Origin: an uncultured Planctomycetaceae bacterium
GTDB taxonomy: Bacteria; Planctomycetota; Planctomycetia; Planctomycetales; Planctomycetaceae
Assembly: GCA_937916515.1 (NCBI GenBank)
Contig: CALFSX010000151.1
Location: 1 to 64,000 of the forward strand
DNA length: 64,000 nucleotides
Direction: 5' to 3'
Part shown: piece after piece, positions 1-64,000 of the stretch
Numbering within the stretch: the stretch's first letter is position 1
Layout of the letters: the number at the start of each line of letters is the position of its first letter
Translations under genes and position numbers: made by a program
The notes under the pieces: generated by a model
Database searches by the model: none
Seen by the model: only the letters and a program-made list of their open reading frames with translations
Told to the model about the DNA's origin: nothing

Positions 1-1
1 G

Positions 2-76
2 CATAACAAAGCCATTCAGTCGGCATATGGCGGGGATAAACCCAATACCGGAGTTTTCTGCACGGCTCTGGCCTGA
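2..76 (+). CDS. Possible C-terminal end of a gene cut by the window edge
   Basis: Frame 2 is open from the first base to a TGA at 74-76 and reads 24 residues ending in GVFCTALA. The composition is protein-like, but the piece is too short to assign to any family. It may be the tail of a gene lying to the left, or chance. Only the sequence upstream of the window can decide. Confidence 0.2.
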   Translation, partial: HNKAIQSAYGGDKPNTGVFCTALA

Positions 77-222
77 TTCTAAGCGTTTTATTCAGTAGTA
101 CAAGTGATTTCAGCACACCCGGGAATAAAATGCATACCCCTTAATATAACACGACTGAGTCGTGGTTTTGACGAAAATCTTCCCTGTATGAGGCCCCTGT
201 TCTGTGGATTAGAACAACCGCT

Positions 223-350
223 GGGCCATCCACCCTGAAAACGACAAATAAGGCGGGGTGGCCACATTGGAAAGAAGGAGGGCCCGAGTAAGTTGGGTGT
301 TTTTCGCCGTCTGGAGGTGCCGAGGCGGTTGTTTTTCGGGTGGATGGCCC
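223..350. repeat. Inverted repeat gggccatccaccc / gggtggatggccc
   Basis: The 13-mer gggccatccaccc at 223-235 is matched by its exact reverse complement at 338-350. The left copy extends to the 16-mer ctgggccatccaccct (221-236), whose exact reverse complement recurs at 14811-14826, about 190 bases after the RAYT transposase. Three intergenic copies suggest a mobile or structural repeat rather than chance, but a 16-mer match alone in 64 kb is not decisive. Confidence 0.5.
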
Positions 351-474
351 ACACTTTTCTTCACGCTTTTCTTCGAGGCATCTCCATGCCGCAAACGGTG
401 TGACTTTCCATGTGGCACCTCCGCACGAGCAGAATCGCAGACCAACCGAGCAAAGCAGAGCTTTGCGGGCAGGC

Positions 475-498
475 GTTCCCAAGCTCGAGCTTGGGAAC
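475..498. repeat. 24-bp perfect palindrome, REP-like
   Basis: The sequence gttcccaagctc (475-486) is followed directly by its reverse complement gagcttgggaac (487-498), giving a 12-bp stem with no obligatory loop. GTTCCCAAGCT-type palindromes are, as I recall, frequent dispersed elements in planctomycetes and cyanobacteria. It lies in non-coding DNA. Confidence 0.75.
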
Positions 499-544
499 GA
501 GTTGGGAACTGTCTCGAATTGACTTCCCGATCTGCGTCCAATGC

Positions 545-599
545 AGGGCCGGTTCCTATCGGCCGCTGTTCGCGGTGTCGGCCGGTGGGAACCGGCCCT
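545..599. repeat. Inverted repeat agggccggttcc, REP-like hairpin
   Basis: agggccggttcc at 545-556 pairs exactly with ggaaccggccct at 588-599. The 31 bases between contain further cggcc/ggccg pairing, so the transcript would fold as a long hairpin. It sits 47 bp after the 475-498 palindrome, so at least two different hairpin families are clustered here. Confidence 0.7.
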
Positions 600-709
600 A
601 CGAAGGTTGTTTCAGGACGGTTCCTAAGTAAACGAGTTGCTAAAAGACGAGAGGTCTTTTGACCGCTCAACCCCCTCTTCGTTTTCGCCTTGCCAGACAA
701 GCAGGCCGG

Positions 710-2248
710 TCACTGCCCTGCGACGGGTTTGGGTAACCTCGCATGCATGCTTTCCAATCGACGATTCAGTTGCTGTCGCAATTGAGTGGCCAGCTTTGGT
801 TGTTGATCACTTAAATCGTGTTGTTCGGAAGGGTCTGACTCAAGATTGTAAAGTTCCACTCGATCGTCTTCATAGAACTGCAGCAGCTTGTACTGCCCCA
901 TGCGAATACTCGACTGAGGGCGTGTACGACTGGTGACAAAGTCGTTAACACCAATCGCATCGGCTGCCTTTGCGAACCCGCGTTCCGGATGATAGTACGG
1001 AAAATGCCAGATCAGTGCGCGATCTTCCAGGTGCGTTTGTTGCGTTAAGACCGGTATCAGGCTCACTCCATCGTTTTCCGGAACTGCAACGCCCGCGACA
1101 TCAGCAAATGTTGCCAGCAGGTCATAGCCGATAACAGGTTGTTTGCAGACCTCACCTGCACTGATTCGATCTGGCCAGCGAGCGATCAGGGGCACACGAA
1201 TGCCTCCTTCGTAAAGATTCCATTTCGATCCTCGCAGAGGTCCGTTGGCAGTGAATTCCGGATGGCCCCCGTTGTCCGATGTAAACACAACAAGCGTGTC
1301 TTTCGCTGCGTCTGAATGGTCAACGGCAGCCAGCAACTCGCCGACGTAATGGTCCAACGTTTCTACAAACGCTGCATATTGAATTCGCTGTGCGCGAGCA
1401 GGTACATCCGCTGGAATAAGTCGCTCGTACTTTTCAACCAACCATAAGCACGGCGTCTTTACGGGAGTATGCACATAAAACTGCGACGCCATTGCAAACC
1501 AGGGGCCATCGTGTTCGCTGCCAACAAAGTCGACGACTTGTCGAATCATAGAATCGACAGGAAACCGGCCGGAGTCTGTGATTTGCTGCGGCTGGATCTT
1601 GCCCCACGAATAGGGATGGCTGCCGAAGTCTTCAACAGCGATCTGAAAGCCCTGCTGGCTCGGTCCATAAGTTGGGCTCCAACCCAGATACTTCTGATAA
1701 TGAGCATTCAAATGCCACTTCCCGAAGAATGCCGTCTGATACCCGGAAGCAGCCAACACCTCCGGAATCGTTGTTTCGGCTAACGGCAGATTCAAAGTAT
1801 ATGGCGGCGCACGCAGCGGCGTTTCCGTATCGAGCTTCTGAAATCCAGCTTCATCCTTCGTTACAAATTCAAAGTTTAACCGAGCAGTTGTCTTGCCCGT
1901 CAAAATACTTGCACGCGATGCGGAACAAATCGGAGCTGGAGCGTACGCGTTTGTGAACCTCATTCCCTGCTTCGCCAAATGATCGAGATGCGGAGTCGAG
2001 TGCCACGGATGACCATAGCACCGAAGGTCTGCCCATGCCAGATCGTCGGCCAGAATGAATAAGACGTTCGGTCGTGATTGCTCGGCAACAACAGGCGTTG
2101 CAAAAACAGTGGTCGTTAAAACAACGATCGCGAAAAGGCGTTGAACAAACTGGTGGCAGATTCGCAACTCGGCAAGCCTTCGCCACCACAATGAATCGTC
2201 GGTTCGTTCGCAGCGTAACATTATCATGGATATGCCTTCAGGCTTCAT
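710..2248 (-). CDS. Secreted sulfatase (arylsulfatase family)
   Basis: Predicted formylglycine-dependent sulfatase that would hydrolyse sulfate esters, probably on a sulfated polysaccharide. The 512-residue product has a hydrophobic segment around residues 38-55 ending in ATPVVA, read as a signal peptide. The metal-binding start NVLFILADD (61-69) and the active-site signature C108-S-A-S-R112 follow, with GKT further on; Cys108 is the residue expected to become formylglycine. TSDNGGHPEF later in the chain is also typical of the family. The stretch before the signal peptide is long, so a start at Met8 or Met10 is possible. It is the last gene of a likely minus-strand unit, 35 bp after the DapA-like gene. 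The substrate cannot be read from sequence. Confidence 0.92.
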   Translation of the reverse strand: MKPEGISMIMLRCERTDDSLWWRRLAELRICHQFVQRLFAIVVLTTTVFATPVVAEQSRPNVLFILADDLAWADLRCYGHPWHSTPHLDHLAKQGMRFTNAYAPAPICSASRASILTGKTTARLNFEFVTKDEAGFQKLDTETPLRAPPYTLNLPLAETTIPEVLAASGYQTAFFGKWHLNAHYQKYLGWSPTYGPSQQGFQIAVEDFGSHPYSWGKIQPQQITDSGRFPVDSMIRQVVDFVGSEHDGPWFAMASQFYVHTPVKTPCLWLVEKYERLIPADVPARAQRIQYAAFVETLDHYVGELLAAVDHSDAAKDTLVVFTSDNGGHPEFTANGPLRGSKWNLYEGGIRVPLIARWPDRISAGEVCKQPVIGYDLLATFADVAGVAVPENDGVSLIPVLTQQTHLEDRALIWHFPYYHPERGFAKAADAIGVNDFVTSRTRPQSSIRMGQYKLLQFYEDDRVELYNLESDPSEQHDLSDQQPKLATQLRQQLNRRLESMHARLPKPVAGQ

Positions 2249-2283
2249 CAGGCCGTTCGCGTGCAGAGTCTGAAGTTGGTGGG

Positions 2284-3207
2284 TCAGCCGCTAATGTTCT
2301 GAGTCAGGTATTCTCTGCCAGAAAATCCGTCCAGCCATTCCGCCACTCGCTGACGTTCTGCTTCCTTGAACACATCGAACGGAGCCGCCAATCGACCGGA
2401 ACAGATTCCCGCCAGCCCCATCGAACATTTCAGCCCCTTCAAGTACGAGGAACCGTATTTGCCAAATGCATAAAGCTGCTGAAGCTCGACCACAATCTTC
2501 TGAAGTCGAGACGTTTCGGCTTCATTGTTAGCAACGATCGCTGCGAACAACTGGGTGAATAGTTTCGGGCAAAGATTTGCTCCCCCGGTCACTCCGCCAA
2601 CTCCCCCCAGCCGCATCGCGTCAATCAACAACGCTTCCGGACCGATCAAAACCGGCCAGTTCTCACGTTTACTCGCAAGCTTGATCGCCTCAGCAAAGTA
2701 TTCAAGATCTCCTGAACTGTCCTTGAGCCCCACAATATTGTCGTGATCAATTAATGCCGACAAGGTCGCGTCTTCGATGACGATTTTCACACAGCTGGGC
2801 ATGTTGTAAAGCAACAGCGGAATGGGCAGAGCATCAGCAAGTTCCGTGAACCAGTGTCGCAGCTCAGTCTGTCCGGCGGGAAAATAAAACGGCGGCGCCG
2901 CGACAACGGCTTCGGCTCCGTTCTCCATCGCAAATGTCGCCAGAGAAACCGCGTCAACCAGCGAAGTGTCGGTAACACCAACATAGATCGGAAGACGGCC
3001 CGCCAACAGGCGATTCGTTTCTGAAATCAACGCCCGGCGTAGATGATCGCTGAGGCTGGGACCTTCACCCGTCGTACCCAGAATAAAAACGCCGTTCACG
3101 TTCGCTTCAACCTGCGATTCAATCAGCCGCTCAAGCCCGGCATAATCGAGCGTATCGCGGTCTGCAAGTGGAGTCACCAGTGGTGGCACGATGCCTAGAA
3201 TTGTCAT
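2284..3207 (-). CDS. DapA/NanA-family aldolase (dihydrodipicolinate synthase-like)
   Basis: A 307-residue class I aldolase of the DHDPS/N-acetylneuraminate lyase family, normal in length. Visible motifs are the pyruvate-carboxylate loop G44-T-T-G-E48, Tyr134 in LLYNMPS, and the Schiff-base lysine K162 in GLKDSSGD. Members form a Schiff base with pyruvate or a keto-sugar acid. Position between a sulfatase and a polysaccharide deacetylase points to a catabolic member (keto-deoxy sugar acid or sialic-acid-type aldolase) more than to lysine biosynthesis, but this is inference from context. A run of ten G/C pairs lies about 36 bp upstream of the start (3244-3253). The family call is firm; the substrate is open. 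Confidence 0.88.
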   Translation of the reverse strand: MTILGIVPPLVTPLADRDTLDYAGLERLIESQVEANVNGVFILGTTGEGPSLSDHLRRALISETNRLLAGRLPIYVGVTDTSLVDAVSLATFAMENGAEAVVAAPPFYFPAGQTELRHWFTELADALPIPLLLYNMPSCVKIVIEDATLSALIDHDNIVGLKDSSGDLEYFAEAIKLASKRENWPVLIGPEALLIDAMRLGGVGGVTGGANLCPKLFTQLFAAIVANNEAETSRLQKIVVELQQLYAFGKYGSSYLKGLKCSMGLAGICSGRLAAPFDVFKEAERQRVAEWLDGFSGREYLTQNISG

Positions 3208-3509
3208 CTTGTATCCATCGTCGTTTGGTTGAAGTAATATTACGGGGGGGGGGATTTCAGTGCTGCTGCCCGCCGCCTGCTTTAATTATCGCACAAGCGG
3301 ATCCTGGCGAAGTTATTGGCTTGCTGTGTCTGACTTGCTCGTGTTCCTGCAATCCAGTTTAGCCGCAATCTATCGGCCAACAACCGTTGAAGCATCGTGA
3401 CGCCCTTAGCGAATCGTTTCCTGCTGCTGCAAGAACTGGGCGTTTGTTGAACAAGTTGCCAATTCCCCCTTTTCGGTTGATCGGCAAAACGATGTGCACG
3501 CTTCAAACG
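3208..3509. other. Intergenic stretch with a G10 run
   Basis: No gene is seen between the deacetylase stop and the DapA-like start. The plus strand carries ten consecutive G at 3244-3253. Such a tract in a leader is prone to slippage and could alter spacing of promoter or leader elements, but no promoter was identified. Confidence 0.5.
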
Positions 3510-4313
3510 CTACGGCAACTGGTCGAACGTACAGAACGGCAAGTTCAGTTCCTGAGCTTTGCTGAATACTCGCGTAAGTGCTTCCGGAGTTACAAAGTGG
3601 CCTCCAGCGGGTTTCGTGTCGCAAATCCGATGTGCGTACAACACGATGATTTCGTTCCTTTTTGCCGCTCGAGTTAAAGCTGCGTCGATTTGTTCATAGG
3701 TTCGATCCGCTCGTGTGGGCGCATAGTCGATGCCCTTAGCGTACAGGCAGCCGTGTTGACTGATGCTGTTGGCCGCAACAAAAAACGCGTCGACATCACA
3801 GACGCGTTCTCCATCCGCAACATTTTTTCCGGTGCGAAGATGTCGGAAGACCTTTAGCAGTGTTTCATCTGTGACAGCATCGTTGCGGCTCATGGGATAC
3901 GCGAATGATGTGGGCATTGCGTCCGCAGCTTCGAATTCTTTCAGCTGAGGTTGAATTTCGTGGCGAAGAAATTCTTCCGGCGATTTTTCCTGGCAGTACT
4001 CGACCGCTTTCAGATGATGCACGCTGTGCGAACCGATCGCGTGACCATGGTCTTTTAGCTTGCGAATTGCTTCAACAGCGGGACCATCAATCTTCCCACT
4101 GATAAAGAACGTCGCTTTAACGCCGAACTCGTCAAACAGCGGAATCGCTTTCACCCAGTCGTCGAAATTCCGATCGTCGAATGTCAGTACGATTCCGCCA
4201 CGATTTGGCGCGATCGCCGGTGGAACTTCATCAGCACGCGCGTCGGTGATTGCAACCACGTTCACCAACACCGTAACCGCGACAAGAAACATGCTCCGTC
4301 GTCTCATGCCCAT
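3510..4313 (-). CDS. Secreted polysaccharide deacetylase (NodB fold)
   Basis: Carbohydrate esterase 4-type enzyme predicted to remove N- or O-acetyl groups from a polysaccharide outside the cytoplasm. The product has 267 residues: a basic N-terminus and hydrophobic core (about 8-23), a likely signal peptide ending before ADEVPP, then the catalytic start IVLTFDD with Asp46-Asp47, and the metal-binding H96-S-V-H-H100 in GHAIGSHSVHH. FAYPMSRND and the late IIVLYAHRI correspond to later NodB motifs. Its start overlaps the end of the RraA-like gene by about 10 bp, so translational coupling is likely. The sugar substrate is unknown. Confidence 0.88.
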   Translation of the reverse strand: MGMRRRSMFLVAVTVLVNVVAITDARADEVPPAIAPNRGGIVLTFDDRNFDDWVKAIPLFDEFGVKATFFISGKIDGPAVEAIRKLKDHGHAIGSHSVHHLKAVEYCQEKSPEEFLRHEIQPQLKEFEAADAMPTSFAYPMSRNDAVTDETLLKVFRHLRTGKNVADGERVCDVDAFFVAANSISQHGCLYAKGIDYAPTRADRTYEQIDAALTRAAKRNEIIVLYAHRICDTKPAGGHFVTPEALTRVFSKAQELNLPFCTFDQLP

Positions 4314-5071
4314 TCACCCGACTTGCCGGAAAACTTCTCTTTGGCCAGTCGCCCGAATTCAGAACACGCCTGGTCGATCTCATTCAGCAGCTGTTCCGTC
4401 GACTTACCGGCAGCGTTTCGAGCGGCCGGAATCATTGTCTGGCATTCGAAGGAATCCATGCTGCGAGCCGCCTGCAAAAGATGACGCGTGTCCTGCTGTG
4501 GCACGGCAAGGAACCCATGCTTGTCCGCGTGAATCAGTGTTCCCGGTGCGATGCGTGTGCCAAAGACTTCCACTTCGCAGCCCCAGCGAACCGGCGTGCT
4601 GTACGCATGACCGACGCTTAACCGCCGAGCCAACGCTTTGAAACCCGCGTTGGTCATTTCATCGACGTCGCGAATGGAGCCATCCACTATCGCGCCGACG
4701 CAACCGAGAGCTCGATGAATGTTGCTGTTCACTTCCCCCCAGAATGCACCGAAGGTCGCTGGCTTGTCCAGATCCTGCACCACGACAATCTTGGGTCCCG
4801 GCACCGAGGCAACATAGCGGCGATATTCGCTCCACGCGCCCGCGTTTACTGTTTTGTGAACGGCATTGCCCGGTTCAATCACGACCGTGACCGCGTAGCC
4901 GACCATCGGTCCCATCTGAGGCATAAAGTCATGAGTTTCCTCAAGGTTGAAACAGTCTCGCCCGGCATCGCGCGACGTGATCTGTTCCCAACCGTTGTAA
5001 ATGGTAGGTGTGTTCCAGCGTTTCAGTTCCAGAAGATCCGCGTGGCTTAGTTGCGGTACGTTGTCGTTCAT
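4304..5071 (-). CDS. RraA-like family protein (HMG/CHA aldolase-like fold)
   Basis: A 255-residue member of the RraA/demethylmenaquinone methyltransferase-like family. The central block CVGAIVDGSIRDVDEM contains the family DGxxRD signature, preceded by GEVNSNIHRALG, the usual substrate loop. Relatives include 4-hydroxy-4-methyl-2-oxoglutarate aldolases, oxaloacetate decarboxylases and the RNase E regulator RraA. Since the neighbours are carbohydrate enzymes, an aldolase or decarboxylase role is more likely than RNase regulation. It is the first gene of the minus-strand unit ending with the sulfatase, and its stop overlaps the next start. No signal peptide is present, so it is cytoplasmic. Confidence 0.82.
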   Translation of the reverse strand: MNDNVPQLSHADLLELKRWNTPTIYNGWEQITSRDAGRDCFNLEETHDFMPQMGPMVGYAVTVVIEPGNAVHKTVNAGAWSEYRRYVASVPGPKIVVVQDLDKPATFGAFWGEVNSNIHRALGCVGAIVDGSIRDVDEMTNAGFKALARRLSVGHAYSTPVRWGCEVEVFGTRIAPGTLIHADKHGFLAVPQQDTRHLLQAARSMDSFECQTMIPAARNAAGKSTEQLLNEIDQACSEFGRLAKEKFSGKSGEWA

Positions 5072-5116
5072 ATGTTTTGGTTCTGAGGAAATTTCAATCG
5101 GATAGCGCCAAGTCTA

Positions 5117-5181
5117 AATCAGCCGCAGGGCGTTAGCCCCGGTTTTATTCCGTGATCCGCACGAACCGGGGATAACGCCAA
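5117..5181. repeat. Dispersed repeat A, copy 1
   Basis: It begins agccgcagggcgttagcccc (5121-5140) and runs through a gttttattccgtgatccgcac centre to aaccggggataacgcc. It aligns almost base for base with 54844-54918 and folds as an inverted repeat (agccccggttt against aaccgggg). Both copies are intergenic. It resembles REP-type elements common in planctomycetes. Confidence 0.75.
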
Positions 5182-5283
5182 CGCCATGAAGGGATTTTTG
5201 AGCGGGAAAACAGTGAGATACAGCGAAAGATCGCAGGCTGGAGTTGGGAAGCTTTGAAGTCACGAAGTGACGGTAGCTGATAG

Positions 5284-5303
5284 CCACGGGCGCGAACCCG
5301 TGG
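5284..5303. repeat. Hairpin ccacggg-cgcgaa-cccgtgg
   Basis: A 7-bp perfect stem (5284-5290 with 5297-5303) encloses a 6-base loop. There is no T run, so it is not a standard terminator. The surrounding wording (gatagccacgggcgcgaac) resembles another short planctomycetal repeat, but only one copy was noticed here. Confidence 0.5.
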
Positions 5304-5787
5304 AACAATTGAGTCGAAAACTTGGCAGGTGCGCAGAAGTGGTGCTGTTATAGCGGCACAGCGTGATAGCTGCAGAACTCGACCGGTTGAATATGATTGT
5401 TTCACCGATAATGTAACTGCCCGGTCTGTGCCTTTACAAGTATTCAACGTCTCAACAAATTCCTCTGCGATGTCGACGTTTCTTAATGTGAGGCGGGCTG
5501 GACCGTTTAACGATTCGATACTTCCCTGCTGATTCTCAAGCGATGCTGATATGTATCGTTCTGAGTCAGATCGATTGGCCTCGGCGGCCACCGTCATTTC
5601 GCCGGAAGAGTTCGCACGCCAAACAGGACGAATTCTTCTGCAGCGACTTCAACATGAAACAACCGAACCAACGCGGATTTCGATTCCCATGGAACCGCGT
5701 ATGTCCGACTAACTTCTCAAGCACTTGACAAGACACCAGGATACAACAATCTTGCGAAATTCGATGCAACAATGAAAGCCAGATCTT

Positions 5788-8034
5788 GTGACACCCATCC
5801 CTTCAAATCGAACGATGTCTGAGTTGCTGATTCATTTGCGGCGTCAGTTTACCGCGTTGCTGCTGACCGTGACGGTGGCTCTTGCGTTTTCTCCCAGCCT
5901 GTTCGCCATCGACGCCGATGTCTGCGTTTATGGCGGAACATCGGGCGGCGTTGTCGCAGCCGTACAGGCAGCCCGACTGGGGAAACGGGTCGTGTTAGTC
6001 GAACCCGGCCAACATCTGGGAGGCATGACGTCCGGCGGCTTGAGTGCCGTGGATATTGGCGACCCGCGAAGCATCGGCGGGATTGCTCGTGAATACTTCA
6101 CTCGGCTGGTTGCGACCTATGACAAGAAACTGAATTGGGATCAGCCTTTCAAAGGTAAAGGAGGCCCCGCGACCGGCGGTGCGTATTCCATTGAGCCCCA
6201 TGTTGCAGAACGCGTTTTTGACCAGATGGCCGCTGAATCCGGAGTCGTCATTTTGCGTGGAGCCCGGCTGAAGTCCGTGCAGAAGCAAGCAGCTCGCATC
6301 GTTGAACTGCTCACGGAAGATGGTCGCCACGTTACGGCGAAGATGTTCATCGACGCGACCTATGAAGGCGACTTGATGGCCGCGGCCGAAGTCAGTTATA
6401 CGCTGATGCGAGAAGGCAACGCAAAGTATGGTGAACAGTATAACGGCATTCATTACACGCAGAAATATGAACCTCGCGCTGGCCATCAACAGCCCGGAAC
6501 AAACGGTCGCGTGCCCGGCGGTCAGGGTGTGTGGGACCGAGACTTTCCGCTGGATCCATATGTTGTGAAAGGCAATCCGGACAGTGGACTTTTGCCGCTG
6601 CTGAACGATGGCGATCCCGGACAGCAGGGCGAACCCGCGCCCGGCGTCATGGCCTATTGCTTTCGCCTGTGCCTTACGACCGACAAAGCGAACATGATTC
6701 CCGTTGCACCGCCCGCGAATTACGATCCAGCACGTTACGAACTGGTGGCTCGATTTATCGAAGCCTGCATTGCCAACGGAGACGACATGGACCTGCGCTG
6801 GTTCAGCAAACACGATCCTTTGCCGAACGAAAAATGGGATTTCAACACGGCCACGTTTGGCGGCAATCTTCCCGGTGCCAGCTGGGAATGGCCGGAAGCC
6901 AGCTATGACCGACGAATCCAGATCGCCAAAGACATCGAAGATTATCACAGAGGACTACTTCACTTCCTGGCAACAGATGATCGCGTGCCACCCAAAGTTC
7001 GCGACGACGTGAAACGCTTCGGACTGCCGCAGGATGAATTTACCGACACCGGTGGCTGGCCCCATCAGCTGTACATTCGCGAAGGCCGCCGCATGATCAG
7101 CGATCTGGTTCTGACGGAACATCATACGTTCGGCCGCAAGGTTGCAGCGAACTCCATCGGACTTGGTTCGTACGGAACCGACGTGCATGAGATCCGGCGG
7201 ATCGTCAAAAACGGTGTAGTGACGCGAGAAGGCAAAGTTGCTGGTGGCCGAGGGGGATTCGGGCCTTACCAAATCGGTTACAGTGCCATCATCCCCAGGC
7301 AAAGCGAATGCGAAAACCTGTTCGTAACGTTTGCACTATCCGCCAGTCACACAGCGTTCGCCAGTATTCGCATGGAACCGGTGCTGATGATGACCAGCCA
7401 GTCCGCAGCAACAGCGGCGTGTCAGGCGATTGATGAGAACGTTGCTGTGCAGGATGTTTCGTACGACCGATTGCGAGATCAATTGATCGCCGATGGGCAG
7501 GTATTGCAGTGGCGTACTGATGGAGCAGACGTCACGCCTCGAACAATCACCCATGTGAATGACCTTGCGGGAATCGCCATTGATGACGACTCAGCTATCT
7601 ATGTCGGCGACTGGACGAAGAGTTCCGGCCAGCCATCGCCGATCGGTGCGTCCTATCACCACGACGCAAATTCCGAACGCGGTTATAAAACGGCAAAGTT
7701 TATCCCCGATATTCCGACCTCGGGTGAGTACGAAGTGCGGCTGCTGTACACCTTCCATGAAAACCGCTCATCAAAAACGATGGTCACCATCCACAGCGCA
7801 GACGGTGACAAAGTTGTCTCCGTTAATCAGCGAAAACCGGTGCTGAAAAATGGCATACCGCAGGCGCTTGGCGTGTTTCGGTTCACTCAGGGAACGTCCG
7901 GGCACGTGCTGATTTCAAACCAAGGCGCCGACGGCTACGTGGCTGTTGACGGCGTGCAGTTTGTGCCATTGGAAATCGCGAAAGAAGAACGCAGTGGACA
8001 ACGCAAAACGGGGTATGCAACCTCCGCCAGGTGA
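5788..8034 (+). CDS. Secreted FAD-dependent oxidoreductase with golvesin-like C-terminal domain
   Basis: Predicted FAD-dependent oxidoreductase (FAD_oxidored type) acting outside the cytoplasm. The frame opens at a GTG (5788). An ATG at 5815 gives a tidier signal peptide (MSELLIHLRRQ, then a hydrophobic run ending SLFA), so either start is possible. The dinucleotide-binding segment VCVYGGTSGGVVAAVQAA begins right after the signal, followed by VVLVEPGQHLGGMTSGG. The last roughly 130 residues (from about YVGDWTKSSGQ) form a separate beta-rich module of the golvesin/xanthan-lyase CBD-like type, which may bind carbohydrate. Planctomycetes carry many such proteins next to sulfatases. The substrate is unknown. 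The downstream sialidase-like gene is in the same direction, 261 bp away. Confidence 0.88.
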   Translation: MTPIPSNRTMSELLIHLRRQFTALLLTVTVALAFSPSLFAIDADVCVYGGTSGGVVAAVQAARLGKRVVLVEPGQHLGGMTSGGLSAVDIGDPRSIGGIAREYFTRLVATYDKKLNWDQPFKGKGGPATGGAYSIEPHVAERVFDQMAAESGVVILRGARLKSVQKQAARIVELLTEDGRHVTAKMFIDATYEGDLMAAAEVSYTLMREGNAKYGEQYNGIHYTQKYEPRAGHQQPGTNGRVPGGQGVWDRDFPLDPYVVKGNPDSGLLPLLNDGDPGQQGEPAPGVMAYCFRLCLTTDKANMIPVAPPANYDPARYELVARFIEACIANGDDMDLRWFSKHDPLPNEKWDFNTATFGGNLPGASWEWPEASYDRRIQIAKDIEDYHRGLLHFLATDDRVPPKVRDDVKRFGLPQDEFTDTGGWPHQLYIREGRRMISDLVLTEHHTFGRKVAANSIGLGSYGTDVHEIRRIVKNGVVTREGKVAGGRGGFGPYQIGYSAIIPRQSECENLFVTFALSASHTAFASIRMEPVLMMTSQSAATAACQAIDENVAVQDVSYDRLRDQLIADGQVLQWRTDGADVTPRTITHVNDLAGIAIDDDSAIYVGDWTKSSGQPSPIGASYHHDANSERGYKTAKFIPDIPTSGEYEVRLLYTFHENRSSKTMVTIHSADGDKVVSVNQRKPVLKNGIPQALGVFRFTQGTSGHVLISNQGADGYVAVDGVQFVPLEIAKEERSGQRKTGYATSAR

Positions 8035-8134
8035 CACCAGCCCTTCCCTGATTAAAATTTGCCTGCGGCGTCTTGGGGAGGTCGCCCCACAGCCTCGCAG
8101 CGAAAGACGACCAGGCCTTAACGCATACTGCTAT

Positions 8135-8295
8135 AATCAAGAGATCCCTCGACAGCCACAGGCACACAGCTTTCGGGTCTCACTCACATCAGCGATGACG
8201 GCAAAACCGTCTTAAAAAATCGCTGCCTTAAGCTGCCCGATGATTTAGATTCGCCGCAAAGTGCTTCCAGTCCTTCAGCCATCAAAGAAAACAGA
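8135..8295 (+). pseudogene. In-frame coding remnant upstream of the sialidase-like gene
   Basis: From a TAA at 8134-8136 the frame is open straight into the ATG at 8296, without any start codon. It reads like protein, including GLTHISDDGKTVLKNRCL, where SDDGKT resembles the Asp-box loop of sialidase-type propellers. It may be the leftover tail of an older copy of a neighbouring gene. This is pattern recognition only; no second copy is in the window. Confidence 0.3.
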
Positions 8296-9546
8296 ATGCA
8301 ACACATTAAGCCCTGTCTGATCATTCACTCCGTTCTTGTGCTGAGTCAATTCGCAATGACCGCCGGCGCCGACGACGCTCCTTCAACAGCGTTCACCATT
8401 GAGCAAAGCGTGTTGACTCGCGGCTATGACGGCACGAAGTGTTGGGTTCATGCGAGGTCTGGCGTCATCCCATCAAAAGACGCCACTGCGCCACCCACAG
8501 TTGTTACGACAAGCCAGCCGCTGATGATCACCGGATCGGACGTGTTTTATGCGTTGAATTCGTCCGTGAGTTCTGACCTTGGAAAAACATGGTCGCCGCT
8601 GACACCTCAACCGGGATTCGAACGCTGGAAGATTGATGATCGCACAGAAGAGACAATCTGCGACTTTACGCCGACATGGCATCAGAAAACAGGTAAGCTG
8701 CTGGGCACCGGGCAAACGGTTCGCTACTTCGACAATAAGGTGATGACTGTTCGACCACGTTTCACGGCGTATTCCGTCTATGATTCGAATTCGAACACGT
8801 GGGGGAAGCCAAAGACCCTGAAGATGCCCGACGAAACACGGTTTCAAAACTGTGGAGCTGGAAGCGTTCAGCGCTACGATTTACCCAATGGAAACATCCT
8901 GCTGCCGGTGTACTTCAAAGATCCGAAAACCACTCAGTTTTCCGTTACCGTGTGCCAGTGCCACTTCGACGGCACCGAACTGAGGTACATTAAGCATGGC
9001 AGCGAATTGACGGTCAACGTCAAGCGAGGACTCTACGAACCATCCATCACAAAGTCGGGCGATCGATTTTATCTGACTCTTCGTAATGACGATCACGGCT
9101 ACGTAACCAGCAGCAGCGACGGTTTAACATACGACGAACCTAGAAGATGGACGTTCGACGATGGCAGTGATCTTGGTAACTATAATACACAACAACATTG
9201 GGTAACCAACGGCGACGATCTGTATCTTGTCTACACACGCAAAGCAGGCAACAACGATCACGTGTTTCGACATCGAGCACCGTTGTTTATCGCTCAGGTT
9301 GATCCCGCCAAGCTCCACGTAATCCGCAACACCGAACAAGTACTTGTTCCTGAACGAGGAGCCCGCCTTGGAAACTTCGGTGTCACCCACATCACACCAA
9401 CCGAGACTTGGGTGGTGGTGACAGAATGGATGCAAACGTGGGGCCCGAACCACGTGATACCAGTCGATAATAAATACGGCGCAGACAACAGCATCCACAT
9501 CGCGAAAATTAAATGGACAAGCCCAACAGCCAGCGATGACCAATAA
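8296..9546 (+). CDS. Secreted sialidase-like (BNR/exo-alpha-sialidase fold) protein
   Basis: A 416-residue protein with a signal peptide (MQHIKPCLIIHSVLVLSQF, cleavage probably after AGA) and beta-propeller features of the sialidase superfamily. Asp-box-like loops occur, for example SSDLGKTWSPL and SSSDGLTYDEP, with typical propeller phrases such as LTLRNDDHGYV and DDLYLVYTRKAGNNDHV between them. In planctomycetes such proteins are annotated as exo-alpha-sialidase or glycosyl hydrolase, but specificity is rarely known and the catalytic Tyr/Glu/Arg set could not be assigned with confidence. Its neighbours (sulfatase, deacetylase, DapA/NanA-type aldolase) fit the degradation of a decorated glycan. 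Confidence 0.75.
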   Translation: MQHIKPCLIIHSVLVLSQFAMTAGADDAPSTAFTIEQSVLTRGYDGTKCWVHARSGVIPSKDATAPPTVVTTSQPLMITGSDVFYALNSSVSSDLGKTWSPLTPQPGFERWKIDDRTEETICDFTPTWHQKTGKLLGTGQTVRYFDNKVMTVRPRFTAYSVYDSNSNTWGKPKTLKMPDETRFQNCGAGSVQRYDLPNGNILLPVYFKDPKTTQFSVTVCQCHFDGTELRYIKHGSELTVNVKRGLYEPSITKSGDRFYLTLRNDDHGYVTSSSDGLTYDEPRRWTFDDGSDLGNYNTQQHWVTNGDDLYLVYTRKAGNNDHVFRHRAPLFIAQVDPAKLHVIRNTEQVLVPERGARLGNFGVTHITPTETWVVVTEWMQTWGPNHVIPVDNKYGADNSIHIAKIKWTSPTASDDQ

Positions 9547-9595
9547 GCCACATGCACGGCGATAGTGGAACACTGCCCATCGTCACTATAGTAGC

Positions 9596-9615
9596 CATCA
9601 CGCTCCGCCGTGATG
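9596..9615. other. Small hairpin between convergent genes
   Basis: catcacg (9596-9602) pairs with cgtgatg (9609-9615) around a 6-base loop. It lies between the converging sialidase-like gene and the DUF1549/DUF1553 gene and may help to end transcription. No T run follows on either strand, so a terminator is not firmly supported. Confidence 0.3.
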
Positions 9616-9804
9616 AACGCAGCTTCTCGACGCAACAACCCCAATGCGGACGATGCCCAATGACGCAGCTTTCTGTTCACGCATCACGTCGCTACGATCG
9701 TGGTTCGTTTTCGCTGCCGAAGCCACCCTCAACTGTGGCATTTCGTCACGCGGAGCAAAATGGCTACTTGCAGCTCCCGTCCACAGTCAAACGGCCCGGC
9801 TGAC

Positions 9805-11790
9805 TTAGTCGACAAATACGAATTCGTTGCTATTGAACAGTGAAAGACACAGGTGAGTCAGCGCATCAGCTTCGTTTGACGCATCAGACTGCTGCTGCAT
9901 GAACTGCGTAACGTCGGTGAAGTCCGCTTCTGTCGGCAGACGGCCAAGCGTTTTTTGAAATGCGGCTGAAATCTGACTTCGCTGATCGGCATGAGACTTT
10001 GCAATCAGCGACGAAAGCTGCGTCGCGGTTTCCAACGAAAACTCAGAATTCAGCAGATGCAAAGACTGCGGAGCCGTGGTTGAATTGCCTCGATCACTGC
10101 AACTGACGTTGGCGCTCGGGCGGTCAAAGACTTCGAAGATCGGGTAACGCAGGTTTCGACGGGCAAACACATAAATGCTGCGACGAAAGTGTTCGGAGGC
10201 ATCTTCTGTCACGTCCCACTGATTCTTCAGCAGTGTTCCCGTCAATTCGGCGGGCAGCGGCGGACGAACTCCGGGACCGCCGACTTTGAGGTTCAGACGA
10301 TCGGCGGCAACCAGCATCGCATCGCGGATCGCTTCGCCTTCCAGCCTGTAGCGAGGATACCGCGACAACAGAGTTCCTCGTGGATCAACATCCAGCGACA
10401 ACTTCCAGGCCGTTCGCTCTGCTGCCGTTGCATTTTCCAACAGCGAACTTCGCTGTCGGTAAGTCGCGGATGTAACGATCAGCCGATGCAGCTTTTTCAG
10501 GCTCCAGTCGTTGTCGATAAGATACGAGGCAAGTGTATCAAGCAATTTCAAGTTGCCCGGTTCTGATCCCATCAGCCCGAACTCGCTGGGCGAATCAACG
10601 ATACCGGTCCCAAAGTGATGCTGCCAAACGCGGTTCACAATCACTCGTGCAGTTAATGGGTTAGTGTCCGCGACAAGCCAATTCGCGAGTGCCGTTCGAC
10701 GTCCGGCCGAATGTGTGGATGGCACCGGCTGATAGTCCGCGTCTCCGGTTGAAACAACGCGAATCACGCCCGGCTCAACCGCAGGCCCCGGGCGGCGGAA
10801 GTCACCTCGCAGCATCAGGTGACTTGTCTGCTTATACGGAAACGATTCGTGAAGCACCGTCAATGACCTGTTTTTCTTCAGTTCAACGGAAGGTTCGAAG
10901 ATGGCTCGCAAACGATAAAAGTCTGCCTGACTGATTGGATCGTACTTGTGATCGTGGCATTGAGCACAACCAATCTGAAGGCCCAGAAACACTTCACCAA
11001 CCGTCGAGGCCAGTTCGTTCAGCACATTGTGTTGACGTTCTTTAGTCAGGTTAATGTCCGGCATGTCCGGCCCTGACAAACAAAAACCCGTGGCGGTAAT
11101 TGCAGCACTGTCGTCAGGCGAAATTTCATCTCCCGCAATCTGCAGGCGAACAAATTCATCGTAGGGCATATCGTCATTCAGTGCTTTGATTACCCAGTCA
11201 CGATATTTCCACGCTTCCGCTCGAAGCTTGTCGTGTTCGAAGCCATCGGTTTCTGCAAAGCGTGCCAGGTCCAGCCAGTGTTGAGCCCAGCGCTCTCCAT
11301 GCCGCGGCGAATTCAACAAGCGTGTTACAAGCTCTTCGTATGCGGTGTTCGATTGATCAGCAACGAATGCTTCGATTTCTGCCGGAGTTGGCGGAAGCCC
11401 AATCAGGTCAAAGCTAAGCCGACGAATCAACCTCACACGCGGTGCTTCCTGTTGCGGCGTCAGCCCTTCTTCCTGAAGTGCGTTTCCGACGATGTCGTCA
11501 ATTATGTTTCGCCGCCATGTTGCAGAATACTGTGGTACCTGAATCCGTTTCAGAGGTTGAAACGACCAATGTGAACGATCGTCGTCTGTAATGGGAGTTT
11601 CCACATAGTCGGATTCCGTCAACTCCTGTTCCGCCATCACCGCTTCGGTCATCACCACCAAACAGCCAAACACTGACCACGTGGCAATACTTACAACCGC
11701 AACTGCAACTGCTCGCAGCCGTCTCGCTGTGGTAGTTGGTTTAGCGTGTATTTCACGTAAAATGTTGCTTCGGTGCTGGCAGCGTTTCAT
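9805..11790 (-). CDS. DUF1549/DUF1553 (PSCyt2/PSD1) planctomycetal protein
   Basis: A 661-residue exported protein of the planctomycete-specific DUF1549-DUF1553 architecture. A hydrophobic segment (about residues 28-50) serves as signal or anchor. DUF1549 follows (NIIDDIVGNAL to about residue 320), including RRLSFDLIGLPPTPAEIEAF, HWLDLARFAETDGFEHD and a CAQCH motif near residue 275 that could bind haem c. DUF1553 occupies the C-terminal half (RRTALANWLVADTNPLTARV, VNRVWQHHFGTGIV). The N-terminal PSCyt1 cytochrome domain found in many relatives is absent, so this is the short form. It lies 48 bp after the DUF1501 gene, its usual partner. The biochemical role of the pair is not established; electron transfer or enzyme maturation in glycan use has been suggested. 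Confidence 0.92.
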   Translation of the reverse strand: MKRCQHRSNILREIHAKPTTTARRLRAVAVAVVSIATWSVFGCLVVMTEAVMAEQELTESDYVETPITDDDRSHWSFQPLKRIQVPQYSATWRRNIIDDIVGNALQEEGLTPQQEAPRVRLIRRLSFDLIGLPPTPAEIEAFVADQSNTAYEELVTRLLNSPRHGERWAQHWLDLARFAETDGFEHDKLRAEAWKYRDWVIKALNDDMPYDEFVRLQIAGDEISPDDSAAITATGFCLSGPDMPDINLTKERQHNVLNELASTVGEVFLGLQIGCAQCHDHKYDPISQADFYRLRAIFEPSVELKKNRSLTVLHESFPYKQTSHLMLRGDFRRPGPAVEPGVIRVVSTGDADYQPVPSTHSAGRRTALANWLVADTNPLTARVIVNRVWQHHFGTGIVDSPSEFGLMGSEPGNLKLLDTLASYLIDNDWSLKKLHRLIVTSATYRQRSSLLENATAAERTAWKLSLDVDPRGTLLSRYPRYRLEGEAIRDAMLVAADRLNLKVGGPGVRPPLPAELTGTLLKNQWDVTEDASEHFRRSIYVFARRNLRYPIFEVFDRPSANVSCSDRGNSTTAPQSLHLLNSEFSLETATQLSSLIAKSHADQRSQISAAFQKTLGRLPTEADFTDVTQFMQQQSDASNEADALTHLCLSLFNSNEFVFVD

Positions 11791-11838
11791 TGGTGACTCA
11801 CAGCTGGATCAATCAAAAATTCAATATGGTGACAATCA

Positions 11839-13323
11839 TCAGACAAGCAGCCCCTGCACTACGTTTGCTTCATCCGGACCGGTCAGGCGTTTGTCGAGCC
11901 CGTTGTGAAAATGTGTCAGGTCGTAATGATCGATGCCCAGCAGATGCAGCAGAGTTGCGTGGAAATCATGCACATGAACTTTGTCCACCACGGATCGCAA
12001 GCCAATATCATCCGTCGCTCCGTAGGCTCGCCCGCCCGTGATGCCGGCTCCCGCCAGCCACGCACAATAGCCCCACGGATTGTGATCACGCCCTTTGCCC
12101 TGTTCGCTCATGGGCATTCGCCCGAATTCACCGCCCCAAATCACCAGCGTATCTTCCAGCAGACCTCGCTGTTTCAGGTCCTGCAATAATCCGGCGATGG
12201 GCTTATCTGTGCGACGACAGTACTCGGTGTGATTCTTGTCCACGTCGGCATGAGCATCCCAGCCGTTGGTGTCGCCGGAATACAGCTGCACAAAACGAAC
12301 GTCTCGTTCGATCATTCGACGAGCCAACAAACAACGTTGTCCGAATTCCTGAGTCTCCTTTTCGTCGATGCCGTACATCGCCTGCGTCTTAGCCGTCTCG
12401 CCGCTGATGTCGACCAGTTGCGGAGCTTCCGACTGCATACGAAACGCCATTTCGTAGGCCTTCACTCGCGCGGTCAACTGGTCATCATTATCGCGCTGTT
12501 CCAGATGTCGTCGGTTTAAAGCATGAATCAACGACAAATCGTGCTTCTGTTGCGCAAGGCTGACACCGGGTTGAGGCTTCAGGTCGAGTATCGGTGATGC
12601 GCCAGGACGCATGGTGACGCCTTGATAAGTGGCTGGCAGATAGCCGCTGCCCCAGGCGGGTGGACCGCCTTTCAGTCCACCTCCCGGATCCGGCAGCACA
12701 ACAAACGCAGGCATGTTTTGATTTTCAGAACCAAGCCCGTAGGCAACCCAGCTTCCGACGCTGGGATTTCCCATCAGAATGCTGCCCGTGTTCATCTGAT
12801 ACACCGACTGCGGATGATTGACGCTGTCTCCGTGCAGCGAACGAACAACGCAGATATCATCGGCGTGGTTGGCCGTGTGAGGCAGGAAGTCGCTGATTTC
12901 CAGACCGGATTTCCCGCGAGGTCGAAACCTTCGAATCGGCGCCAGCAGCGGATTGTTGGCGACGTTTCGCCGCGTCATCACGTTGCCAAAACTTGCAGGA
13001 AGTGGCTGGCCCGCATATTTCATCAATGTCGGCTTGGGATCAAACAGATCAACGTGACTTGGGCCCCCATGCATAAACAGCCAGATCACTCGCTTCGCCC
13101 GCGGCACATGATTTGAGTGCGACGTGCTTTCGCCCTGAGCCAACGCCGCATAGGCCAGCATGCCCGCACCACCTCCCGCGCGTGCCAGAAAATTGCGGCG
13201 TGCCAGGAAATTGCCAGCTGAATGTCTGAGCACATCACCCAGTAATCGATTGCTACCACTGGACGACATTCTTGCTGTGGCGTTCGATGTTCGCTGTTGC
13301 ATGCTCGTTTTACTCGAATCCAA
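11839..13323 (-). CDS. DUF1501 family protein, Tat-type leader
   Basis: A 494-residue DUF1501 protein (alkaline-phosphatase/sulfatase-like fold). The N-terminus has ARRNFLARAGGGAGMLAYAA near residues 40-60, a twin-arginine-like export signal. Family signatures are visible: VIWLFMHGGPSHVDLFDPK at the start of the fold, and WGGEFGRMP followed by GKGRDHNPWGYCAWLAGAG late in the chain. It precedes the DUF1549/DUF1553 gene by 48 bp in the same direction, the conserved planctomycetal gene pair, although often in the opposite order. No catalytic function has been proven for the family. The residues before the Tat motif are long, so the true start may be internal. Confidence 0.92.
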   Translation of the reverse strand: MDSSKTSMQQRTSNATARMSSSGSNRLLGDVLRHSAGNFLARRNFLARAGGGAGMLAYAALAQGESTSHSNHVPRAKRVIWLFMHGGPSHVDLFDPKPTLMKYAGQPLPASFGNVMTRRNVANNPLLAPIRRFRPRGKSGLEISDFLPHTANHADDICVVRSLHGDSVNHPQSVYQMNTGSILMGNPSVGSWVAYGLGSENQNMPAFVVLPDPGGGLKGGPPAWGSGYLPATYQGVTMRPGASPILDLKPQPGVSLAQQKHDLSLIHALNRRHLEQRDNDDQLTARVKAYEMAFRMQSEAPQLVDISGETAKTQAMYGIDEKETQEFGQRCLLARRMIERDVRFVQLYSGDTNGWDAHADVDKNHTEYCRRTDKPIAGLLQDLKQRGLLEDTLVIWGGEFGRMPMSEQGKGRDHNPWGYCAWLAGAGITGGRAYGATDDIGLRSVVDKVHVHDFHATLLHLLGIDHYDLTHFHNGLDKRLTGPDEANVVQGLLV

Positions 13324-13729
13324 ATCCGACTCAAAACTGCGACGAAACGTTGACAGGCAGACGAAAACAAGAACCTGAATCCGCAGAGCAACCGTCCGAT
13401 TCAGTAGCCACAGATTACGGAAGACGCAGAATTCAAACCATAATTACAACGACTGATCGGTCAAACAGCAATCGGACTGCTGAAAGCGAAACGATCTGCG
13501 GTCATTCTCACAGGAATTCGCCGATCTAAGACCATGGCGTCGAAACAGGTCACCCGCCAATGGGCACTCCAACCGACACAAAGTCGAACATAAGAACTGA
13601 ACATCCCACCGCCTTTTAGCCTTTAGGGGGATTATTTAGAATCTTCATTGGCTTACCAACCAGACGTTTAGCTTGTTGAACAACTGTATCTGAGGAATTG
13701 AAATACCTCGAGCAAATCGGCGGGATGTT
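13324..13729. other. Divergent intergenic region
   Basis: About 400 bp between the DUF1501 start (minus) and the transposase start (plus). No hairpin repeat or clear promoter was recognised. The frame of the transposase is open back to a TGA at 13691-13693 but has no ATG. Confidence 0.5.
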
Positions 13730-14620
13730 TTGGCGGATGGTGAGGTTCAGGTGGTGCATTGCGTGAATCGCTGTGTGCGACGAGCGTTTCTTTGTGGCCA
13801 GGATCCGCTGATGGGGACCGACTGCGAACATCGTCGTGAACTCATTCGCCAGCGTTTGGAATTTCTGGCTGGAGTTATGGGTGTTGAAGTTCTCGGCTAT
13901 AGCGTGATGAGCAATCACATTCACTGTGTTCTATGCAGTCGCCCTGACGTTGTGGCTGGGAGGTCCGACGAAGAAGTGGCCGCAAAGTGGTGGGCGTTGT
14001 GCCCTCTTCGAAAGAGCAAAGATGGCAATGCCGCAGAGCCCACTGAATTCGAAATCAACGCCATCAAAAACGACAAACAACAACTGAAAGAACGCCGCAG
14101 TCGGCTGAGCAGCATTTCGTGGTTCATGCGGTTTTTGTGTGAAAAGGTGGCTCGTGAAAGTAACAAACAGGATTCCTGCACGGGCCGATTTTGGGAAGGC
14201 CGTTTCAAGGCTCAGGTTTTAGCCGATGAAGCGGCGTTGCTGGCCTGCATGCAATACGTCGACCTGAATCCTGTGCGAGCGAAGCTGGCAGCGACTCCGG
14301 AAACAAGCGATTTCACGAGTGCTCAGGATCGGATCATCGACGCGAAGACTGCCGACGAAGTTTCCACTCCGGATGCTCGCGACAAACGCATGGAACACGG
14401 CAAGCGAGCTGTCTGGTTGGCCCCTGTTTCGCTTGTTCCGCCTCGAAAAGCCGTTCGCGAGAAGGCGACAAATCGTCGAGCCTCCAACAAAGGCTTTCTG
14501 GATATTGGGCTCGGCGATTACCTGCAACTGCTGGACTGGACCGGCCGTCAGATTCGCAACGGCAAACGCGGAGCGATCCACAAACATCTGTCCCTGATCC
14601 TGCAAAGACTGGACATGTAA
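13730..14620 (+). mobile_element. REP-associated tyrosine transposase (RAYT, Y1/HuH family)
   Basis: Encodes a 296-residue Y1_Tnp-type single-strand transposase. The HuH metal site is N62-H-I-H65 in VMSNHIHCVL, after the family start VQVVHCVNRCVRRAFLCG. MQYVDLNPVRAKLA is the conserved late motif that carries or adjoins the catalytic tyrosine. The only start in the proper place is a TTG (13730); the nearby ATG at 13725 is out of frame. RAYT proteins typically act on REP palindromes scattered through the same genome and often occur singly, as here, without terminal inverted repeats. The 16-mer found at 221-236 recurs inverted at 14811-14826. The gene is full length with no frameshift, so it may be active. 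Confidence 0.88.
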
Positions 14621-14810
14621 CCGGCCTTCTGGGTGGACTACATAAGGCAGTTCCACAAATTCAGTCGCACAGTCACCACCTACAGCAAACCCCCAGAACC
14701 AAGAACACGCAGCGAATCAAAAACAAAGTCGCTCACATCACGAAACACACTGTAACGCAAAAGGCCGCCCGGGGTTCCGAAATCGCCCAGTCTCTCCAGT
14801 TGTCTGCATA

Positions 14811-14826
14811 AGGGTGGATGGCCCAG
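14811..14826. repeat. Third copy of the gggtggatggccc repeat
   Basis: The 16-mer agggtggatggcccag is the exact reverse complement of 221-236. It lies in the 265-bp gap after the transposase gene, where a RAYT target element would be expected, but the link is inference. Confidence 0.5.
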
Positions 14827-14885
14827 TCGTGTGCCACGCCATGCTCGCTCAAAGGGTGTGGGGATTCGACGGCCGACACGAAACA

Positions 14886-16283
14886 TTACTCTGGCTGCGA
14901 ATCATCGAGCGCATCCACTCGCTTGACGGCGCGGTAAAGGCCAGAGCAAAGCAGGACTGCCATGATCAGAATCAGTCCTCCCAGAAAGAGCGAATTGTTC
15001 ATCAGTTTCGTGAGGGAGAATGCTGCCGGCGGCACGCGACTGTCTTCCGTTTCTGTCCCCAGCTCCAGCCGCAGAGGGGCGACGCCAGCGGCAATGAAGC
15101 GATCGATCGCAACGGTGTCGTATTCGCGTGGCTCTCCGAATTCCGTCTCCTGCCCATACTGCAATTCGTAGGTTTCTTCCGGCTGCGCCAGAAACAGCAG
15201 CTGATGGACGTGTCCGAAGGCCTCAAGCCCGTCGATGGCCAGCGGTGGAGAGTTTCGGTTTTCAATCACCAGGCGATAGGTTTCAGAACGTGTTTCTGGA
15301 AACACGAGTTCAAGCTTCTGCTCGTCAATGTCCCGGTACTTCAGCTGCGTAACTGTCCCGGAAGCGATTCGATTCCAGTCTTCCCGCAATGCTGATCTGA
15401 CGGGAACTTCAAGATGCACGCGACGGCCGAAGTTCTGACTGGTAGTTACCAGCGACAGCTTAGCCAGCGGTTGTCGAAAGGTAGAGAATTCAACAATCGT
15501 TTGTCCCGCGTTGGCGTCCTGACTGATGTTCTCGATCGAGATGTCCCATTTCTGTTCGACCATCGATTCGAATTCGATCCGAACTTCCCGGCGGCCCAGT
15601 CCGATACGATCGATTCGGAATGGGCGGCGGTTCACGGAGAAACGTTCCTGCCTGGACTGCTCTGTCTCTCCCTGCAGATTTCGAGTCAGATTGAGAATAT
15701 GCGACTCCTGTTCGGATGTCAGCTGATCAATCATGATCCGAAACGACCGGAATGAATTCTTATTGAGGGGCAGGTCCACGCGACGAACGTCCATGTATTG
15801 CGAGTAATCGAAAATCGCGTCATCCGCCAGCAAAGTTTCCTGCTCGTCTGCGGGGCCGAACACCCGGACCCGCTGCTCAAAGTTTTTCAACGGTGTTTCA
15901 ATCTGCAGACTGGTTGGCTGGGGATCGTCGTCGTCGAGGGAAAAGCGGATGTCAAGTCCGTCCGCCAATGGTTTAAGCGAGAGGTTTTCGGCAGACCATG
16001 TTTTCTCGATCGTACGCTCTCTGTTTTCTGACCGCTTGAGAAGCCGGTAGGGCACCTCCGTTCCGGCGGCATCAAGAATCCTCAGATCGTCAAGTTCCTC
16101 AGAGCAACGCGAATAGGCGACTGCGTCCAGCGGCACGGCCACCAGTTCCTGCTGAGCCAATTTTCCCTCGGGAAATCCGATCGGCTTCTTCCATCCCAGC
16201 GGGTCCTCGGCACCAGCGGTGACCGTACAACACAACAGAGCCAGCGACAGCATGAGGCCGAGTGACGGAGATGATACTTTCAT
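14886..16283 (-). CDS. DUF3999 family membrane-anchored protein
   Basis: A 465-residue protein with an N-terminal signal peptide ([20 protein letters not shown]) and a C-terminal membrane segment ([20 protein letters not shown]) followed by a short charged tail. The body between is beta-rich and extracytoplasmic, matching DUF3999. It is coupled to the upstream DUF2339 gene by a 4-bp stop/start overlap (16280-16283). DUF2339 and DUF3999 genes commonly occur as a pair in many bacteria, which supports both calls. The function is unknown; a cell-envelope role is usually assumed. Confidence 0.85.
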
Positions 16284-18859
16284 TTCGATTCGCCTTCTTC
16301 AGAGGGAGTGGAATCTTCGATGGCGAACGTTTCCCGGTAGCGGAGGTATAGAAACGACCCCGCCAGAACCAGCACACCCATCACAATGAACGCCACAATA
16401 CGGTAGATCTGATCGAGCGAAGCAAGGTCGACAAAGAAGACTTTCCACGCCACAACTCCGAACAGACAAAGCCCCGCATAGCGGATCAGCTTTTCGTTGC
16501 GACGCAACCCGGTCAGGATCATTGAAAGTGCGAACACCGTCCACAGCAGCGTGATCCCGCCGGCACGCAGGCCGGGAATGAATTCGGCCAGAAAAGTATT
16601 CAGTTCCAGACTTGAATAGATAAACAGCAGCAGAACACTGCCTGCCCCCATGATCGATCCGAGCTGACGCTGATCCGGTCCGCTGGTGAGCAGCCGGAAC
16701 GACACGCCCAGAAACAGAATCACCATGCCGAAGTCCAGCAGGCGGACGCCGGCATCGAAGAACGAATAAGCTCCATCGTAGCGCAGGTTGGAAACATTCC
16801 ATGACTGAAGATCAAAGATGAACAGCTTGAACAGCACGACCACCACGACAACCGCCGTCGTTCCCAGTGACAGCATGCTGGTTGTCCGCTGACACGTCCA
16901 CAACAGAATTCCAGCCAGACCCAGCCACAGCAGTGTCAGCACCGGCAGACGAAATGCGTCCATCGCGAATCCAAACGTGCGATTCAGTTCCAGATGCAGG
17001 TACACGAACAGCAGCATGACGGATCCGGCGATAAAGACTCGCAGGATGTTGCTGTCCGGTACCAGACTCGGAACATCACTTTCCGGTGAGACCGCCAGTT
17101 CACCGGCCGACACCTCTGATTTCAACAGGCGATAGGCGAGCGCCATCGAACCGATGGGGACGCCGAACATGACCAGTCGTTCCACCAGCTGGCCAGCATA
17201 CTCCATGAGCGTCAGGCTGCTCGGCAGTGCCATACGATATTGTTGCGGCAGATCGAGAAACACGAACCGGCACATCACAATCGCATAGATCACATACGCC
17301 GCCTGACTCAGGAATCGGCTGTTCAGTTTGCGGGCAATCCAGAGCAGCACCAGAGCCTGCACGGCCCAGCTGGCGGTGATCCATTCCCGCGACAGCAGCA
17401 GTGGAAATGTAATCGTCAGGAAGAACGCCGCCAGTCCGAGAAAGCTGACCATCAGTTCCCGGTCGAGGACTCTTTTCGCCAGACAGTAATACACGTGAGC
17501 CGTGTAGAACGCCGTCAGCCCCAACGTTACGGCCGCGATCCACTCCCGCGGGTACCTTAGATCGATCAGTCGATAACTCACGACGAAGAATGTCCCCGCG
17601 TTCAGAAACAGCATCAGAACATCCAGCAGATTGGATTTCTTTCTGGTGCGGAGATTGAGGAGAAACACCATCGTGGAATAGATCACAAAGAACCCGACAA
17701 GAAACGGCATCGACTGCCAGAAATGTTCTGCCGGTACGAACTGCCTCAAAGCCGCCACCGCCAGCGTCCAGTTGCAGAACCAGCTTAGATAATGCAGCAG
17801 CGGCCACTGTTTGTAACTGCAGATCCACAGCACACCGAGACTCAGAATTGTCATGTATCCGAAGAGTCCGGGAAAGTTGGCGACTCCCGTCGAAAGCATG
17901 ATCGGCGTCCCGAAGCCGCCCACAACTCCCAGGACGGCGACGAGTTTCGAGTTGAACCGCAGCGATATTCCTCCCGACAACGCCGTCACCAGCGACATCG
18001 CTCCGAAGGCGGCGAAATGCGTAATCAGTTCGTAGAAGTTTCTGGCAGCGAACGCTGAAAAGTACAGCGTGGCGATTCCACCGCCCATCAGTCCTTCACC
18101 CAGAATGTGATAATTTCCGCCCAGAATGCGAGTGCCCGCGTACAGCAGTCCCAGTCCCGCGGCTGTCGAGATCGCGACTCGCGCACGTTCGCCGATCATG
18201 TCGTGTTCGATCGAATACTTCAGAAAGAAGCCAACTCCCACAACCACCAGCACAATTCCCAGCCGCAGTAACCACTGGCTGGCGATGGCGAATTCCATCG
18301 AAACATTCTTCGGTCGATGCTCTTCGCCCACGACGATCCAGTTCCAGATCTTATTCAAAACTTCTTTAGCCGACCGTTCAAACTGGCTCGGTTCGCGGGG
18401 TGGTTTGGCCGCGGCGGGCCGTCGCGGCGCTGATGTTCCTGGCGCGGATCTGTCGAACAGACGACGGACTTTGGAGACCGGCCCTTCTTCGCCTACGTTC
18501 TGAATACCTGCCTCCGCCCGGACTTCGTCTGCCGTAGTTTTCGGCGTTTCCACGGCGGCGACGGCCGGTGTCTCCGGTGCGAGCGGGACCTCTTCGACCG
18601 CCGTCAGCTCCTGAATGTCGAAGGAAGAGAGTTCGGGGGGCGCTGCGGCTGACCGTTCGTCCGGTTGCCGTGCCAGCAGCCGGGCAATCTGACTTTGCGC
18701 ATCCAGCACGTGCTTCTGCAGTCTGGTGATCTGTTGAGTCAGCTGTCGATGCGAATCACGCTGCTCGGTCTTCGCTTTGGCGAGACTCATTAGAATCACG
18801 ATCGGCGGAGTGAGCAACAGGGCAGCCACAAAGGTTCCGAAACAGATGAAATCGCCCAC
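16280..18859 (-). CDS. DUF2339 polytopic membrane protein
   Basis: An 859-residue multi-spanning protein. One hydrophobic segment opens the chain ([18 protein letters not shown]). A probable coiled coil follows (about residues 28-65), then a low-complexity Pro/Ala/Glu-rich linker to about 150, then more than twenty hydrophobic segments to the end, as in DUF2339 proteins. Start is GTG at 18857-18859; the upstream gacgagg gives a GAGG ribosome-binding site at normal spacing. It overlaps the DUF3999 gene by four bases. Its biochemical role is unknown. Confidence 0.9.
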
Positions 18860-19544
18860 GCCGCACCTCGTCTTTAGACTGTCTTTGACGGCTTATACGA
18901 GCTGACGCTCGCAAACGTTCTGTTGTCGCTCTGAAAACTTGACTCGACGACAATAAGTGACCGGCCATAAGAAGTCTAATGGCAATTGCCGTGCCAATCA
19001 TATTCCGACAGTAAATTCCGAGCCCACCGTGATTTCGCAGTCTACGCACTGCAGTTTGATGCAGCTGTGGGACTGCGAATACTGGTGTGTCGCTGCAACA
19101 CACCAGCCGTGAGAACCGAGGACTGAATTTCCCCCTGACGGCTGACTTCAAAGTCATCCGAATCAGCAACGGTTTGATTGATCGAGAGCAGCTGACGCGG
19201 CAAGCTCACCAGCTCAGTGTTGCCAGATTGACAGCGTGAAAGGCGGCTTCCGGACTTCGTCTGGGGGGGGCCTTCCGCAGTCAGAACTTACCGACCCATG
19301 TTGTGAAAACTTGATGACCGCAGAGAACAACAAAAGGGCAAACAACAAATGGGGGCAGGTCTGAATGGCACTTTCGTGCCATTCGGGTCAGGTCTCTTTT
19401 CCTTGGCTCTTTCTCTCTCAACCCGACTTCGTTTGTTATACACGAAGCTCCAGAGCGTTTTCCGTAGACCATGTTTTCTTCTGGCTTACACAGGAAGCGT
19501 CCATCAAATGGGGCGGCGGCCCGCTTCACGTCGGCTCGCGTTGA
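18860..19544. other. Intergenic region with a hairpin and G8 tract
   Basis: About 685 bp without a supported gene. It contains a run of eight G (19263-19270) and the hairpin at 19363-19384, flanked by gggggcaggtct and gggtcaggtctc. Open frames here overlap on both strands and match nothing known to me. Confidence 0.55.
19363..19384. repeat. Hairpin gaatggcac-tttc-gtgccattc
   Basis: A perfect 9-bp stem with a 4-base loop. It is bracketed by the near-direct repeats ggcaggtct (19355-19362 region) and gtcaggtct (19387-19396 region). GGGTCAGGTCT-type sequences are, as I recall, common next to RAYT-type repeats in several phyla, so this may be another REP-like relic. Confidence 0.5.
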
Positions 19545-20282
19545 CTATCTCTGAGGCAGGCTGGCGAGTGCTGTTTCTGATCCGGCCAGCAGCAGGACAT
19601 CGGTGGCTTCCAACAGGTCGTTGGGGCCGGGCACGCTGATGGTGGCGACCTTGGTGCCGGAACCAGCGTCGGGCGCTGGAACAACGCCGCCGTTTTCATC
19701 GGTGGCTTCCGCTGTGGTTGGGATCCTGCGGATGGCAATCAGATTGACCTGATAGTTGTTTCGCAGGTCAATCTGCCGCAGCGACTTGCCGGCAAAACTT
19801 GCGGGAGCCAGCATTTCTACAACGGTGAAACCTTCTCCAAGAGTGATATAGTCGCGAATTCTAGGGTGCGCCAGGCGGCGGCCCAACATGTCGCCCGCAT
19901 TTTGTTCTGGCTGAATCACTTCGTCGGCACCGATTTGCTGAAAGATCATGGCGTGCAGTTCCGTTTGAGCACGGCAGATAACGTGAGGCACCTTCAGGTT
20001 GCGTTTACAAAGTACTGTGGTCAGCAAAGCCGCTTCAAAGTTTTCGCCGATCGATACAACCACACAGTCAACTCGATCAACTTCCTGACTTCTCAAAGCC
20101 GCTTCGTCCGTCGAATCCAGCCGCACGGACAGGTCGACATCGACGCTGATTTCTTCAATCAGGCGTTCGTCACTGTCGATCGCAATCACCTCAGCACCAT
20201 GCGACGCCAGTCTTCGTGCTAAAGACATTCCGAATCGACCAAGGCCGATGACTGCGATGCGTTGAAAGGAAGATGTCGACAT
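19545..20282 (-). CDS. TrkA/KtrA-type potassium uptake regulatory protein
   Basis: A 245-residue cytoplasmic gating subunit for a K+ channel or transporter. The RCK/TrkA_N Rossmann domain starts IAVIGLGRFGMSLARRLA (G13-L-G-R-F-G18) with the acidic residues AIDSDE ending strand 2, typical of NAD(H) or nucleotide binding. A TrkA_C domain follows at about 140-245 (FTVVEMLAPASFAGKSLRQI). Length fits a single-RCK KtrA/TrkA subunit; E. coli TrkA has two copies. No membrane subunit (TrkH/KtrB) is next to it. It is 57 bp after the SNase-like gene in the same direction. Confidence 0.9.
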   Translation of the reverse strand: MSTSSFQRIAVIGLGRFGMSLARRLASHGAEVIAIDSDERLIEEISVDVDLSVRLDSTDEAALRSQEVDRVDCVVVSIGENFEAALLTTVLCKRNLKVPHVICRAQTELHAMIFQQIGADEVIQPEQNAGDMLGRRLAHPRIRDYITLGEGFTVVEMLAPASFAGKSLRQIDLRNNYQVNLIAIRRIPTTAEATDENGGVVPAPDAGSGTKVATISVPGPNDLLEATDVLLLAGSETALASLPQR

Positions 20283-20339
20283 AATGAAGTCTCTGAAATA
20301 CGTTCTATGATTTATCGCTGCAACTCAACAAACAGCAGA

Positions 20340-21311
20340 TCAAGCCTCAATCGCCCAGCCGTGCTTTTCGAAAAACGGAACGTAGATCGATGAGACCCAC
20401 AATCGATCTTCCGGGTGACTGACCGAATAATAGTTTTCCGGTTTGATCAAGCGATTGCCGTCTGACGACAGGTCAATCACATAGCGATCCGGCAACGATC
20501 TGCGACTTAAAAAACGCAGTTCAAATGGTTCCAACGGGCAGGGATTCATCGAGTCAAAAATGCCCAGATGTTGTTCTCGCGCTTTGCGAACATGTCCTCT
20601 GGCAAGTTTCAATTCCAGGTTGGCGTCGGCCATTTCTTTGGCTTTACCAGCGGGAATGACGGCCTTTTCCATGGAATCCGGTCGATCCCACGGGCTGATA
20701 TTCGGCCAGATGAAATACGGAAATGCTCGCCCGCGTTCCAGCATGCGCAGGTTGTAGGTTGGCGGGCGATCTGTCGGCACGTCACGTTTTGGCTGGTTGC
20801 GATTAACGGTGCATAGAAAACGACCATAGCCATCCATGACTTCGAAACCGAAGCCCAGATAGTAGCTGAAGCTGGTTATATCCTGCCCCATGATTTCCAT
20901 GTCTTTGGTGATCATGGATCTTAGATCGTCCGTAGCGGCTTTTGCATGAGCTGCGTGAACTGTGCCTGGATCGCCGTACAGTTTTGCCTGAATCCACGAC
21001 TTCAACCCGTCTGGCACGACGCTGGAAAACGGGCCCCACTTCGTGCTGTCGAATACAGTTTTCAGATAGTCGTTCCAGGCAGCATCAAACAGGTCGACAA
21101 ACGTGAGCTTTGGTCCAGGAAAAGCGAAGCTGACTTCGGGAGTATCAATGCCCAGAAGGCGTACTCCAATGTCGCCGTCGGGGCGCACGCTTAACGTGTC
21201 TCCGTCGTGAACCTGTTGCTCTACCGTTGCGGGCTTGTCGTAGTACAAGCGAGGAATCGCGATGCCCGTTGTGCGGTTGTTTTCTGAATCTGTACGAATG
21301 GCTTTGGGCAT
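20340..21311 (-). CDS. SNase-like (thermonuclease fold) protein with a large insertion
   Basis: A 323-residue protein with staphylococcal nuclease landmarks: VHDGDTLSV (D36-G-D-T39), VRLLGIDTPE (Arg51, Asp56, Glu59), then GYGRFLCTVN and NLRMLERGRAF, equivalent to the YGR and N..L..G.A segments. The catalytic Arg/Glu/Arg set appears to be present. Unlike usual SNases (about 150 residues) it has an insertion of roughly 60 residues between the TPE strand and the HAAHAKAATDDL helix, and an extra C-terminal region of about 80 residues. There is no signal peptide, so a cytoplasmic nuclease is implied. It lies between trpD and the TrkA-type gene; a functional link is not apparent. Confidence 0.72.
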   Translation of the reverse strand: MPKAIRTDSENNRTTGIAIPRLYYDKPATVEQQVHDGDTLSVRPDGDIGVRLLGIDTPEVSFAFPGPKLTFVDLFDAAWNDYLKTVFDSTKWGPFSSVVPDGLKSWIQAKLYGDPGTVHAAHAKAATDDLRSMITKDMEIMGQDITSFSYYLGFGFEVMDGYGRFLCTVNRNQPKRDVPTDRPPTYNLRMLERGRAFPYFIWPNISPWDRPDSMEKAVIPAGKAKEMADANLELKLARGHVRKAREQHLGIFDSMNPCPLEPFELRFLSRRSLPDRYVIDLSSDGNRLIKPENYYSVSHPEDRLWVSSIYVPFFEKHGWAIEA

Positions 21312-21408
21312 GTGTCGCCTTACGCGATTGTGATGTTGTCCTGGCGGGGAGAATTACGTCAGAAGACGATGGCCGCCCAAAAGTCAGCGTTGCGGGCCGA
21401 AGTTCGAC

Positions 21409-22449
21409 TTACTTAACGTTTGTTGTCCATTCAATAAGGTCGTCCAGTTTGCTGGACGCGATGCCGTCTGACAGTGTCATTCTTACCTGAGCAACCGCAT
21501 CCTTAAGCGTAGAACGCTTCTGCGACGCCAGCAAAGCCGCTGCTGTGTTGGCGATGACAATGTTGGCAGCGGCGGATTCTTCTCCTGCCAGAATCTGTCG
21601 GATAACCTTCGCACTTTGTTCAGACGATTTGACTCGCAGTTCTGCGACGTCGCAAGTTGGCAGGCCAAAGTCTTCGTTCGTCCAGTTGGATTCGATAATT
21701 CGTCCGGAAGCAACTTCGTAAACTTTGGTTGGCCCCCACAAGCAGACTTCATCCAGTTCGTTGTTGCCGCACACAACCAAAGCCTTGCGGCAACCAATTG
21801 CGCTTAGTGCAGATGCCAACAGTTTGGCTCGTTCGTCTGAACTGGCGCCCAACAATTGATATTCGGCGGCCGCAGGATTGGTTAATGGGCCCAGCAAATT
21901 AAAGATGGTTGGGAATCCCAGCTCCTTTCGAATGGGAGCTGCATGCTTCATCGCTCCATGAGAAAGGGGAGCGAAGCAAAACGTGATACCGATTTCATCC
22001 AGGCAGCGAGCCGCCATTTCGGGAGTCAGTAGAATATTAACTCCCAGGGCTTCCAGCACATCGGCCGATCCGCTGTTGCTGGATACGCTGCGATTGCCAT
22101 GCTTGGCGACGTTCACTCCGCAGGCAGCCGCGACGATGGCAGTGGCCGTGCTGATGTTAAACGTGTGAAGCTGGTCGCCGCCGGTGCCGCAGGTGTCCAG
22201 TAGTGGGCGTCGTCGAGTGGCAATGCGAGCCGCTCGATCACGCATGGCCTGAGCAGCTCCGACCAGTTCAATCGACGCCGGCCCCTTGCACGCCATGGCG
22301 GTTAGCCATGCCGCCATATCAACCGGTTCGCAGGCGCCATCCATCATCGCTCCAATGCAATCCTGCACTGCACCTGACGAAAGGTTATGACCAGCAATTA
22401 ACTGTTGAAGCGGCTCACGAAGCGTTGGATGCATTTGAACAATGTCCAA
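21409..22449 (-). CDS. trpD: Anthranilate phosphoribosyltransferase
   Basis: Transfers phosphoribosyl from PRPP to anthranilate, the second committed step in tryptophan synthesis. The 346-residue length is normal. The glycine-rich PRPP loop is LLDTCGTGGD (83-92), followed by NISTATAIVAAACGVNVAKH, then HGNRSVSSNSGSADVLEALG, the substrate and Mg-binding region; GPLTNPA also fits. No other trp gene is adjacent, so tryptophan genes are scattered as in many planctomycetes. The anthranilate synthase and trpC must lie elsewhere. Confidence 0.95.
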   Translation of the reverse strand: MDIVQMHPTLREPLQQLIAGHNLSSGAVQDCIGAMMDGACEPVDMAAWLTAMACKGPASIELVGAAQAMRDRAARIATRRRPLLDTCGTGGDQLHTFNISTATAIVAAACGVNVAKHGNRSVSSNSGSADVLEALGVNILLTPEMAARCLDEIGITFCFAPLSHGAMKHAAPIRKELGFPTIFNLLGPLTNPAAAEYQLLGASSDERAKLLASALSAIGCRKALVVCGNNELDEVCLWGPTKVYEVASGRIIESNWTNEDFGLPTCDVAELRVKSSEQSAKVIRQILAGEESAAANIVIANTAAALLASQKRSTLKDAVAQVRMTLSDGIASSKLDDLIEWTTNVK

Positions 22450-22918
22450 AATTAGATCGTTAGTTGCAGGCCAATGAATCGTTCAATGATTCCCAATTGG
22501 GCCGCAGTAGAATCTTCAGATAACGAGCAACACGACGACACCAGCTGAACATTCGCAGTGCTGCGTGGTCGAAGATTCGAACCCACAGCCGGATGTCAGA
22601 AAATCAACGCGCACCTGTTGGATGGACATCATAAACAGTCGTAGCCCGGATTGCATGCGTCTGGCAAGCGAAGTCTTAACCGGGATGTATTCGATCAATT
22701 CCGCCGAAAACACAGGGCTGCCATAGTGGATCCTGTTAAAGATCCAGCTGATTCTGGATCTTTAACAGGATCCACTACCGACCGGAAAACGGAAGGCCAG
22801 CGCGGACGATTGGGGATCACTGAATTACCTGCTCAAGTTTCCCCGGTGCGCGTGGGCAGGCGGGGGAATTTCAGGATCTGCCGAGCGTTCCGGCCACAGT
22901 AGAAGACGGGCCCGTTCC
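22450..22918. other. Intergenic region with a long hairpin
   Basis: About 470 bp between trpD and rseP. It contains the perfect 23-bp inverted repeat at 22724-22777. No gene is supported. A stretch near 22563-22580 looks vaguely like a tRNA T-arm on the minus strand but has no matching acceptor. Confidence 0.6.
22724..22777. repeat. Perfect 23-bp inverted repeat (dispersed repeat B, copy 1)
   Basis: tagtggatcctgttaaagat plus cca (22724-22746) pairs without mismatch with 22755-22777 across an 8-base loop. A diverged copy lies at 50778-50831. There is no T run, so it is not a canonical terminator; a small mobile hairpin or REP-type element is more likely. Confidence 0.8.
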
Positions 22919-25027
22919 TTAACCACCGAATCCAAGTCGGTTAACGAAGATGTCCAGGTACAGCACAAACACAAACAGCGAGATGATGAAGATCAGGCCG
23001 ATTCCGTGAGCGATGTTAATCACCTTGGGGCTTGGTTTTTTGCGAGCGACCGCTTCCCAGATCAGAAAGACCATATGGCCTCCGTCCAAGACCGGAATCG
23101 GCAGAAAGTTCAACACTGCCAGGTTGATGCTAAGAAAGCCCAGAAACATCAGCAGCTTGGTGACGCCATGATCGGCCACCTGATACCCGATACTCACAAT
23201 TCCTAACGGGCCGCTTAAAGCTCGCACGTTCAGATTGCCGGTAAACAGTGATCGCAGCGTCATGTAAATATTGATGCCGCTGCTTTTGGTATGTCGCAAA
23301 GCCAAAGATGAAGCATCTCCCCATGATTCTGCTTTGCGAATCATCACGTCGCGTTCAAATCCATCGATCCCGCGAATCGGCATGTACCAATCGTCGACTT
23401 TGTCGTTGGATTTTAGTTCAAAAGCAAACTCGTTCTTCGATTCCGAGGCGTCCTGTACCTGCAGCCGAATGTCGCGATTCGGAACCTGTTGAATCATCCA
23501 GTAAATGAAGGCCCAGTTCGCTCGGCCCGGCACGGCTTCTGCCGATTCAAATTTTTCAAAGTCGAATTCTGAAACTTCAGTGTCACCCAATTGATCTTTA
23601 ATGATCTTTGATGGATCCGGGTGCTGCAGAAACACTTTCGTGATCTGTTGATCAGCCTGCAGTTTTTCAACCCTGGATGCTTCGCTGCCGGGCACAATGT
23701 TCGCGACAAAGTTGTTCACATGAAACCCAGCTCCAATCGCTGGAATTGGCAATGGCGATGTCATCGATGCAGGTCGTTCTGACCAGCCGGGAGCGTCCGT
23801 GGGCGTAATCACCAACTTCACTTCTTCCAGACCATCGGTACCCGTCTGGCGTTTGACCGTTACGGTCACTTCCTGATTGGCGTGATCAGAAAAGTAGTTT
23901 GGAAGACGCAGCGGATCGATGTCTTTGCTGACCACCAATTCGTCAACCATGGTAATCTGGTCGTCCAGCTTCAACCCTGCCTTTTGAGCCAACGAGCCCT
24001 CTCGAATTGACGTCACCGGCCCAATGGTCATCCACAGGCCCAGCGATCGCATTTTCATGGGTGGAACGGTGATTGACACCTTTTCGAAACTGGCGGGTTC
24101 CGCAGGCTTGCCGTCTTTATCCAGCACCGGGCGATCAATTTCGTAGGTGACTTCTTCAGCCGCTAATCGAGCTGTTTCGTAGCTCATATCGCTCAAATAA
24201 GTAACCGCTTTACCGTTCACCGAGGTGACTTGGTCGCCGGGCATGAACTTCTGCGAAGCATGTTCTGCGGCCAGGCCTTTGATGGCAATTTGAGCGTCTG
24301 CTTCGTCGTCGGGAATCTGATCGGAAATCTTAGTGCTGGATGCCGGAATCACGCCGATCATCCGCACCGTCTTGCCCTGCTTGGGAGCAATGCTGTAGTC
24401 GAATGCAGTGCCATCCGCGTGTGTTCCGGAAAGGTTCACCTGACCGCTGGAAAGGATGATCGCCTGATTGATGTCTTCGAAGTTGTGAATCTTGGTTCCG
24501 TTGATTTTGGCAATGCGGTCGCCAGCATTGATTCCGGCTTCCCAGGCAGGCATGCCCGGAACAGCCTGGCCTACAATCGGCGTCAGTTCCACAACACCGT
24601 TGCGATAGGCGATGGCAAAGAACATAAACCCGGTGATCACGTTCATGGTGACACCGGCGGTGATAATCGCCATCCGTTGCCAGACCTTTTTCGCTGAATA
24701 CGATCGAGGGTTTTCAGCGATTTCGTCGCTGGTCATCTGGTTGGGATCCATGTCGTCCTGGCCCAGCATCTTCACGTATCCGCCAAACGGAAGGGCAGAC
24801 AGGGCGTATTCGGTTTCGCCTTTCTGGCGGCTCCAGATAATCGGACCGATGCCGATGCTGAAGCGTTCCACATGCACGTCGCACCATTTGGCGACGGCAA
24901 AGTGGCCGAGTTCGTGGAAGAAGATCACCATGCCCAGCCCCAGAATGACGGACAACGCATTGCCAATCGATCCGAGAAATGACGCGGCGAACAGAAAAGA
25001 TGTTGAATCCAAAGTTACGAATTCCAC
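22919..25027 (-). CDS. rseP: RseP-type site-2 membrane metalloprotease
   Basis: Intramembrane zinc protease of the RseP/S2P family that cleaves membrane-bound anti-sigma factors or signal peptides. The GTG at 25025-25027 is preferred because GGAGG lies 10 bp before it; a TTG at 25051 would add eight residues. The 702-residue product has the catalytic H38-E-L-G-H42 in the first membrane segment and at least one PDZ-like segment after it. NLAVLNFLPIPVLDGGH near the C-terminus supplies the third zinc ligand (LDG). It is much longer than E. coli RseP (about 450), the extra length lying in the extracytoplasmic PDZ region. Its start overlaps the end of dxr by 13 bp. Confidence 0.93.
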   Translation of the reverse strand: MEFVTLDSTSFLFAASFLGSIGNALSVILGLGMVIFFHELGHFAVAKWCDVHVERFSIGIGPIIWSRQKGETEYALSALPFGGYVKMLGQDDMDPNQMTSDEIAENPRSYSAKKVWQRMAIITAGVTMNVITGFMFFAIAYRNGVVELTPIVGQAVPGMPAWEAGINAGDRIAKINGTKIHNFEDINQAIILSSGQVNLSGTHADGTAFDYSIAPKQGKTVRMIGVIPASSTKISDQIPDDEADAQIAIKGLAAEHASQKFMPGDQVTSVNGKAVTYLSDMSYETARLAAEEVTYEIDRPVLDKDGKPAEPASFEKVSITVPPMKMRSLGLWMTIGPVTSIREGSLAQKAGLKLDDQITMVDELVVSKDIDPLRLPNYFSDHANQEVTVTVKRQTGTDGLEEVKLVITPTDAPGWSERPASMTSPLPIPAIGAGFHVNNFVANIVPGSEASRVEKLQADQQITKVFLQHPDPSKIIKDQLGDTEVSEFDFEKFESAEAVPGRANWAFIYWMIQQVPNRDIRLQVQDASESKNEFAFELKSNDKVDDWYMPIRGIDGFERDVMIRKAESWGDASSLALRHTKSSGINIYMTLRSLFTGNLNVRALSGPLGIVSIGYQVADHGVTKLLMFLGFLSINLAVLNFLPIPVLDGGHMVFLIWEAVARKKPSPKVINIAHGIGLIFIISLFVFVLYLDIFVNRLGFGG

Positions 25028-26172
25028 CGAGATGCTTCCTCCCGAGCCCAACGGTCCGCCTGCTGAAGTTGCTGCAGAGTTGGTTGAGCGTCGAATGTAT
25101 GGTGGTTAAGAATGTCACGAGAAACGTGGGTGATTTGATCGAACCGAATTTCGTGTTTCAGAAATCGGTCAACGGCTACTTCATTTGCCGCGTTTAGGAT
25201 AGAGCCCGAAGTACCGCCCTGTCGAGCCACTTCGAAGCCGAGTCCCAATGCCGGAAACGCGTCCAGATCCGGCGGAAACAGTTCCATGATCGTTGCCGCC
25301 GTCCAGTCAGTGTCTGCCGAAGGGCAGGAAATCCGGTCCGGATATGTGAGAGCATACTGAATTGGCAGCCGCATGTCCGGGGGCGACATCTGCGAAATGA
25401 CCGATCCGTCGCGATATTCCACAAATGAATGAATTATGGACTGAGGATGAACGACCACTGAAATTTGATCTGCCGGAATATCAAACAGCCAGCGAGCTTC
25501 GATAATTTCCAGAGCTTTGTTCATCATGGTGGCCGAATCGATCGTGATTTTCGGCCCCATGTCCCAGGTTGGATGTTTTAACGCCATTTCCGGCGTCACA
25601 TCTCTCATTTTTGACTTCGACCAGCCGCGAAAGGGGCCTCCGCTGGCAGTCAGAATGATGCGACGCAAATCATGTTTTTTTCCGGCCTGCAACGCCTGAA
25701 AAATCGCGCTGTGCTCGCTGTCGACGGGAATAATCGCCGCTCCCGTTTCAGCCGCTCGCTGCCTGATGATCGCTCCGGCAACAACCAGGCTTTCTTTGTT
25801 CGCCAACGCGACTCGCTTGCCTGCATCCACCGCGATCCAGGTCGATTTAAGTCCCGCCGCACCCACAACCGCTGAAACAACCGTGTCCACACCTTCGCTT
25901 CGAATCAGCCGATCCAGGTGCTCGTCACCCGCATGCAACGCCGTATTCGACGGCAAAACGCCTGAATTAATGGCGGCAGCGCTGGCGGAATCACCCAGCA
26001 AAATCCAGTCCGGAGCAAATTCTTTCGCCTGCTGTTCCAGCAACGCGGCATTGCGAAAAGCGGTGGCTCCCACCAGGCGCATTCGGTCAGGGTGACTGCG
26101 AATCACGTCCAGACTATTCGTCCCGATGGATCCGGTCGAGCCGAGCACGACGATGGATTGAAGCTTATTCAC
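25015..26172 (-). CDS. dxr: 1-deoxy-D-xylulose 5-phosphate reductoisomerase
   Basis: Converts DXP to methylerythritol phosphate with NADPH, the first committed step of the MEP isoprenoid pathway. The 385-residue length is normal. The NADPH site is VVLGSTGSIGTNSLDVI (GSTGSIG, 11-17), followed by ALANKESLVVAG, PVDSEHSAIFQAL (metal and substrate ligands), ASGGPFRG and HPTWDMGPKITIDSATMMNK. All signature residues appear intact. It directly precedes rseP, an arrangement common in many bacteria. Confidence 0.97.
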   Translation of the reverse strand: MNKLQSIVVLGSTGSIGTNSLDVIRSHPDRMRLVGATAFRNAALLEQQAKEFAPDWILLGDSASAAAINSGVLPSNTALHAGDEHLDRLIRSEGVDTVVSAVVGAAGLKSTWIAVDAGKRVALANKESLVVAGAIIRQRAAETGAAIIPVDSEHSAIFQALQAGKKHDLRRIILTASGGPFRGWSKSKMRDVTPEMALKHPTWDMGPKITIDSATMMNKALEIIEARWLFDIPADQISVVVHPQSIIHSFVEYRDGSVISQMSPPDMRLPIQYALTYPDRISCPSADTDWTAATIMELFPPDLDAFPALGLGFEVARQGGTSGSILNAANEVAVDRFLKHEIRFDQITHVSRDILNHHTFDAQPTLQQLQQADRWAREEASRWNS

Positions 26173-26498
26173 AAAGACGATTTTACAGCCGGCAAATGCA
26201 GAAGAATGGCCGCAACTTGTTTACAAAAAACGGGTTACATCACGCGTATCTGCGGCATATTAGGAATCCCCCGCATTCTTCACAAGTCGGGTCTTGCACA
26301 ACAGCCAGAGACCAGTTCCTGGCGCAAAGGCCCTGCAAGCCCCTGAGGCGAGCTCAGGGGGCAAAATCCGCAGACGGCCCCCTGTAGCGAGCTGAGGGGA
26401 GTAGCGAGCTCAGGGGAATCAAAATGCGGCACGCATTGCCTCCGAGCTTGCCTCATCAGCGAAAAGGCCACCGAACAACGCCACACACGTTAAAGCTG
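26173..26498. other. Intergenic region with agcgagct repeats
   Basis: About 325 bp upstream of dxr and downstream of the Nudix gene. It carries the repeat cluster at 26340-26417. No gene is supported. Confidence 0.6.
26340..26417. repeat. Three units of an agcgagct(c/g)agggga repeat
   Basis: cccctgag-gcgag-ctcagggg (26340-26360) is a perfect 8-bp stem with a 5-base loop. A related unit, cccctgtagcgagctgagggg, follows at 26379-26399, and a third, gtagcgagctcagggga, at 26401-26417. The units share the core gcgagct(c/g)agggg. This looks like a small tandem or REP-like array. Confidence 0.7.
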
Positions 26499-26930
26499 CT
26501 AACGCACGTGTTGCAAAAATTCTTCAACGTGGGCCATGAGCGGGTCGATGGCCTTGGGCTGAATTTTGTGAGGTGGCTGCCAGGAAAACCATTCATGGCC
26601 GAGATGTTCTGTAATGGTAATGTCCACGTCGCGTTTCAAAGTTCCCAGAAAGATTCGCAGAGACTTTTCCACTTCGCCCTTTCCAAGTCCGTAACGCTTT
26701 GAACTTACCATGTAACGACTTTCGAAACAGAAATAGGGATCGATTTCAATGTCAGCCGCAACAATCCCGGTCTCTTCGGCAAGCTCTCGCAAAGCGCATT
26801 CAAGATCGCTTTCTCCCGGATCAACATGACCTTTGGGCAGATCCCAGCGATTGGCGTGCTTCATCAACAAGAAAGACGAAATCGGATTGCCTTTCACGAT
26901 CAAAAAACCACAAGCTCTGGGCTCCTTCAC
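26499..26930 (-). CDS. Nudix hydrolase (diadenosine tetraphosphatase-like)
   Basis: A 143-residue Nudix protein, normal for an Ap4A-hydrolase-like or MutT-like enzyme. The full Nudix box is present from G34 (GHVDPGE) to I56 (REL-AEETGI), fitting GX5EX7REUXEEXGU. The opening ACGFLIVKG and WDLPKGHVDPGE are typical of the Ap4A pyrophosphatase group. It would clear nucleoside diphosphate derivatives in the cytoplasm. It follows a second Nudix gene by 72 bp in the same direction. Confidence 0.88.
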   Translation of the reverse strand: MKEPRACGFLIVKGNPISSFLLMKHANRWDLPKGHVDPGESDLECALRELAEETGIVAADIEIDPYFCFESRYMVSSKRYGLGKGEVEKSLRIFLGTLKRDVDITITEHLGHEWFSWQPPHKIQPKAIDPLMAHVEEFLQHVR

Positions 26931-27002
26931 GATTCCTGTCCTTCGTTGCGTTCGATTGAATACTGTTGGCCAGGCATTTGGCCAGAGAGCAATATGTCAG
27001 AT

Positions 27003-27611
27003 TCAGTTGTTGCCACCCGAGACTGCAGGTGGCGGAAAATCCGGGTGGTGACTAACAGGCGACAAGCGTTCGCCGCGATCTTCTTCACGAAGTCTAAACG
27101 GCTGACCGATTGGTTTTCCATCCAGGCTTAAGAAGTCTCGAAACGTCCACCGATTCACGGGAAATGCCAGGTCGTCCCAGGGAATCGAATCGCTGCTGAT
27201 GGGCACCAGCATCACGTCCAGACTTTCCGTTCCGGCCGCAAACGTTGCCGACTTCATTGTGGCCAGATACACCATGTGCACCTGGCCGATGCGAGGAATC
27301 GAATAGGTTGCCAACAGCGATTCAATCTCGACATCCGCGCCGGCTTCTTCAAAAACTTCTCGCCTGGCAGCTTCTTCCATCGTTTCGCCGACTTCCATAA
27401 AGCCGCCAGGCAATGTCCAGAATCCATATCTGGGAGCGATCGCTCGACGACAAAGCAGAAGCTGGTTTTGCCACAAACAGATCGCAGAAACGATGATTCG
27501 GGGATTTTCGTAATGAATCCATTCGCACTGGCTGCACACCTGGCGTTCCATGTTGTCGCCAACTGGAACTCGCGGCTGGAAGTTCGGGAACGCAGAGATG
27601 GGGATGTTCAT
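27003..27611 (-). CDS. Nudix hydrolase with N-terminal zinc-ribbon
   Basis: A 202-residue Nudix protein. The N-terminus has one CxxC pair (C26-S-Q-C29, in VCSQCEWIHYENP), as in the short zinc-ribbon of ADP-ribose pyrophosphatase/NudC-like proteins. The Nudix box runs from G70 (GFMEVGE) through R84-E85 to EEAGA (88-92). A C-terminal tail of about 40 polar residues follows (FRLREEDRGERL), without an obvious domain. Probable substrate is an NDP-sugar, ADP-ribose or NADH, but this is family inference. It is tandem with the other Nudix gene. Confidence 0.88.
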   Translation of the reverse strand: MNIPISAFPNFQPRVPVGDNMERQVCSQCEWIHYENPRIIVSAICLWQNQLLLCRRAIAPRYGFWTLPGGFMEVGETMEEAARREVFEEAGADVEIESLLATYSIPRIGQVHMVYLATMKSATFAAGTESLDVMLVPISSDSIPWDDLAFPVNRWTFRDFLSLDGKPIGQPFRLREEDRGERLSPVSHHPDFPPPAVSGGNN

Positions 27612-27980
27612 GAAATGTTGTGCGAATGAATTCTTAAGTCCAACCGAGGCTTCGGCAAAATAACAACAATACGAATTGCTGGCTGCTGACGATCGATAGC
27701 AATTCAGAAATTAAGCTGCTGCAAAATGTCGTGAAGATATCTCGCCAATAGTGCCACCCAATCGGTGGATCAGTCATGGCCTCTTCATCAACAAAAACTG
27801 AAAGCCTCAAGTTTAGTTTCCATCCCGAAAGGCGTCGTGGCCGTTTGCTACGTTAGAAATTGCAGCCCATTGTCAGCCTGAACAATGAGTCACCATGAGT
27901 GAGACGTATCCCGCAACAGTGCTTAGCAGAAACAGAGCGTCGCGGCAATCCGCTGCCAACAGTCGCCTGTTGAATACGTT
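27612..27980. other. Intergenic region, nothing recognised
   Basis: About 370 bp between the XRE-type gene and the second Nudix gene, both on the minus strand. No repeat, hairpin or small gene was recognised. Confidence 0.4.
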
Positions 27981-28433
27981 TCAATTCTGAGCAGAAACAT
28001 GCAGGCTGACGCCAAGCTTGTCACAGAGTTGCAGCAACAGTTTTATGGGGATGGCTCTGTTTTTTTCTTCGAATTTGATCAACGTTGCCGGGGCCGCATT
28101 AAGGGACTTTGCCAGCTGAGTGACGGACAGGCCTTTTGCTTCACGAAATTGCCTGACTTCCGCAGCCAAATCCGACAGCAGCTGATTTTCTCTGCTAAGG
28201 CGTCGTCCGACTCGGGGCCAGTTTTCCATGCTGTCAACAAGTCGTTCGCCTCGGCCCACTTTTCCGGGGCCTTCAGTTGGCGCGCGATAGCCCAGAACTA
28301 CCTTTTTGACGGCTTCCTTTTTAACGGCAAGCTTTTTCTTCGCGGACTTCTTAGCTGTCTTATTCTGAGCTGCGTCGCGGCCAATTTTTGCCCTGGTTGG
28401 CTTTGCAGATTTCTTCACGTCCAAATCCTTCAA
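27981..28433 (-). CDS. XRE-family HTH protein with lysine/alanine-rich N-terminal tail
   Basis: A 150-residue DNA-binding protein. Residues about 90-147 form a Cro/C1-type helix-turn-helix (REAKGLSVTQLAKSLNAAPA, then TLIKFEEKNRAIPIKLLLQL). The first 48 residues are very basic, with repeats of the type KKSAKKK and VKKEAVKKV, similar to histone H1-like and Hc1-type tails. Such a tail would bind DNA non-specifically and could give the regulator a nucleoid-associated character. No partner toxin gene is adjacent. The pairing of tail and HTH is clear in the sequence; the role is inferred. Confidence 0.8.
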   Translation of the reverse strand: MKDLDVKKSAKPTRAKIGRDAAQNKTAKKSAKKKLAVKKEAVKKVVLGYRAPTEGPGKVGRGERLVDSMENWPRVGRRLSRENQLLSDLAAEVRQFREAKGLSVTQLAKSLNAAPATLIKFEEKNRAIPIKLLLQLCDKLGVSLHVSAQN

Positions 28434-28533
28434 TCTTACTACTCGTAACGCCAGGTGCGACTACTTTCATGCACTTGTACAGGTACCTAATAAAGTGCGT
28501 AGATTGGTCAGATGAGTTCAAAGCAGGGTGTGA

Positions 28534-29313
28534 CTACGCGACGTCTCGAATATTGGTGGTTGAGGCGGAGACTTTCAATAGCTCAGGGCGAACAGTTTCC
28601 AACAAAGTCAATTCCAAGCACTTAAGTATTCCAGCAACCGCTGCCCCGTCCATTACTCGGTGGTCGTACGCCAGAGTGACTCGGCAAAGCCCACCTTCAT
28701 CCAGCGGCCCATACGTGAGACATCCTGTCTGAATTGACGGTGGGACTTGAATTTCCGTTTCCTGGCCCGCCAAAGTCGACAGAAAAAACGTCCCCAGGCG
28801 TGAAGCCCGTTTCGACTTGGCGACATGGATATTCCATCCCCAAATCATCCGGCGCAACAATGTTGGTAAACCGGCAAGTCGCACCTGCTCGCGGAAAATC
28901 CGTTTCGGGCACTCTGTTGTGAATTGCTGAATCCTGTTTTGGATCTCCTCAAGACTAAGTTCTTCGGGCTTTTCAATGCAGCCCCAAAACAACCACGGAG
29001 CATTCCTGAACTGTCTTTGAACCGTCAAGACCCCGTTGCTGGAAGGGTGCTGATACAAGTGGGCAAACGGCCATCGATACCATGTCTGCCGTAGTTCGGG
29101 AACTTCCGCCGCAACAATCGCAAATGCTTTGATAAACAACGCCGGCCACGATATTCGGACTGCAGAATGACTTCTGGCTTCCGCAATAGCAGCTAAGTTC
29201 ATTGTTCGACTATGAGCACACTGTGGCACAGACTTGTTGAAGTGCAACAGATCCCAGCTGAGCCTGCGATTTCGAGGAATCCCGAAGACGCGACCGTCTT
29301 TGCTGTCAACCAC
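28534..29313 (-). CDS. Stand-alone 2-oxoacid dehydrogenase acyltransferase (E2) catalytic domain
   Basis: A 259-residue protein resembling only the C-terminal catalytic domain of E2 acyltransferases. It begins near the domain boundary (RRLSWDLLHFNKSVP) and carries the active-site block VTLAYDHRVMDGAAVAGIL, where His and Asp of DHRxxDG are intact. Lipoyl and E1/E3-binding domains are missing, and no E1 or E3 gene is near. It could be a chloramphenicol-acetyltransferase-like enzyme using free acyl-CoA, or a domain borrowed for another acyl transfer. It is 100 bp before the XRE-type gene on the same strand. Confidence 0.78.
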   Translation of the reverse strand: MVDSKDGRVFGIPRNRRLSWDLLHFNKSVPQCAHSRTMNLAAIAEARSHSAVRISWPALFIKAFAIVAAEVPELRQTWYRWPFAHLYQHPSSNGVLTVQRQFRNAPWLFWGCIEKPEELSLEEIQNRIQQFTTECPKRIFREQVRLAGLPTLLRRMIWGWNIHVAKSKRASRLGTFFLSTLAGQETEIQVPPSIQTGCLTYGPLDEGGLCRVTLAYDHRVMDGAAVAGILKCLELTLLETVRPELLKVSASTTNIRDVA

Positions 29314-29830
29314 GTTTTCGAGTCCTTAATCTGCGATCCGCAAGAATTTCGCACGACCAAACAAAACTGACACAAATCAGCATGAGTCATAAAACGGCCA
29401 CTTTGAGCCTTTGCCAGCCGCATGCTGATTCAACAGCTGGACGGTACTCAATTGCCGACTTTAAGCACAACTTAGCAAGACAGCATCCTGAGCGCCATCA
29501 CTTGATTCAGTGTAGCAAAGTGTAATCCGCAACTAAATGCTGACTTTAGTGGCAACAACACACGGTCTAAACCACCCACTTCAGCCACGGCACGGCAATC
29601 AGGGCAGTCGTTGCTGCTGCCGTCGCCACATCTGCGGATGCAAGCGTTGTCTACTTTGCTAAACTGGGATTTTGCCGATCAACCACGTGCCGCGAATCGC
29701 CATGTTCGAAGCGGCAGTTCCGGTGGCGATTTTATTTATAACGATCAAGTCTGTTGCTCCAAACCATTCGAGCCAACGGAAGTCAGCGAAGAAGCCAGAA
29801 GCCCGTATTTAAACTCAGAAACGGTGAGCC
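29314..29830. other. Divergent intergenic region, nothing recognised
   Basis: About 517 bp between the E2-like gene (minus) and the TraB/GumN gene (plus). Promoters for both should lie here, but none was identified and no repeat was seen. Confidence 0.45.
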
Positions 29831-30823
29831 ATGAAATTTCAGAATCCACTTCGGTGCCAACCAATGCTGTGCCAACTGGTTTTGTGTGGCCTTGTCCTGG
29901 CTGCTCCAGCATTGTCGTTTGGAGGCGATGCGGCAAACACTAAAATTCAACGGCCGTTTCTTTGGAAAATCACCAGAACTTCAACGGCTGATTCCGCAGC
30001 AAAGCCGCATGCGTATTTGTTCGGCACGATTCATGTCCCCAACAAAAATGTCACTCAACTGCACCCGACGGCACAGCGTGCGTGGGATGAATCAACGGCT
30101 GCGTTTTTCGAAATCGATTTTCTGAAAAACTCCGACGACCAAACCGCCGCCATTTCATTACCGGACGGTCAAAAACTGGAAGATCTTGTACCACCGGACA
30201 CACTACAACGACTGGACGCTCGTCTGAAGAAAATTTCGCCGCTCATGAGCCGCACTGCTCTTCCAAATGCAAAGATTGCTGTCTGGCCGTTGCTGCTGGG
30301 AAACCTGGACGCTCAAATGCGAGACCTTGGCCAACTGCCGATGGACCTGAAGCTGTTTCAGGAAGCTCGTTCAAAATCGAAGCTTGTCGGCGGACTTGAA
30401 CAGGCGACGTCTCAGTTAAAAACCCTGGTCAGTCTCACCAACGAAGAGCAGCTGGCATTCCTGAAGGGCACTCTGGACGGAATGGACGATGACGACGCGA
30501 AAAACATCGATCGCCTGTCGTTGACCATAAAACTTTACGCGTCCGGTGATGCTGAAAAATTCCGTCAGTTTATTGACGAAGACCTGAAACGCAGCACGAT
30601 TTCTGACGAACTGCGAGACAAAATCATTCAGGGGCTGTTAGTCGATCGAAACAAGCTTATGGCCGAGTCTATTGCGAAAAACATGCAACAGTCGTCGGAC
30701 CGAATTTTCTTTTTCGCAGTGGGAGTCGGACATCTTGTGGGAAAAGACAGCGTGCAGGATTTCCTGAAATCACACGACATGACGATTGAGCGTGTTAGCG
30801 CGGATAACTCAGGGATTGAGTGA
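29831..30823 (+). CDS. TraB/GumN family protein
   Basis: A 330-residue exported protein. The signal peptide is hydrophobic (LCQLVLCGLVLAAPALSFGG). The family's first conserved block is YLFGTIHVPNKNVTQLHP with the GT[IM]H motif, and the last is FFFAVGVGHLVGKDSV with GxGHLxG. TraB/GumN proteins are related to metal-dependent proteases (Tiki-like), with the two GxxH motifs at the putative metal site. Both histidine motifs are intact. Substrate is unknown. It stands alone as a single plus-strand gene. Confidence 0.88.
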   Translation: MKFQNPLRCQPMLCQLVLCGLVLAAPALSFGGDAANTKIQRPFLWKITRTSTADSAAKPHAYLFGTIHVPNKNVTQLHPTAQRAWDESTAAFFEIDFLKNSDDQTAAISLPDGQKLEDLVPPDTLQRLDARLKKISPLMSRTALPNAKIAVWPLLLGNLDAQMRDLGQLPMDLKLFQEARSKSKLVGGLEQATSQLKTLVSLTNEEQLAFLKGTLDGMDDDDAKNIDRLSLTIKLYASGDAEKFRQFIDEDLKRSTISDELRDKIIQGLLVDRNKLMAESIAKNMQQSSDRIFFFAVGVGHLVGKDSVQDFLKSHDMTIERVSADNSGIE

Positions 30824-30992
30824 CGAATGCGGCGTTGGGCCACCGCCCTGCCACATCACTCGCGTCCTAACCGTCATTCCCGCGAAGGGTGCTGTGGTGG
30901 CAACTACCTGATATGACCTTCCAAAGCCGGATTGAAGTTGCGGAGCAGCGACAGGGGCTTCGCTACGAACAGATTGCAGATGACAAATTGTA

Positions 30993-33134
30993 CTAAGCGC
31001 CCATAAGGTACGAACGCAGTTGCATCATCATTTGAAGGCAACGCAGTTCAAACGTGGCTTCGTTGGGTACTTTGCCGATGGGAATAATTCTCACGTTCAC
31101 TCGCCGACGAGTTTTGGAATGTCCGTTTTCTCGCGATTCCAAACTGGTTTCGAAACGGATGTCCATTTCGATGGCTTGTCGTTCCGGGGTAGAGCCCCAT
31201 TTTCGAGTAAACCCAACTTGCCCAAGGCGAACTTTCAGCTGCCCCTGTTCCTGGTGTGTTACCTTCATGTCGGCTGATGAGATGAAGGCGTTGAGCTTCA
31301 TGGCGGTCAGCTCCAGCGAGGTTGAAACTTCGATATCCTGCTCAAACAAGAACACTCCATCGACGATTGAAACCAGGCTTTCGCCTTCTTCTACAGGATC
31401 AGCGTGTTCTGTGCTGTCATCCTGCTCCTGATCTTCCCAGCAGGTCCGGTTTCGGCCTGTTTCTTTTGCTCGATACAAACACGCGTCCGCTCGTTCCAGA
31501 ATCGTTTGCACGCTGTCACCCAGACGTCCGGTCGAAACTCCAAATGACGACGTCACGGTCAGTCCGCCGATGCCACCGATCGAACTTTTGGCAATCGCTG
31601 ACCGCAACCGTTCTGCTCGCCGAACGCACGCCTGCAGATCAGTGTCCGGGCACAGCACGACGAATTCTTCACCGCCGTAGCGAGCGATTAGTTCGCCTGA
31701 ATATGTTTCGTGCTGAATCAGTCGAGTCATGTCAACCAGCACCTGGTCACCCGCTTTGTGTCCATAGGTGTCGTTGATCTTTTTGAACTTGTCCACGTCC
31801 AGAAAAATCACGCTCAGGCTGCGAGTGCCTTCGTGGTTGTGGAAATCGTCAAGCAGGTGACGCAACTGAGTTTCCAGCTGTCCGCGATTTGCCACGCCCG
31901 TTAAAGCGTCTCGAGTTGCCGCCAGTTTCAATTCGACGTATTCGCGACTTTGCCGGCGTACTCCGCCCTTACACCGGAACAACTGAACAACGCCGTTGAC
32001 TTTTTTGGGGCCATCCATAATCGGCATCGTGTAGACATCGACGCTTACCTGGCGTGATTCATCCAGTTCGCAAACACGTGTTCCAAATTGAGCTCGACCG
32101 TTTCGCAGCACCTGCGGGACAATCTCTTCAGGGGTCTCAACACTACGACCTCCCGTTTGAGCGATTGGCGCCAACTTGACATCGCGTGCCTGCCAGCTGC
32201 GACCAATAACGTGTTCCATGTCTTTGCCGGTAAGTCCCGGCATGCCGGCTGACCAGACACAATAGTTCAGGTCGCTGTCAACGATGAAAAAACCGTCGTA
32301 CAGCGAATGAAACTGGTACAGAATATTAAGAATCTGTGTCAGTACGACAACTTCGTTACGTTGTTCAACGCTGATTGAATCGGCCGGTTCGTTTTCGCCA
32401 AATGGATCGCCTAACGGAAATAGTCCGTGCCCCTGAGTTTCGTACCAGCGATTCAAAGTACGCACAACATTGCCGTCGTAGCGACTGCCGGATTGTTCGG
32501 TCAGAATTTTGATGACTTCATCGTGCGTCATTCCACGGCGATAGGACTTGGGAGAGCTGAGCGAATCGTAGGCATCAGCCACGGCCAGAATACGTGGCCC
32601 CAGCGGAACTTCACATCCGCCCACTTCTGATTCAAGCCCCGCTCCATCAAAGTTATTGTGCAGCATGCCTAAGGTTGAAAGCAGGCTGGTGTTAACAAAC
32701 AGCGACTGCATCAAACTGACGGCTGAGTGATGATAGAGCGTTACAAAGTCGTATTCTTCATTGCTGAGCTTGCCTGGTTTTCGAAGAATGTGATCGGGCA
32801 CTCCGATCTTTCCCAGATCATGCAGCAATGCGGACAATTCCAATTGAACGCGTTGAGAATCTTCCCACCCCAACAGCTCCGACACACCTCGACAGATCGT
32901 CGCAATTCGTTGACCGTGCAGAATGATCGACGGATCGCGAACCTTCATCACTCGCAGCAGCATCGTCATCACGCCGCGCGACACCATCGTATTACCGGCA
33001 CCTTTCGCCAGCTCACCTCTTGCCAAAGAAGACAGCGACAGCATTCTGTTCAATACAGCGCACGTATCTGTCGGCACTGCCGGCGTCAGCTGGCAATAGA
33101 CTTCTGAGTGCTGATTGAAAGTTGTCTGACTCAC
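30993..33134 (-). CDS. HD-GYP-like plus GGDEF c-di-GMP signalling protein
   Basis: A 713-residue cytoplasmic protein with no membrane segment. Domain order: HD-GYP-like phosphodiesterase (about 55-235) with H105-D106 in LLHDLGKIGVPD and RILAVADAYDSLSS; a PAS-like sensor (about 260-400); a diguanylate cyclase with GGEEF at 487-491; and an unrecognised C-terminal domain (about 590-713). The segment that is normally HHExxDGxGYP reads HNNFDGAGLES, so GYP is lost and the phosphodiesterase may be altered. The inhibitory RxxD site before GGEEF is also missing (YSGE instead), so product inhibition is not expected. The cyclase site itself is intact. Probably makes c-di-GMP in response to an internal signal. 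Confidence 0.9.
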   Translation of the reverse strand: MSQTTFNQHSEVYCQLTPAVPTDTCAVLNRMLSLSSLARGELAKGAGNTMVSRGVMTMLLRVMKVRDPSIILHGQRIATICRGVSELLGWEDSQRVQLELSALLHDLGKIGVPDHILRKPGKLSNEEYDFVTLYHHSAVSLMQSLFVNTSLLSTLGMLHNNFDGAGLESEVGGCEVPLGPRILAVADAYDSLSSPKSYRRGMTHDEVIKILTEQSGSRYDGNVVRTLNRWYETQGHGLFPLGDPFGENEPADSISVEQRNEVVVLTQILNILYQFHSLYDGFFIVDSDLNYCVWSAGMPGLTGKDMEHVIGRSWQARDVKLAPIAQTGGRSVETPEEIVPQVLRNGRAQFGTRVCELDESRQVSVDVYTMPIMDGPKKVNGVVQLFRCKGGVRRQSREYVELKLAATRDALTGVANRGQLETQLRHLLDDFHNHEGTRSLSVIFLDVDKFKKINDTYGHKAGDQVLVDMTRLIQHETYSGELIARYGGEEFVVLCPDTDLQACVRRAERLRSAIAKSSIGGIGGLTVTSSFGVSTGRLGDSVQTILERADACLYRAKETGRNRTCWEDQEQDDSTEHADPVEEGESLVSIVDGVFLFEQDIEVSTSLELTAMKLNAFISSADMKVTHQEQGQLKVRLGQVGFTRKWGSTPERQAIEMDIRFETSLESRENGHSKTRRRVNVRIIPIGKVPNEATFELRCLQMMMQLRSYLMGA

Positions 33135-33682
33135 GGCAGTAAACGATCGGCTATGACTTTTCGATTGTAACCTGTTGCGTCTCGAGGCGTTTTTGAGCGT
33201 GCATCGAGACCAGGAAGTTCTGTTTTGGCAACCTGTGTTGATATTCTAGATCAGCAAATCCACGATGACGCCGCTGAGTGGGGAATTCCGAAATTGGCCG
33301 ACTGGCTGAATCGCTAGGTTCGGAAAAAACTGTCCGGCAGAATCGTCAGGCAACGGGAAATCGTTAAATTCAGACATCTGTGGAAGCGTCTACAGCTCTT
33401 TAATCGCCACCTTAAGGCTCAATTTGTGGCCTTTTGAATCAATTTGTGACTTGGCCAGTAGACCTGCAGAATCTCAAATATTTCGCAAAACTTCTTACGC
33501 GGCAACAACCTTACCAAACACGGCTGGACGCAGCCGTGTTGTTTATATTGTGGGGGTTTGTAAACTTTGCTTCAATCGCCGACCGTCACGATGGCTGCTT
33601 GAAACCACCGTGAACGCACTTGCCGGCGAATCAGCACTAAGCTTTCTTAACAGAGCTTGAGCGTAAAGGACAGGACGCGGCA
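33135..33682. other. Divergent intergenic region, nothing recognised
   Basis: About 550 bp between the GGDEF gene (minus) and pntAB (plus). pntAA, which normally precedes pntAB, is not here. No repeat or gene was recognised. Confidence 0.5.
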
Positions 33683-34072
<390 letters not shown>

Positions 34073-34139
34073 CTGCCCCTGCGACCGCGTGAGTCTCCCA
34101 GGTTTCCTCGTACACTGCTTTGCAACGGAAAATTAAAAC

Positions 34140-35540
34140 GTGAGTCCCGACTTAATCGACCTGTTTTATCTGCTGGCTGCCATCCTGTTTATTATCGGTT
34201 TGAAAGGCCTGACAAAGCCCCGAACCGCCGTGAAAGGCAACCTGCTGGGTTCCCTGGCGATGCTGATTGCTGTTGTCGCCACGATGCTGCACCAGGATGT
34301 TCTTAGCGTTGGCGGACTGCTGATCGCGATGGCTGTTGGTTCTGTTGTCGGCGTGGTTTTGGCATTAAAAATCGAAATGACGGCCATGCCTCAATTGGTG
34401 GCGCTGTTTAACGGGCTGGGCGGCGGAGCGTCTGTGCTGGTTGCGGGAGCTTATCTTGCCGGGAAAGAATTTTCGGGAAAGGTGGCTTCCGGAAACAGCT
34501 TTGCCGACGTGTTAACGGCCACGGCTGCATCAGGATTGATCGGCGCGATTACGCTGTCGGGAAGCCTGGTGGCGTTCGGCAAGCTTCAGGAATTGAAGTT
34601 CATTAAAGACATTTCGTTTCCCGGTCAGAAGCTGCTGAATCTGGTGCTGGCTTTGGCCAGCATTGGGTTCGGATATCTGGTGGCCACTCAGCCGCAGCAC
34701 GCCGAACTCTGGTTTTGGCTGATGACGATCACATCAACAGCGCTGGGAATTCTGCTGGTGATTTCAATCGGTGGAGCTGACATGCCAGTGGTGATTGCTC
34801 TGCTGAATTCATATTCCGGATTGGCGGCTTCCGCAACGGGTTTCGTGCTGAACAACAATCTGCTGATTATCGCAGGTTCGTTGGTGGGAGCATCCGGGCT
34901 GATTCTGACTCGCATCATGTGCGATGCCATGAACCGTTCTTTGTGGGCCGTATTGTTCGGCACCATGCAGGGCGGCGGCAAAGCGTTGTCGGCAGATGAA
35001 GTTTATACCAACGTGAAGTCCACGTCGGCAGACGAAGTCGCCATGATGCTGGAAGTGGCTCAAACAGTTCTGATCGTGCCAGGTTACGGCATGGCGGTCG
35101 CTCAGGCTCAACACGCCGTGCGAGACCTCACCAATCAACTGCTTGGCAAAGATATCAACGTGCTGTTTGGCATTCATCCGGTGGCTGGAAGAATGCCTGG
35201 CCACATGAACGTGCTGCTGGCAGAAGCCGACATCGATTACGATCGGCTGAAGGAAATGGATGAAGTGAATTCGATGATGGATCAGATTGACGTCGCCATC
35301 ATTCTGGGAGCCAACGACGTGGTGAATCCACTGGCTCGCACAGACCCTGACAGCCCGATCGCTGGCATGCCGATCATCGACGCCGACAAAGCCCGCACCG
35401 TCATCGTGATCAAACGCAGCCTGAGCCCTGGCTTTGCTGGAATCGCCAACCCGCTGTTTTCAGCAGACAACGCGTTAATGCTGTTCGCCGACGGTAAGCA
35501 GGCCATCGTCGATATCAACAAGGCATTGCAGGAAGGTTAG
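34140..35540 (+). CDS. pntB: NAD(P) transhydrogenase subunit beta
   Basis: A 466-residue beta subunit, normal in length. Start is GTG. The N-terminal two-thirds are multiple membrane helices (MLIAVVATML, LLIAMAVGSVVGVVLAL) with FNGLGGGASVLVAGA. The C-terminal NADP(H)-binding domain III starts near residue 290 and shows VIVPGYGMAVAQAQHAV, FGIHPVAGRMPGHMNVLLAE and ILGANDVVNPLA. All landmark motifs are intact. It works with PntAB and an unseen PntAA. Confidence 0.96.
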   Translation: MSPDLIDLFYLLAAILFIIGLKGLTKPRTAVKGNLLGSLAMLIAVVATMLHQDVLSVGGLLIAMAVGSVVGVVLALKIEMTAMPQLVALFNGLGGGASVLVAGAYLAGKEFSGKVASGNSFADVLTATAASGLIGAITLSGSLVAFGKLQELKFIKDISFPGQKLLNLVLALASIGFGYLVATQPQHAELWFWLMTITSTALGILLVISIGGADMPVVIALLNSYSGLAASATGFVLNNNLLIIAGSLVGASGLILTRIMCDAMNRSLWAVLFGTMQGGGKALSADEVYTNVKSTSADEVAMMLEVAQTVLIVPGYGMAVAQAQHAVRDLTNQLLGKDINVLFGIHPVAGRMPGHMNVLLAEADIDYDRLKEMDEVNSMMDQIDVAIILGANDVVNPLARTDPDSPIAGMPIIDADKARTVIVIKRSLSPGFAGIANPLFSADNALMLFADGKQAIVDINKALQEG

Positions 35541-36228
35541 TACATCCGAACCAACACGACGTGATGCCAATGTCGCATTGAATACGATGACAACCCACAT
35601 TGTTTACCAAGCTCTGATTCGAGCAAGTTCCCCTCTGCCATGCACAAAGCATATGCGCAACCCGTTCCTCTCAGGTCAGCATTGAATTCCGGACGTTATC
35701 GGGTAACGCCCTGCGTCCGATCACGAACTGGACCTAACCACGGGAATCGACCGTCACTCTATTAACGCCTACAGCGACATTACACAAAAGCCAATGTAGA
35801 TGAACAAAGACGATTAAAACAAATACAATATGACCTGCCTTTCAATCTGATGACCTCCACTCACGACTCAGTTGCCAAGGCAACTACTGGAAATTAAACA
35901 AAAAAACGTGCCCTCATCGATCTAATTCTTGTGGTAAGCTTCACGACGGTGCTGTTTACAGAATCTCGGGTGTAATCAGCACATTTCGCCGCGAATACGC
36001 CAACACCAAATGACCTGCAAACTCACAAAATAAGCTGGCTCATACATAATGGACGCATCTGGCAAAAGTCAGCTACGTTATAAAATCGTTCACTTTGCTG
36101 CCTTTTTCAGTTGTAAATCCCGCCGCCATTTCCGAAGATTGAGGGACCGACTTCCAAGAATAGAATTCTCAAAGTCGAAGCCTACTGTTGTTTTCAATTT
36201 TTTATTTTTGACGAACGAGAGAACACCT
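35541..36228. other. Intergenic region before the pilin-like gene
   Basis: About 690 bp, more AT-rich toward the right end. The frame of the pilin-like gene is open back to about 36049, but that extension lacks prepilin character and is not taken as coding. No hairpin or promoter was identified. Confidence 0.5.
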
Positions 36229-37233
36229 ATGAGAAGAAACGCCCAGATGAAGCGCGGCTTCACGCTGATTGAATTGCTGGTAGTAATTGCCATTATTGCA
36301 ATTCTTATTGCTCTGCTGCTGCCCGCCGTTCAACAGGCCCGTGAAGCAGCACGCCGAACTCAGTGCAAAAACAACCTGAAGCAAATCGGTTTGGCAATGC
36401 ACAACTACCACGATGTTCACACTGCCTTTCCACAGCTTGTTCATGGCGTACGCCGAGCAGCTGACGGAGGCTGGGGACGTGAATGGGGTGGAATGAGCGT
36501 TCACACCATGTTTTTGCCATACATTGATCAGGCTCCCCTGTTCAGCAAGATCAACATGAGTGTTTATTGGCATGACAATCCCAACCGTGGCTTTTTCAGA
36601 ACAAAGCTGGCTGCGTTTCAGTGCCCATCAGATCCTAAGCCTGCGGCAAATGACGGCTTCAACAACTACGGTGCCTGTACCGGACCTAACTTCGGTTGGG
36701 AAGCTAACCTTAATCGCATCAAGGGCTATTTTCATCGCCGATTTGCAAGCCGAATGCGTGACATCACCGATGGAACATCAAATACGATTGCCTTTGCAGA
36801 AATGACAACTGGCGATAATGACAACGGCACGTTCGTCACAGAACGCGGCGACTTTGCTCGCGCTCAATCGCTGGCTGGCATTAATCCCGTGAAGCCAACT
36901 CGGGCGCAAATGGAAACCTACGGTCAGGCTTGTGCCGCTGGTGGTGCAAATCACCGAAGCGATCGTGGCTTGTCGTGGGGTAACCCTATGATGAGTGGTA
37001 CTGGTGTTAATACAATTGTTACTCCAAACTGGAAATACCCCAACGGTCATGAGTGCGGTGGCTGTGGTTCTGGAGACGCACGAGGCGTTTGGGCGTCGCG
37101 AAGTCGACATACTGGCGGCAGTCAGCACCTGCTGGGAGACGGTTCAGTTCGATTCATCAGCGAGAACATCGACTTCGATCTTTACCAGTCAATTGGCTCA
37201 TCAAATATGGGCGAAACAGTTGGCGAATTCTAA
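36229..37233 (+). CDS. DUF1559 pilin-like protein (H-X9-DG type)
   Basis: A 334-residue type II secretion/type IV pilin-like protein of the DUF1559 family, much expanded in planctomycetes. The start at ATG 36229 is chosen because gagag precedes it and the prepilin signal follows at once: [19 protein letters not shown], cleaved before Phe by a prepilin peptidase. [20 protein letters not shown] follows the helix and is a family hallmark. The C-terminus has H-X9-DG ([12 protein letters not shown]). It is followed by a terminator-like hairpin and a small lipoprotein gene. Function in planctomycetes is unproven; a pseudopilus or surface fibre is the usual guess. Confidence 0.93.
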
Positions 37234-37274
37234 TCAATTATCATTGAGCAATCAGTGAATAATAGTGAACTATG

Positions 37275-37305
37275 GCAGCCCACAGAATTTACGTCTGTGG
37301 GCTGC
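37275..37305 (+). terminator. Hairpin after the pilin-like gene
   Basis: gcagcccacag (37275-37285) pairs perfectly with ctgtgggctgc (37295-37305) across a 9-base loop. Only a weak T stretch follows (tgctgtttaa), so it may attenuate rather than fully stop transcription into the lipoprotein gene. Confidence 0.65.
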
Positions 37306-37355
37306 TGCTGTTTAATGAGCACGCGATATTTTTAAAATTAGAAGAGAGTGTTGAA

Positions 37356-37667
37356 ATGATCGTACGCAAGCAAGTTTTGGGTTTAGGGTTACTGAGTCTT
37401 ATCCTGGGATGTGGAAGTCCAACTGTCAGCGACAATCCCGTTGATGTGGAGCAAACGTCAACGCCATTGAAAACTATGCTGGAAGAGGTTGCAGCTTCGG
37501 GGGAATTGGGCAGCACTGCAATGACAATTCGTGATGCGATTGAGGGCATGAGAGCAACCGGCGACGTAAGGGCGGCAGACCTGATCGCTGATTTAGATGA
37601 TCTGGAAAAAACGGGTGACTCCAAATTGATCAAGAAGAAAGCCGCTGCAATGATCAAGAAGCTCTAG
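37356..37667 (+). CDS. Small lipoprotein, function unknown
   Basis: A 103-residue lipoprotein. The ATG at 37356 is preferred, as gaagagag lies upstream and the signal peptide starts at once: MIVRKQVLGLGLLSLILGC, with lipobox LILGC. The mature part is short, acidic then basic, ending in SKLIKKKAAAMIKKL, and is probably helical. Small lipoproteins directly after DUF1559 genes are common in planctomycetes, but no function is known. A longer reading from 37272 would bury the lipobox. Confidence 0.75.
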   Translation: MIVRKQVLGLGLLSLILGCGSPTVSDNPVDVEQTSTPLKTMLEEVAASGELGSTAMTIRDAIEGMRATGDVRAADLIADLDDLEKTGDSKLIKKKAAAMIKKL

Positions 37668-37698
37668 AGTTAACGACTCAGAAGTAGATTGAGCCATC

Positions 37699-39231
37699 AT
37701 GAGAGCCCGAATCAAAGTTACCTGTGCCATTCAGAAACTTGGCGCGGGCCTCTTTTTATTAAATTGCTTGCTCGTTGGGTGTGACGCGGATTCAAAAGAT
37801 TCGTCCATGGTGGAAACCAGCGGACCACGTTCTGAAGTTGCGATCCGTCGTTTTTGTGGTGATTGTCACGGATTTCCCCAAGCAGATACCTATCCATTAG
37901 ATATCTGGCCGGAAAAAGTTCGTGAAGGATATCGGTTCTACTATTCTTCGCTGAGAAATGATCTGGAAGTGCCGCCCGTTGATGCGGTCGAGGATTATTA
38001 TTCGGAAAACGCTCCCCAGACGTTGGTGGTGGAAGCTTCCCAATTGCAGTCTAAAGAACCCAAGGAAGCCTTGTTTGGATTGGGTGAGCCGATCAATGAC
38101 TTAGGCCCATTCAAAGCTGTTTCTCACCTCAAGGCTGTTAAGACATCAGTCGGCCCATGGAAATTGTCCATCGCAGACATGAGGACGGGCAGCGTTTGGC
38201 TTCTGCCATGTAACGACACCGAAACTACCGCAACTCAGCTTCCAGATTGCTTGAATGCCTGCCACGTGGAGCCGATTGATCTGAATCAGGATGGCACAAG
38301 CGACTTTGTCGTTGCCGATTTGGGGAGCTTCTTACCTGAAGATCACCAAATGGGAGCTGTTTGGCTCATGTCGCGGGCCCGTGAACATGAAAACTGGAAC
38401 AGACTGCCCCTGCTTGATGGGATCGGTCGCGTCGCTGACGTACAACCGCTGGATGCCGACGGAGACGGGGATATTGATCTTATTGTTGCTGAGTTTGGGT
38501 GGCACGCCACGGGAAAAATCACCCTTCTACGTAATAACCCTGCTGAAGATGGTTCGCCGAATATGTCTCCAGAAACAATCGACCCCCGCCACGGAGCGAT
38601 CCACGTTCCTGTTGCGGACCTGAATCGAGATGGGCATCCCGATTTTATGGCGTTGATAAGCCAGGAACATGAAGTCGTGGAAGCATTCCTGAATCGTGGC
38701 GACGGAACGTTCGCTTCGCAAACGGTATTTAAGTCGGACAACCCAGGCTTTGGTTCATGTGGGATACAGCTTTGCGACCTAGACAGCGACGGCGACCTCG
38801 ACGTTCTATTTGTCAATGGCGACAGCTTGGACACGCCAACAGCCAAGCCATATCACAGCCTATGCTGGTTTGAGAATGCTGGCACCTATCCATTTACGAA
38901 ACACGAAATCTGCAAAATCCCAGGTGGGTATTGTGTTCAAGCTGGTGACGTCGATTTAGATGGTGACATCGATCTGGCTCTCGTGACACTCTTGCCAGAA
39001 GCGGTCGTCTCGGCCTATCCAGTCGGAACATTTGATTCGGTTGTCTGGTTTGAACAGACCAGCGATTTGAGTTTCGTCGGACACAGTATCGAGCGAGACA
39101 ACTGTCACCACGCCGCTTGCGAGCTGCTGGATTGGGACGGGGATGGAGACTTGGATCTGATTGTTGGCGACATGGCAGTAGATCCCACGGCAAGTCACCC
39201 GTTGACCTTATTTCGCAACCGTTCACGATGA
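37699..39231 (+). CDS. FG-GAP/VCBS-repeat lipoprotein with a CxxCH motif
   Basis: A 510-residue exported protein. Lipobox LLVGC gives Cys28 as lipid site. Soon after is RRFCGDCHGFP (CxxCH at 53-57), a possible haem c site of the type seen in planctomycetal cytochrome domains. The rest holds at least six calcium-type FG-GAP loops, such as DLNQDGTSDFVVAD, DADGDGDIDLIVAE, DLDSDGDLDVLFVN and DWDGDGDLDLIVGD, predicting a beta-propeller. It converges with a second propeller protein (CRTAC1-like) 45 bp away. Haem binding is inference from the motif alone. Confidence 0.85.
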   Translation: MRARIKVTCAIQKLGAGLFLLNCLLVGCDADSKDSSMVETSGPRSEVAIRRFCGDCHGFPQADTYPLDIWPEKVREGYRFYYSSLRNDLEVPPVDAVEDYYSENAPQTLVVEASQLQSKEPKEALFGLGEPINDLGPFKAVSHLKAVKTSVGPWKLSIADMRTGSVWLLPCNDTETTATQLPDCLNACHVEPIDLNQDGTSDFVVADLGSFLPEDHQMGAVWLMSRAREHENWNRLPLLDGIGRVADVQPLDADGDGDIDLIVAEFGWHATGKITLLRNNPAEDGSPNMSPETIDPRHGAIHVPVADLNRDGHPDFMALISQEHEVVEAFLNRGDGTFASQTVFKSDNPGFGSCGIQLCDLDSDGDLDVLFVNGDSLDTPTAKPYHSLCWFENAGTYPFTKHEICKIPGGYCVQAGDVDLDGDIDLALVTLLPEAVVSAYPVGTFDSVVWFEQTSDLSFVGHSIERDNCHHAACELLDWDGDGDLDLIVGDMAVDPTASHPLTLFRNRSR

Positions 39232-39276
39232 CATGCCGATAAGCTGAAATCCGGCATTCGCACAGGGAAGCAGACT

Positions 39277-41121
39277 TTACTTTTCCACTACAACATTGGT
39301 TTGACGCAAGTTCAGAGTTTCCACAGACTGCTGTATGCCAGATGGCCAATATACAGTGGCTCTCACAACCTGCGTATCTATGGATACGCCAAAATGGACG
39401 GTTAAGTCATTCTGAGATTGAAAACTGCCTCCACCGACCACTTGACGAAGCTGATTTTTGCTTGAGGAATGTAAAACAACTCTAGCTCCAATCGCGTCGC
39501 GTGGTGACTGTGTGCCCACCAATTGGATTCGAACCCACGGATAATTCGAGACAGAAGAATTCAAAAGCACGGCTGCCGGTTCGTTGTTGTGTGCTGCAAC
39601 CAAATCAAGCAGCCCATCATTGTTCCAATCCGCCATCGCAAGACCTCGACCAAGATGCGGCGATGAAAAATAATTTTGCGGAGGTGCTGTCACAGCAGCG
39701 AATCTGCCGTCCCCCGAGTTCTGCAACAGCAATGGTAATTGCCGCAGTTTGGCAACCGTCGGGTAATAGACTACATGGCCATTGCTGATTACCGCGTCTT
39801 CATCACCATCACAGTCAAGGTCACCCATGACTGTACCAAACCCAACGAACAGCTGCCCAATAGCAGTGATGCCGGCTTCTCGACTGGCATGCACAAAGTT
39901 TGCATTGCCGTCATTCTTGTATAGAGCAAACGATTCCTGTTCAAAGTTTGTTACCCACAAATCGGGAGTCAGGTCTCCGTTATAGTCACATAGGGCAAGT
40001 CCCATACTTCCATTTGGCCTGCCCTCGAAATCTGTCGCGGTCCCTGAAACAAGCGCGTCTTCCGTGAAGTGCCCCTTCCCATCATTCTTGTAGAGGAAGT
40101 TATCCACCATGTCATTGGCAACATAAATATCCAGGTCAAGATCGTGATCCAAATCGGCAAGGATAACGCCCAGCCCCTTTCCGTCTTTTCGGAGACCAGC
40201 TTCTTCTGATGCGTCGTAAAACGTTCCGTCCCCACGACTGTAATAGACGATGTCCTTCAACGCTTCAAATGCCCTTGGAGGGCAAACGTCTTTTTCGTGT
40301 TTCGGCCATGGAGAAGGACAGACTGGGTTATTCTCGAAAGACCAGTTTACATAGTGTGCAAGGTACAAATCTGGCCAACTATCATGATTTAAATCGCCCC
40401 ATGCGGCGCTGCTACTCCAGGTCTTATCCAGCAAGAGAGCAGTCTCGTGAACTTCCGCGAACGTGCCGTCCCCAAGGTTGCGGAAGAGTTGCAGACCACT
40501 GTAACCGGTTAAAAGTACGTCCGGAAATCCGTCGCAGTCATAGTCAGACATGCTGCACGCCTGCGTAAAAGTTTCAGGAGCTGCAATGTGCGAAACCTCT
40601 GAAACATCCGTAAATTTGGTTCCATTCAGATTGCGAAAAATGTGCGTGGAAAGACCTTTGACCTGTTGATTGACAAATTCACCGCCGCCAGCAAAAAACA
40701 GATCCGCCTGGCCGTCTCGATCGAAGTCGAAGGCCCCAGTGCCTCCACCCAAAGATTCCAGAATCGAATAATTCTCAGACTCCCGTCCGTTGCGATACGT
40801 TGAAGTCACCCCAGACGATTTGGAGATGTCATGAAACGAAATCTCGACGGGCGTTGTACGACCTTCGTGTTCAACGTCCCTTGCGTTGGGTGAGGTTGCT
40901 GAATTCTGATCCCGACATCCAATGATGGTCGAAAATATCGCAATACCTACTAAGCACCAGTATGCCTGCCCCCGAGGCTTCAAAAAAAAACACCGGGATA
41001 ACGCCGAACACCGGAGCACAACCACGTTGTTTTTTTGCGTAACCTGTGGCGACTGACGGCAGATGGGGTTAGACAGGTTCTCACCGACATTAAGGTATTG
41101 CATAGTGAAATTGGACCGCAA
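39277..41121 (-). CDS. CRTAC1/ASPIC-UnbV FG-GAP protein
   Basis: A 614-residue exported protein with an integrin-like propeller. A hydrophobic segment (WCLVGIAIFSTIIGC) ends in a lipobox-like IIGC near residue 69; the stretch before is long, so an internal start is possible. FG-GAP repeats include AFDFDRDGQADLFFAGGG, DYDCDGFPDVLLTGYSG, DLDHDLDLDIYVAND and DWNNDGLLDLVAAHNN. The C-terminal ASPIC/UnbV domain (RIQLVGTQSPRDAIGARVVL to WPSGIQQSVETL) completes the CRTAC1 architecture. Such genes are often next to TPR genes, as here. The role is not established. Confidence 0.9.
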   Translation of the reverse strand: MRSNFTMQYLNVGENLSNPICRQSPQVTQKNNVVVLRCSALSRCFFLKPRGQAYWCLVGIAIFSTIIGCRDQNSATSPNARDVEHEGRTTPVEISFHDISKSSGVTSTYRNGRESENYSILESLGGGTGAFDFDRDGQADLFFAGGGEFVNQQVKGLSTHIFRNLNGTKFTDVSEVSHIAAPETFTQACSMSDYDCDGFPDVLLTGYSGLQLFRNLGDGTFAEVHETALLLDKTWSSSAAWGDLNHDSWPDLYLAHYVNWSFENNPVCPSPWPKHEKDVCPPRAFEALKDIVYYSRGDGTFYDASEEAGLRKDGKGLGVILADLDHDLDLDIYVANDMVDNFLYKNDGKGHFTEDALVSGTATDFEGRPNGSMGLALCDYNGDLTPDLWVTNFEQESFALYKNDGNANFVHASREAGITAIGQLFVGFGTVMGDLDCDGDEDAVISNGHVVYYPTVAKLRQLPLLLQNSGDGRFAAVTAPPQNYFSSPHLGRGLAMADWNNDGLLDLVAAHNNEPAAVLLNSSVSNYPWVRIQLVGTQSPRDAIGARVVLHSSSKNQLRQVVGGGSFQSQNDLTVHFGVSIDTQVVRATVYWPSGIQQSVETLNLRQTNVVVEK

Positions 41122-41233
41122 AAAAACGGATGTGTATCGCTTCCTGCAAGTTTTGCAGGCAGTCGGCGTTGCTTTTATACCTTATCAGCCTGAATCTGTT
41201 GAGTGAGCTCCATTCAGGACAACACGCAGGATT

Positions 41234-42571
41234 CTATTCAGCTGCACCTGCAGACTGCTGTCGATGAAGTTTCGCCAATTGAGCGTAACGAATGTCCTTC
41301 GCAGCATAAGATTCATAAAGATTCGCAAGTAGTTGATGAGCTTTCTTGTGGTGGGGGGAACGTGCAAGAGCTGTCTTCAACCAGTATTCGCCGGTGAGTT
41401 TAGACTCGTGTAGCAGATAAAGTTCACCAATGCGAACGCGTTCTTCGACCAAAGATGGATCCTTGTTGATGAGGTCACCCAGCTGATCGACTTCTCGAAG
41501 TGCAAGCCTGGCGTCCTTTACTCTTTGCAGCTCGTTGGCTGCATCTTCGTTTCTGCCAACGCCGCGTAAAGCAATACCGCGGGCATGCCGAGCCGACAAA
41601 TCCCCGGGATTTGCATCGATCGCCAGATCCAGCCAGCGAACTGCCTGGCTATGGTTTCCGAGGGCCAATTCCAAATTCCCGAGTTCAAGCTGAGCTGGAA
41701 GTCCTTCATAGCGATCACCAACACGCTGAAAACTTTTCCGAATTTCATCGGACGAAATTTTAACGATAGAAGCCAGCAGCGTTCGAGCCTCTTCGACTCG
41801 ACCAATCGAACGCAGCGCCTTTGCCTCAGCCAGTCGCGGTGCCGCGTTGAACACCATTTGCCCCGCCAACTGGAACTGAATCAACGCCACATTGGGACGG
41901 TTTTCCTGCATGAGAATCTGCCCCAGTAAATAAGCAGCGGGGTAATGTTTCGGCTGACGTGCCAGCGCTGTCCGAAAAGCGTCAGCGGCTTCATTGTTCT
42001 TGTTGTAAAACATGAGCAAACGCCCTTTATAGTACTGAGGCTGAGCATCCTCAGGAAAGGCATCGATCCATCCATCAATCAGCGTCGCCGCCTGCGTCAA
42101 ACGAGCTGCGGCCAAACAACCATTGATATAAGCCTCGATTACTTCACGACCGTCAGATTCCCCCCGTACCAACAGATTGTCCAGTTGCCCTTGAATACCG
42201 TCCAACCTTCCCGATTGAGCCTGGGCGAGCAATCGCTGTATTTCAACGGATCTGACGACATCGCCCCCAAACTTTGCCGCTTCTTCAAGAGTTTTTTCCA
42301 TCCCAACCAAGTCGCCTTGCTTCCGCTGAATCGTGGCTAACAGAAATTGATCCGCTGATGTTCGAGGACCGATCTGGATTGCGATTCTGGCCAGTGACTC
42401 AGCAGTATCAACATCCTGCCGTGCCAAAGCCTGAACGGCTTGCATGCGAGGCCAATAGGAAATCCCGCCAAACCACCATGCGAGAAGCAGCGCAACTGAC
42501 ACAAAAAGCAGAATACTTCTTAGCCGACGTTTGAGTTTTCCAGATGTGATCGATTTTGCTGTCATTCCCAA
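41234..42571 (-). CDS. Membrane-anchored TPR-repeat protein
   Basis: A 445-residue protein with one N-terminal membrane segment (ILLFVSVALLLAWWFGGI) and then tetratricopeptide-type helical repeats through the rest. Repeat-like units include PQYYKGRLLMFYNKNNEAAD followed by FRTALARQPKHYPAAYLLGQ, and LELGNLELALGNHSQAVRWL followed by DLAIDANPGDLSARHARGIA. It probably acts as a scaffold on the periplasmic side. It precedes the CRTAC1-like gene by 112 bp on the same strand, and TPR/CRTAC1 pairs are common in planctomycetes and related phyla. Confidence 0.85.
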   Translation of the reverse strand: MGMTAKSITSGKLKRRLRSILLFVSVALLLAWWFGGISYWPRMQAVQALARQDVDTAESLARIAIQIGPRTSADQFLLATIQRKQGDLVGMEKTLEEAAKFGGDVVRSVEIQRLLAQAQSGRLDGIQGQLDNLLVRGESDGREVIEAYINGCLAAARLTQAATLIDGWIDAFPEDAQPQYYKGRLLMFYNKNNEAADAFRTALARQPKHYPAAYLLGQILMQENRPNVALIQFQLAGQMVFNAAPRLAEAKALRSIGRVEEARTLLASIVKISSDEIRKSFQRVGDRYEGLPAQLELGNLELALGNHSQAVRWLDLAIDANPGDLSARHARGIALRGVGRNEDAANELQRVKDARLALREVDQLGDLINKDPSLVEERVRIGELYLLHESKLTGEYWLKTALARSPHHKKAHQLLANLYESYAAKDIRYAQLAKLHRQQSAGAAE

Positions 42572-43702
42572 ATTCTACCATCAAGTTCTTCAAATAGTTC
42601 ATTGTTACGCAGCACGTACGTTCGGGCACAATCTAAACATTGCCCATTTCCGCCAAGGACAATGCCAATTAGGGATTCTCAGAGGGAGGTTGGAGCATCG
42701 CTGCGATTCAGCCCGACAGGCTCGGCATCCACGATATTGGTGCTATCAAGGATGTTAACCGTTTTCTTTTGGTTTTCACGGAGCTGTCGCTCGACTCGTG
42801 ACGAAGCAGGATCGCATATCGAGACTTAAGTCCTGACGAATCCAACTACCAAATTATTCTTCGGAAATGCCTGGGCGAATTGTTAACAACATAAGATAAC
42901 TGAACGGCGACAGGTCCGACAATCCGTACCATCCTGCTGCTCGAAGCCAAATGGTTTTGCTTGTGGTAAGACAAAAATGCCCAAAAGAAGCCGGGCAGGA
43001 AATGTCTGCCTTCTACTCACTCCTGCGTCTGTAAATGAAGTCGACCAACACCGCCAATCGGGCGAATGCGTTGGCAACTCCGACTGCCGATGGGCTCCAC
43101 GCCCAAAATATCGCAACACCAAATTTGACGCTGCACTTCTCATGAAGCAGGCCGCCCCTGCCTGTTCCAACTGTAGCGAATCTGCGGATTGTAGACTGTG
43201 ATGCGTGATCGCGACAGTTGATGTTGCCTGTACGCGACTTGCATTCACCTGCGGTTCAGGGCGCTAAGGGAATGATGCGTTTTGATCACATTCCTGTATT
43301 CGTAGCGACCGCGCCGTTACCTGACTTGTAGGTTTACACTGGTATTCGTTGCCTGCGGATGCCGTGTTGGCTGCAAGGACTCGTCTGTTCAGGCGATCTT
43401 CGCTTCGCCGTGCTGGTGCCCCTTGCTTTTGAAGTTCTGAGCGAATGGTTGCACACGTGATTCCGCGTGTCGCTGCTGTCCGTTCAAACTTTGTGGGTTG
43501 TTCGGTTCAAGTGTTTCTTTTTTCCGTCCTCTACCGGTTCCGTAAGCTAAGTAGGCTGTATTGGGTAGTGTCTTCACTCCCGATCGGTCCGAAAATCGCG
43601 TTGTCGTAAGCAGATATTCAACCGTTGCAAAGCAGCATTTACCTGAAAATGTGGCTGTTTTGCTGGACCTTACTCAGTTCCATGAATTGAAGCTTTGTCC
43701 TT
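42572..43702. other. Long divergent intergenic region (1.1 kb)
   Basis: The longest gene-free stretch inside the window, between the TPR gene (minus) and the exopolysaccharide locus (plus). Open frames at about 42883-43248 (minus) and 42977-43201 (plus) are mutual shadows without recognisable features. It should hold the main promoter and leader of the exopolysaccharide locus. A small RNA or long leader cannot be excluded, but no such structure was identified. Confidence 0.5.
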
Positions 43703-46000
43703 ATGAACTCAAGTAATGAAAACCAGCCTGTGTTCAACGCTGGTCAGCTGTTTGGCGGCATGCAACCAACTCCGCAGCAACCGATTCAGCACCAGGCTGC
43801 TCCACAACAACCTGCAGCCAAAATCAGCAGTCGTGTTTCGACAACTCAGGCTCCCAACAATACCGGTACGGATCGTCCGATTACGTTTTGGGGAATTCTG
43901 GATGCATTTCGACGCCGCTGGATTCCGGCGTTGGCCGTTGCTATTCCAGCGGCAATGCTGGTTGCCGGTGTGCTGTGGCAAATGATTCCAGCTCAGTATG
44001 AAACATCTGCTTTGCTGAAAATTCAGCAATACCAGCAGGTGCTTGGTGCGGACACCAAAGAGCGTGAGTCAGAATTTCTGACCTACCGCGACTCACAGAT
44101 CAATATGCTGAAAAGCCGCCCCATCCTGACTTCAGCGATGCGTGTCGAAGGCCTTAAGGAAACTCGCATGATGCGAGATATGAAATACCCGATCGAATTT
44201 CTTGAGAAAAACCTGGACGTCGACTTCGACTACAGTGCCGAATTCATTCGTATTTCACTGGAAGGCGAGTATCCGGAGGACATCGCCATGGTGGTGAACG
44301 CCGTGAAAGATGTTTACCTTGACGAGGTCGTATACAACGAACGAAATCAAAAGATCAACGATTTGAGACTGCTGGAAACAAAGTTCAATGAACTCGATCA
44401 GAACGTTCGCAAGAATCAGCAGCGAATTGCTCGAATGGCTGATGAGCTTGGTACCGGGGATTCAAAAATTGCCATACTCACTCAGCAGCGTCTGCAGGAA
44501 AATTTACGGGATCTGGAAAAAGACCTGCGCGACATCAATGACGATATCCGCAATGAAGAAGCGATTCGCCTGTACTATCGCGAACGCGGCTACACAGAAG
44601 AACAGATGCGAGCAGCCATGCCAATGATCGGCTTTGGCGGCAGCCGGAATGCAGCATTGCCAGCGGCAGCCGCTGGCCCCGATCCGGGAGCTGTTGCTCA
44701 GAAAAAACTACTTGAAATTCGCAGCAAGATCGCAGAGTTTCAACGGAATATCCGTGACAAAAATCATCCCGGCCTGCTGGCCATGCTGCGAAAAGAAAAA
44801 GAACTGGCCGCCGCTGCAACGGGTATGGTTGCCGCTCCACAAGGTACCCCCGGTGTTTCCATTTCGAAGTACGAGCACCTGCTGAAACAACGCGAAAAGC
44901 TGGAAGAAGAAATTAAAACGATGACCGCAGACCTCCGCCAAAGTGGAGCACGTCTGGTTCAGCTGGAAGAAGAAAAACGCGACATCGCTTCTCAGGAAAA
45001 AACCCGAGAAACGCTCGCTCAGGAAATCGCGAATCGTCGCATTGAACTTGACGCGCCTCAGCGAGTAAGCATCGTTCAGGAAGCCAATATTCCTGAGAAA
45101 CGCAACATCAAAAAGCGAACTCAGATGGCAACGTTCGGCGGTTTTGCCATCTTCGGAATGGTGATTGCCGGGTTTACGATGTTCGAATGGTTTTCTTACC
45201 GAGTCGGCAGCACGTCTGACATTGCCAACGCGGTTAACCTGCGATTGGTCGGAACAATTCCGTCTCCCGACAAGGGAGGTTTACTGGGACTGGGCATTTT
45301 TTCCGGCAAGGTCAACTATGACGAATGGAACCGAGCCGTCATTGAATCGATGGACGTCGTGCGAACTTATCTGATGCGACACGTAGACCCAAGTCGACCG
45401 GCGTCGATTTTGATCACCAGTGCATCGGCCAACGAAGGCAAGACAACGGTTTCGTGTCAGCTGGCCGCCAGCCTTGCTCGATCTGGCAAGCGAGTCGCCC
45501 TGGTTGACTGCGACTTCCGTCGTCCGTCCGCTCATCTGATGATGGATGGCCAGGAAGGTCCGGGCATCTGCGAATATCTGCGAGGCGAAATCGCTCTTAA
45601 GGATACGTTCCAGCAGACTCAGGCGGCGGGCCTGACCTTTATCGGTGCCGGACAGGTCGATCAGGACGTGTTGCAGAAGCTGGCTGCCGACGGTGGTCGT
45701 GCCATGATTAATACTTTGAAGTCTCAATTCGACTTTGTGATCATCGATACTTCGCCACTGCTGTTTGTCGCCGAACCTTCCATGCTGGCTCAAAACGCCG
45801 ACATCGTGTTGCTTTCAACTCGCAAAGATTACAGCCGCATCAACTATGTGGCTCAAAGTCGCGATTCGCTGCGAAGCCTGCAGGTACCTTTGCTGGGTGC
45901 TGTGATGGTTGGAGCGGATTCAGACTTCCAGCGGCAGTCTTACGGCTATCGTCAGGAAGTTCAGCGTAAGGTTAGCCGAGACAACATGGTGCGTTCGTAG
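43703..46000 (+). CDS. Polysaccharide co-polymerase / BY-kinase (Wzc-like tyrosine autokinase)
   Basis: A 765-residue protein with the Wzc architecture. A polar Gln/Pro-rich N-terminus leads to a first membrane segment (about 75-92, ALAVAIPAAMLVAGVLW), then a Wzz domain and a long coiled coil (about 200-450). A second membrane segment (about 474-494) is followed by the BY-kinase domain, with Walker A SANEGKTT near residue 578, VALVDCDFRRP (Walker A') and VIIDTSPLLFVAEP (Walker B). The C-terminal tail has only two Tyr residues (SYGYRQE), fewer than the usual Tyr cluster. It would control export and chain length of the exopolysaccharide made by the locus downstream. Confidence 0.93.
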   Translation: MNSSNENQPVFNAGQLFGGMQPTPQQPIQHQAAPQQPAAKISSRVSTTQAPNNTGTDRPITFWGILDAFRRRWIPALAVAIPAAMLVAGVLWQMIPAQYETSALLKIQQYQQVLGADTKERESEFLTYRDSQINMLKSRPILTSAMRVEGLKETRMMRDMKYPIEFLEKNLDVDFDYSAEFIRISLEGEYPEDIAMVVNAVKDVYLDEVVYNERNQKINDLRLLETKFNELDQNVRKNQQRIARMADELGTGDSKIAILTQQRLQENLRDLEKDLRDINDDIRNEEAIRLYYRERGYTEEQMRAAMPMIGFGGSRNAALPAAAAGPDPGAVAQKKLLEIRSKIAEFQRNIRDKNHPGLLAMLRKEKELAAAATGMVAAPQGTPGVSISKYEHLLKQREKLEEEIKTMTADLRQSGARLVQLEEEKRDIASQEKTRETLAQEIANRRIELDAPQRVSIVQEANIPEKRNIKKRTQMATFGGFAIFGMVIAGFTMFEWFSYRVGSTSDIANAVNLRLVGTIPSPDKGGLLGLGIFSGKVNYDEWNRAVIESMDVVRTYLMRHVDPSRPASILITSASANEGKTTVSCQLAASLARSGKRVALVDCDFRRPSAHLMMDGQEGPGICEYLRGEIALKDTFQQTQAAGLTFIGAGQVDQDVLQKLAADGGRAMINTLKSQFDFVIIDTSPLLFVAEPSMLAQNADIVLLSTRKDYSRINYVAQSRDSLRSLQVPLLGAVMVGADSDFQRQSYGYRQEVQRKVSRDNMVRS

Positions 46001-46030
46001 TCTGCGGAAACTGTTAGTCAACATGAAACG

Positions 46031-46064
46031 CCTGCGACCACAACCTGGTCGCAGGCTGTTTTTT
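46031..46064 (+). terminator. Rho-independent terminator after the autokinase gene
   Basis: cctgcgacca (46031-46040) and tggtcgcagg (46046-46055) form a perfect 10-bp stem with a 5-base loop, followed by ctgttttttc. This is a strong intrinsic terminator, yet the next gene of the same locus starts only 15 bp later, so partial readthrough or a separate promoter must serve the downstream genes. Confidence 0.85.
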
Positions 46065-46078
46065 CAAGGGGCAGAGTT

Positions 46079-47002
46079 GTGAGTCGCGGCGGATCTTTAG
46101 ACGGAACATTTACTGTTGATGTGGAAGACTACTTTCACGTTTCAGCGTTCGCGTCGCGTATCAAGCCGGAAGACTGGCCCGCGTACGAATGTCGAGTTGA
46201 ACAGAGCACTCACACAGTGCTGAATATCGCTGCTGAAAACGGCACCAAAGGCACATTCTTTATTCTGGGCTGGGTGGCCAAACGCTATCCGGAACTTGTG
46301 AAAGAAATTCGGGCGGCAGGCCACGAAATCGGCTGTCACAGCCAGTGGCATCAGCTGGTTTACGAACTTGGTCCAGAACGCTTTCGAACCGACCTGATTG
46401 AGTCTCGCGACACATTGCAGAACATCACCGGCCAGCCGGTCACTTTGTATCGTTCTCCCAGTTTTTCGATCACAAACAAGTCTTTGTGGGCGTTGGAAAT
46501 TCTGGTCGAAGAAGGCTTTGATACAGATTCCAGCATTTATCCGATTCGCCACGATCGCTACGGCATTCCTACTGCTCCACCGGCACCGCACATTATCCAC
46601 ACGCCGTCCGGACCGATTCGCGAGTTCCCCGGCATGGTATGCCAAGTGGGTGGCACAATTCTTTCAGGCCCCAAAATTCCTGTTGGTGGCGGCGGCTATT
46701 TGCGGCTGTTTCCGTGGCAGGTGACCAAACGCATGCTGCACAGTGTACGAAAACAGGGCCGCCCGCTGAACGTTTACATTCACCCGTGGGAATTCGACCC
46801 GGCTCAACCCAGAGTGCAGGCTTCGTGGAAGTCGCGATTTCGCCACTATCAAAATCTTAAGACGACGGTTCCAAAAATTCGCAACATGTTGTCTGAGTTT
46901 CGTCTCGGCACAATGTCACAGGTGTTGGACGGAATGGTGCTTCCCGAAACCGGTCAAAAGCAACCCAGTGCTCGTCAAACCGAACCCGTTAAGTTGTCGT
47001 AA
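46079..47002 (+). CDS. XrtA-system polysaccharide deacetylase (DUF3473 type)
   Basis: A 307-residue NodB-fold deacetylase of the exosortase A/PEP-CTERM-associated type. GTG start at 46079 with aagggg just before it. The N-terminus FTVDVEDYFHVSAF is the subfamily hallmark, replacing the usual TFDD; GTFFILGWVAKRYPELV, AAGHEIGCHSQWHQ and LYRSPSFSI follow. The C-terminal DUF3473 part shows VGGGGYLRLFPW and NVYIHPWEFDP. There is no signal peptide, as usual for this group. It likely modifies the exopolysaccharide precursor. It lies between the autokinase and the glycosyltransferase of the same type. Confidence 0.93.
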   Translation: MSRGGSLDGTFTVDVEDYFHVSAFASRIKPEDWPAYECRVEQSTHTVLNIAAENGTKGTFFILGWVAKRYPELVKEIRAAGHEIGCHSQWHQLVYELGPERFRTDLIESRDTLQNITGQPVTLYRSPSFSITNKSLWALEILVEEGFDTDSSIYPIRHDRYGIPTAPPAPHIIHTPSGPIREFPGMVCQVGGTILSGPKIPVGGGGYLRLFPWQVTKRMLHSVRKQGRPLNVYIHPWEFDPAQPRVQASWKSRFRHYQNLKTTVPKIRNMLSEFRLGTMSQVLDGMVLPETGQKQPSARQTEPVKLS

Positions 47003-47013
47003 GCAAAGATAAG

Positions 47014-48240
47014 ATGAAACCACGCATACTTTATCTCACTCACCGAACTCCCTGGCCGCCTGATCGAGGCGACAGAATTCGTACGTGGAATATTCTGAAG
47101 TACCTTTCCGCCAGAGCTGACGTTGATCTGGTGTGTCTGGCCGACGAACCTGTCACTCAGACAACTCGGATGGCACTGGAAAAGGTGACTCGCCGACTGG
47201 CGATTGTGCCTCATTCAGGCAAACGCCGCTACATTCGTGGAGCGTTGTCGCTGGCTTGTGGCCGCACGGTCACGGAAGGATTGTTTGAATCGCGAGTGCT
47301 GAATTCTGTGATTAAGCAATGGGCTCAGAATACAACTTACACGGCGACTCTGGCATCGTCTTCTGGTATTGCCAGCTATCTTCAGCGCACAGAACTGGAC
47401 GGCGTACGTCATTCGTGGATTGATTTGATCGACGTTGATAGTCAGAAGTGGCTGGACTATTCAAAGTCTGCAGCATTGCCGATGTCACTGGTTTACGGGC
47501 TCGAAGGCCGGCGTCTGCGTCAGCTGGAATGCCGTCTGGCGGCGAAGTCTGACCGAATGCTGGTTGTCAGCGAAGCTGAACGCAGTCTGTTTACAGACTT
47601 CTGCGCGGACGCTCCCATACAGGCTGTCGGTAACGGCGTTGATACCGACTATTTTGCACCAGCTAACATGCAGGTAAAACCTCACACGTGCTGCTTTGTC
47701 GGTGTGTTGAACTATCTGCCAAACAGCGACGCCGTTTCGTGGTTCTGCGAAAACGTATGGCCCAAAGTGCATGAAAAATACGCTGACGCCGAATTCCAGA
47801 TAGTCGGTAAAAGTCCGACAAAGGAAGTTCTGGCACTGGCAGAAATGCCAGGAGTCAACGTGGTTGGCCCTGTTCCGGACGTTCGTCCCTGGCTGCATCA
47901 ATCCAGCTGTGTTGTCGTGCCACTGCGGATTGCTCGCGGCGTTCAAAACAAAGTGTTGGAAGCGATGGCTTGTGGTCGTCCGATTGTATGTTCGCCGGAA
48001 CCATTAAAGGGGCTGGCGGTAGAACCCGGACTACAGCTATTGAGAGCCGACAGCATCGATCAGTGGGTAGACCACATCAGTCGCGTGTTTGAAGACAGGT
48101 TTCGAGCCGAAGAACTGGGCATTGCCGCCAGCGCGTGGGTTCATTTGAATCATCGCTGGGAAAGCTGCCTGGAACCGCTTAACGATATTGTGAACACATC
48201 ATTCTCCGAGCCGGAACGTGAGATCGGAGTTGGTAAATGA
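47014..48240 (+). CDS. TIGR03087-type XrtA/PEP-CTERM system glycosyltransferase
   Basis: A 408-residue GT4-like glycosyltransferase. The start ILYLTHRTPWPPDRGDRIRT is the hallmark of the sugar transferases associated with the exosortase A system. The C-terminal nucleotide-sugar site is visible: CVVVPLRIARGVQNKVLEAM and ACGRPIVCSPEPLKGL. No membrane segment; it probably works at the inner face of the membrane, adding a sugar to a lipid-linked chain. It is 12 bp after the deacetylase gene and overlaps the next gene by 4 bp, so the three are co-translated. Confidence 0.93.
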   Translation: MKPRILYLTHRTPWPPDRGDRIRTWNILKYLSARADVDLVCLADEPVTQTTRMALEKVTRRLAIVPHSGKRRYIRGALSLACGRTVTEGLFESRVLNSVIKQWAQNTTYTATLASSSGIASYLQRTELDGVRHSWIDLIDVDSQKWLDYSKSAALPMSLVYGLEGRRLRQLECRLAAKSDRMLVVSEAERSLFTDFCADAPIQAVGNGVDTDYFAPANMQVKPHTCCFVGVLNYLPNSDAVSWFCENVWPKVHEKYADAEFQIVGKSPTKEVLALAEMPGVNVVGPVPDVRPWLHQSSCVVVPLRIARGVQNKVLEAMACGRPIVCSPEPLKGLAVEPGLQLLRADSIDQWVDHISRVFEDRFRAEELGIAASAWVHLNHRWESCLEPLNDIVNTSFSEPEREIGVGK

Positions 48241-49568
48241 AGGGGCTAATCTTCACCTACCTGATTACAGCGTTCGGTGTCAGTTCATCATTATTCAGAC
48301 CATATTATGGCTTTTTGGTGTATGTGGCTTTGGCGATGTTGCGTCCTGAATCCTTGTGGGGACATGCAATTCAGGGAGGGCGATTCAGTCTGGCAGTAGC
48401 CGCCGCGATGCTGGTTGGCTGGGGCTTAAGAGGTTTTGGCAACTGGGACATGGGAAAAGCAAAGCCCGTCGTCTTTTTGTTTGTAGGCTTCTGGATGTGG
48501 TGTGTCGTGCTGGCGTGCTTTGCAAGCAGTCCGCCGCATGCATGGGCGTACGTTGAAGGCATGTCAAAAATCATGTTGCCATTCCTGGTTGGCATAACCA
48601 CCTGTAAGTCAGTGGGTGATTTGAAGGCACTGGCATGGGTGATCGTGATTTGCCTGGGGTATGTCGCGTTTGAAATGAACATGCACTACTTTGGCGGGTA
48701 CAACTATCTGTATTTTAACGGCTTCGGTGGCAACGATAACAACGGTGCAGCACTTGGTTTTGTGATAGCACTGGGAGTCAGCTTTTTTCTGTTCTTGAAC
48801 ACCACGTCCTTAGTTCAAAAAGGCATCGTTGGCTTTTTGATGGCGATGATTCTGCATGCGATTCTGTTTTCGTTTTCTCGGGGGGCCATGCTCTCGACCG
48901 GAATCGGTATGACGGTTTCATTCTTCCTTATCAAGAAGTCTCCATCGCACTATCTACTGTTTGCCGCTGCCGTTCTGGCCGGAGTGGTCCTTGCCGGACC
49001 ACAGGTTCGGGAACGATTTCTGGACACATTTTCTGACGGTCGAGGACGCTATGAAGCATCCGCTCAAAGTCGACTGGACATGTGGGCTGACTGTTGGATC
49101 GTTTTTAAGGAGAATCTTTTTCTGGGGTGTGGCCCAAATCACTGGCCAATCAGAGCGAAAGAATTTGGCTGGACCAACGTACTTGAAGCTCACAGTCTGT
49201 GGATTCAAACGGCGACTGAAACTGGACTTCCCGGCATATTGATGCTCGCCGGATTCTATTTAGCCGCGATCTGGCGTTGCTGGATGATGCTGATTCGGAT
49301 CCCCGATCGAGCACCTCCCTGGTTCGCTGATGGATGCCGCCTGACAATTGCCTCCCTGTGTTCGTTTGGTGTCGCGGCACAGTTTCTAAGTCTGGAACTC
49401 CTGGAAGCTCCCTACTATGTGGCACTATTCGGTGCAGCAACTCTAAGTGTCTACGGGAAGATGGAGCTGGAATTTGCCTCCGAACCAGAGTCAATAGAGG
49501 ACTGGCGAGACGAGCCGGTGATGGTTTCTGAACTCTACGGCATGCGCGAACTTCAGATAATGAACTGA
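48237..49568 (+). CDS. O-antigen polymerase/O-glycosylation ligase family protein, exosortase A-type
   Basis: A 443-residue polytopic membrane protein. The start FRPYYGFLVYVALAMLRPES and the block GFGGNDNNGAALGFVIAL match the putative O-glycosylation ligases tied to the exosortase A system (Wzy/WaaL superfamily). A large loop with GCGPNHWPIRAKEFGWTNVL followed by EAHSLWIQTATETGLPGILM is the usual catalytic periplasmic segment with conserved His. At least ten hydrophobic segments are present. It would polymerise or transfer lipid-linked glycan at the outer face of the inner membrane. It overlaps the glycosyltransferase gene by 4 bp (ATGA). Confidence 0.9.
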   Translation: MKGLIFTYLITAFGVSSSLFRPYYGFLVYVALAMLRPESLWGHAIQGGRFSLAVAAAMLVGWGLRGFGNWDMGKAKPVVFLFVGFWMWCVVLACFASSPPHAWAYVEGMSKIMLPFLVGITTCKSVGDLKALAWVIVICLGYVAFEMNMHYFGGYNYLYFNGFGGNDNNGAALGFVIALGVSFFLFLNTTSLVQKGIVGFLMAMILHAILFSFSRGAMLSTGIGMTVSFFLIKKSPSHYLLFAAAVLAGVVLAGPQVRERFLDTFSDGRGRYEASAQSRLDMWADCWIVFKENLFLGCGPNHWPIRAKEFGWTNVLEAHSLWIQTATETGLPGILMLAGFYLAAIWRCWMMLIRIPDRAPPWFADGCRLTIASLCSFGVAAQFLSLELLEAPYYVALFGAATLSVYGKMELEFASEPESIEDWRDEPVMVSELYGMRELQIMN

Positions 49569-49745
49569 TCATAACAAGGCCATGGCCCTTGCCACGCTGG
49601 CTGTGAAACGTGTTGCAGGATCAAGATCCTTGATCACCGGTTCACTGCTATTGGTTGCCATGGTGAAAAGAAGCGCAGCTTGTGCGCACGAATTTGTATT
49701 TTACTTAAACAGTCTGTGCTGACTGGCATTTTGAAAGCAGATGAA

Positions 49746-50504
49746 ATGATTCAAGTTGTTGACGACATGACAGCCATGCGTGAGGACTGGAAAATCGAAG
49801 TGACTCGACGATATCAACAGGGAGAATGTCGCAGTCCGATTTTTCGCGACGTGATTCAGGAATCGATTCGTCAACACGGTGATCGCGTTCTGGATATTGG
49901 TTGTGGTCACGGCTTTGATGACAATGCAGAGATGCAACAGTCCATTGCCAGCCTCGCGAGCCACTTTGTTGGCATTGAACCTGATCCGGAGATTCAAATC
50001 CCGGAATACTTTAATGAAGTACACCATTCTGTTCTGGAACCCGCTCCGCTGAGAAAACATTCCATTGATGTGGCCTATTCCGTGTTCGTTCTTGAGCACA
50101 TTAAAGACGCAGATCTTTTCTGGCAGAAGATCGATGACGTGCTGGCTCCGGGTGGGGTGTTCTGGGGATTTACGGTCGATGGTCGCCACCCGTTTCGCAT
50201 GGCCAGTGATGCGATGGAGTCTATTGGAGTGAAGGACTTCTATCTTAACCGCATTCAGGGGCGTCGAGGCGAAGAGCGTTATGAAAACTACCCGACCTGG
50301 TATCGCGCAAACACGCCTCGTTCCATCGGCAAGTTCACCGACCGGTTCGCAACAACCAGTTATCTTAGCCTGCATCGTCCGGGACAGCTGGACTATTATT
50401 TTCCGCAAATTGTACGACCGATGACACGAACGTGCGAATGGCTGATGATGAAGGCACGATGCCCCGGATCAGTGCTGGTTGTGCGAGCCGAAAAACACAA
50501 ATAG
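49746..50504 (+). CDS. Class I SAM-dependent methyltransferase
   Basis: A 252-residue methyltransferase. The ATG at 49746 is preferred; an upstream TTG at 49680 would add 22 residues without domain character. SAM motif I is RVLDIGCGHGFDD, motif II acidic residue lies in FVGIEPDPEI, then DVAYSVFVLEHIKDAD and VLAPGGVFWGFTVDG complete a Methyltransf_11-type fold. It sits 177 bp after the ligase and probably methylates a sugar or a lipid-linked intermediate of the exopolysaccharide. The acceptor is unknown. Confidence 0.87.
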   Translation: MIQVVDDMTAMREDWKIEVTRRYQQGECRSPIFRDVIQESIRQHGDRVLDIGCGHGFDDNAEMQQSIASLASHFVGIEPDPEIQIPEYFNEVHHSVLEPAPLRKHSIDVAYSVFVLEHIKDADLFWQKIDDVLAPGGVFWGFTVDGRHPFRMASDAMESIGVKDFYLNRIQGRRGEERYENYPTWYRANTPRSIGKFTDRFATTSYLSLHRPGQLDYYFPQIVRPMTRTCEWLMMKARCPGSVLVVRAEKHK

Positions 50505-50559
50505 GATAGATTCTTACTGAAAATGATGGTCGCACGCTGCGTGCATGTTGGTGGGAGCG

Positions 50560-50632
50560 GCTCGGCGATTCTAGCGTTCTATGTCTTGCAGGCAACCACG
50601 CCACTGGGTCAAGGGCGAAGCCCGTGTTAGGT
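50560..50632. repeat. Dispersed repeat C, copy 1
   Basis: A stretch of about 72 bp aligning with 55199-55271. Shared segments include ctcggcgattc near the left end, ccacgccac in the middle, and gggcgaagccc followed by tgttag at the right. The other copy runs over the last codons of the outer-membrane-like gene. Confidence 0.7.
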
Positions 50633-50777
50633 GGAATATTGGCACGCGAAGCTCAACTTGTTCCGTCTGGGTGGCACGGAGTGGACTGAGCTTGCGAAGG
50701 AAACCGCGAGGGGGCTTGTACCGCGCCCCAATCCAGGCGACTCGTATAGTTCCCGTTTCAAGAACTCAATCTTAATG

Positions 50778-50831
50778 TAGTGGATCTTCTTAAAGATCCA
50801 GCGACACGGAGATCTTTAACAAGATCCACTA
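50778..50831. repeat. Imperfect 23-bp inverted repeat (dispersed repeat B, copy 2)
   Basis: The arms at 50778-50800 and 50809-50831 pair with two or three mismatches around an 8-base loop. The left arm differs from the 22724 copy at only two or three positions, and arm and loop length are identical. It is the second copy of a defined hairpin element. Confidence 0.78.
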
Positions 50832-50919
50832 CTGCAGATACGAATTTTTAGCGGTGACGCAGCACTGGTCGCAAACAACGAAGCGAAGATGACTTTGAGT
50901 CGAACGAACTGATTCTGAA

Positions 50920-52491
50920 ATGCATAAACCAGCTTACATCGTGATGGTACTTGCCGCTCTGGTTATGGGCGGGCGGATGTTCTTCGACTTGTCGAAGGAA
51001 ATGCGGGGCTCGGAAAACGTTGTTGCTGTATTAAACCCTGCGGCGTCAAACCCAGTTGGTGGCCAAACGGATGCGACCACAGAACCTGAAACACCAGACC
51101 AAAATACAGATGAAGAGCTGCTGAAACGGATCGACGAAATCCTGAACCCGCAGCGAAATTCTTCAACAGATCTTCAGAAGGACACTCAACTGTTGGCGTC
51201 TGCTGTCAATCCAGACAGATCTGATGCCGTTGTTCCAGCAGCAGAAACTGTTGAACAACCGCTGCCTGCGAAAAGCACGAAGAAGTCTGCTGACCCAATT
51301 CGTCAGCAGACACCCTTACATGCGGACATGCTGACGCCTGGCAACTTCGTCTATATGGGCGGATTCCGTCCCGAATTTGGCGACGGACTGGCTTCTCGGT
51401 TTGGTCTGGGTGGCTGGGCAATCGCCTTCCGTCCGGACGGTGATCCCAACGGGAAAGACGACGGATTTCCGGGGTCCATCTACATGGTTGGACATCGTCA
51501 CGAACAGCTTGTCGCCGAAATCAATATTCCCAAACCGTTTGTTTCGCTTAGCAAGAATATTAACGATCTTCCCGAAGCCAAAATACTGCAACCGTTTGCC
51601 GACATCACCGGCGGGTTACGAACTCGCATGACGAATGGTTCTTCAGAACCGTTTGAAATTGGTGGCATGTTTGTCGCAGGCAACCGTCTGCAATGGACAA
51701 TGTACAAGTACTACAACGTCGAACAGATTGATTATTTGTCGCACGGATTGTCGTCACTGGACCTATCCAGTCGCGCTGTTCGAGGTATGTGGCACCTGGG
51801 ACCGCAGAACAGCAACAACCCGGCATGGCACAGCTATAAACATGCAGGATACATCTGCGACGTTCCTCAAGACCTGGCCGACAAATATCTGGGCGGACGC
51901 AACCTGATGTCTGGTTTGCAAATCAGCACCGGACGGCAAACTTCCAGTCAGGGGCCAGCCTTGTTCGCTTACAAAATTGACGATGAAAACCTGCCTGCCG
52001 GAAGCAGCCTGGACGCGATACCGTTGTTGTGGTATCCCATGAATGCAGAAATGGCGGGCCACCACCCAACTGACAGCTGGCAAGGTGCCGCCTGGCTGAC
52101 AGCGGGAAACAAGCAGGCCATTATTGTTGTTGGAAGAAAAGGGCTTGGCCCGGTTCATTATGGCGAGTCGCGGCCTGGTGAATGCTACCAGTACAAGGGC
52201 TATCACGCTTCGGCCTATGAAACACAAATGCTGTTCTATCGCCCGGAAGATGTTCTGGCTGGCGCTAGAAACCACGTGCCGGACACTCCCACCGCCTATC
52301 GCTGGGACGCAAACACTCCGGGAGGAAACCTGGATCGTTTTACGTTTCAGACTTGCCGCAAAGATATCGGCGGCATGGCGTTGGATAGAACCAATAACCT
52401 GCTGTACATCGTCGAAGTGAATGCAGGTCTGAGCGACGCCAACGAGTGGGAAGAAATTCCCGTGATCCACGTGCTGAAAGTGGTTCCATAA
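50920..52491 (+). CDS. Unrecognised anchored extracytoplasmic protein in the exopolysaccharide locus
   Basis: I do not recognise this 523-residue protein. It has an N-terminal membrane segment (YIVMVLAALVMGGRMFF), then a low-complexity acidic and Gln/Thr-rich linker to about residue 130. A globular, Gly/Trp/Tyr-rich region follows to the end (VYMGGFRPEFGDGLASRFGL and GGWAIAFRPDGDPN). Late phrases such as DIGGMALDRTNNLLYIVEVN are typical of beta-propellers. It may be anchored at the inner membrane with a propeller outside, perhaps binding or modifying the glycan. Its placement between two methyltransferases of the locus is the only clue to its job. Confidence 0.75.
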   Translation: MHKPAYIVMVLAALVMGGRMFFDLSKEMRGSENVVAVLNPAASNPVGGQTDATTEPETPDQNTDEELLKRIDEILNPQRNSSTDLQKDTQLLASAVNPDRSDAVVPAAETVEQPLPAKSTKKSADPIRQQTPLHADMLTPGNFVYMGGFRPEFGDGLASRFGLGGWAIAFRPDGDPNGKDDGFPGSIYMVGHRHEQLVAEINIPKPFVSLSKNINDLPEAKILQPFADITGGLRTRMTNGSSEPFEIGGMFVAGNRLQWTMYKYYNVEQIDYLSHGLSSLDLSSRAVRGMWHLGPQNSNNPAWHSYKHAGYICDVPQDLADKYLGGRNLMSGLQISTGRQTSSQGPALFAYKIDDENLPAGSSLDAIPLLWYPMNAEMAGHHPTDSWQGAAWLTAGNKQAIIVVGRKGLGPVHYGESRPGECYQYKGYHASAYETQMLFYRPEDVLAGARNHVPDTPTAYRWDANTPGGNLDRFTFQTCRKDIGGMALDRTNNLLYIVEVNAGLSDANEWEEIPVIHVLKVVP

Positions 52492-52720
52492 CAAGGGCTT
52501 CGTTCAACGCCTTTGTTGCAAACTCAGGACAAAAGCAATCTTCCAGCGCATTTGACTTGCGGCTGACTGGAAACGTGCATGGCAGCGGAAGTTTGGCGAC
52601 GTGGCTTTGAATTCTGTGACGCATGCTTCTGGAAATTCACCTTAGATTGGCGGGTGAAGTCGCCGTTTTTCAATTTCCATTTTGTGTTGTCTGTTCAAGT
52701 CTCAATTTTAAGTCACCTCC

Positions 52721-53641
52721 ATGAAGATCTCAGAGAACATACTGTTTGCGATTGCCAGCCGAATGTACCGCAGCAGCCTGGGCCAGTCTGAAGAAATGGC
52801 TCAGGCACTGGCGGATGATGACAGCTATGCCGGCTATCGGCGAGAGTGCCTGAACAAAGTACTGGAAGCCGCTCATCGTCACGGCGTGGAATTCAAAGGC
52901 AAAGATGTTTTGGACCTGGGCTGCTATGACGGTGCGATCAGTTCAGGATATCTGGAGGCAGGTGCAGCCCGCGTTTACGGTGTTGATATCGACGCGCCTG
53001 CCGTAAAGACGGCTCAATCGCGGTTCACCGACCCGAGGCTGGATTTTAGAGTCAGCGGTGTGACTGGGCTGCCTTTGGACGACCAAAGTGTCGATACAAT
53101 CTTTTGCTATGACGTTTTCGAACACGTCGAAAATCCGGCTCCGATTCTGGAGGAATGTCACCGAGTGCTGCGACCGGGTGGCAAAATGCTGATTGGCACC
53201 TGGGGTTGGTACCACCCGTTTGCTCCACATTTGTGGTCAACCATGCCCGTACCGTGGGCGCATGTGCTGTTTTCTGAAAAGACAGTTCTGCAAACCTGTC
53301 GTCGAGTCTACCATTCTGACTGGTACGTGCCGAACATGCACGACTTTGATGAAACCGGTACTCGCAAAGCAGACAAATACACTCACGAAAGCATTCCCAC
53401 GGACTATCTGAACAAGTACCTGATTTCAGACTTTCAAAAGGTGTTTGAAGAGTCCAGCCTTGATTTCAAAATCAACCCGGAACGCTTCAGTTCCAAATGG
53501 GCCGCCTGGACAACTCCACTGCTGAAAGTGCCGTTTTTGAAGGAATTCTTCACGGCTTATATCTGGGTCGTTCTGGAACGTCCGGTTGGGGCCAAAAGGA
53601 GAAAACCAGCGAAGCAGAAACGCCAGTTGGTCTCTGCATAG
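52721..53641 (+). CDS. Class I SAM-dependent methyltransferase, second of the locus
   Basis: A 306-residue methyltransferase with SAM motif I DVLDLGCYDGAISSGYLEAG, acidic motif II in VYGVDIDAPAVKTAQ, and TIFCYDVFEHVENPAPILEE, then VLRPGGKMLIGTWGW (motif IV/VI). The C-terminal about 100 residues are an extra region (WYVPNMHDFDETGTRK). The two methyltransferases are not close copies of one another. It probably methylates a sugar residue or glycan end. It closes the plus-strand locus and is followed by a terminator. Confidence 0.85.
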   Translation: MKISENILFAIASRMYRSSLGQSEEMAQALADDDSYAGYRRECLNKVLEAAHRHGVEFKGKDVLDLGCYDGAISSGYLEAGAARVYGVDIDAPAVKTAQSRFTDPRLDFRVSGVTGLPLDDQSVDTIFCYDVFEHVENPAPILEECHRVLRPGGKMLIGTWGWYHPFAPHLWSTMPVPWAHVLFSEKTVLQTCRRVYHSDWYVPNMHDFDETGTRKADKYTHESIPTDYLNKYLISDFQKVFEESSLDFKINPERFSSKWAAWTTPLLKVPFLKEFFTAYIWVVLERPVGAKRRKPAKQKRQLVSA

Positions 53642-53691
53642 CCGGCGCTATGGCTCTTTAGTGTATCGCCGGCTTGTTCCCCCCCCACATG

Positions 53692-53718
53692 GCCCACGAC
53701 CTCGTGTTGTGGGCTTTT
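53692..53718 (+). terminator. Terminator at the end of the exopolysaccharide locus
   Basis: gcccacgac (53692-53700) pairs with gttgtgggc (53706-53714), one G-T wobble, 5-base loop, followed by ttttc. A second small hairpin, gccggcg/cgccggc (53641-53647 with 53667-53673), starts at the stop codon. Between the two is a run of eight C. Confidence 0.7.
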
Positions 53719-53789
53719 CAGGCCTATGCACCAGGCGTCCTGACCGGCATCAACGCTGCCACGGCATGCGGTTGCTTCATTCCTTCTGC

Positions 53790-54740
53790 TTACGAAGGTT
53801 TTACGACGCTGCGATCCGGGATGTGCTGCGGGCCAACGATGTGAACGTTGGGGCCAATCACGCAGTCGGCTCCAATGGTGACTTCACCTTCGATGACTGT
53901 TCCGGGTTTGACGACGGTGTCTCCACCGATGGTTACACCAAAGTCGATGCTTGTCTGCACAGGATCAACAATCGTCACACCGCTTAGCATCAGACCTGTC
54001 AGAACTTCTGCCTGAATGTGAGCTCTGACTTCTGCCAGTTGCAGGCGGTTGTTGACGCCAATAGCTTCCTGAATCGTCAGGCTGCAACTGGCGGCGACAT
54101 TGTGGCCTTCGTCCATCAGAATTCTGGGGCAGTCGGTCAGGTAGTATTCGGACTGCACATTGTTGGGTTTCAGCTTTCGCAAAGAATTTAGCAGCAGCGG
54201 TGCGCTGAAGGCGTAGCAACCCGTATTGATTTCTGTGATTTGACGCTGAGCGTCCGTCGCATCTTTGTGCTCAACAATGCATTCAAACTTTCCGGCGGCA
54301 TCCCGGACGACTCGCCCCAGCCCGTCGTTGTTGACGGTGTCGGCCGTGCCGATCACGCACGCTGCGTTTTGAACAGCCTGGTCGTCCAGCAGAGCTTTCA
54401 ATGACGAACCCTGTAACAGGGGAGTGTCGCCAGCCAGAATCAGAACCGATCCATCGTGACCTTCCAGTTCTGATTCCGCCATCATCACAGCGTGACCGGT
54501 GCCGTTTTGTTCAACCTGTTCTGCAAACACGACATCTTCGTGGTGTGCCAGTGCTTTTCGCACAAGATCTGCCTTGTGGCCGACAATCACCACGATTTTT
54601 TCGCAACCGGCCTGTCTCGCAGCGTCCAGAACATATTCGATCATCAACCTTCCGCAGACTGGGTGCAGCACTTTGGGAGTTTCTGATTTCATTCGAGTGC
54701 TCTTGCCGGCAGCAAGAATCACAGCAACAGGAGCTGACAT
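53790..54740 (-). CDS. GlmU-like UDP-sugar pyrophosphorylase lacking most of the acetyltransferase domain
   Basis: A 316-residue protein that matches the N-terminal uridyltransferase of GlmU: VAVILAAGKSTRMKSETPK, QNGTGHAVMMAE and LAGDTPLL. ITEINTGCYAF and NNVQSEYYLTDCPRILMDEG are also present. The left-handed beta-helix begins (VTIVDPVQTSIDFGVTIGGD, PGTVIEGEVTIGADC) but the chain ends after about three to four coils, whereas GlmU runs to about 450 residues. All known acetyltransferase catalytic residues lie beyond this end. It should still form UDP-GlcNAc from GlcNAc-1-P. It converges with the exopolysaccharide locus and could feed it. A separate acetyltransferase would be needed for classical UDP-GlcNAc synthesis. 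Confidence 0.88.
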   Translation of the reverse strand: MSAPVAVILAAGKSTRMKSETPKVLHPVCGRLMIEYVLDAARQAGCEKIVVIVGHKADLVRKALAHHEDVVFAEQVEQNGTGHAVMMAESELEGHDGSVLILAGDTPLLQGSSLKALLDDQAVQNAACVIGTADTVNNDGLGRVVRDAAGKFECIVEHKDATDAQRQITEINTGCYAFSAPLLLNSLRKLKPNNVQSEYYLTDCPRILMDEGHNVAASCSLTIQEAIGVNNRLQLAEVRAHIQAEVLTGLMLSGVTIVDPVQTSIDFGVTIGGDTVVKPGTVIEGEVTIGADCVIGPNVHIVGPQHIPDRSVVKPS

Positions 54741-55266
54741 GTATTAAGCCTGTAGAAGGGGATTTTGGTTGTTCAGGAAAATGTCTGGTTGATGCAGTGG
54801 GGCTGTATTTTGCATGCGACCTGACTGGACAGCGACAAGCCTGAATTAGCCGCAGGGCGCTAACCCCGGTTTTCTTTCCGTGATCTGCACAAACCGGGGC
54901 TAATGCCCGGCGGCTGATGTGGCTAACGGAAATACTGACGTTTCATTTAACCTGGCGGTGTCCAACTAAATCTAGCCGCTTAACACCGGGGTTTCGCTCG
55001 TACCTCGCTCCAGTCCCAGGTGGTGTGAAAAGGTGCCCCTGCGATATCTGTAAATAGATCCACAACTTCAAGTTGACTGTGAATCCGAAAGTGAGCAACT
55101 CCGATCTTTCGATACACAACGTTCGCCAAAGCCTTAGAGCCTCAACTAAAACAATACGAGCATGACGCACACATTTTTTGTCGTAGCATCAACGTCGCGA
55201 CTCGGCGATTCGAACGTCCCACGCTATTCGGCCCGCCACGCCACCGGGGCAGGGGCGAAGCCCTTG
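54741..55266. other. Intergenic region with dispersed repeats A and C
   Basis: About 525 bp containing repeat A copy 2 (54844-54918), a decayed third copy near 54968-54996 (aaatctagccgc, then accggggtttc) and repeat C copy 2 from 55199. No gene is supported; both flanking genes are on the minus strand. Confidence 0.65.
54844..54918. repeat. Dispersed repeat A, copy 2
   Basis: Starts attagccgcagggcgctaac and continues through ccccggttttctttccgtga to aaaccggggctaatgcccgg. It pairs nearly end to end, giving a long hairpin with a short apical loop, and is the better-preserved of the two copies (the other is at 5117-5181). Confidence 0.78.
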
Positions 55267-55271
55267 TTAGT
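55199..55271. repeat. Dispersed repeat C, copy 2, overlapping a gene end
   Basis: Aligns with 50560-50632 across about 72 bp. Its right end (gaagcccttgttag) covers the stop codon of the outer-membrane-like gene at 55267, so the element may have supplied the stop or have landed at the very end of the gene. Confidence 0.65.
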
Positions 55272-56592
55272 ATTTCCAGCCGATGCGGCCGATGAAGCCT
55301 GTCATGGGGGAGAAGTCTGCGTTGGCGGCGTTGCCAAAGTTTACGTTGCGATCGAAGACCCAGCCGCCTTCTGTGAACCAGGTGTAGGTGCCGGCATCCA
55401 TGCGAAAGCCCAGCAGGATTCGATAATCTTCCAGTTCCACCTGATCGCGTCCACCGCCGGAAGTTCCAACTTCGTAAGCTTCAACATGGTATTCGGCTCT
55501 GGCATACATCCATTTGGCCCAAGGGCCTTCGTTGCCCAGAAACAGACTTACAGAAGATTCCGGGTACATCAGTCGCCATTCCCAGAAGTCGTCTCGATAA
55601 AGCAGACCTACGTGAGGAATGATTCGATCTTTCACGCGATCCCAATATTCAATTCCCAGCACCATCGACCAGGACTGATCAAGCTGGAAGACGAACATTC
55701 CGCGAGCATCCAACTGAAACGCTCCTGAGCCAAGGCTGTGTTCGAAGTCGGAATTGATCGAAGGCGTAATTCCCAGAATCGTATTGATGGGGCCGTTGCT
55801 GGCTGTTTCCAAGGCAAAATCAGAACCATAACGAAAGGCTTTGCCCGGAAGTCCGGCTCCTGTATCGGGGCCATCCCATCCGCGATAACGAAACTGATTG
55901 GTCCATGTCATCATCCAGCCGGGAATAAAGGCACCGGTATAGCCAAGGTCGTAGTCGATGCCGAATTGTTCGAATTTCCCCTGTGCTCCGCCCTGGGTTC
56001 CCGTGAAGGGAATGAATTCAATGTCAAAGTCGTTGTGCCATCCCATTCGAAACGGCTGTGGACCGTTGACTCCCGGAACCGTAAAGCCGCCGTTTGCAGC
56101 TGGAGCAGCTCCGTAGGGTGAATACGGGGCATATGGTTGAGCGGGATATCCGCCGGGTGAAGTTACAAACGGGTCGGCGCCGAGCGGTGGAGAAAACGCG
56201 TTCCAGCTGGAAGCGTCAGGAGCCACGGGTGGCGTATAGCTTCCAGGATATCCGCCACCGTAGGAAGGAGGCGTCTGAAACGTTGAATCCTGAACTGGCA
56301 TCGCAGCAGAATACGGTGTTACCGAAATCGGTCCTAAGCCGCCGGGAATTCCGCTGGCACCGGGAGGCAAAGGTACGCTGTCTTCTGATTGAGCTCGAAA
56401 GACGGTTTCGACAGAGCTGACCGGGCGAAACATCGACGGAGTGCGTGCGCCGGCTGGCGAGTCATACAAATGAGCGGCACCAGGCGATCCGAACAAACCG
56501 CCGCCAACTGCAGAGTCGGCGCAGAGTGTAGAAATCGCGATAAAAAGGCACAGGTGAAGTGATCTCACGTGGGCAGCCTTTGGAAATGTCAT
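55267..56592 (-). CDS. Planctomycetal outer-membrane beta-barrel-like protein
   Basis: A 441-residue exported protein. Signal peptide SLHLCLFIAISTLCADSAVG; then a long Pro/Gly/Tyr/Ser-rich linker (about 95-180, SYGGGYPGSYTPPVAPDASS); then a region of alternating amphipathic beta strands (WHNDFDIEFIPFTGTQGGAQ, WMMTWTNQFRYRGWDG, WFTEGGWVFDRNVNF) ending GRIGWKY. The terminal aromatic residue and strand pattern are typical of outer-membrane barrels recognised by BamA. Resemblance is to planctomycetal proteins of unknown function (possibly DUF6268). No substrate can be assigned. Confidence 0.8.
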   Translation of the reverse strand: MTFPKAAHVRSLHLCLFIAISTLCADSAVGGGLFGSPGAAHLYDSPAGARTPSMFRPVSSVETVFRAQSEDSVPLPPGASGIPGGLGPISVTPYSAAMPVQDSTFQTPPSYGGGYPGSYTPPVAPDASSWNAFSPPLGADPFVTSPGGYPAQPYAPYSPYGAAPAANGGFTVPGVNGPQPFRMGWHNDFDIEFIPFTGTQGGAQGKFEQFGIDYDLGYTGAFIPGWMMTWTNQFRYRGWDGPDTGAGLPGKAFRYGSDFALETASNGPINTILGITPSINSDFEHSLGSGAFQLDARGMFVFQLDQSWSMVLGIEYWDRVKDRIIPHVGLLYRDDFWEWRLMYPESSVSLFLGNEGPWAKWMYARAEYHVEAYEVGTSGGGRDQVELEDYRILLGFRMDAGTYTWFTEGGWVFDRNVNFGNAANADFSPMTGFIGRIGWKY

Positions 56593-57147
56593 TTGGGAAG
56601 GGTAACTGCGAAGCAGCAGTTAATTTGAATCAAACACGCAGAAGGTGGCCCGCAGAATGTTTGAGACGAGCGAGAACAACGGGAAGCCAACATTAATTAA
56701 CCGAGTCTGTGAATAAGACGACGGAGTGGTTTCTGGTTGAAACCGAAATTCAACTAAGGCGAGCTTCATCAAAATTCTTACCCGAAAACGACGCATGCTG
56801 GTTGCGAGCATCTTTTCCTGAGCGACCACGGAGCAGTTCGAGCGGCTGCTTGAACTTGTTCGGGGCCTCCCGCTTTAGGCAAGAACGATAGATTTTCAGG
56901 AATCCCGAATTTACGTCAACACCAAGTCTGCGATGGTAGGCAGACTTGGCCGATTTGGCAGGTAAATCGGAACTTGAAGAAGGGACGCTCCGGCAGTTCC
57001 TGCCTGTTTTCGAAGACGTCGCAGACAACATGGGGCTTTCACGCCACTAAGCCGCAGGCTTCAGGCAGCATCCCGCTGTCCGCTTAGGAGCACTTCGGAA
57101 ACCCCCTGTTTAATCCGAGGTCTTAAATCAGCTGACCGCAGCCCGAC

Positions 57148-57411
57148 CTGTAATCACGGGGGAAACGGCTGGAGGCGAACGTGCGAAGGACGCACGGCAA
57201 CGATTTCAGGATGGTTGAAATCTGTGAACAATCAGTGTTTCATCTGTGGCCAAACGCTGATGATGGCCATCGGCCCGAATGCTGCCAATTTTCGAACTTG
57301 TATTCACGCGGCGGCTGGAATGAAGTCAGCCACTGATGAAATACAAATTTGCACAGATTGCCTGCAATCACGGGTGAAACGGCTGGAGTCGACGTGCGGA
57401 AGAAGTGCGGA
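57148..57411. repeat. Direct repeat (aatcacggg-gaaacggctggag)
   Basis: Copy 1 (57148-57196) and copy 2 (57361-57411) share cctg(t/c)aatcacggg, then gaaacggctggag(g/t)cga and (a)cgtgcg, with small indels toward the right end. The spacing is about 213 bp. The intervening DNA contains the weak open frame noted above. Confidence 0.6.
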
Positions 57412-57415
57412 ATGA
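57215..57415 (+). CDS. Weak candidate: small Cys-rich protein
   Basis: A 66-residue frame starting with TTG. It has two CxxC pairs (CFICG near residue 9 and CTDCL near residue 48), a layout that could bind one zinc ion. The frame is open upstream without ATG, and its end lies inside one copy of a direct repeat, which argues against a real gene. Reported because it is the only short frame here with any motif. Confidence 0.2.
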   Translation: MKSVNNQCFICGQTLMMAIGPNAANFRTCIHAAAGMKSATDEIQICTDCLQSRVKRLESTCGRSAE

Positions 57416-57430
57416 ATTCGGGAGTGTTGC

Positions 57431-58192
57431 TTAGTTGCCGTCGTTGATGTACGAACCGTCTCGCAATGCGAAGCCGCCAGTGGGGATTTTGTCAATCATT
57501 TCCGGAAGCAACGAGGTGCGAGCATTCAGGCCTGCAGAATAAGGGGTTTCAATGTGCAGATCCGAACTTTGATGAAAGATGCCCGGCAGAAAGCGTCCGG
57601 CTTCGTGAGCAAGATAGCAGCCATATTGGTTGGGGGCTGAGTCAATTCGCTCAATGCGCCCCAACATTACAGGTGCGGAATATTCTGACATAGAAATGCA
57701 AATGCCGAATTCCTGCCCCAGCTTCAAGTTTGCGGCGCACGAAATTTTGATGCCACTCAAAGCGTAATTCAGAATTCTCATTCGCTGGCGAGTTGCGAAT
57801 TCAGAACTTTGCAGCCACGCCGACCAGTTGCATGGATACCGAAGATTGTCGCGGAGCTCCCACCAGGACTTCGACAGCATACTTTCGGGGATCGGTGAAT
57901 TCAGGTACACGCCCAGTTCCCAGCCGGAATTCGACGGTCGGCACCAATGCACGACTCCTCGGTTCGGAACAGTTCCGGATACGAAATCCAGGTACATAAT
58001 CAGGGCGATCGGTGTACCGAACTTCAGAGGCCGATCCGTGTTCAAACGGACGTCGCCGCGAGAGATCTCGGAGATGTTCAGAGGCAACGGCACGCCAGAT
58101 TCCAGGCACCCGCACATCTGGATGCCTCCAGTACGCGGAATGTCCCCTAGGGGAATAGAGGATTGACTTTTCCTGTAAGTCACAAGAAGCAC
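57431..58192 (-). CDS. Tandem PilZ-like protein (possible c-di-GMP effector)
   Basis: A 253-residue soluble protein read from a GTG at 58192; Met26 is an alternative start. Two PilZ-like barrels are suggested. The first (about 28-115) has PLNISEISRGDVRLNTD and then GVVHWCRPSNSGWELGVYLN, the typical W..G.elGV strand pair. The second (about 115-215) has LRYPCNWSAW and MRILNYALSGIKISC, followed by GRIERIDSAPNQYGCYLAHE. The binding motifs RxxxR and D/NxSxxG are degenerate, so c-di-GMP binding is uncertain. It stands alone, with a 670-bp gap upstream. Confidence 0.65.
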   Translation of the reverse strand: MLLVTYRKSQSSIPLGDIPRTGGIQMCGCLESGVPLPLNISEISRGDVRLNTDRPLKFGTPIALIMYLDFVSGTVPNRGVVHWCRPSNSGWELGVYLNSPIPESMLSKSWWELRDNLRYPCNWSAWLQSSEFATRQRMRILNYALSGIKISCAANLKLGQEFGICISMSEYSAPVMLGRIERIDSAPNQYGCYLAHEAGRFLPGIFHQSSDLHIETPYSAGLNARTSLLPEMIDKIPTGGFALRDGSYINDGN

Positions 58193-58861
58193 CTACTGAA
58201 TTTGCCGACGCAAAACACCCATGCGGCTTGGGGGCGAAACAAGTTGCAGAGCAAGCCGGACCAGTTGGGTGATCGATTGCAGTGGTTGTGGCTGAACCGC
58301 CCCAGGGCGGAAAATCAGGGTAGGCGGGAAACTGGCGTCGTTTATTCGGGCTGTGAGGAATTTGCGGAATGTTTCCCTAATGCCAGGTCAGGTTCACATC
58401 CAACCCGTTGGATAAGCCTTCAAAACCGCTGAAAATCGGCAAAGCTCTTATCACTTCGTTCGTGACGGTAGGAGTTTTCCCACCAAACTGCCATCAATCG
58501 GCATTTGACGCTGGTTTTCCCGCAAGGATAGAATTCCGGCGGCATTTGAAAAGACGATCTTACGTCGTAACAAATGAACCTATATGCTGTGATACACAAC
58601 AATTTTCAGTTTTTTCGCTGGATTTTGGGGTGTTTGGTTAGGGGAGAATCAACGTCTCGTTCCTAACGGGATCGTGCGCTTCTGCAGAACCAATCTGCGG
58701 CGCAGCAACCGTGAGGGCTGTAAAGCCTTCACAGTAAACAGTTTACATCAATTCTTCCAGACGTTTTTTGATACATATCAGAGTCCTTTGCTGACGCCGG
58801 GTGTCCTTTCAACATATTTGGAAGTGCCACAGCGGTTTAAGTAGACTCTTTGTAGGACGCA
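58193..58861. other. Divergent intergenic region before the giant gene
   Basis: About 670 bp that should hold promoters for the PilZ-like gene and the giant gene. A small hairpin of the type accgccc-cagggcgga is near 58297-58312. No gene was recognised. aggac precedes the giant gene start by a few bases. Confidence 0.5.
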
Positions 58862-61800
58862 ATGATGCTGATTTCTTCGTGGCTTAAGTCGTTCCAAAAA
58901 AATCTTCAGACACGTCCCCGCCGCATCGTTCGGCGATCATCCAGCCAGGCGTCGCGCCAGGCTGAACATCTGGAAACTCGCTCCCTGCTGACCGCTCCAA
59001 CCCTTGTTGGTGTCCGTCCCAACATCGGTGACTTTCTGGATCCTGGCGAAGTTCGCGACGTCGCTCCCAAAGAGCTGACTCTGCAATTTAACCCCGGTCA
59101 GATAATCGATGCCAGCAACAATCGCTTGTTCAGTAACTCGCCGATTATCGTCGAACGATCTGGAAACGACGGCACGTTCGGCGACGGCAACGAAGTTCCG
59201 GTAACGCTCGGCTTCGTCGGAATTGGCGACACAGTTGAAGAGGTGGTTCTTCGTTTCGCAGAAAATCTGCCGGACGATACCTATCGAATCACAATCCGTG
59301 GCACTGGCGGGAATCCGCTTCAAAACACTGCCGGCGAAGCCTACGCCGACGGAGCTGACGGTACGTTCACCTTCGGCCTGAACCTGGGTGCTCAGGTGCG
59401 AGCCGTTGTTCCACAACCCATTGTTCGTGGTCCAGGCGGGGCTCTTACGCAGAATCGCCGACAGATTGTTGTTTATTTCAACAACGACCGGCTGAACGTA
59501 GCGTCCGCGCAGACTGCTGCGTTTTATCAGTTGATTTACACAAACGACACCGTCGAAAACACGGACGATGCGGGCAGCTTCTATCTTCCGACTAACGTCA
59601 GTTACGACCCGGTCGCGAATACCTCAACGCTGACATACGCGCAGGATCTCGAAGTTCTCAATCCAGGCGGAGCGGGCACGTTTCGTTTGCGGATTGGGTC
59701 GAACGAGTCGATCCCACTTCCACCGACAAGTCAGACCTTTGTTGAAACCTTCGTCAGTGACTTTGGCACTGCGGGAAGCGCGACTCTGACACTTGAGCCG
59801 ATCGTGACTATTGACGGCAACCCGATCGACGTCAACTTTTCGACGGCGGCACTTGGAGCTGGCGGCGTACCGTCAGTCAGTGTCGCCGGACGACAGATCG
59901 ACATCGTCCTGAACACCGATGGTGGAACGACCGCTGGTCAGCTGCTTTGGGCCATCAATCTGCATCCTGAAGCCAGTGACCTGGTCCGCGCCACGATTGC
60001 TGGCGACCTTGTGACGAATTTTGCGGCGACGGCAACTGCTTCGTCGTTTTCTTTCATGGATCCGGGTTCTTCGTTTGATAACAACACCGATCTGGGAGTG
60101 CTGACATCTCAAAGTCAGGTTTTGACCGGGCAAATCCGTTCTGTCGACTATCCGTTTGACTTTCCGGGCAACACCGATGAGATAGGTCACCGTGATATCG
60201 ACGTCTCAGAAGAGTCTCACATTGAGGTTGCACCAGATTCGAATCCGCAGATTTCAACGCTGTTCTACAACTTTCAAAGAAACTACGGCTTTTCTCCTCA
60301 GGGAGCACAGCTTTCGAACCTGATTACAGAAAACCAAAAGCAGCGTGCTCGGGAAGTGTTTGAACTGTACAGCCACTATCTGGGCGTTCAGTTCGTGGAA
60401 ACTGATAACCTTGGTTTCACGATCGTGACAGGCGACCTTCGCGCGATCGACCCGAACATCCTGACAGGTGCCGGCGGTGTGACGGCACAGTCAAGCCGAG
60501 CCTTAAACCTGGCGATTATGGATAACGCCGAAGGCGCGGCATGGGACGACAGTCGTGGCGGTTCGTGGTTTAGTTCAGCGTTTCACGAAATTGGCCACCT
60601 TCTGGGATTGGGGCATGCCTACGATTTGCCGGACCTAACAGTTTCCGGCGCGTTTGAAGGACCTGTCGTTGAGACGACAACCGCTGAGCCGGACTTCCCC
60701 GGTGATGCTGATATTGTTCACGGTCAACTGCTTTACCGACCTGAAAATCGTGACATCGACCTGTATCGATTCGAAGTTGCCGCAACCGGTTTGTTCAGTG
60801 CTGAGACTGTTGCTGAGCGACTTGCGGATGCCAGTCTCCTGGATACAACCATGCGGTTGTTCCGAGAAAAGTTGGATGGCACTCGTGAGCTGGTTTCTCA
60901 GAATGACGATTACTTCAGCGAAGATTCGTTGATTTCTTTGACTCTGACTCCAGGCGTTTACTTCCTGGGAGTCAGTGCCAGCGGTAACGACGCATACAAT
61001 CCGGAGATTGCGGACTCTGGAATGAACGGCACGACTCAGGGTGAGTACCGTCTGCAGATCAGCTTCCGCCCAGACGCAAGCTCGACAATTCTGGATGCGA
61101 CCGGTGTGCCGCTTGACGGTGACCTTGACGGTCTGGCGGGTGGCGAATTCAATTTTTGGTTCCGCGCTGCGACTCCAGCGAACACTCATTATGTAGACCG
61201 CATCGCGCCAAACGGGGGGACAGGTACACTGGCTTCTCCGTTTAATGAGATCGATCTGGCTTTGGCTGCCGCTTCGCCCGGCGACATTGTACGTATCGTT
61301 GGTAACGCTGGTGCTGACGGCGACGCTTCCGAACTGGCAGACAACGTTGCCTATCAAATCGGGTTGGATGATTCCGGCAATGCTTTGCGAGACGGCGGGT
61401 CGTTTGAGATTCCTCAGGACGTGGTCGTAATGATCGACGGGGGAGCTTTACTGAAGTTTCAGGACACCTTTATCGTCGCCGGCAGCACGTCGTCAACCGT
61501 TGACCGAAGCGGTGCGAGCGTGCAGCTGCTTGGGACTCCGGAGAACGATGTTGTACTGACTTCGTGGCGTGACGAGACGGTTGGTCAGGATACGACTCCA
61601 ACGCCAACGAGCCCCAATCAGGGTAACTGGGGCGGTGTTGTATTTCGTCGCGACGTGGACAACGACGAAAATCGTCTGAACTACGAACGTCTCGGAATCT
61701 TCATGGACTATATTGCCTTCGCCAATATCAGTTACGGCGGTGGCAAACTGCAAATCGATTCCGTTGAGCAGGTCATCAATCCCGTGACTCTGTTTGAGTC

Positions 61801-64000
61801 GCGACCTGGAATCTACAACAACTTTATTACCTTGAGCGAAGACTCAGCGATTTCTGCGGATCCTGACAGCTTTGAGGAAACGACATTCGTAACTCCGTTC
61901 TACCAAAACGTAGCGTTTACTCCTGACTACAGCCGCATCGGGCCCGACATTTATGGCAACACGCTGATCGATAACTCGACAAACGGTTTGTTCGTTCGCA
62001 TTCAAACTGCACCTGGCAATCCTACAAGCAAATTGACGGTTACTGGTCGTTTCGACGACAAAGACATCGTTCACGTGATTGCGGAAAACCTTGAAATTCA
62101 GGGGACTCCCGGCGGTCCGTTTCTTGAATTGGCCGCTCCTCCAGTTGTGTTGGTCACACTTAACGCCAGCGCAGGTGGTACGCTTGGCAATGGTGATTAC
62201 AATTATCGAGTTGTGTTTGTCGATTCGTCCGGAAACACAAGCCCACCGTCGGAAGTGACAAGAAGTGTCACATTGGCTGGAGCCAATGGCAGCGTGACTC
62301 TTGGGAATTTGCCACCTGCATCTGCTCCTTATAACGGACGTTTGTTGTACCGATCTCAGGATACAGGCACTGGTCCTTACGAGTTGGTTGCGATCCTGAA
62401 CGCATCGTCAACATCATACTTCGATGACGGTACGACTTTGACCGGCATTCTGGACGAAACACTGGTCGGGCGTAATCGTGCTCGTCTTGATGCAAGTCTT
62501 GTTATTGACCCCAATGTGATCGTAAAGCTTGAATCTGCTCGCATTGAAGTGGGTCTTGGCGCGCAGATTATTGCCGAAGGTAGCGCAGGGCAGGAAATCG
62601 TATTTACGTCGCGTCTTGACGACAGGTTCGGGGCTGGCGGCACGTTCGACACAAACAACGATGACAAGGTCAATAACGAAGCCGTTCCTGGTGCGGGCAA
62701 TTGGGGTGGTTTCTATCTGTCGCCTGTAGCAGCAGCCAGCTTCGACAATGTTCTTATCACATTCGGCGGTGGGATTATCCCAACGAACGGTGACTTTGCA
62801 GCGTTCAACGTGATCGAAGCTCATCAGGCTGATCTGCGTGTCACCAACAGCGTACTGGAAGAAAATGCGGATGGCACCGGAGGCTCAGCGCCAGCCGAGC
62901 GATTCGGTCGTTCGGCCAATGCAGCGGCCACGATTTTTGCCCGAGGAACTCAACCGATTCTGATTGGGAACACGGTACGTAACAACGCTGGACCGTTCGT
63001 TTCTATTAACGTAAATGCACTGAACTCGACATATGTTGCCGATACTGGGCGGTCACGTGGAGGGGCTGATCTGTTCGGTGGTTACGAAGATAACCAGGGG
63101 CCATTGATCGATGGGAATCTGTTGGGTGGAAACGGCATTAACGGGATGGTTGTCCGTGGCGAAGTCCTAACGACTCAAAGCGTCTGGGACGACACCGACA
63201 TTGTTCACGTGTTGTTTGACGAAGTGATTGACCCGAACTTCCACACCTACGGCGGCATTCGCCTGAACAGTGATTCTGACGCAAGTCTTGTCGTGAAACT
63301 ACAAGGCGATGACGCGGGCTTTACTGCTGGAGGCAAGCCTCTGGATATCGACGATCGAATCGGCGGAACATTGCAGGTTGTTGGGCAACCTTTTTTCCCG
63401 GTGATTCTGACATCATTCAGCGACGACACCGTGGGTGCAGGTTTTGACCTTGCTGGACTTCCATTGACCGACACAAACGGTGATGGAGCAAGTACTGGGG
63501 TTGTCGGCGACTGGCGAAGCCTTGAAATCACTCAGTACGCAAACGATCGCAACGTTGGAGTCTACAACGAAAACGAAGTTACAGCGGCAATCGGCGCTGG
63601 TACAAACTCGACCGCGCGTGACGCTGAGTTCATTGGTGACCTTGGCAAGTATAATCTGCGAACCACCAATCCCGATGGTACTCACACGATCCAGAACACT
63701 GCGGATAACAACCTGCGTCTGGGATTCGAAATCAATGGATCCATCAACAGCCCTGGCGACGTCGACGTATACAGCTTCACCGGAGTCGCCGGTTCGGAAG
63801 TCTGGATCGACATTGATCGCTCGACGATGTCGTTGGACACCGTCGTTGAACTGATCACATCGTCGGGAACAATTCTGGCACTGTCGGACAACTCTTACGC
63901 AGAATCGCAGGGACAGTATCCTGTCTTCGCACGAACCGCCAGCAGCATCAGAGCAAACAGTCTTAACAAGTCACAGTACATCAGCGACGACTTATACGGC
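58862..64000 (+). CDS. Giant secreted metzincin-type metalloprotease/adhesin, partial at window end
   Basis: Open frame of 1713 codons from ATG 58862 (or 58865) to the last base, continuing outside. The N-terminus is basic and carries the planctomycetal export motif LETRSLL (37-43). An Ig-like region follows to about 290. The zinc site AFHEIGHLLGLGHAYD (HEIGHLLGLGH, 575-585) fits HExxHxxGxxH of metzincins. A PPC-like domain follows at about 610-734 and another at about 1620-1680. Between them a beta-rich module with TS..DD..G.G and G.W repeats three times, near residues 895, 1245 and 1515. Likely a surface or secreted protein that digests or binds extracellular polymer or protein. aggac upstream is a plausible ribosome-binding site. 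The C-terminal anchor lies beyond the window. Confidence 0.88.
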   Translation, partial: MMLISSWLKSFQKNLQTRPRRIVRRSSSQASRQAEHLETRSLLTAPTLVGVRPNIGDFLDPGEVRDVAPKELTLQFNPGQIIDASNNRLFSNSPIIVERSGNDGTFGDGNEVPVTLGFVGIGDTVEEVVLRFAENLPDDTYRITIRGTGGNPLQNTAGEAYADGADGTFTFGLNLGAQVRAVVPQPIVRGPGGALTQNRRQIVVYFNNDRLNVASAQTAAFYQLIYTNDTVENTDDAGSFYLPTNVSYDPVANTSTLTYAQDLEVLNPGGAGTFRLRIGSNESIPLPPTSQTFVETFVSDFGTAGSATLTLEPIVTIDGNPIDVNFSTAALGAGGVPSVSVAGRQIDIVLNTDGGTTAGQLLWAINLHPEASDLVRATIAGDLVTNFAATATASSFSFMDPGSSFDNNTDLGVLTSQSQVLTGQIRSVDYPFDFPGNTDEIGHRDIDVSEESHIEVAPDSNPQISTLFYNFQRNYGFSPQGAQLSNLITENQKQRAREVFELYSHYLGVQFVETDNLGFTIVTGDLRAIDPNILTGAGGVTAQSSRALNLAIMDNAEGAAWDDSRGGSWFSSAFHEIGHLLGLGHAYDLPDLTVSGAFEGPVVETTTAEPDFPGDADIVHGQLLYRPENRDIDLYRFEVAATGLFSAETVAERLADASLLDTTMRLFREKLDGTRELVSQNDDYFSEDSLISLTLTPGVYFLGVSASGNDAYNPEIADSGMNGTTQGEYRLQISFRPDASSTILDATGVPLDGDLDGLAGGEFNFWFRAATPANTHYVDRIAPNGGTGTLASPFNEIDLALAAASPGDIVRIVGNAGADGDASELADNVAYQIGLDDSGNALRDGGSFEIPQDVVVMIDGGALLKFQDTFIVAGSTSSTVDRSGASVQLLGTPENDVVLTSWRDETVGQDTTPTPTSPNQGNWGGVVFRRDVDNDENRLNYERLGIFMDYIAFANISYGGGKLQIDSVEQVINPVTLFESRPGIYNNFITLSEDSAISADPDSFEETTFVTPFYQNVAFTPDYSRIGPDIYGNTLIDNSTNGLFVRIQTAPGNPTSKLTVTGRFDDKDIVHVIAENLEIQGTPGGPFLELAAPPVVLVTLNASAGGTLGNGDYNYRVVFVDSSGNTSPPSEVTRSVTLAGANGSVTLGNLPPASAPYNGRLLYRSQDTGTGPYELVAILNASSTSYFDDGTTLTGILDETLVGRNRARLDASLVIDPNVIVKLESARIEVGLGAQIIAEGSAGQEIVFTSRLDDRFGAGGTFDTNNDDKVNNEAVPGAGNWGGFYLSPVAAASFDNVLITFGGGIIPTNGDFAAFNVIEAHQADLRVTNSVLEENADGTGGSAPAERFGRSANAAATIFARGTQPILIGNTVRNNAGPFVSINVNALNSTYVADTGRSRGGADLFGGYEDNQGPLIDGNLLGGNGINGMVVRGEVLTTQSVWDDTDIVHVLFDEVIDPNFHTYGGIRLNSDSDASLVVKLQGDDAGFTAGGKPLDIDDRIGGTLQVVGQPFFPVILTSFSDDTVGAGFDLAGLPLTDTNGDGASTGVVGDWRSLEITQYANDRNVGVYNENEVTAAIGAGTNSTARDAEFIGDLGKYNLRTTNPDGTHTIQNTADNNLRLGFEINGSINSPGDVDVYSFTGVAGSEVWIDIDRSTMSLDTVVELITSSGTILALSDNSYAESQGQYPVFARTASSIRANSLNKSQYISDDLYG

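Follow-up and report, generated by a model that had tools for sequence, protein, structure and literature searches.

The window, which is the whole 64,000-nucleotide stretch analysed here, contains a long open reading frame on the + strand that begins at 58862 and stays open through the window end at 64000. The full frame covers positions 58862-74989 of the contig and encodes 5,375 amino acids with zero internal stops. The first-pass annotation had described a frame of at least 1713 codons; the open frame was real, but the actual length is 5,375 residues and not approximately 1,713. The true start is probably the second Met, at 58865, because the N terminus of same-genus homologues reads MLIS[ST]WL. 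The features of this gene in the window are as follows.

58862-64000, + strand: in-window part of the open reading frame (1,713 codons of 5,375; start probably at 58865)
58970-58990, + strand: LETRSLL, a motif of the LExRxLL type, residues 37-43 (same site in homologues)
60164-60193, + strand: PGxxDEPGHR-type motif, residues 435-444, just upstream of the catalytic fold (family conservation)
60212-60748, + strand: matrixin (MMP-like) catalytic-domain fold, residues 451-629 (Pfam, profile, AlphaFold2, Foldseek and VIA)
60485-60487, + strand: Ala542, edge-strand position (62 of the 64 zinc-intact homologues have Gly)
60584-60616, + strand: HEIGHLLGLGH zinc-binding site, residues 575-585 (sequence)
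60644-60646, + strand: Met-turn position, Ser595, codon TCC (ATG, Met, in the closest relatives)
60749-61075, + strand: first PPC-like beta domain, residues ~630-738 (model strands; PPC matches of the paralogue and homologues)
61154-63631, + strand: predicted right-handed parallel beta-helix, residues 765-1590 (AlphaFold2 pLDDT 86.4, pTM 0.81)
61559-61645, + strand: TSWRDETVG ... GNWGGVVF, copy 1 of the repeated element, residues 900-928 (no variation of W and GG among 50 homologues)
62156-62428, + strand: Ig/fn3-like domain within the beta-helix, residues ~1099-1189 (strand pattern, profile, Foldseek)
62606-62719, + strand: TSRLDDRFGAGG ... GNWGGFYL, copy 2, residues 1249-1286 (sequence, family conservation)
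63410-63529, + strand: TSFSDDTVGAG ... GDWRSLEI, copy 3, residues 1517-1556 (sequence, family conservation)
63758-63913, + strand: second PPC domain, residues 1633-1684 (Pfam PF04151, E 5.5e-6, above the cut-off)

The domain order is a matrixin fold, a PPC domain, a long parallel beta-helix, further PPC-like, GEVED and Ig/fn3-type domains, and a tail consisting of a hydrophobic part plus RRRR. Past the window, a weak PPC-like stretch lies at residues 2740-2825 and a GEVED domain at ~4206-4360, together with a series of Ig/fn3-like repeats; matches to tandem-95 and PKD-like domains in the profile search were both sub-threshold. A second homologous copy in the same genome, on contig C123, is truncated by the contig end and open for 2,062 codons. 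LETRSLL, HEIGHLLGLGH, the two PPC regions and the three TS..DD..G.W motifs were all found at the residues given by the first-pass annotation, and the domain order backs the surface-type repeat architecture that it had described. Its observation is confirmed, and its interpretation is partly supported.

The position of the LExRxLL-type motif, which had been recognized as typical of planctomycetal giant proteins, is kept in relatives, where the equivalents of LETRSLL are LESRHLL, LEPKALL, LEVRSLL, LEKRELL and LESRQLL. The motif is located near residue 40 and is followed by the putative mature chain, as expected of an export signal of the LExRxLL (LEPR-XLL) class. A search of NCBIfam at E 0.1 reported no model for LETRSLL and nothing useful across the N-terminal part. 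At the other end, the protein terminates in FGWLAGLAMLPPALRRRRKSED. The C-terminal tail GWLAGLAMLPPALRRRRKSED, at positions 74924-74986 of contig C151 (925-987 of L007) and past the window, is preceded by NWDxAIWAEES. Five same-genus giants have the pattern GW.A..A.L.P...RR in common, and the tails of homologues from other genera and families are acidic and lack it. The hydrophobic part of the tail is only ~12 residues long, too short for a confident membrane-anchor call. A genome-wide C-terminal sorting signal found no support; a profile of the tail matched no other protein of its own genome and found this gene alone. We also observed a VFAG motif ([DV]..VFAG) that recurs near the C termini of giant homologues from other families (L127, L128 and L129), and this is possibly another lineage-specific C-terminal signal.

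HEIGHLLGLGH matches the zinc-binding pattern HExxHxxGxxH of the metzincins, to which the first-pass annotation had assigned the protein. Both sequence and predicted fold place the domain in the matrixin type. The Pfam Peptidase_M10 model matched residues 486-588 just under the cut-off when the long query was used (E 1e-4, 22.6 bits), and above it when the domain was scored alone (E 7e-6, 26.4 bits against a cut-off of 24). The best solved relative was macrophage metalloelastase MMP-12 (E 6e-4 with the single sequence and 4e-5 with the family profile). An AlphaFold2 model of the protease domain, built on 80 sequences, had a mean pLDDT of 85.9. Foldseek matched this model to the MMP catalytic domain 1ros_A with E 1e-6 and a probability of 1.00. 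VIA aligned model residues 27-204 with stromelysin-1 (1sln; Z 14.7, rmsd 2.8, 154 residues), and the model with karilysin 8b2q at Z 13.8. The conserved segment DIVHGQ.LYRP is the counterpart of the helix after the MMP Met-turn, and this helix is predicted here, with the PPC domain directly after it; the model thus contains what is predicted to be a matrixin fold including its C-terminal helix. The first-pass annotation had named Pfam searches and structure prediction as checks. The former gave Peptidase_M10, above the cut-off for the domain alone, and PPC (PF04151), and the latter gave a complete matrixin catalytic-domain fold at residues 451-629. The PGxxDEPGHR motif that precedes this fold is probably structural, because members without zinc ligands also keep it. 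It is not clearly a zymogen switch (Cys or Asp in a propeptide), since zinc-less members keep it nearly as well.

Downstream of the protease, Pfam made no call for the first PPC domain (residues 612-738) in the window protein; the corresponding domain of the paralogue matched below the cut-off, and 31 of 80 homologous domains matched. The observed features are more than chance, as residues 765-1590 share best-segment identities of 46-72% with tens of homologues. In the predicted model, this region would form a right-handed beta-solenoid. Its top matches in VIA were overwhelmingly beta-helix proteins (Z 10-12.8), including alginate lyases, tailspikes and pertactin; the scores were 12.8 for AlgG, 12.7 for a pectate lyase and 11.0 for the PfbA adhesin. 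Foldseek alone gave nothing under E 1e-3 for the beta region, and its first six matches align over ~130-170 columns only, apparently in the inserted Ig-like domain. The profile match and the top Foldseek matches of this inserted Ig/fn3-like stretch were phage-structural proteins. The first-pass annotation had described three repeated modules. Three copies are present, but we rejected three independent modules, as the TS..DD..G.W elements recur along one predicted beta-solenoid. When the full protein was compared with itself by BLAST, no internal repeats were listed. The sequence D-D-x-D-I-V-H-V, which shows strong conservation across the family, also occurs twice in the beta-helix, at 62051-62077 (residues 1064-1072) and 63185-63211 (residues 1442-1450).

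We scanned 84,980 species genomes for related proteins with the patterns PG[GAN]xDEPG[HQ]R and [IV][AS][QR]ND.., neither of which touches the zinc site. Since both lie outside this site, the survey was unbiased towards active enzymes. The scan yielded 267 related stretches, and we retained the best 80; the matches listed were from planctomycete genomes, bar one labelled only 'bacterium'. In a second sample of 294 genomes from the phylum, 32 genomes had a match, in several cases to the PPC portion only. The architecture had been called uncommon. It is instead common in Planctomycetota, with at least 267 related stretches and matches in 24 of 58 related genomes, part of which span the PPC portion only.

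The zinc triad (HExxH...H) was intact in 64 of 94 non-redundant planctomycete domains and lost in the other 30, by replacements of many kinds. Fold positions, such as R653, N681, D688 and Y700, are as conserved in the zinc-less group as in the zinc-intact group. Because the matrixin fold persists where the zinc ligands are gone, some family members appear to be pseudopeptidases, and protease activity is very unlikely in the many relatives that have lost these ligands, as judged from their sequences. On a tree constructed without the zinc-site columns, zinc status required at least 14 changes, six of which are forced by well-supported branches, and Met status required 22. Zinc-intact and zinc-lost paralogues occur together in seven genomes. 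A zinc His is also lost in L040 and L049, which belong to the window protein's own clade. In genus g48 of the same family, all nine members checked keep both the zinc site and the Met, and seven of these are single-contig genomes. The zinc-site region of the same-genus G002 domain (L010) is identical to that of a Fuerstiella MAG (L050), and the two open frames are equal in length; the window protein therefore probably comes from the genus Fuerstiella.

Metzincins are named after the Met-turn. Many relatives continue after the zinc site with D-L-P-(x)n-[IV]-M-G, in which the Met lies 8 or 10 residues past the third His, close to the MMP spacing. The window protein has D-L-P-D-L-T-V-S-G at this place, with LTVSG against the LTVMG of close relatives. 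The first-pass annotation had named a Met-turn after the zinc site as support for its assignment. The Met is absent here (Ser595), and the surrounding fold, including the following helix, is predicted. The loop near the turn was modelled at low confidence (pLDDT <50 at residues 599-607; mean of 73 for the block 586-595). A sequencing error is unlikely, since TCC differs from ATG at each of its three positions and the sequence around the codon is intact. Met is present at the turn of L039 and L042, the closest two homologues at 75-78% identity, and the change to Ser is therefore recent and on the branch of the window protein. The second copy in the genome also lacks this Met. The contigs with the close homologues L039, L042 and L115 are titled 'Candidatus Kuenenia stuttgartiensis' MAG and are apparently mislabelled bins. 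The Met has been described as absolutely conserved in metzincins (PMC1266349). In the present family, 39 of the 64 zinc-intact domains and 15 of the 30 zinc-lost ones have it (Fisher p 0.37), and Gln was the commonest substitute (16) among the 25 zinc-intact domains without it. The cultured Blastopirellula marina DSM 3645 has a zinc-intact domain with Gln (L111); L059 is likewise of the Gln type, L041 of the Met type, and L070 is zinc-less. We rejected the loss of Met as a result of zinc loss, because the two showed no association in this test and independent pairs were not significant.

The edge-strand position 542 behaves differently. Gly occupies it in 62 of 64 zinc-intact members versus 10 of 30 zinc-lost members, and this difference suggests that the intact members may still be under catalytic constraint; the association involves few independent events, and a sign test was not significant. 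The window protein has Ala at this position. The aligned residue of MMP-12 is also Ala (GGILAHA), and since MMP-12 is active, Gly542 to Ala is unsupported as an inactivating change.

We consider it reasonably probable that the gene encodes a giant surface adhesin or scaffold with an optional matrixin, which would be active in some members and a pseudopeptidase in others, the present copy being a zinc protease. The protein would be exported and probably placed at the cell surface, where the beta-helix and the Ig/fn3 stalk may bind a surface or polysaccharide in adhesion or scaffolding. The C-terminal tail may hold the giant protein at the envelope, and the matrixin may trim either the giant protein itself or some other protein close by. 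In the family as a whole, catalysis would be an optional trait, with the matrixin fold retained as a structural or binding module in members without zinc ligands.

A competing possibility is that the matrixin of the window protein has already become a pseudopeptidase, with the triad kept for now under relaxed selection and a purely structural or binding role. The replacements of Met by Ser and of Gly542 by Ala both occurred on its own branch, L039 and L042 having Met and Gly; the three-base change at the Met codon is not one sequencing error; and the sister sequences L040 and L049 lack zinc ligands, so that this copy could be heading for inactivation. However, the zinc triad and the catalytic Glu are all intact, MMP-12 shares the Ala, and 25 of the 64 zinc-intact homologues do without the Met. 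Butler et al. (2004, cited in PMC1266349) reportedly found that MMP-2 catalysis does not require the Met-turn Met. We regard inactivation of this copy as somewhat unlikely. Because the four catalytic residues are intact, active MMP-12 has Ala at position 542 and the Met is reportedly dispensable in MMP-2, we favour a still-active or weakly active zinc protease with Ser at the Met-turn, in which zinc is probably still bound.

The division of labour within the chain may also be different. A cut after export might release the matrixin with its PPC domain as a free secreted protease, while the remainder stays on the surface. The position of the PPC ('pre-peptidase C-terminal') domain directly after the catalytic domain is consistent with such a release, but we saw no cleavage site, and zinc-less members, which are incapable of cutting themselves, also conserve the linker and PPC; we consider this unlikely. 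It is quite improbable, in our view, that the protein is mainly a polysaccharide-degrading enzyme of the beta-helix lyase or epimerase type that the matrixin only matures. Alginate and pectate lyases and AlgG are its closest beta-helix folds, and genes for 3-keto-disaccharide hydrolases and a glucuronyl-esterase-like protein lie downstream. However, no CAZyme family matched above the cut-off in Pfam or NCBIfam, the identity to the listed solved lyases is ~8-14%, and no lyase active-site set was identified. Moreover, the fold is common to non-enzymatic adhesins and tailspikes.

The domain resembles the matrixins/MMPs (Pfam PF00413, MEROPS M10; karilysin in bacteria) in its predicted catalytic fold, HExxHxxGxxH, the GG.L.xA edge strand and the post-Met-turn helix. 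However, it lies within a 5,375-residue surface-type chain with no recognised propeptide switch and has Ser for the Met-turn Met, and many members of its family lack zinc ligands. In catalytically dead ADAMs, which are multidomain surface proteins of the adhesion type with active paralogues, the metzincin fold likewise persists without zinc ligands (PMC11266112). In contrast to dead ADAMs, which usually retain the Met-turn, Met loss and zinc loss are unassociated in the planctomycete family, and ADAMs belong to a different metzincin family and a different domain of life. The predicted fold of residues 765-1590 is that of parallel beta-helix surface proteins, such as PfbA and pertactin, and of polysaccharide lyases; here, however, an Ig/fn3-like insert interrupts the helix, and identity is ~8-14%.

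Planctomycetes typically have large surface-type genes, including the giant genes of Rhodopirellula and of the cultured Fuerstiella marisgermanicae NH11. NH11 has 45 genes >5 kb, and adhesion, carbohydrate binding and an outer-membrane location are predicted for its genes >20 kb (PMC5177795); the passages that describe these genes mention neither the matrixin module nor its loss. The same-genus genome G004 (8.9 Mb, single contig) encodes two homologues, whose open frames span 6,394 and 8,396 aa. We found no description of the matrixin module, its repeated loss or natural Met-turn variation in the open-access papers searched. The recurrent change from enzyme to pseudoenzyme and the natural variation at the Met-turn appear to be new, while giant surface genes in planctomycetes were already known.

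The family supplies many natural sequences in which an intact zinc site is combined with a non-Met residue at the Met-turn. Because such sequences exist, and because the zinc site has been lost repeatedly and independently from an otherwise conserved fold, the role of the Met-turn and the conversion of a protease domain into a structural part become testable by evolution instead of mutants. The present results also provide a concrete functional hypothesis for one class of giant genes in planctomycetes, where such genes are mostly unexplained. We tentatively speculate that Planctomycetes have many matrixins that are active without the Met-turn Met (with Gln, Leu, Asn or Ser instead) beside fully zinc-less paralogues in which the retained fold serves as a binding module. 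If true, these giant adhesins would house a bacterial equivalent of the ADAM enzyme/pseudoenzyme system.

Several neighbouring genes were noted. Upstream, at 57431-58192 on the - strand of the window, a PilZ-domain protein with possible c-di-GMP binding is encoded divergently from the giant gene, ~670 bp away. Just downstream on contig C151 (L007, 1497-3677) is a gene for a 726-residue protein with an N-terminal LEELILMSAS motif and a weak match to RTX calcium-binding repeats; it too appears to be an exported protein, with a related motif at the N terminus. Two adjacent 3-keto-disaccharide hydrolase genes and a glucuronyl-esterase-like gene are located farther downstream (L007, 3974-6019 and 8619-9929).
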